Shown piece by piece: positions 1-22,614 of a stretch of 22,614 nucleotides of DNA. Where the stretch lies: positions 1 through 22,614 of the forward strand of contig JAJYYS010000006.1 in assembly GCA_021800745.1 (NCBI GenBank), given 5' to 3'. Within the stretch, counting starts at the first letter, position 1, and each line of letters begins with the position of its first letter. The notes below the pieces were generated by a model that ran no database searches, was not told where the DNA came from, and saw only the letters and a list, made by a program, of their open reading frames with translations. This stretch comes from a bacterium. GTDB lineage: Bacteria > SZUA-79 > Acidulodesulfobacterales > Acidulodesulfobacteraceae. The translations under genes and the position numbers were made by a program.

Positions 1-449
1 CTTATAGCTCCGAGCAAAGAATATTTGCTGTTAGATGCCCAACCTCCAAGCACTACTCCGTAAACGCCGAGCGATGTTAACGCCAAAATAAAAAGTACTC
101 CTATGTTTACGTCGGCAACCTGAAGAGGAACGATATGTCCCATAATTTTTATGGGCGCTCCGAAAGGAATGACGGCAAAAGTGGTCAAAGCCGGAATAAC
201 GACTATTATGGGAGCCAAAAGAAATAAGAACTTATTTGCGCCTTCAGGGATAATATCTTCTTTAAAAAACAGCTTTATTCCGTCGGCTATGGGCTGTAAT
301 AATCCATGAAATCCGGCTTCCATCGGACCCATCCTGTTTTGTATTCTGGCGGCTATCTTGCGCTCTAAGAGGGTGAGATACGCGGCGGACATGAGAAGAC
401 CTGCAAAAACGATTAAAATTTTAATAATATCTGCAATAAGCCAAAACAT
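1..449 (-). CDS. nuoH: NADH-quinone oxidoreductase subunit H, N-terminal part (cut by window edge)
   Basis: NuoH is the membrane subunit of complex I at the junction of the hydrophilic and membrane arms, and it helps form the quinone chamber. I translated this stretch directly: it opens at an ATG at 449 and stays open to position 1, giving 149 complete codons. The product begins MFWLIADIIKILIVFAGLLM, a first membrane helix. It continues with the family hallmarks TLLERKIAARIQNRMGP and GLLQPIADGIKLFFKEDI, then a second helix near residues 79-97 (FLFLLAPIIVVIPALTTFAV) and a third near 120-140. The gene follows the nuoG stop (TAA at 477-479) after 27 bases. A GGTGA lies 8 bases before the ATG as a modest ribosome binding site. 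The remaining two thirds of the protein lie outside the window. Identification is firm. Confidence 0.95.
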   Translation of the reverse strand, partial: MFWLIADIIKILIVFAGLLMSAAYLTLLERKIAARIQNRMGPMEAGFHGLLQPIADGIKLFFKEDIIPEGANKFLFLLAPIIVVIPALTTFAVIPFGAPIKIMGHIVPLQVADVNIGVLFILALTSLGVYGVVLGGWASNSKYSLLGAI

Positions 450-476
450 TAGTCCGTCACCGTTAATACATCCATA

Positions 477-2588
477 TTAATAAAATTTTTTGGTTTTATC
501 GTTATAGTAAAAATTACTTCTGGCTTTAATTTTATTATAATATATCATATCTTTTGTTTTAAATGAATCTATAAAGCGCTGCAATTCTTCTTTTATATAA
601 TTAAAAGAATATCCGAGCCTGTTCGAAATCTCAATTAAAAGGGTCAAAATATCATGCCTGGCCCCTCCTAAGTGAAACTCATTGTTTATATTTATTATGT
701 TTCCTTCAAAGTTTTCATAAAGTAAATTTCTGCTTTCAAGAAAATCCTTAACCGGTATAACAATATCCGCCATGGCCGACAGCATACTTGCCTTAGAAGA
801 TAAAACGGCTAAAAAATCCATATCCGCCGCATGTTTAGCTATATCTTTAAAAACAGAATCGTTAGAGGCGTCTCCTATATATATAAGATTTTTAATCTTC
901 CTGCCGCTTAATCCTGAATTTATTGAATTGAAACCTAAAAAACCGTTCTCCGAGGGATTTATGCCTGCAGTTAAAAGTCCTCTATAATTAAAAGGTTTTA
1001 TAAGCGGGTAAATATATAAAGTTTTCTGCTCATCTCTTAAAAACTCGACTATTTCTTTTAATATCAAAATATCCGTACTTATATCATATACCGATAAAAG
1101 CCCGTCGCCTAATATAACGGAAATAGAATTTGCTTTAAGCATATTTTTTACAATTTCATCGTCTTTCTTGAATGAGTAATCATAAAGACCCGACCGCAAA
1201 CCGGTTAAAAAATCATGGATTGAAGATATATTTATATCTCTTCTGGTATATGCTATATCTTCAAATCTAGTTAACGAAGAATCGGAATCTTTTTTTATGT
1301 TTACGAGCAAAAGCTTTCCGCCGTGTTCTCTATGAGTTTTCATAATATTATACAAAGCATACGGAATATCGTCTTCAATGCTGCCTACATAGAGCATGAT
1401 TTCGGAATTTCGTACAGCTTTAATATCAAATAACTCTTCACTTTTAAATACGGCTTTAAACTTGTTAAAGTTTGTTCTATAAAATTCGGGCTCAGCAATA
1501 TCAAAATATGCAGGCTTTAAAATATTTTTCACAAATCCGGCTATTGCAAAACCGTCGTTTATGGAGACATTAGGAGAAACTAAGACAGCTGTATTATTCA
1601 TATCTCCTTTTTCCGAGATATTTTTAATTTTTAATGCAAGTTCTTTTATGGAATTTTCAAAAGTAGTTTCTTCAAGCATGGATTTCTTTTTAATATAAGG
1701 CGATGAAATGTAATATCCGTTATCCATTCCTATTCCTTCATAAAAAAAACCGTATTTGCATAGATATCCGCCGAATAATGAAGCGGTCCTGACTAACGAT
1801 TCTTCTTTATCATATCTATAATATTCAATTCTGCATGCCGCGGAGCATTTATCGCAAACAGATGAAAAAGGAGATTCCTGCCAGTATCTTTCTTTGAATT
1901 TAGAAGGCTTTGAAAGCAAAGCGCCGACGGGACAAACATCGACGCAATTTCCGCAATAATAACAATTTAAGTAATTTATATCCGGCTTAATTTCGGTAAA
2001 AGAGCAGTTTTCCGATGGATTAGAACCTAATTGCAATTTATCGTCAAGCTTTAGACCGATATAACCGTTGTATCCTTTATTTTTAATTTGATAAAACGGA
2101 TTCCCGTACATATCGGTGCATACCCTGATACACCTAGAACATAGAATGCACCTTGTTGCCGTATATTCGATAAAATCGCTTTTAAATATATGCGTTCTAT
2201 CGGGAAAACCTTTATTGTTTTTTTGGGTCGTAAGACCAAATTCAAAAGAAAGATTCTGTAAATCGCATTCGCCTGATTTGTCGCAAACAGGACAATCAAG
2301 AGGGTGGTCTAATAAAAGATGAGACAATGACTCTTTTCTTACCTTCCATACTTTTTCCGTATCGGTTAAGATTTCATAGCCTTCCTTTACTCTTGCCACG
2401 CAAGAAGGGAGCGGATTTTGAATTCCTTTAACCTCAACCACGCAGATTCTGCAGGAACCTATAGGTCTGAGCCTTTTTAGATAACATAACGTAGGAATCT
2501 TAATTCCAGCCTGAGAAGCGGCTTCAAGGATCGTCAATCCCGATTTTGTCATTATCTTTTTATTGTCAATCGTTATCTCGATATTCAC
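477..2588 (-). CDS. nuoG: NADH-quinone oxidoreductase subunit G with an additional ferredoxin-like cluster segment
   Basis: NuoG is the large iron-sulfur subunit of the peripheral arm of complex I and relays electrons from the input module. The 703-residue product starts with a [2Fe-2S] ferredoxin domain (C35, C46, C49, C63). Next comes the His-Cys cluster motif (H95, C99, C102, C108), then two four-cysteine motifs (C147/150/153/157 and C209/212/215/219), then a C-x2-C-x3-C-x24-C motif (C245-C277) like cluster N7. The rest resembles a cofactor-poor molybdopterin-oxidoreductase domain. Textbook NuoG has only one cluster (N4) in the 147-219 region, so the full eight cysteines are notable. The start is GTG (positions 2586-2588), with GAGG and AGGA a few bases upstream. 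The gene begins 5 bases after the stop of the NuoF/GltD fusion, so the two are almost certainly co-transcribed and probably physical partners. Confidence 0.93.
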   Translation of the reverse strand: MNIEITIDNKKIMTKSGLTILEAASQAGIKIPTLCYLKRLRPIGSCRICVVEVKGIQNPLPSCVARVKEGYEILTDTEKVWKVRKESLSHLLLDHPLDCPVCDKSGECDLQNLSFEFGLTTQKNNKGFPDRTHIFKSDFIEYTATRCILCSRCIRVCTDMYGNPFYQIKNKGYNGYIGLKLDDKLQLGSNPSENCSFTEIKPDINYLNCYYCGNCVDVCPVGALLSKPSKFKERYWQESPFSSVCDKCSAACRIEYYRYDKEESLVRTASLFGGYLCKYGFFYEGIGMDNGYYISSPYIKKKSMLEETTFENSIKELALKIKNISEKGDMNNTAVLVSPNVSINDGFAIAGFVKNILKPAYFDIAEPEFYRTNFNKFKAVFKSEELFDIKAVRNSEIMLYVGSIEDDIPYALYNIMKTHREHGGKLLLVNIKKDSDSSLTRFEDIAYTRRDINISSIHDFLTGLRSGLYDYSFKKDDEIVKNMLKANSISVILGDGLLSVYDISTDILILKEIVEFLRDEQKTLYIYPLIKPFNYRGLLTAGINPSENGFLGFNSINSGLSGRKIKNLIYIGDASNDSVFKDIAKHAADMDFLAVLSSKASMLSAMADIVIPVKDFLESRNLLYENFEGNIININNEFHLGGARHDILTLLIEISNRLGYSFNYIKEELQRFIDSFKTKDMIYYNKIKARSNFYYNDKTKKFY

Positions 2589-2593
2589 TTTTC

Positions 2594-4501
2594 CTAATCC
2601 TCAAACTTTACGAGCATGAGAAAATAACATCTCATACATCTTGTGGCTTCATATACGACATCATCGCTTGTTAAACCTTTATCTGCCTCCATAAAATTGC
2701 TTATGCGCGCTTCAACAGGTTCTTCTACCGGCTCGGCCGCTAAATTTCCTTTTGGAAAATCGGTATAATCTACCATCTCTTTTTTGTCATAAACGCCTAT
2801 CTTTTCAAACAGATATTCAAAAAGACAATCGTCGGTCGCCTCGAATGAACCGGTTCTTATATACTGGTCTATCCTTCTTGCGGCATTTTTACCGTCGCGA
2901 TTTGAATCGACTATGCTCATAGGGCCGGTTAACGCATCGCCTCCGGCAAATACTCCCTGCATATCGGTCATATGAGTAAATTCATCCGCTGCTATTGTTT
3001 TGCCTTTATTTGTTTTAATATCCGGCGTATCTTTTAAAAAATCAAAATCCGGGACCTGCCCGACCGCCATAATAAATGAATCGCATTGAATATCAAAATC
3101 GCTTCCTTCTATCTCGATAGGACTTCTTCTTCCGCTTTTATCAGGTTCTCCAAGCTTCATTTTCCCGCATCTTACACCCTTAACAACCCCGTCTTTTTGA
3201 ATAATGCTTACGGGATTGGTAAGAAATTCGAATTTAACGCCTTCTTTAAGCGCGGTATCAAGCTCATACGGCGCTGCCGGCATTTGCTCTTTTGCCCTTC
3301 TATACACGACTACAACTTCTTTAAACCCTAATCTAATAGCTGTTCTGCAGCAATCTATAGCAACATTGCCGCCGCCTTCTATTATAACTTTATTGCCGAT
3401 ATCTATTTTGTTTCCAAGCGCAACATCGCGTAAAAACTTAACTCCGTCATAAAAACCCTTAAGATTGTCATCCTCCCCGGGTAAACCTATATTTTGCCCC
3501 TTATGAGCGCCGATAGCAACGAAAACAGCTTTAAAATCTTGCTCAAAAAGATCCCGTATCTTAAAATCCACCCCGAGTTTTTGATTTAATTTATATTCAA
3601 TTCCGGTAGAAATGATGTAGTTAATTTCTTTATCTAAGAATTCTTGCGGCAATCTGAATTTTGGAATACCGACGCTCATCATGCCGCCCAAAACCGGTAA
3701 TGCTTCAAATATTACAGGCCAATAGCCCATTAAACGCAAATAATAAGCGCAGGCTAAACCTGCGGGACCGGAGCCTATAATCGCTACTTTAATTCCATTG
3801 TCTTTGATTGTAAACTTTGGCTTAACATTGGAATAAAATTGATTATCGGCGGCAAACCTTCTTATTAAACATATCTGAATAGGTTCATCGACATTAGCTC
3901 TGCGGCAATTATCCTGGCACGGATGAAAACAGGTTCTTCCCAAAATTCCCGCCAACGGGGTACTTCTTCTGGCGGATTCAAGGGCATCCTCAAATCTGCC
4001 GTCCCTGACTCTTTCAATCCAGTTCGGAATATCGAGTTTGGATGGACAACCGTTAATACACGGGGCGGTTACATGAACTATATAATTTCCTTTAGGTATA
4101 ATTTCCTTATTTATTATAGCATTCTCAAAATCTTCCTTAAAATTATCGATTAGTTCCGTAACGGCAAGCGGCCCCTTGGTTCCCACAGTACACTTAGAAG
4201 ACGATAAAATCCAATCGCATTGGTTTTTAAGTTTATCCAAATCTTCTAAGACGGCGCGGCCGTTGCATATATCCTCAAGAATATCGGAGGCAACCGAGGT
4301 TCCAACCATGCAAGGCGTGCAAACGCCGCAGGAAATCTTTTGCAGTTCCTGCATATAACATCTTGCCAAATCAACTTTGTTGTCCTTATCGTCAAGTAAA
4401 GCTACTCCCTGCCAATTGAGTATGGAAGAAATATTGGTATGTCCTGATCTCTTAAAGTATGAAATATCTAATTTTGAACCTATTTTATCTATAATCTTCA
4501 T
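2594..4501 (-). CDS. Chimeric complex I input subunit: NuoF C-terminal Fe-S domain fused to GltD-like FAD/NAD(P)H oxidoreductase
   Basis: This 635-residue protein occupies the nuoE-nuoF position of the complex I operon. Residues 1-135 match the end of NuoF, including SCGVCTPC (C58, C61, C64) and the fourth ligand C104, as for cluster N3. The NADH/FMN-binding part of NuoF (glycine-rich GRGGAGFP-type motif) is absent. Residues 140-635 match the glutamate synthase small subunit/NfnB/dihydropyrimidine dehydrogenase family. They show an N-terminal cysteine domain (C148, C152, C191, C195, C199), an FAD dinucleotide fold GSGPAGLA (243-250), a second nucleotide fold GGGNVAIDCCR (376-386), YRRAKEQMPA (400-409, resembling the NADPH-contacting YRR..MPA of GltD), and VFAGGDALTGP (517-527). 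The tail ends in RCMRC. I infer that this module feeds electrons from NAD(P)H through FAD and N3 into NuoG. There is no visible ribosome binding site before the ATG at 4501, where the leader is AT-rich. The gene is intact with no frameshift. Domain calls are firm; the biochemical role is inferred. Confidence 0.88.
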   Translation of the reverse strand: MKIIDKIGSKLDISYFKRSGHTNISSILNWQGVALLDDKDNKVDLARCYMQELQKISCGVCTPCMVGTSVASDILEDICNGRAVLEDLDKLKNQCDWILSSSKCTVGTKGPLAVTELIDNFKEDFENAIINKEIIPKGNYIVHVTAPCINGCPSKLDIPNWIERVRDGRFEDALESARRSTPLAGILGRTCFHPCQDNCRRANVDEPIQICLIRRFAADNQFYSNVKPKFTIKDNGIKVAIIGSGPAGLACAYYLRLMGYWPVIFEALPVLGGMMSVGIPKFRLPQEFLDKEINYIISTGIEYKLNQKLGVDFKIRDLFEQDFKAVFVAIGAHKGQNIGLPGEDDNLKGFYDGVKFLRDVALGNKIDIGNKVIIEGGGNVAIDCCRTAIRLGFKEVVVVYRRAKEQMPAAPYELDTALKEGVKFEFLTNPVSIIQKDGVVKGVRCGKMKLGEPDKSGRRSPIEIEGSDFDIQCDSFIMAVGQVPDFDFLKDTPDIKTNKGKTIAADEFTHMTDMQGVFAGGDALTGPMSIVDSNRDGKNAARRIDQYIRTGSFEATDDCLFEYLFEKIGVYDKKEMVDYTDFPKGNLAAEPVEEPVEARISNFMEADKGLTSDDVVYEATRCMRCYFLMLVKFED

Positions 4502-4534
4502 AATAATTAAATTTAAAATATGATTAAATTTATC

Positions 4535-5734
4535 TTACCTGTCCACTTCTCCAAGCAATATATCTACGCTTCCCATAATCGCTATTAAATCGGCTACCAG
4601 ATGCCCCTTGACCATTTTATTCAACGCGCTTATATTGCAAAACGACGGCGGTCTTACTCTCATTCTGTATGGAAAAGCCGAACCGTCCGATACCATATAA
4701 AAACCTAATTCTCCTCTAGGATTTTCTATGGAAACGTAAGCCTCTCCTTTAGGAGGCTTTATGCCTTCCATTCCGTATTTAAAAAGAGAAATCATCCCTT
4801 CCATAGTCGTTAATGCCCTCTTCTTGGGAGGAATAACATATTTGGGATATTCATCGTAACTTAAGTATTCGCCTTCCGGAACATTTTCTATTGCCTGAGC
4901 TATTATTTTAAGGCTCTGCCTCATCTCTTCCATTCTGACTAAATACCTGTCGTAAACGTCTCCCGTTTCTCCCGTCGGTATTTCAAAATCGAAATCTTCA
5001 TAACGCGAATAAGGGTTTGCTTTTCTGACGTCGTATTTTATTCCGCTTCCTCTGAGCGACGGTCCGGATAATGCAAAATTTATAGCATCTTCGGCAGAAA
5101 TTATTCCTAAATTTTTCGTCCTTTCCAACCATATTTTATTTTTTGTAAGAAGCGCTTCATACTCGACGATTTTATCCGGAAAAATTTTAATAAAGTCTCT
5201 TGTTTTATCGAAAAAATCTTTATGCACGTCCATTGCAAGACCGCCTACGCGGTAAAAAGAAGGGGTCATCCTCGCGCCCGTAACCGTTTCTATTATGTCT
5301 AATATAAGTTCTCTTTCGCGGAAGCAATATAAAAACTCGGTCAACGCGCCGAGATCTACGGCATGCGTCGCAAGCCATACAAGATGGGAACTTATCCTTG
5401 TAAATTCCGCAAGAATAACTCTCACGTATTCGGCTCTTTTAGGAGCTTTAACTCCGCAGAGTTTTTCCACCGCAAGGATATAACCGAGATTATTGGAAGC
5501 TCCGGAAACATAGTCCATCCTGTCGGTAATGGTTTCCGCCTGATGGTATGTCCTGAATTCCGCAAACTTTTCCATACTAGTATGCAGATAACCTATTATA
5601 GGCTCGGCATTAATAACGGTTTCTCCGTCCAACTGGACTAAAACTCTAAGAACGCCATGGGTGGCAGGGTGAGATGGACCGATGTTTAACGCAAACTTAT
5701 CCGTTTCTATGAGAAAATCTTTATATTCGAACAT
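4535..5734 (-). CDS. nuoD: NADH-quinone oxidoreductase subunit D
   Basis: NuoD is the 49-kDa-type subunit that forms much of the quinone-binding cavity of complex I, together with NuoB. The 399-residue product is of usual length for a free-standing NuoD and is not fused to NuoC. It shows NIGPSHPATHGVLR (residues 17-30, with the quinone-site histidine at about 26), GYLHTSMEKFAEFRTYHQ (48-65), DRMDY with the family's conserved tyrosine at about 75, and the characteristic C-terminal end ILLGEVDR. It starts at ATG 5734, 23 bases after the nuoC stop. No ribosome binding site is evident in the AT-rich leader. The gene sits between nuoC and the NuoF/GltD fusion in canonical nuo order. Confidence 0.96.
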   Translation of the reverse strand: MFEYKDFLIETDKFALNIGPSHPATHGVLRVLVQLDGETVINAEPIIGYLHTSMEKFAEFRTYHQAETITDRMDYVSGASNNLGYILAVEKLCGVKAPKRAEYVRVILAEFTRISSHLVWLATHAVDLGALTEFLYCFRERELILDIIETVTGARMTPSFYRVGGLAMDVHKDFFDKTRDFIKIFPDKIVEYEALLTKNKIWLERTKNLGIISAEDAINFALSGPSLRGSGIKYDVRKANPYSRYEDFDFEIPTGETGDVYDRYLVRMEEMRQSLKIIAQAIENVPEGEYLSYDEYPKYVIPPKKRALTTMEGMISLFKYGMEGIKPPKGEAYVSIENPRGELGFYMVSDGSAFPYRMRVRPPSFCNISALNKMVKGHLVADLIAIMGSVDILLGEVDR

Positions 5735-5757
5735 CGTTGAAATAGTTTTTAATATTG

Positions 5758-6288
5758 TTATATTTTTTCTAACTCGATGTATCCCGGGGCATCCATTTTA
5801 ATTTCTTCGGGCTCCGGTCTTTTTCTTAAAGGATAGTCTTTAAGAAGCGGGTGTCCGTCCCAGTCGTCTGGATTTAATATTCTTTTTAAATCCGGGTGAC
5901 CTTTAAATTTCAGCCCGAACATATCATATACTTCTCTTTCAAACCAGTCGGCAGAATTATAAATGGGGGTTAAACTCGGATACTCCGTTTCATCGGCTTT
6001 ACCGGCGGCCTTGATAAAAACCCTGAAATTATTTTTTATCGAATAAAAATTGTAAATTACTTCTATTCTTTCCGGTCTTTTCGGATAATCGACGGCAAAT
6101 AAATCCGACAGCATATCAAACTCTAATCTGGAATCGGTTTTTAAAAATACCGCAAATTCAAGCAAATCTTCTTTTTTAATCTGTATATGCACGTCTCCGT
6201 TAATAGCATCCGAAGCAATAATCGATTTAGACATAGATTCTTTAATAACGGTTAATGCGAACGTTACATCCATATTGTCGGAGTTCAT
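5758..6288 (-). CDS. nuoC: NADH-quinone oxidoreductase subunit C
   Basis: NuoC is the 30-kDa-type hydrophilic subunit of complex I. It carries no cofactor and supports assembly of the NuoB-NuoD connecting fragment. The 176-residue protein has the family signature in its second half: [19 protein letters not shown] (about 129-147), followed by [25 protein letters not shown]. The start was taken at ATG 6288. A second in-frame ATG lies five codons further in and cannot be excluded, because neither has a clear ribosome binding site. The 34-base spacer after the nuoB stop is very AT-rich and contains TATAAT-like strings, but I would not call a promoter on that alone. Its position between nuoB and nuoD is canonical. 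Confidence 0.95.
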
Positions 6289-6322
6289 TTAGTTTAAATA
6301 TACACGTTATAATATATTATAT

Positions 6323-6817
6323 TTACCTTAGAATTTTAGGAGGCTCTTCATGTTTCAGCGTCCCTTTTTCTATCTTTTCCTGAAGCTTCACTATGCCGTA
6401 AATCAGGGCTTCCGGTCTTGGAGGACAGCCCGGCACATAAACATCGACGGGAATTATTCTATCGACGCCCTGGACTATGCTGTAAACGTTAAACAGTCCA
6501 CCCGATGAAGCGCAGTCGCCCATTGCGATGACCCACTTTGGATTAGGCATCTGGTCGTAAATCCTTTTAACCATAGGTGCCATTTTATATGAAACCCTGC
6601 CGGATACGATAATTAAATCGGCCTGCCTTGGGCTCGACCTGAATATCAATCCTAATCTGTCGAAATCGTATCTTGAAGAGGCGACGGTCATCATTTCAAT
6701 AGCGCAGCATGCCAAGCCGAAAGTTGCAGGCCATATAGACCATTTTCTGCCCCATGAAACTATTTTATCTAAAGAGGCGGTAATGATATTATCGCCTAAA
6801 TGCTCTTCTATTCCCAT
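6323..6817 (-). CDS. nuoB: NADH-quinone oxidoreductase subunit B
   Basis: NuoB carries the terminal [4Fe-4S] cluster N2, which passes electrons to quinone. The 164-residue protein has the tandem cysteines in [11 protein letters not shown] (C37, C38), a third ligand in MGDCASSGG (C102) and a fourth in [12 protein letters not shown] (C131). These are the complete N2 ligand set. [10 protein letters not shown] (72-81) is also conserved in the family. The ATG at 6817 overlaps the end of nuoA by 10 bases, indicating translational coupling. A G-rich stretch inside the nuoA 3' end can serve as its ribosome binding site. Unlike the electron-input subunit downstream, this subunit looks entirely standard. 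Confidence 0.97.
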
Positions 6818-7161
6818 TTGAGCGCCCCCTTAAGCCAGACATACATTAAACCTAAAACTAATATTATAATAAAAAAGAACATTTCGATAAAACCTAAAAA
6901 TCCTAATTTAGAAAAAATTACCGCCCATGGAAATAAAAAAAGGGCTTCTATGTCGAAGAGAAGAAAAAAAATGGCGATAAGATAGAACTTAATATCGAAT
7001 CTTACATGCGGTTCTCCGGCAGGCTCTACCCCGCATTCATAGGCCTTTAGCTTTCCGGATTCAAAAGTTTTTTTCCCTATAAAATTAGAGGCTATAATAG
7101 TAAATACGGCAAATAAAATTGCTACCGCAAGCATTATGAGAATAGGCAGAAAAGAATTCAA
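6808..7161 (-). CDS. nuoA: NADH-quinone oxidoreductase subunit A
   Basis: NuoA is a small membrane subunit of complex I at the hinge between the arms. The 117-residue product has three predicted membrane helices (about 5-25, 57-82 and 87-112). It carries the conserved loop YECGVEP and the acidic helix motif [16 protein letters not shown]. It is the first gene of the nuo operon in this window. The start is TTG (positions 7159-7161), chosen because AAGGAG lies 5 bases upstream (7167-7172) and because this start leaves a normal short N-terminus before helix 1. The next methionine would fall inside helix 1. The 260-base spacer upstream probably holds the operon promoter. Confidence 0.95.
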
Positions 7162-7166
7162 AAAAA

Positions 7167-7172
7167 CTCCTT
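7167..7172 (-). promoter_or_regulatory. Ribosome binding site of nuoA, supports a TTG start
   Basis: AAGGAG on the minus strand, 5 bases before the TTG codon at 7161-7159. It is the only good site near the nuoA N-terminus and decides the start. Confidence 0.75.
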
Positions 7173-7190
7173 CAATTTTTATAACTTAAT

Positions 7191-7196
7191 ATTATA
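7191..7196 (-). promoter_or_regulatory. Candidate -10 element for the nuo operon
   Basis: A perfect TATAAT on the minus strand, 29 bases upstream of the nuoA start codon. The upstream region is AT-rich and I find no convincing TTGACA-like -35 at 16-18 bases spacing, so this is a weak prediction supported mainly by position at the head of the operon. Confidence 0.35.
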
Positions 7197-7284
7197 ATAT
7201 GAAATATATCATATGAAACCCGCTTAATCAATAAAAATATTGCCGTTAATCCCGATTTAGAAAATATTTAATAAATTCCATTAT

Positions 7285-7363
7285 CCAGTCATTGCGAGAA
7301 CCAGTCATTGCGAGCGCAGCGAAGCAATCTAAAACGAGATTGCTTCGCTGCGCTCGCAATGAC
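7285..7363. repeat. Long perfect palindrome (ATTGCGAG...GCAATCT type) with truncated extra copy
   Basis: Two perfect 27-base arms, 7304-7330 and 7337-7363, flank a 6-base spacer (AAAACG). The arms begin GTCATTGCGAGCGCAGCG and end GCAATCT. Directly before the left arm, the 14-base string CCAGTCATTGCGAG (7285-7298) repeats CCAGTCATTGCGAG at 7301-7314, as though an earlier copy was truncated or the edge duplicated. Palindromes with this ATTGCGAG/GCAATCT theme are, to my recollection, dispersed in several bacterial genomes as small REP- or MITE-like elements. The RNA could form a very stable hairpin after pepA, but no U-run follows it on the minus strand, so a classical terminator role is not supported. 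Confidence 0.9.
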
Positions 7364-7421
7364 ATTAAGTAATTCAGGTAATTCATATATAAAAAATTCT
7401 AAATAGTGATTTGGGTTGCCG

Positions 7422-8972
7422 TTAAATTTTATGCTGATTCAGATAGTAAAGCAAAGTTCTGGTTCCGACCCCGGTGCCTCCCTTGGGGTTATAAGCAAAA
7501 CCTGTCTTGGTAAAAGCCGGACCGGCTATATCTATGTGGCACCATTTAATTTTATCGGATACGAATTCTTCGAGAAACATCCCTGCGGTAATAGCCCCGC
7601 CGTATCTGTTTCCTACATTTTTTAAATCTGCTATAGGACTTGAAAGTTTTTCTTTCATATTGTCGTCGAAAGGCAGTTCCCACATTCTTTCGCCGGAAAT
7701 TTGGCTAACGGATATTATATTATTTATTAAATCTTTATCGTTCCCCATAACGCCGGAAGTATATTCCCCGAGCGCAACCACGCATGCGCCGGTCAGCGTT
7801 GCAAGGTCTATTATTTCATCCGCTTCGAGATTGGAAGCGAAGGTTAAAGCATCCGCCAGCGTCAGCCTGCCTTCCGCATCGGTATTTTCTATCTCGATAG
7901 TTTTTCCGTTAAGCGCCATAACCACATCGTCCGGCCTCTGAGCGCCTCCGTCAGGCATATTTTCGCATGCCGCTATAATCCCGTGAACTTCTAAATTTAT
8001 ATCAAAGTCTTGAATGTATTTCATTATTCCCAGAACTGCGCATGCTCCGGATTTATCGGATTTCATAGTCGTCATAAAATCTGCCGGTTTTAAGGAAAGA
8101 CCGCCGCTGTCGAAAGTTATTCCCTTGCCGATAATTGCAATTTTTTTATTTTTTTTATTTTTTGACTTGTTTTGAGGTTTATAAGTTAGATGAATAAACC
8201 TCGGCGGGTTTTTTGACCCCTGTCCTACTCCGTAAAAAGCGTTCATTCCTTTTTTTACTATTTCTTTTTCGTTAAATATCTCGCATTCCATATTTTTTCC
8301 CGCGGATATTCCTCTTGCGATGCCGGCTAAGTATTCAGGGGTAACCACATTTCCGGGCTCATTGACTATATCCCGCGCAAAATTAACCGCAAGAGAAGTT
8401 TTTCTGCCGAAATCAAAACCTTCTTCCACCGTGCTTATTATATTTTTGGTTATTTTTAAACTATTAAAATAGATGCTTATAGTTTCAGGATAGATAATTT
8501 TATTATTGTTTTTTTCTTTGTCGTGAGTAATATATTTTTTAAATTCGTATAAACCTAATTCGGCTCCTTCCGCAACAGAGGCCGACAAATAAAATAGACC
8601 GCTCTTTATATAATGTTCTGCGGGCAATTCGGGAATTATAAAAATTATGTCTTTAATTTTATTTGTTCTGGCTATTTTTGAAGAACTTGATATAAAATTT
8701 CTTAGAGAATCGTAATTGAATTTATCCTTCTTGTCTAATCCGTAAATCAAGGAATAAACCGGAGATTCAATAATTATATTTTTCCCTTTTTTTGCCTTAA
8801 AACCCAGCTGCTTTATTCTTTTATAAATAAAATCGAATTCCTTAAAATTTTTATTTTGCAGGAAACTATTCTCTTCGTTTTGAAAAACTCCAAAAACAAA
8901 AACACGGCCAAATTCTCTTACCCCTTTTTCTTTTAAAGTTTTTTCTATAGAATCTAACAATTTAAACTTCAA
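7422..8972 (-). CDS. pepA: Leucyl aminopeptidase (peptidase family M17)
   Basis: A cytosolic two-metal exopeptidase that removes N-terminal amino acids, especially leucine, during peptide turnover. The 516-residue protein has a divergent N-terminal domain (about 1-170) and the conserved M17 catalytic domain. Visible metal and catalytic residues are K283 and D288 in GKGITFDSGGLSLKP, D306 in KSDKSGA, and D365, E367 and R369 in NTDAEGRLTLADAL. The conserved end GGTGVGTRTLLYYL is also present. A lysine-rich patch (about 264-277) separates strands before the active site. The start is TTG (8970-8972), supported by GGAGG 8 bases upstream. It lies 29 bases downstream of acs and probably shares its transcript. 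E. coli PepA also binds DNA at cer sites; nothing here shows such a role. Confidence 0.95.
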   Translation of the reverse strand: MKFKLLDSIEKTLKEKGVREFGRVFVFGVFQNEENSFLQNKNFKEFDFIYKRIKQLGFKAKKGKNIIIESPVYSLIYGLDKKDKFNYDSLRNFISSSSKIARTNKIKDIIFIIPELPAEHYIKSGLFYLSASVAEGAELGLYEFKKYITHDKEKNNNKIIYPETISIYFNSLKITKNIISTVEEGFDFGRKTSLAVNFARDIVNEPGNVVTPEYLAGIARGISAGKNMECEIFNEKEIVKKGMNAFYGVGQGSKNPPRFIHLTYKPQNKSKNKKNKKIAIIGKGITFDSGGLSLKPADFMTTMKSDKSGACAVLGIMKYIQDFDINLEVHGIIAACENMPDGGAQRPDDVVMALNGKTIEIENTDAEGRLTLADALTFASNLEADEIIDLATLTGACVVALGEYTSGVMGNDKDLINNIISVSQISGERMWELPFDDNMKEKLSSPIADLKNVGNRYGGAITAGMFLEEFVSDKIKWCHIDIAGPAFTKTGFAYNPKGGTGVGTRTLLYYLNQHKI

Positions 8973-8980
8973 ATTAAAAT

Positions 8981-8985
8981 CCTCC
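8981..8985 (-). promoter_or_regulatory. Ribosome binding site of pepA, supports a TTG start
   Basis: GGAGG on the minus strand with an ideal 8-base spacing to the TTG at 8972-8970. No ATG or GTG in frame is similarly placed. Confidence 0.8.
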
Positions 8986-9001
8986 GTTATTTTTAAATTT
9001 A

Positions 9002-10936
9002 TTAATCTTCTTCTATTGTAGATAAGTCGCCTTCGTCTATTCCCATTTCCCTAGCCTTTAAAACTCTTCTCATAATCTTTCCGCTTCTGGTTTTAGGGAG
9101 AGAGTCCACAAATTCTATTTCATCCGGTTTTGCGATAGGCCCTAAAGTTTTTCCGACATTGGCTTTAATATCGTCCGCAAGCGCATCGCTTTTCTCTACA
9201 TTAGGCTTTAAAACTATAAAGGCTTTGATGGCATTACCTTTGACGTCATGCTGCTTTCCTATAACGGCGGATTCGGCAACAGATTCATGCGTTATTATGG
9301 CGCTTTCTATTTCAGCCGTTCCTAATCTGTATCCCGAAACTTTTATTACGTCGTCTATCCTGCCCATAACGTAAAAATATCCGTCTTCGTCGCGTTTTGC
9401 GGTATCGCCGGCAAGATACGCCCCTTCAAATTTAGAAAAATATGTTTCTTTGTATCTGTTTTCATCCTTATAAATAGTTCTCATCATTGCAGGCCACGGC
9501 TTCTTGACTACGAGATAGCCGCCCTTGCCCGCTTTCACGCTTTTACCGTTTTCATCGAATATATCCGCATCTATTCCAAAAAAAGGCTTTCCGCACGAAC
9601 CGGGTTTTAAAGACATCGTAGGAACTGGCGTTATTAAAAACATTCCTGATTCCGTCTGCCACCACGTATCCATTATAGGGCATCTTTCCTTGCCGATATG
9701 CTTGTAATACCAGCGCCAGACTTCAGGATTTATAGGCTCGCCTACGCTCCCCAATATTTTAAGGGAGCTTAGATTATGCCTGTTAGGCCAGTTTTCGCCG
9801 AATCTCATAACCCCTCTTACTGCCGTAGGAGAGGTATAAAAAATATTAACCCCGTGTTTTTCGACGATTCTCCACCATCTGTCGGGATAAGGATAATAAG
9901 GAGAACCTTCGACCATAAGCGTCGTCGCCCCGTTAATTAAGGGGCCGTATATAATGTATGAATGACCGGTTATCCAGCCGGGATCTGCGGCACACCAGTA
10001 AGTGTCGTTGTCTTTGATATTAAAAACATATTTGGAGGTTATATACGTGCCGACGGAATATCCTCCGTGAACATGAAGAATTCCTTTAGGCTTGCCGGTC
10101 GTTCCCGAGGTATAAAGTATAAAAAGAGGGTCCTCGGAATCAAGTTCTTCGGTTTTTAAATATGGATTGGCTATGGGGAGTTTCATTAGCTCGTCGTAAT
10201 AAAAATCTCTGGACGTATCCATGGCAACGTCTTTACCGGTTCTTTTAACGACGATGACGGTTTGAACCACCGGGGCTTTGGTAACAGCTTCGTCTGCTAT
10301 TCTTTTAAGCTCTACGACCTTTCCTCCCCTGAAAGCCCCGTCCGCGGTAATAAGCAGTTTGCTCTGCGCATCGAGTATTCTATCCTTCAATGCCAAAGCC
10401 GAAAACCCGGCATATACCACGCTGTGGACTGCCCCTATCTTTGCGCATGCAAGCATGCTTATGGCAATTTCGGGTATATTCGGAAGATATATCGTAACGG
10501 TATCGCCTTTTTTTATCCCGAAACTTTTAAGGACGTTTGCAAACTTATTGACCTCTTTATATAAAGAAAAATAAGTGTAAACTCTTTCACTGCCGTCCTC
10601 CCCTTCCCATATTATAGCAAGCTTGTTTTTGCGGAATGTGGCTATGTGCCTGTCTAAGGCGTTATGGACTATATTGGTTTTGCCTCCCGTAAACCACTTA
10701 TAAAAAGGCGGATTGGACGAGTCCAGAACTTTGTCCCAGCGCCTGAACCAGTCTAACTGATTTGCCGTTTCGTCCCAGAATTTCTCGTTTTCTTTTATAG
10801 AATAATCATACAGCTTGTCATAGTCGTCCACATAACTGTTTTTTGCCGTTTCCTTTGAAGGAACATAGATATCTTTTGTATTCGCCAAACTGTCGAAAGT
10901 TGACTTGCGCGAAGCCGATGCCTCATGATTTTCCAA
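9002..10936 (-). CDS. acs: Acetyl-CoA synthetase (AMP-forming)
   Basis: Activates acetate with ATP and CoA to acetyl-CoA through acetyl-AMP. The 644-residue length is typical. Motifs visible in order: the P-loop-like YTSGTTGKPKG (275-285), the acetate-pocket/adenylate motif DTWWQTESG (423-431), YLAGD (507-511), the hinge GRIDDVIKVSGYRLG (525-539), and PKTRSGKIMRR (614-624), whose K620 is the catalytic lysine acetylated in many Acs enzymes. The start is TTG (10934-10936), chosen because AGGAGG lies 8 bases upstream. The gene lies only 26 bases downstream of a chemoreceptor gene, which suggests co-transcription, and 29 bases upstream of pepA. No acetylase or deacetylase gene is nearby. Propionate or other short acyl substrates cannot be excluded, but the length and WWQTE motif favour acetate. 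Confidence 0.96.
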   Translation of the reverse strand: MENHEASASRKSTFDSLANTKDIYVPSKETAKNSYVDDYDKLYDYSIKENEKFWDETANQLDWFRRWDKVLDSSNPPFYKWFTGGKTNIVHNALDRHIATFRKNKLAIIWEGEDGSERVYTYFSLYKEVNKFANVLKSFGIKKGDTVTIYLPNIPEIAISMLACAKIGAVHSVVYAGFSALALKDRILDAQSKLLITADGAFRGGKVVELKRIADEAVTKAPVVQTVIVVKRTGKDVAMDTSRDFYYDELMKLPIANPYLKTEELDSEDPLFILYTSGTTGKPKGILHVHGGYSVGTYITSKYVFNIKDNDTYWCAADPGWITGHSYIIYGPLINGATTLMVEGSPYYPYPDRWWRIVEKHGVNIFYTSPTAVRGVMRFGENWPNRHNLSSLKILGSVGEPINPEVWRWYYKHIGKERCPIMDTWWQTESGMFLITPVPTMSLKPGSCGKPFFGIDADIFDENGKSVKAGKGGYLVVKKPWPAMMRTIYKDENRYKETYFSKFEGAYLAGDTAKRDEDGYFYVMGRIDDVIKVSGYRLGTAEIESAIITHESVAESAVIGKQHDVKGNAIKAFIVLKPNVEKSDALADDIKANVGKTLGPIAKPDEIEFVDSLPKTRSGKIMRRVLKAREMGIDEGDLSTIEED

Positions 10937-10944
10937 ATAATATT

Positions 10945-10950
10945 CCTCCT
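10945..10950 (-). promoter_or_regulatory. Ribosome binding site of acs, supports a TTG start
   Basis: A perfect AGGAGG on the minus strand, 8 bases from the TTG at 10936-10934. It lies inside the 26-base MCP-acs spacer and decides the acs start. Confidence 0.85.
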
Positions 10951-10962
10951 TTCTTAATAAAT

Positions 10963-12750
10963 TTAATATTTAAACTTTTTCAATATGCCTATCAATATTT
11001 CAAGCTCTCCGTATATTGAAGCCGCCTCTTTGGCAGTCTTCGAAGATTTTTCGGAATTAGATATAGAAAGGCTGGATACCGTTTCAATATTCTGGGATAT
11101 CTCGTTGGTTGCCGCGGTCTGTTCTTCCGATGCGGCGGCTATGGAACTGATCTGGTCGGTTAAACTTAGTATGCTTTTTTCTATACCGTCTAAAGATTCG
11201 CCCGCCTTTGAAGCATAACCCACGGACAAATCGACCTCACTCATCGTTTTATCCATAGATGTTTTAGTATCCTGCGTGCTCTGCTGCATAGTTTGAACTT
11301 TGGATACTATTTCTTTAGTGGCTTTAACGGTTCTTTCGGCTAATTTCCTTACTTCGTCGGCTACTACGGCAAATCCCCTGCCGGATTCTCCCGCACGTGC
11401 GGCTTCTATTGCGGCGTTAAGGGCGAGCAGATTGGTCTGGTCGGCTATGTCGTTTATAACCGAAATGATTTCGCCTATTTCGAAAGAGCTTTTTTCTAAT
11501 CCGCTTATAAGACCGCCTAACTGCTTGGTAAGAACGGCGACGTTTTTAATGCCTGAAATAGATTTTTCGACTATATCGAAACCGTCTTTGGCGCTGTCCG
11601 ACGCTTCCTTTGCGATAGAACTTACATTCTGGGTATTCTTGGCAATCTCTTTAATAGTCTGGGACATTTCTTCGGAAGCCGCAGCTACGTGAGTAGCGAT
11701 TTCCGCCTGTTCCTGCGCTTTGCCGCTGATTTCATCCACATGGCCTTCTATGGTAGTGCTGACATCGACGATAGTCATTGCCTCTTCGGTGATGGATTTT
11801 ACTATTTCCCTTATATCGATAATGAATTTATTAAATTCGTTGACGACCGAGGTTATCTCATCGTAAACCGAATTTTTATAAACATAACATTTTTTACAGA
11901 CATGCTCTCCTTTTTCGCCGAACTGCTCTATCTGCTTGTCCCAGCATCTCGGTCCCAGTTCGTCTTCCTTAAGCATGCAGTTTTTATGGCGTTTGGCAAT
12001 AATTACCGTCTTATCGAAACAATCCATAGGAATCAATTTGCTTAAATCTCCTTCGCCCTTCGATATATCTCTGACCCTGCGATAAAAAACGGTGATAGGC
12101 TTAATAAAAGCCTGTTTAAGAAGAACATATATTATTATAATCGATAAAACGATCAGTATAATCGAGAAAATAATAATATTTCTCATAAAAATATTTGAAG
12201 CGTTTACCGTATTTTTTAAAGAATAAACTAGTTCTACTCCGCCTAGGACGGTTCCCTCTTTAACCGTATGGCACATAAGGCAGTCTATGCCGCGGGACAT
12301 CTTTTCCGCCGTAAAAGGAACTCCTACTTTTAAATATTTCTGTCCGTTTTTTTCGTAAACTTTCGTTATCTCCTTGTTAGATGCAAGTATTTCTTTGTCG
12401 AAATTAGACGTCGGAATTTCCTGTTTTAAACCTGCGCCGAATTCTTTATCGACCGAACCGCCTCTTACGACCTTGAAATACTTAATTCCCTTAATCTTCT
12501 GATATATGCCGAATAACTGCCTTCTGTCAGACTTCTTGGCTATAGTACCGTTGAGCATCATGCCGTTCATGCTGGACAGCATCGTCTTTGCGGTAACGAC
12601 GGCATCGAACGACGTCGTTTTTACGGACATTTTGTTCTGGTAAATAACGGCGTAATAAGTTAAAAAAGATAGCATTAAAACTAAAATTACAAAAATTAAG
12701 ACGAGCAGTTTGGTCTTAATCGAAACTTTTTTGATTCTTGAAAAGTTCAT
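10963..12750 (-). CDS. Methyl-accepting chemotaxis protein with CxxCH heme motif and cysteine-rich HAMP-adjacent insertion
   Basis: A transmembrane chemoreceptor that would signal to CheA/CheW. The 595-residue protein has a first membrane helix at about 14-37 and a periplasmic domain of about 150 residues resembling the DUF3365/Tll0287-like sensor family. This domain carries CLMCH (C157-H161), a c-type heme attachment motif placed just before the second helix (about 190-211). After the helix a HAMP-like start ([21 protein letters not shown]) is followed by a stretch with C258, CW (269-270) and CKKC (285-288), resembling the two-CW domain of sensory proteins. The long cytoplasmic helical domain contains the signalling hairpin [19 protein letters not shown] (437-455) and [17 protein letters not shown]. 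There is no C-terminal CheR-tethering pentapeptide. It probably senses redox state, gas or electron acceptors. The start ATG has a G-rich ribosome binding site. Confidence 0.93.
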
Positions 12751-12782
12751 ATAATACCCCCCAGCGTTAAATTGAAAATATA

Positions 12783-12800
12783 CGCCGATTTACCTCGGCG
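12783..12800 (-). terminator. Hairpin between response regulator and chemoreceptor, possible terminator
   Basis: Six-base perfect arms (CGCCGA and TCGGCG) with a 6-base loop. Read on the minus strand, it follows an A-run and is followed by TATATTTTC, a moderate U-tract. Read on the plus strand, it is followed by GTTTTT. It could end the kinase-regulator transcript, act as a two-way terminator, or attenuate transcription into the chemoreceptor and acs. Confidence 0.5.
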
Positions 12801-12848
12801 GTTTTTATTAATTTTAAATCAATTAATTAAATAAATAAATAAAAATAA

Positions 12849-14195
12849 TTAAATCTTTATTGCCGAAAGTTTTCTGTAAACGGATCTTTCGCTTTCCCCT
12901 ATAATCCGCGCAATCTCTGATTTAGTAAGCCCTTTGGAAAGGAGATAATTTATATATTTTTCTTCTATTTCTTTTAAAGATAAATTTTTCTCGAAAATTT
13001 CGAACTCTTTTCCGCCGTAATAATTTTTAGCGTTTGAAATTTCGAGCTGTATGGCTCCCTCGGGGATTTCGTCTTTCCCTTCGGACAATACTATGCCTCT
13101 TTCTATAACGTTTTTTAATTCCCTTACGTTTCCCGGCCAGTCGTAATTCATAAGCTTATCCATAGCGGACTGCGAAATAGGCTTTGAAAATTGAATTTTA
13201 TTTTCTTTAGTCATAAAATAATGCGCTAAATGGGGAATATCTTCTTTTCTTTCCCTTAAAGGCGGAAGCTCTATCGTAAACCCGCTTATCCTGTAAAATA
13301 AATCTCCTCTGAAACGGCCGTCTTCAACCATATTTTTAAGATTTTTATTTGTTGCCGTTATAATTCTGGTATCTATAAAAAGATTTTTGGAAGAACCTAC
13401 CCTTCTGAAGCTCTTGGTATCTATTATCCTCAGAAGCTTGCTTTGTATTATGCCGCTCACCTCTCCTATTTCGTCTATGAAAATCGTTCCCTTATCGGCA
13501 TATTCCAAAAGCCCTTTTTTGAGAACGTCGGCTCCGGTAAAAGAACCTCTTTCGTGGCCGAACAATTCGGATTCAAAAAGGTTTTCCGAGAGATTGCATG
13601 AATCGACTATAATAAAAGGATTATCCCTCCTTGGAGAAAGCCTGTGGAGCAGGTTTGCGCTAAGTTCTTTGCCGGTACCCGACTCTCCGGAAATAAGAAC
13701 GTTTAGATTTGATTTTGCGGCAACTGTAATATCCTCTATGACCTTGACAGCCGCTTTCGATTTTCCTATAAAAAATCTTTTAAAAATTTCACGCTTGAAA
13801 TAAGACGCATAATTCTTAAGATTTATTTTCTCGATAAGTCTTTTTATCGTTATGCTGAGTTCTTCCAGACTTAAAGGTTTGACTAAATAATCGCAAGCTC
13901 CTATTTTTAATGCCGCTACGGCGGAATCTACGCTTCCGAAAGCGGTCAGAATAATCATTTCGGCATCTTTAGACCTTGATTTCACGGTATTTAGCAGATC
14001 TATTCCGGATTTTCCGGGTAATTTCAGGTCCGATATTATAATATTGAAGAAATCTTTTTCCAGCCTATTTATAGCCTCTTCGGCAGAACCTACGGACACT
14101 ACGTCATAACCCTCGCTTTTTAAGTAGTCGAAAAGTATTGTCCTATAATTTATATCGTCATCTACTATAAGTATAGAAATAGAATTGTTATCCAT
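12849..14195 (-). CDS. Sigma-54-dependent response regulator (NtrC type)
   Basis: A transcription activator that, when phosphorylated, remodels sigma-54 RNA polymerase. The 448-residue protein has a receiver domain (1-125) with D12-D13, phospho-acceptor D56, T84 and K106. The AAA+ domain carries Walker A GESGTGKE (170-177), the sigma-54 contact loop as GSFTGA (217-222; usual form GAFTGA), and Walker B GTIFIDEIGE (236-245). A C-terminal Fis-type helix-turn-helix ends in ARIIGESERSVYRKLSAIKI. The gene starts 13 bases after the stop of the upstream histidine kinase, its evident partner. I see no ribosome binding site before the ATG. Targets are unknown. No good sigma-54 promoter was visible by eye in the spacers here, though the downstream chemoreceptor and acs are plausible candidates by proximity. 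Confidence 0.94.
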   Translation of the reverse strand: MDNNSISILIVDDDINYRTILFDYLKSEGYDVVSVGSAEEAINRLEKDFFNIIISDLKLPGKSGIDLLNTVKSRSKDAEMIILTAFGSVDSAVAALKIGACDYLVKPLSLEELSITIKRLIEKINLKNYASYFKREIFKRFFIGKSKAAVKVIEDITVAAKSNLNVLISGESGTGKELSANLLHRLSPRRDNPFIIVDSCNLSENLFESELFGHERGSFTGADVLKKGLLEYADKGTIFIDEIGEVSGIIQSKLLRIIDTKSFRRVGSSKNLFIDTRIITATNKNLKNMVEDGRFRGDLFYRISGFTIELPPLRERKEDIPHLAHYFMTKENKIQFSKPISQSAMDKLMNYDWPGNVRELKNVIERGIVLSEGKDEIPEGAIQLEISNAKNYYGGKEFEIFEKNLSLKEIEEKYINYLLSKGLTKSEIARIIGESERSVYRKLSAIKI

Positions 14196-14208
14196 AGTGA
14201 AAATTTAT

Positions 14209-15387
14209 TTAATTTGATTTGCTATCGATTATTTTTCCTGATTTATTTTCGGAAAAATTCCTTTTAACGGGGACCTTTACGACGAATTTTGTGCCGAGGT
14301 CCATTTTGGATCTGACCTCTATAGAGCCTCCGAGAGATTTAATTATACTAAGAGATATAGAAAGACCCAGTCCGGTACTCGCGGAATTTTTGTTTTTAGA
14401 AAAAAACGGGTCGAAAATTTTTTTGATATCTTCCTGCGCAATACCGCGGCCGTTATCTATTATTATTATATAAATATATTCCTTAATTTTTTTGGTTATA
14501 AAATAAACTATCCCTGAATTTTCTTCGACAGCCTGTATGGCATTTAGTCCTATATTCAATAAAACCTGCCTTAAGCCCGCCTCCGAAAAACTTATTAAGG
14601 GAATATGGGGCGCAAGGTTTTTCTTTATCATAATATTTTTTTTGTTTGCGGTAAAAGACAGAAGGGTAAGGCTTTCTTCTAATGAATTATTGACGTTTAC
14701 TATATCCGTGGAATTTGAAACGGGTCTGGATAGGATAAGAAGTTTTTTTGTAATATCTTTACATCTTTCAATCTCCTGCTTCATTAAATCAAAATATTTT
14801 TTTATATCGCATCCGCCTTCTTTCATTACGTTTGCGATATCCGCATTCTGAGTCAGACCGCTGCTGTCCGCGCACATTTTTATCATGTCTATAGAGGCGA
14901 GAATATTATTCAGCGGATTATTTATCTCATGAGCAACGCCCTCGGCTAAGAGGCCGACTTCGGAAAGTCTCTGTGAAAGGTTAAATTTTAGATGGGCGTT
15001 GGAGCCGTTTCCGAGACACCTTAAAACCTCTACGGCATATTTTTTTCCCGTTTCGGCGTCGTAAAAAGGCGAAGAATTTATTTCTACGGCAATTTCTCGA
15101 TTTTGCGGGCCGTAATGGCCGTGTATGACTTTAACCGTTTTGCCTTTTTTAATTACCTCTTCTATGGAGCATGATTCCAAAAGAGGATCGCAGGGTTCGT
15201 CCCTAAAATGGCTTACTTTATAGCAATAACCGCCTATTACTTCGGAAGGGGGGATTCCTGCATCATCCAAAAAGCGTTTATTTGCATAGACTATTTTATA
15301 ATTTTCATCTATAACTATCACGCCGTCGCTTATGTTCTCTAAAATATCCGAAGCATTAACCGGCAGATTAATATTTTCGTTTGACAT
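14209..15387 (-). CDS. Cytoplasmic PAS-domain sensor histidine kinase (NtrB-like)
   Basis: A soluble two-component sensor kinase of 392 residues with no membrane helix. It has a PAS domain (about 13-125), a HisKA dimerisation domain with the phospho-acceptor H153 in GVAHEINNPLNN, and an HATPase domain with the N box (NIGLNAIQAV), the G1 box (DNGRGIAQED) and the G2 box (TGLGLSIS). The PAS core contains a cysteine/histidine cluster (C55, H60, C66, C73) in a CYKVSHFRDEPCD context, a pattern I associate with many PAS domains of anaerobic bacteria and possibly redox- or metal-related. It is paired with the sigma-54 regulator immediately downstream. The start ATG at 15387 lies 36 bases after rho and has no visible ribosome binding site. 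The stimulus is unknown. Confidence 0.92.
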   Translation of the reverse strand: MSNENINLPVNASDILENISDGVIVIDENYKIVYANKRFLDDAGIPPSEVIGGYCYKVSHFRDEPCDPLLESCSIEEVIKKGKTVKVIHGHYGPQNREIAVEINSSPFYDAETGKKYAVEVLRCLGNGSNAHLKFNLSQRLSEVGLLAEGVAHEINNPLNNILASIDMIKMCADSSGLTQNADIANVMKEGGCDIKKYFDLMKQEIERCKDITKKLLILSRPVSNSTDIVNVNNSLEESLTLLSFTANKKNIMIKKNLAPHIPLISFSEAGLRQVLLNIGLNAIQAVEENSGIVYFITKKIKEYIYIIIIDNGRGIAQEDIKKIFDPFFSKNKNSASTGLGLSISLSIIKSLGGSIEVRSKMDLGTKFVVKVPVKRNFSENKSGKIIDSKSN

Positions 15388-15423
15388 GAGTATAATATAT
15401 CATATTTTCGAAATTTTAACCGT

Positions 15424-16689
15424 TTATTGATTCATCAGATTTAAAAAATCGGCGTTGGATTTAGTATTTTTGATTTTGTCTATCAAGAATTCCATTGCGT
15501 CTGGGGTGTCCATACCGGACAAAACTTTTCTTAATATCCAGATTTTTTTCAGATGGTCCTTATCTACGAGAAGTTCTTCCTTTCTGGTGCCTGATTTATT
15601 AATATCTATGGCCGGGAAAACCCTCTTTTCGGATAATTTTCTATCTAAGTTGACCTCAAGGTTTCCCGTTCCTTTGAACTCTTCAAAAATTACTTCGTCC
15701 ATTCTTGAACCGGTGTCGATTAATGCCGTGGCAATTATGGTGAGGCTGCCTCCCTCTTCGATGTTCCTCGCCGCTCCGAAAAATCTTTTGGGTTTATGCA
15801 AGGCATTCGAGTCCACTCCGCCGGACAAAACCTTTCCCGAAGACGGAATGGTAACGTTGTATGCGCGTGCAAGCCTGGTAATTGAATCTAATAATATAAC
15901 TACGTCTTTTCCCGTTTCCACTAATCTTTTTGCTTTTTCTATAACTATTTCGGCAATCTGTATATGTCTCTGGGGCGGTTCGTCGAATGTCGAGCTGATT
16001 ACTTCGCCGTTAACCGACCTTTGCATATCCGTAACCTCTTCCGGCCTTTCGTCTATTAAAAGAACCATAAGAAAAATCTCTTTATGATTGGTATTTATAG
16101 CATGGGCGATGTCTTTCAAGAGCATTGTTTTTCCGGTTCTCGGAGGGGCGACTATTAACCCTCTCTGTCCTTTACCGATAGGAATCAACAGGTCCATAAG
16201 CCGGGTAGATAAATTTTTAGGGTCAAATTCAAGCTTTATTTTTTCTTCCGGATATAAAGGGGTTAAGTTATCGAATAAAATCTTTTCCTTTGCAATTTCG
16301 GGATCTTCAAAATTTATGCTTTCGACTTTTAAGAGGGCGTAAAATCTTTCGCTGTCCTTTGGCGGCCTTATGACTCCGCGAATAGTATCCCCCGTTCTTA
16401 AACCGAATTTCCTGATCTGTGAAGGCGATACGTAAATATCGTCGGGACCGTGAAGATAGTTCGCCTCAAGCGATCTTAAGAATCCATACTGGTCGGGCAG
16501 GATTTCAAGCACCCCTTCTCCCGAAATTAATCCGTTTTTTTCCGTCTGCTGGCTTTTTTCGGTTTCCGCTTGAAGCAGGGCATATATCAGGTCCTGTTTC
16601 CGCATGCCCGATGCGCCGTCTATATTGTAATCCTTTGCTATTTGCAGTAATTCGTTAATTTTTTTTACCGATAATTCTTTAATGTTCAT
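15424..16689 (-). CDS. rho: Transcription termination factor Rho
   Basis: A hexameric RNA-dependent ATPase helicase that ends transcription at Rho-dependent sites. The 421-residue product has the N-terminal helical Rho_N part (1-45), a cold-shock-like RNA-binding domain (about 55-125; [16 protein letters not shown] and [19 protein letters not shown]), and the ATPase core. The core shows Walker A APPRTGKT (181-188), Walker B VVILLDS (263-269), and the [14 protein letters not shown] region (305-318) near the RNA-contacting R loop. The length is standard and there is no large inserted region. ATG 16689 is preceded by AAGGAG at 5 bases spacing. The upstream leader is only 65 bases to the GGDEF gene and contains a 14-base direct repeat. 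Confidence 0.98.
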
Positions 16690-16712
16690 AAATGCTCCTT
16701 TAAAATTTTATT

Positions 16713-16741
16713 TTTGTGCTTTTATTCTTTGTGCTTTTATT
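16713..16741. repeat. 14-base direct repeat upstream of rho
   Basis: TTTGTGCTTTTATT occurs twice (16713-16726 and 16728-16741) with a 15-base period, in the 65-base spacer between the GGDEF gene and rho. On the transcribed strand it reads as two AATAAAAGCACAAA units just upstream of the rho ribosome binding site. Confidence 0.85.
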
Positions 16742-16754
16742 TCTTGTTTGTTAT

Positions 16755-17759
16755 TTACAGGCATGCCCACCTGTTCATCCTTCTCGCATCGATGCGGCGT
16801 CCTTCGGCTATATCTAAAATAGTCCGTTCATTATTGCCGTCGTCGGGGAAGGTCGAAACTCCGGCATTTAGAGATAATATGGTCTGATTTTCTTTTTTGA
16901 ATACGTCTTCGGTTTCCGACAATATAGCCTTTAGAATATCCTTTGCCGTATCTTTTCCAATATTAGGAAATAAAATTATAAACTTATTGCCGTATCTCGA
17001 AGCCGTATCGAATGCCCTTATATTTTTTTTAATAATATTTGCAACGATTCCGATATTTTTGTCACCCGCCTGATGGCCGTTCATAGAATTTAATTTATTT
17101 AATTGATTTACGGAAATCAATGAAACGGACAACCGGCCTTTGTCGTTAATTACTTTTTGCATTTCCTGAAAAAGCTTTTCATGGAAATATTTAAAATTAT
17201 TGAGTCCCGATACGTAATCAACCTGCGAACAGTCTCTCATAGTCTGAATACATTTATTTGAGTTTAAAATATAAGCGATTACCGAAAAAATGGTGTCGAA
17301 AACTTCAATTTTATCGGCGCCGCAATTCTTAAATCCCGGTACCGAATATATTATCACGGAATACGAATCCGTATAGGCGGTTTTCAGTTCATACGCGTAC
17401 ATCTCGGAAACATTTTCATGTTCAAATAAATTACGGTATTTATCGTATTTATCGCTTTCTTTTTTAAAATCTATATATAGTCCGTTTTTTAACGGAGCTA
17501 TTTCTTGCAGCAAAGCCGTAGGCGGAGTTTCATTAGTTCTTTTAATAAACTCGTGCGAAAAGCCTCTGGATATTTCGACGCTTTCTTCGACGTTGTACTT
17601 TCTGTATATAAACATTATCGCCGTTGCTCCAAACGTAAATTCAAACGCAATATTAACGAAATGCATCACCTCCTCGATCGTTTTTTTTTGATACGCAAAA
17701 TCTAATAACTCTTTTATAAATTTGTAGCCCAAATCTTCACATTTTATATGCTCTTCCAT
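16755..17759 (-). CDS. Degenerate GGDEF-domain protein (probably no cyclase activity, RxxD I-site kept)
   Basis: A 334-residue cytoplasmic protein. Residues 1-170 form an unassigned, possibly GAF-like sensory domain. Residues 175-334 follow the diguanylate cyclase fold, with DYVSGLNNFKYF near 181, GHQAGD (229-233) and the C-terminal helix. The catalytic GGDEF loop reads RYGNKF (255-260), one residue short and without the Asp/Glu pair. The first metal-site aspartate is also replaced (LISVNQ at 214-219). RAFD (248-251) sits five residues before the loop, exactly where the product-inhibition I-site RxxD lies. This suggests a cyclic-di-GMP receptor rather than an enzyme. I chose the ATG at 17759 over the upstream in-frame TTG (17765) because AGGGG lies 8 bases before the ATG. 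Its neighbours (coaE, rho) give no functional clue. Confidence 0.85.
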   Translation of the reverse strand: MEEHIKCEDLGYKFIKELLDFAYQKKTIEEVMHFVNIAFEFTFGATAIMFIYRKYNVEESVEISRGFSHEFIKRTNETPPTALLQEIAPLKNGLYIDFKKESDKYDKYRNLFEHENVSEMYAYELKTAYTDSYSVIIYSVPGFKNCGADKIEVFDTIFSVIAYILNSNKCIQTMRDCSQVDYVSGLNNFKYFHEKLFQEMQKVINDKGRLSVSLISVNQLNKLNSMNGHQAGDKNIGIVANIIKKNIRAFDTASRYGNKFIILFPNIGKDTAKDILKAILSETEDVFKKENQTILSLNAGVSTFPDDGNNERTILDIAEGRRIDARRMNRWACL

Positions 17760-17767
17760 AAGCAATA

Positions 17768-17772
17768 CCCCT
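17768..17772 (-). promoter_or_regulatory. Ribosome binding site of the GGDEF gene, decides the ATG start
   Basis: AGGGG on the minus strand, 8 bases from the ATG at 17759. It begins four bases downstream of the hairpin repeat at 17777-17800, so folding of that hairpin could affect ribosome access. Confidence 0.6.
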
Positions 17773-17776
17773 ATCA

Positions 17777-17800
17777 GGGGACAGACTCAAGTATGTCCCC
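17777..17800. repeat. REP-like GGGGACA...TGTCCCC hairpin
   Basis: Arms GGGGACAGAC (17777-17786) and GTATGTCCCC (17791-17800) pair at 9 of 10 positions around a TCAA loop. The element lies in the coaE-GGDEF spacer. From memory, GGGGACAGACTT-type palindromes are dispersed in many proteobacterial genomes and associated with REP-type tyrosine transposases; no transposase gene is present here. It is not followed by a U-run on the minus strand, so a terminator is unlikely. Confidence 0.75.
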
Positions 17801-17826
17801 GTCCAATATTATTGAATTATTTATTT

Positions 17827-18435
17827 TTATTCCGGAACGGGAAAATTAATTTTATATAAACTATTTAAAAAGTGTATAAACGAGTTAATTTGAGGAATTA
17901 AGAATTTAAATCCGTAATTATTGTTTATGATAAAGTCGGATTTTTTAATTTTTTCTTTTTCGCTTAACTGATTTTTATTTCTTTTAATAAAATCTTCAAA
18001 ATCGAATTTTTTATACGTTCTTTTAATTCTTCTCGAAAAATCGCAGGCGACAAGGATGGTTTTATCTAAGTTAAGATAATATCCGGATTCTATAATAACC
18101 GCCCCTTCGATTATCGCGGCAGGTCTCCGGCTTATTTTAATTATACGGTCTATGTCTGCCCTCAAAGGCGGATAGATTATATCTTCTAAAACCTTTTTTT
18201 TTGAGACGTCGGAAAAAATTATACCGGCAAGAATTTTGCGATCTATCTCATAATCATTATTTAAAATGTTTTTACCGAAAAAATCAACAATTTTTTTATA
18301 TTCAGCTCTATTTTTGTTTATAATTTTGCTTGCTTCTTCGTCAAGATTTAATGTTAAAAAATCGTAATTTTTAAATAAATTAAGGATGGATGTTTTCCCC
18401 GAACCTATAGAACCGGTTAATCCGATTTTAATCAT
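17827..18435 (-). CDS. coaE: Dephospho-CoA kinase
   Basis: Catalyses the last step of coenzyme A synthesis, phosphorylating the 3'-hydroxyl of dephospho-CoA with ATP. The product starts MIKIGLTGSIGSGKTSILNL, with the P-loop GSIGSGKT at residues 8-15. It carries the family's DEEASKII, a conserved hydrophobic IIYPPLR segment and VACDFSRRIKR. The 202-residue length is normal. An upstream in-frame GTG (18447) would add MFYK. I prefer the ATG at 18435 because AGAGG lies 11 bases before it, whereas the same purine run abuts the GTG with no spacing. The gene begins 19 bases after pgeF ends and closes the housekeeping run. Confidence 0.93.
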   Translation of the reverse strand: MIKIGLTGSIGSGKTSILNLFKNYDFLTLNLDEEASKIINKNRAEYKKIVDFFGKNILNNDYEIDRKILAGIIFSDVSKKKVLEDIIYPPLRADIDRIIKISRRPAAIIEGAVIIESGYYLNLDKTILVACDFSRRIKRTYKKFDFEDFIKRNKNQLSEKEKIKKSDFIINNNYGFKFLIPQINSFIHFLNSLYKINFPVPE

Positions 18436-18454
18436 TTTATAAAACACCTCTAAT

Positions 18455-19195
18455 TCATAAAACCGCTATAAAAGAAACCTGCCTTTTAACGTCTTTATCG
18501 CGCCTGTAGCTAAAAAAACCGGCATCTTCAAAATTGCATATATTTAAATCGTAAATATTTTTATCGCTAAATCCGTTCGAAATCAATTCGTTTCTTATAA
18601 AACCTTTTAAATCAAAAAAAATTCGATTTTCATTCACGGTTTTATCAAAAAATTTTTTATTTAAGGTATCTTTTGCTAAAAATAAATTTAAAAAATCCTC
18701 TTTAACTTCATAACATTTCCTGCAGATCGACGGTCCTATTATTATTAAGATGCCGCCAATATCTGCCTTAAATTCATCCGTTAAAATATTTTTTGCGTTT
18801 TTTATTATCCCGCCGTAAGCGCCTTTCCAGCCGCAATGGACCGCTCCTATAACACGTTCGGTATTATTAATATCGGCAAAAAGCACCGGGACGCAATCCG
18901 CCGTTCTTATACACAGCGCTATGCCTCGTTCCTTAGTAAAAACTCCGTCCGCATTGTTTATATCAAAAACATTGCAGTTATCTTTTGCCGCTTCTTTAAA
19001 TTTTTCATCTAAAACGGCTATATTGATACCGTGGCTTTGTTCGACCTCGTACGAATAATGCACCGTTTTTTTTAAAAGTTCTTTTCTTGCCGTTAAATTC
19101 CCGGGATTAAAATCTAAGGAACTATCCATGAAACCATAAACAATACCGGCATTTTCAATGTCTGTCTTATTTAAGCCTCCGCAAAGGTAAATCAT
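18455..19195 (-). CDS. pgeF: Peptidoglycan editing factor PgeF (YfiH/YlmD, multicopper-polyphenol-oxidase-like family)
   Basis: Members of this cytosolic family were named polyphenol oxidases. E. coli YfiH is now described as removing UDP-MurNAc-L-Ser errors during peptidoglycan precursor synthesis, and some members have purine nucleosidase activity. The 246-residue protein shows EQSHG (H55), CIRTADCVPVLFAD (C101), HCGWKGAYGGI (H120) and GPSICRKCYEV. H55, C101 and H120 are the expected zinc ligands. The alanine usually found in HAGW is cysteine here. The ATG overlaps the pseudouridine synthase stop by 4 bases (ATGA), the arrangement of coupled genes. The rluD-pgeF order is common among bacteria. 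Confidence 0.93.
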   Translation of the reverse strand: MIYLCGGLNKTDIENAGIVYGFMDSSLDFNPGNLTARKELLKKTVHYSYEVEQSHGINIAVLDEKFKEAAKDNCNVFDINNADGVFTKERGIALCIRTADCVPVLFADINNTERVIGAVHCGWKGAYGGIIKNAKNILTDEFKADIGGILIIIGPSICRKCYEVKEDFLNLFLAKDTLNKKFFDKTVNENRIFFDLKGFIRNELISNGFSDKNIYDLNICNFEDAGFFSYRRDKDVKRQVSFIAVL

Positions 19196-20136
19196 AAGAC
19201 GGCATCCGAATAATCCGAACCAAAAGCCCAGAGCATATCATCCGGAACTTTTGCCTTTAAAATTATTTTTTCTTTTGTTTCAGGATGCGGAAATTCAAGC
19301 ATATATGCGTGCAGCATCTGTCTTTTAACAAAATTTAAACTTTTGTATTTGCCTTCAATATCTTTTCTTTTGTAAATCTTATCTCCTACGATAGGATATC
19401 CGTTTTCAAAAAGAGAAACTCTGATTTGATGGGTTCTCCCCGTTTCCGGCATTACTTTAAGGAGGGTTGCGGCGCCTCTTATCGATTTTACGTTTTCAAA
19501 ACGGGTAACGCAATGTTTTCCGTTTTCTTTTTTATTCATTTCCATTTTAATCCTGCTCTTGGGGTCTCTCTTTATAAACCCCTCGATACATCCGCCTTTT
19601 TGTGTAATAATGCCGTAAGTTACGGCAAAATAAGTTTTTTTAATTTCGCGGTTTTTAAAGCTATATGCAAGGGCGTTATGCGAAAAATCGTTTTTTGCTA
19701 TCAGCATTATGCCGGACGTATCTTTGTCTAACCTATGTACTATTCCAGGCCTTTCAACGCCGCCTATACCTGAAAGGTTGGATATCTTTCCTATTAAAAT
19801 ATTTACCAGCGTATTGTTATAATTTCCCTTCCCGGGGTGAGCCGGAATCCCCGCCGGTTTGTTTACCGCAGCGATATAATCGTCTTCGTAAATTATTTCG
19901 ATATCGTAATCAAAGGCTTGTATGCCTGATTTTATTATCTCCGGCTCTTTAAAAGTTATTATACTGCCTTCTCTTAATGTATAAGCGGATTTTTTTACGA
20001 CCGCGCCGTTAATTTCGACCGCGCCGCTTAATATATGTTTTTTAATAAACGACCTTGTTTTCTCTGGCAGCTTCGTCGTCAAAAAAAGATCTAATCTTAT
20101 ATTTTTACCGGTATAAGCAAATGAAATTATTCCCAT
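19192..20136 (-). CDS. rluD: RluA-family 23S rRNA pseudouridine synthase
   Basis: Isomerises uridine to pseudouridine in large-subunit rRNA. The 314-residue protein has an N-terminal S4 RNA-binding domain (about 12-65: RLDLFLTTKLPEKTRSFIKK). The catalytic domain contains the motif GIVHRLDKDTSGIMLIAK, with catalytic D137, and RTHQIRVSLFENGYPIVGD. S4-containing members are RluC- or RluD-type; the pgeF neighbour favours RluD, but the exact target uridines cannot be read from sequence. The ATG at 20136 overlaps the gpmI end by 10 bases, implying coupling. Confidence 0.93.
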   Translation of the reverse strand: MGIISFAYTGKNIRLDLFLTTKLPEKTRSFIKKHILSGAVEINGAVVKKSAYTLREGSIITFKEPEIIKSGIQAFDYDIEIIYEDDYIAAVNKPAGIPAHPGKGNYNNTLVNILIGKISNLSGIGGVERPGIVHRLDKDTSGIMLIAKNDFSHNALAYSFKNREIKKTYFAVTYGIITQKGGCIEGFIKRDPKSRIKMEMNKKENGKHCVTRFENVKSIRGAATLLKVMPETGRTHQIRVSLFENGYPIVGDKIYKRKDIEGKYKSLNFVKRQMLHAYMLEFPHPETKEKIILKAKVPDDMLWAFGSDYSDAVL

Positions 20137-21671
20137 AAAACGCGTCCGGTCATCTCCTCCGGTATATTTAAACCGAGCAGTTTAAGGATAGTAGGCGCAA
20201 TGTCCGCAAGCCTGCCGGGTTTTAGCGGCGGAAATTCTTTTGCATCGTTTGATACTATAATTAACGGCGTCGGATTTAAGGTGTGGTTGGTCATAGGCTC
20301 TCCGTTATCGCCTTTCATAGTTTCCGCATTTCCATGGTCTGCCGTTATAATGCAAACACAGTCGAGGCCTAAGGCAACCGGTATTATTTCGCTTATAACG
20401 GAATTAACCGCCTGAACAGCCTTTATAGCGGCTGAGTAGTTTCCCGTATGTCCTACCATATCGCAGTTTGCAAAATTGCAGACTATTAATTCGTATGCTC
20501 CCGATTTTATTCTTCCGATGAGCGCGTCTTTAATTTTAAATGCGCTCATTTCCGGTATCAAATCATATGTTTTAAATTCTCTCGGCGAAGATATTAAAAG
20601 CCTGTCCTCATTTTTAAACGGCTCTTCCCTGCCGCAGTTAAAAAAATAAGTTACGTGGGCGTATTTTTCCGTTTCGGCAATTCTGAGCTGGTTAAAACCG
20701 CGATCAGATATAACCTCCCCTAAAATATTGGAATAATTTTGAGGTTCTATAATATATTTATTTTCAAACGAATCGTCGTATTTAGTCATCGTTATGAAAT
20801 TTTTAACCGGTTTAAAATCCTTTCGTGAAAATTTATCGAAACTGTTAAAGGTAAGGGCCATAGTCAACTGTTTTGCCCTGTCCGCCCTGAAATTAAAAAA
20901 TAATACGCCGTCTTCGTCTTTTATCCTGCCGTCATTTTCAGCACCGTTATCTATAACTACCGCAGGCATAAATTCGTCCGTTATATTATCTCCGTAAAAT
21001 TTTTTAATCGCGTTTACCGGGTCATCAAATTTTTCTCCTTTTAATCGCGTAAGTAAATTAAAAGCGGTTTCAATTCTATCCCAGCGGGTATCCCTGTCCA
21101 TTGCATAAAATCTTCCGCAAAGAGTCGAAATAAACACTCTGCCTGCAAAAGGCTTTATATGTCCGGTTAATTTATCCAGAAAAACCGGCGCGCTCTGCGG
21201 CGGAGAATCCCTGCCGTCTAAAAAAGGATGAATGTAAACTTTTTTTATTCCGTTGTTATAAAAAAAATCGATTAAATATAACAAATGCGGCAGTTCGGAG
21301 TGCACCCCGCTTTCCGAGAGCAATCCCATAAGGTGGACGACCGAACCGCCTGCTTTAATTTTTTCTAGAAATTCACATAAAACTTTATTGTCTTTAAGCT
21401 TGTCGTCTTTTATAAGCAGGTCTATTTTTGTCAAATCCTGCATTATCACTCTTCCGGCGCCTATATTGGAATGGCCGACCTCGGAATTACCCATAGTGTT
21501 TTCGGGAAGACCGACGTCTAATCCGTGGGCTTTTAAAGCGGTAAAGGGATAATTTTTAAAGAGTGAATTTATAAACTCCGGCTTGGCATTAATTATTGCA
21601 TTTCCTTCAATTTTCGAAGACATTCCGAAACCGTCTAAAATAATTAAGACGGCGCTTTTAAATTTTTTCAT
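20127..21671 (-). CDS. gpmI: 2,3-bisphosphoglycerate-independent phosphoglycerate mutase
   Basis: Interconverts 3- and 2-phosphoglycerate in glycolysis and gluconeogenesis, using two metal ions (usually manganese) and a phosphoserine intermediate. The 514-residue length is typical. Visible hallmarks are LIILDGFG (metal ligand D13), MGNSEVGHSNIGAGR (catalytic S63), SESGVHSELPHL, HPFLDGRDSPP, CGRFYAMDRDTRWDR, NFRADRAKQLT and ADHGNAE near the C-terminus. The ATG lies 7 bases after the TPR gene stop. No strong ribosome binding site is visible, so coupling to the upstream gene is likely. Confidence 0.97.
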   Translation of the reverse strand: MKKFKSAVLIILDGFGMSSKIEGNAIINAKPEFINSLFKNYPFTALKAHGLDVGLPENTMGNSEVGHSNIGAGRVIMQDLTKIDLLIKDDKLKDNKVLCEFLEKIKAGGSVVHLMGLLSESGVHSELPHLLYLIDFFYNNGIKKVYIHPFLDGRDSPPQSAPVFLDKLTGHIKPFAGRVFISTLCGRFYAMDRDTRWDRIETAFNLLTRLKGEKFDDPVNAIKKFYGDNITDEFMPAVVIDNGAENDGRIKDEDGVLFFNFRADRAKQLTMALTFNSFDKFSRKDFKPVKNFITMTKYDDSFENKYIIEPQNYSNILGEVISDRGFNQLRIAETEKYAHVTYFFNCGREEPFKNEDRLLISSPREFKTYDLIPEMSAFKIKDALIGRIKSGAYELIVCNFANCDMVGHTGNYSAAIKAVQAVNSVISEIIPVALGLDCVCIITADHGNAETMKGDNGEPMTNHTLNPTPLIIVSNDAKEFPPLKPGRLADIAPTILKLLGLNIPEEMTGRVLWE

Positions 21672-21678
21672 ATCGTTT

Positions 21679-22614
21679 TTATTCGGAGATTAAAGGCGAT
21701 ATATTTTTGATTTCGTCCTTAGCGCCGGTTTCATAGAGAGTTCCGGATGTTTTTATATTAAAAGTGTTCCATAGATTGCATGAGGGGCATATTGAAGAAT
21801 AACTATAAGAAACAAACCCGCAGTTCGAGCACACAAAAGGCAGTTTAACGGGATATTTGCTTTTAAGGGCTTTTCTGAAATTTACGGATGCGTCGTTGTA
21901 TTTTCCTCTTTTAAAATAACATTCCGCAAGCAGCATATTTAGAGAGTCATCTTTAAATATCGACTGGGGGATTAAAGATAAATTCGAAATAGCTTCGTCT
22001 ATCATTTCTAATCTTATATATAATTTCCCCAGAAAAAGCCTGTATTCCCATCTTTCGGGATTATCGTATATAAGCTCTTGATAAAATCTGATTATATTTT
22101 CGGGGTGGTTTGTTTTTATAGAGACATCTTCAATTTTTATAATTAGAGCAAGATTGCCGGTCTTAATGAATGCTTTCTCCCATAATTCAAAGGCTTCGTT
22201 AATTTTTCCTTTTTTTATAAATACATCTCCAAGCGATATATAAGCGGGTACGAAATTTTTCTGCTGGCTTAGCACCTGATTAAAGCGTTTTGCCGACCTC
22301 TCGGTATCGTTTTCCGATTCCAGAAGATATTTTCCGAATTCGTACTTAAGCCCAAGCATAACCTGTTCTTCTTTTTTGTTAATCTCTTTGTCTTTTGACT
22401 GCGAAAGAAACAGCTTCGACATTTTGTAAGCATTCTTCCACTCTTCTTTTTGAATAAATATATTTTTCAGCTGAGTTATGGCATAAAGATTGTCAGGAGA
22501 ATATTCCAGCGCCTTATTCAGATAAAAAACGGCCTTATCGTAATCTTTATTAAGTTTGTAAAGATTTCCGGCTTCGTTGAGCGCCGTTATATTCTCTTTT
22601 TCTATTTCTAAGGC
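21679..22614 (-). CDS. lapB: LapB-like TPR protein with C-terminal rubredoxin-type zinc ribbon (5' end outside window)
   Basis: The frame is open through the right edge. I translated 64 codons upstream of the internal ATG at 22422 without a stop, and they continue the TPR pattern (NEAGNLYKLNKDYDKAVFYL). The visible 311 residues contain several tetratricopeptide repeats, including FVPAYISLGDVFIKKGKINE and NMLLAECYFKRGKYNDASVN. Near the C-terminus is the motif CSNCGF-x9-CPSCNLW, closely like the rubredoxin-type metal site that ends LapB/YciM. In E. coli LapB controls LpxC turnover and lipopolysaccharide assembly at the inner membrane. The expected N-terminal membrane anchor would be outside the window. 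The LapB assignment rests on this domain combination and is a family-level inference. Confidence 0.82.
   Translation of the reverse strand, partial: ALEIEKENITALNEAGNLYKLNKDYDKAVFYLNKALEYSPDNLYAITQLKNIFIQKEEWKNAYKMSKLFLSQSKDKEINKKEEQVMLGLKYEFGKYLLESENDTERSAKRFNQVLSQQKNFVPAYISLGDVFIKKGKINEAFELWEKAFIKTGNLALIIKIEDVSIKTNHPENIIRFYQELIYDNPERWEYRLFLGKLYIRLEMIDEAISNLSLIPQSIFKDDSLNMLLAECYFKRGKYNDASVNFRKALKSKYPVKLPFVCSNCGFVSYSYSSICPSCNLWNTFNIKTSGTLYETGAKDEIKNISPLISE

What the first reader, a model, noticed from the sequence alone, without database searches (positions are those of the whole stretch)
2594..4501. Complex I operon with NuoE/NuoF replaced by a NuoF-tail/GltD-like FAD oxidoreductase fusion
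The gene order is nuoA-B-C-D-[fusion]-nuoG-nuoH. The fusion keeps only the N3-type Fe-S domain of NuoF (C58, C61, C64, C104). In place of the FMN/NADH Rossmann part it has a GltD/NfnB-type FAD and NAD(P)H oxidoreductase with its own cysteine domain. There is no nuoE and no complete nuoF in the operon seen here. The YRR..MPA motif suggests NADPH as a possible donor. This would be a complex I with an alternative electron input, possibly NADPH-driven or running in reverse to make NADPH. Domain content is seen directly; the role is inferred. It may already be known in some lineages.
Basis: partly seen in the sequence, partly recalled or inferred. Interest (0 to 1): 0.78.

Follow-up and report, generated by a model that had tools for sequence, protein, structure and literature searches.

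The report
Complex I with an NADPH-type entry module
In an acid-mine bacterium the part of respiratory complex I that normally takes electrons from NADH appears to have been replaced by a different enzyme module that looks built for NADPH, and similar swaps turn up in two other bacterial groups.

Summary
Confirmed. Window 2594-4501 (minus) encodes a 635-aa protein, NuoF's N3 Fe-S domain joined to a GltD/NfnB-type FAD-NAD(P)H oxidoreductase, between nuoD and nuoG. The window is kin to Ca. Acidulodesulfobacterales. A relative's operon is complete: nuoABCD-fusion-GHIJKLMN. Full-length orthologues occur in 23 of 25 family genomes, with nuoD adjacent in 23 of 23. 11 of the 25 have no PF01512 (NuoF-type) protein. 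In the 5 of 14 positive genomes examined, the NuoEF-type genes go with formate dehydrogenases.

Elsewhere, nuoD precedes the fusion in 30 of 30 Campylobacterota loci (a small NuoX-like gene lies between) and 27 of 30 loci of a Desulfobacterota-like phylum. Quick trees reject one origin for all (p 8e-8) and disfavour one for this lineage plus Campylobacterota (p 0.016).

The YRR motif that binds the NADP phosphate in NfnB, and goes with strict NADP(H) use in DsrL-2 (PMC7596348, passages), is in 32 of 32 rows of this lineage and 185 of 186 others. Best reading: proton-pumping NADP(H):menaquinone oxidoreductase, direction unknown. No assay exists. I found no description in the papers held; two likely ones are not held.

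The parts
2594..4501 (-). Fusion subunit, 635 aa: N3-type Fe-S domain of NuoF (res. 44-127), Fer4_20 two-cluster domain (145-222), FAD/NAD(P)H domains (238-535), C-terminal RCxRC tail (C622, C625)
   Evidence: Pfam and NCBIfam; alignment; AlphaFold2 pLDDT 91.4, pTM 0.90; best solved matches NfnABC/StnC chains
4121..4372 (-). NuoF-derived N3 [4Fe-4S] domain, residues 44-127, ligands C58, C61, C64, C104
   Evidence: PF10589 67.4 bits vs cut-off 23.5; NuoF model TIGR01959 matched only at 303-410 of 410
2897..3790 (-). GltD/NfnB-type FAD and NAD(P)H Rossmann domains, residues 238-535; NADP-type YRR motif at 400-402
   Evidence: PF07992 103.8 bits; aligned to NfnB; YRR in 32 of 32 rows of the lineage and 185 of 186 others
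477..2588 (-). nuoG, 703 aa (GTG start); by sequence keeps the ligand sets of N1b, N5, two ferredoxin-type [4Fe-4S] clusters and N7 (cluster names and ligand sets recalled)
   Evidence: NuoG model TIGR01973 276 bits, below its cut-off 470; Pfam; sequence read
4535..5734 (-). nuoD
   Evidence: PF00346 384 bits; TIGR01962 over cut-off
5758..6288 (-). nuoC
   Evidence: PF00329 155.5 bits
6323..6817 (-). nuoB
   Evidence: PF01058 107.7 bits
6808..7161 (-). nuoA
   Evidence: PF00507 119.8 bits
1..449 (-). nuoH, N-terminal part only, cut by the window edge
   Evidence: translation; 95% identical over 149 aa to nuoH of L130

Best explanation
The operon encodes a proton-pumping complex I whose NADH-input subunits NuoE and NuoF are replaced by one FAD protein of the SfrB/GltD kind. 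NADP(H) binds the YRR-bearing Rossmann domain and exchanges a hydride with FAD. Single electrons pass through the two [4Fe-4S] clusters of the Fer4_20 domain to the retained NuoF-type N3 cluster, then into NuoG and on through NuoI and NuoB to menaquinone. The enzyme would be an NADP(H):menaquinone oxidoreductase, either oxidising NADPH to pump protons or using proton motive force to make NADPH. Shown: gene order, domains, conserved ligands, the YRR motif, lack of NuoEF in many relatives, recurrence in other lineages. Inferred: assembly on NuoG, cofactor, electron path, direction.
For: Position between nuoD and nuoG in 23 of 23 family loci, with one strong NuoD per genome in 16 of 16. Complete operon A-N around it in L130. 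No PF01512 protein in 11 of 25 family genomes, 7 of them at least 90% complete, and none in 7 of 7 Campylobacterota genomes with a like arrangement. Retained NuoF N3 domain. Y400-R401-R402 aligned with the NADP-phosphate residues of NfnB (residue roles from PMC7596348, passages), present in 32 of 32 rows of this lineage and 185 of 186 other rows. 15 of 16 genomes carry PF02621 (menaquinone synthesis, futalosine route, recalled); 0 of 16 have PntB and 0 of 16 have Nqr2/RnfD/RnfE. Fold model of high confidence matching NADPH-linked StnC/NfnABC chains.
Against: No biochemistry, expression or complex model; docking on NuoG untested. NuoG scores below the NuoG family cut-off (276 vs 470). In this same order the DsrL protein bears YNK in place of YRR (PMC7596348, passages), so its GltD-like enzymes do not all keep the motif. 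R214 takes a likely cluster-ligand position that is Lys in 185 of 186 other rows. In Campylobacterota the third N3 cysteine is Gly (37 of 37 rows) and a NuoX-like gene is kept (30 of 30), so that version may work differently and is a weaker parallel. 9 of the 14 family genomes with NuoEF-type genes were not opened. The window's own genome could not be searched.
Confidence: 0.7

Rival explanations
1. The fusion and NuoG form a separate soluble SfrAB-like NADPH oxidoreductase that is only co-transcribed; complex I itself would be a ferredoxin-type enzyme without an N-module.
For: In the trees the Campylobacterota fusions lie next to SfrB-type proteins (99 support) and their NuoG next to SfrA-type (80). 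Complex I lacking the NADH module is known (PMC11238625, listing only). Campylobacterota have two nuoG genes, so one could serve a second enzyme.
Against: Insertion between nuoD and nuoG in 23 of 23 family loci and a single nuoG in the eight family operons L130-L137; NuoG keeps its full cluster set as read by eye.
Confidence: 0.13
2. The fusion is the input subunit of complex I but works with NAD(H).
For: NuoF relatives use NADH; no PntB transhydrogenase in 16 of 16 genomes, so another NADH:quinone route would be wanted. Nqr/Rnf are absent too. Type II NADH dehydrogenases were not sought.
Against: YRR in 32 of 32 rows of the lineage; enzymes of this fold with YRR (DsrL-2) are strictly NADP(H)-linked and those tested without it prefer or need NAD(H) (PMC7596348, passages).
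Confidence: 0.09
3. The FAD bifurcates or confurcates as in Nfn, coupling NADPH, ferredoxin and quinone.
For: Arg at the NfnB R201 position is present (R283 by my count, in 218 of 218 rows).
Against: The equivalent Arg occurs in StnC, whose FAD does not bifurcate (PMC10482914, passages). No NuoE/NuoF-type core in the operon and none in 11 of 25 genomes.
Confidence: 0.07
4. Assembly artefact or decayed operon.
For: None found.
Against: Open full-length orthologues in 23 of 25 genomes and conserved ligands.
Confidence: 0.01

Closest known systems
SfrAB, NADPH oxidoreductase of Geobacter (SfrB subunit)
   Same: GltD-like NADPH subunit paired with a NuoG-like subunit (PMC7483475, passages). The SfrB-type proteins L055 and L059 have the N3 domain and are sister to the Campylobacterota fusions, sharing Gly at C64 with them; L056, P0057 and P0092 also have Gly there
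   Different: Described as a soluble reductase (PMC7483475, passages); here the module sits inside a complete nuo operon. L055/L059 are called SfrB-type by position and kinship, not by a named model
FDH- and hydrogenase-linked GltD/NuoF-tail fusions (L053 beside a true formate dehydrogenase alpha; L058 Moorella NuoF-GltD beside [FeFe] hydrogenase A6)
   Same: Same 4Fe-4S plus GltD architecture beside a NuoG-like N-terminus
   Different: Partner is FDH or hydrogenase; the Moorella type is about 1000 aa long, like database NuoF-GltD proteins that keep the FMN domain
StnC / NfnABC (8oh5, 9bov, 9n5u)
   Same: GltD-like NADPH-FAD module feeding a NuoG-like chain; an RCxxC motif after the GltD part
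   Different: Soluble bifurcating transhydrogenases with a NuoE/NuoF-type core (PMC10482914, passages)
Nuo-Bfu complex I (PMC9304861, passages)
   Same: Complex I with an altered electron-input module in the middle of the operon, argued to help menaquinone-linked pumping
   Different: Keeps a BfuABC bifurcating core with a NuoF homologue; predicted for NADH plus ferredoxin
Campylobacter/Helicobacter complex I with NuoXY (PMC6682613, passages)
   Same: nuoEF replaced by other genes. The Campylobacterota fusion operons keep a gene of the PF16514 family, matched by 2lxr, solved as 'NADH dehydrogenase I subunit E' (NuoX-like by recall), in 30 of 30 loci
   Different: NuoXY are thought to take electrons from flavodoxin or ferredoxin. 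The window lineage and the Desulfobacterota-like loci show no PF16514-like gene by tblastn. NuoY was not compared
Nitrospina NUO-2 (PMC3578206, passages)
   Same: Complex I variant without the FMN site in NuoF
   Different: Said to keep a NuoF with extra ferredoxin-like clusters; proposed for ferredoxin

Membership tests
Respiratory complex I (NDH-1) | Q-module NuoB, C, D (I) and membrane arm A, H, J-N | tested here: met
   A-D and part of H in the window; A-N complete in relative L130
Respiratory complex I (NDH-1) | NuoF with FMN/NADH domain (PF01512) and NuoE (PF01257) | tested here: not met
   Absent from the operon part in the window; absent from 11 of 25 family genomes; in 5 of the other 14, opened as L138-L142, they go with formate dehydrogenases
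Respiratory complex I (NDH-1) | NuoG with its Fe-S chain | tested here: met
   Fer2_4, NADH-G_4Fe-4S_3, Fer4_Nqo3 domains and cysteine sets read by eye; score under the NuoG cut-off
SfrB/FdhB-type NADPH module | PF10589 + PF14691 + PF07992 in one chain beside a NuoG-like gene | tested here: met
SfrB/FdhB-type NADPH module | Activity with NADPH | not testable with these tools
   Only the YRR motif speaks to it
SfrAB enzyme proper | Stand-alone soluble two-subunit enzyme | tested here: inconclusive
   Gene lies inside a nuo operon, which argues against; solubility and partners cannot be tested here
Nfn/Stn bifurcating transhydrogenase | NuoE/NuoF-type second flavin partner in the operon | tested here: not met
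   No such gene in the window operon or in L130-L137; an NfnA-type partner was not sought
Nuo-Bfu | BfuB (NuoF homologue with PF01512) in the operon | tested here: not met
Campylobacter-type NuoXY complex I | NuoX-like gene (PF16514) after nuoD | tested here: not met
   tblastn with the L065 copy: found in 30 of 30 Campylobacterota loci, in none of the window, 31 family loci and 31 Desulfobacterota-like loci; NuoY not tested

The most novel reading that the evidence does not exclude
Complex I exists as a recurrent NADP(H):menaquinone oxidoreductase class. Its NADH module was swapped for an SfrB/FdhB-like NADP(H)-FAD module at least twice and probably three times (Acidulodesulfobacterales, Campylobacterota with a kept NuoX-like subunit, a Desulfobacterota-like phylum). 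It lets menaquinone-based lithotrophs either pump more protons from the more reducing NADPH pool or make NADPH directly by reverse electron flow. In this lineage an arginine has also taken the place of the lysine at the likely FAD-proximal cluster ligand.
Probability: 0.55. Interest if true: 0.77.

Novelty: new variant of a known kind. Interest (0 to 1): 0.62.

Why it matters
Complex I is textbook NADH chemistry. A form that couples proton pumping to NADP(H) would link the respiratory chain directly to the biosynthetic redox pool and change energy budgets for acid-mine sulfur bacteria and a good part of the Campylobacterota. It would also explain a gap in print: the Acidulodesulfobacterales nuo set was reported as nearly complete except nuoE, nuoF and nuoG (PMC6776010, passages). 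Recurrent capture of the same module would show that the input end of complex I is exchangeable. The claim could be tested directly in a cultured Sulfurimonas-type relative, if an isolate carries the arrangement.

Tried and rejected
Separate NuoEF for this complex: searched in 25 family genomes. Of the 14 positives, 5 were opened (L138-L142). Pfam scans covered 10 proteins of L138, 2 of L140 and 1 of L142, which show formate dehydrogenases; L139 and L141 fall with them in the NuoG/FdhA tree. The other 9 were not opened.

My first count called the Campylobacterota fusions 'directly' next to nuoD. On checking, a gap of 225-281 bases in 7 of 7 named loci holds a small ORF, of the PF16514 family in the three scanned, and matched in 30 of 30 loci of L148-L177.

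Canonical NuoG controls: of 8 stretches fetched, L209-L212 showed NuoEF-type genes and three gave a usable NuoG row. The other four had no match to my references; I recall that RnfC also hits PF01512.

Rows dropped: 135 candidates covered residues 45-545 and were kept; the tree used 63 (43 loci, the window, 19 of 91 database proteins). The NuoG tree used 67 of 77 rows (10 of 20 desulfo rows left out) and has long branches that meet. Both are quick trees, and groups were chosen after contexts were seen, so the AU p values are not pre-registered.

L202, L204 and L206 showed no nuoD upstream yet were counted in the 31-row Desulfobacterota-like group. Only the 30 best loci per search were opened (of 46 and 100 positive genomes). 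Genome G043 (L054) has four PF01512 hits elsewhere, not examined.

Fold search says little about residues 1-143.

Literature not held: PMC3119410 and doi 10.1128/mBio.00389-15. Novelty rests on searches; one search was for DsrL cofactor use.

Full report
What is there. The minus-strand operon runs nuoA, nuoB, nuoC, nuoD, fusion, nuoG and the start of nuoH. nuoA and nuoB overlap, and the other genes are 5 to 34 bases apart (its nuoH end was set 3 bases short, so the nuoG-nuoH gap is 27). The fusion (635 aa) matches three Pfam domains over their cut-offs: NADH_4Fe-4S at 44-127, Fer4_20 at 145-222 and Pyr_redox_2 at 238-535. NuoF models match only its N-terminal part: TIGR01959 positions 303-410 of 410, at residues 22-129. 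No FMN/NADH domain (PF01512) or NuoE domain (PF01257) is found in the six proteins scanned.

Origin of the window. The window's assembly is not held. The closest database proteins (68-88% identity) include one named Candidatus Acidulodesulfobacterium sp. and several Deltaproteobacteria MAGs; in the 120 rows listed the next relatives fall to about 44%. A 2019 paper on this order reported nearly complete nuo complexes except nuoE, nuoF and nuoG (PMC6776010, passages). The window shows nuoG present and a different protein in the nuoEF place.

Conservation in the family. A full-length orthologue is present in 23 of 25 genomes of the family; the two exceptions are 86% and 59% complete. nuoD lies directly upstream in 23 of 23 loci. 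In 16 genomes examined there is one strong NuoD each (E at most 1.5e-113), 13-145 bases from the fusion. In L130 the operon is complete from A to N; seven other family loci agree, with nuoN short or cut in three of them. PF01512 and PF01257 are absent from the same 11 of 25 genomes, seven of them at least 90% complete. In 5 of the other 14 genomes I opened the NuoEF-type genes; they lie with formate dehydrogenase alpha subunits.

Wider occurrence. Eight had nuo genes around the fusion: L054 (Syntrophobacterales bacterium) and seven Campylobacterota, including a Sulfurimonas MAG and a Nitratifractor MAG. A search of 200 genomes of the Campylobacterota centre found 46 positives at E <= 1e-100; 297 genomes of the L054 phylum gave 100 at E <= 1e-140. 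Of the 30 best loci opened in each, nuoD is upstream in 30 and 27. In the 27 the estimated gap is at most about 290 bases. In Campylobacterota a small gene of the PF16514 family lies between: 7 of 7 named loci have the ORF, three of which were scanned with Pfam (126-141 bits), and 30 of 30 loci of L148-L177 match by tblastn (3 of the 30 are the same loci as named ones). Its only strong solved match is 2lxr, named NADH dehydrogenase I subunit E. So there the fusion may stand in the place of one, not both, of the usual genes. Seven of seven Campylobacterota genomes tested lack PF01512. The window lineage has no PF16514-like gene in the loci searched.

Number of origins. In a 63-row tree the complex I-linked fusions fall in three places. 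Campylobacterota group with SfrB-type proteins of Geobacteraceae-like bacteria (L055, L059; support 99). Holding all 17 complex I rows together is rejected (p 8e-8); holding this lineage and Campylobacterota together gives p 0.016. Gly in place of the third N3 cysteine is shared by all 37 Campylobacterota rows, L055 and L059, but also by L056, P0057 and P0092, so it supports the link only weakly. Long NuoF-GltD proteins (e.g. L058 of Moorella with an [FeFe] hydrogenase) sit on the other side of the tree. This suggests, as inference, that the short fusion is a NuoF-GltD protein that lost its FMN part but kept the domain that contacts NuoG. NuoG of each group is a separate clade; that of Campylobacterota is nearest SfrA-type proteins (support 80 only).

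Anatomy and cofactor. The HMMER alignment places fusion residues 593-625 on residues 10-42 of T. maritima NfnB (a weak 5.4-bit piece), while 145-551 align with 44-461. So the first pair of cluster cysteines of NfnB (C39, C42) is probably supplied here from the C-terminus (C622, C625), as also in StnC and NfnABC, whose alignments run through to that motif. C148, C152, C191, C195 and C199 align with C47, C51, C90, C96 and C100 of NfnB (NfnB ligand roles from PMC7596348, passages; my residue mapping). Over 218 rows, C148-C199 and C58, C61, C104 never vary; C622 and C625 are each a gap in one row. The eighth ligand position (Glu117 in NfnB by my count) is Lys in 185 and His in 1 of 186 other rows, and Arg214 in 32 of 32 rows of this lineage (8 of the 32 rows are second copies of loci already counted, as are 3 of 37 Campylobacterota and 1 of 31 Desulfobacterota-like rows). 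In StnC a lysine ligand of the cluster called C7 was shown to be needed, and Arg kept at least half of the activity (PMC10482914, passages); that it is the same position is my inference.

The YRR motif. In NfnB, Y310-R311-R312 hold the NADP phosphate; DsrL-2 with YRR is strictly NADP(H)-dependent, and the DsrL-1 enzymes tested without it prefer or need NAD(H) (PMC7596348, passages). The fusion has Y400-R401-R402, which align there, present in 32 of 32 rows of this lineage and 185 of 186 others. The same paper notes YNK in DsrL of this very order. The prediction that the complex works with NADP(H) is therefore good but not proven.

Physiology. 15 of 16 genomes carry PF02621 (menaquinone synthesis by the futalosine route, recalled), 0 of 16 PntB and 0 of 16 Nqr2/RnfD/RnfE. 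Complex I is thus the only ion-pumping NAD(P)H:quinone enzyme found among those sought; non-pumping NADH dehydrogenases were not sought. NADPH is the stronger reductant in cells (PMC7596348, passages), and NADH-to-menaquinone has been argued to be short of energy for four protons (PMC9304861, passages). An NADPH donor would ease that; run backwards the enzyme would feed biosynthesis. Which way it runs is not known.

Novelty. Nine literature searches and passages of 15 papers showed related ideas (Nuo-Bfu, NuoXY, Nitrospina NUO-2, SfrB as NADPH partner) but not this arrangement. Two papers that might mention it are not held. I class it as a new variant of complex I.

Noticed in passing
L138 (G001), L139 (G004): A second complex I-like cluster in relatives: in L138 antiporter-like and NuoH-like membrane subunits, a NuoC-NuoD-like protein without CxxC pairs (nickel ligands of hydrogenases, recalled), NuoB-like, a NuoE-NuoF fusion and a formate dehydrogenase alpha; L139 looks alike by tblastn. 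It may be a formate/NAD enzyme joined to an ion-pumping module.
   Followed up: partly
2594-4501, residue R214: Arg in place of the Lys found in 185 of 186 other rows at the position that I align with the FAD-proximal cluster ligand of NfnB; 32 of 32 rows of this lineage.
   Followed up: partly
L065 9642-9872 and the like place in L067, L075, L077, L079, L081, L090, L148-L177: Campylobacterota fusion operons keep a small PF16514 gene (NuoX-like) between nuoD and the fusion.
   Followed up: partly
L065, L067, L075, L081: These Campylobacterota operons carry two nuoG genes in tandem after the fusion.
   Followed up: no
10963-12750: Methyl-accepting chemotaxis-type protein (by eye) with a CxxCH (haem-type) motif in its sensor part and a second cysteine-rich stretch.
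   Followed up: no
L143, L058, L057, L061: NuoF-GltD proteins of about 1000 aa next to a NuoE-like gene and, in L058, an [FeFe] hydrogenase; a likely older form of the fusion.
   Followed up: partly
Acidulodesulfobacterales DsrL (from PMC7596348, passages): DsrL of this order is reported to have YNK where other DsrL-2 have YRR, so one GltD-like enzyme departs from the NADP motif while the complex I fusion keeps it.
   Followed up: no
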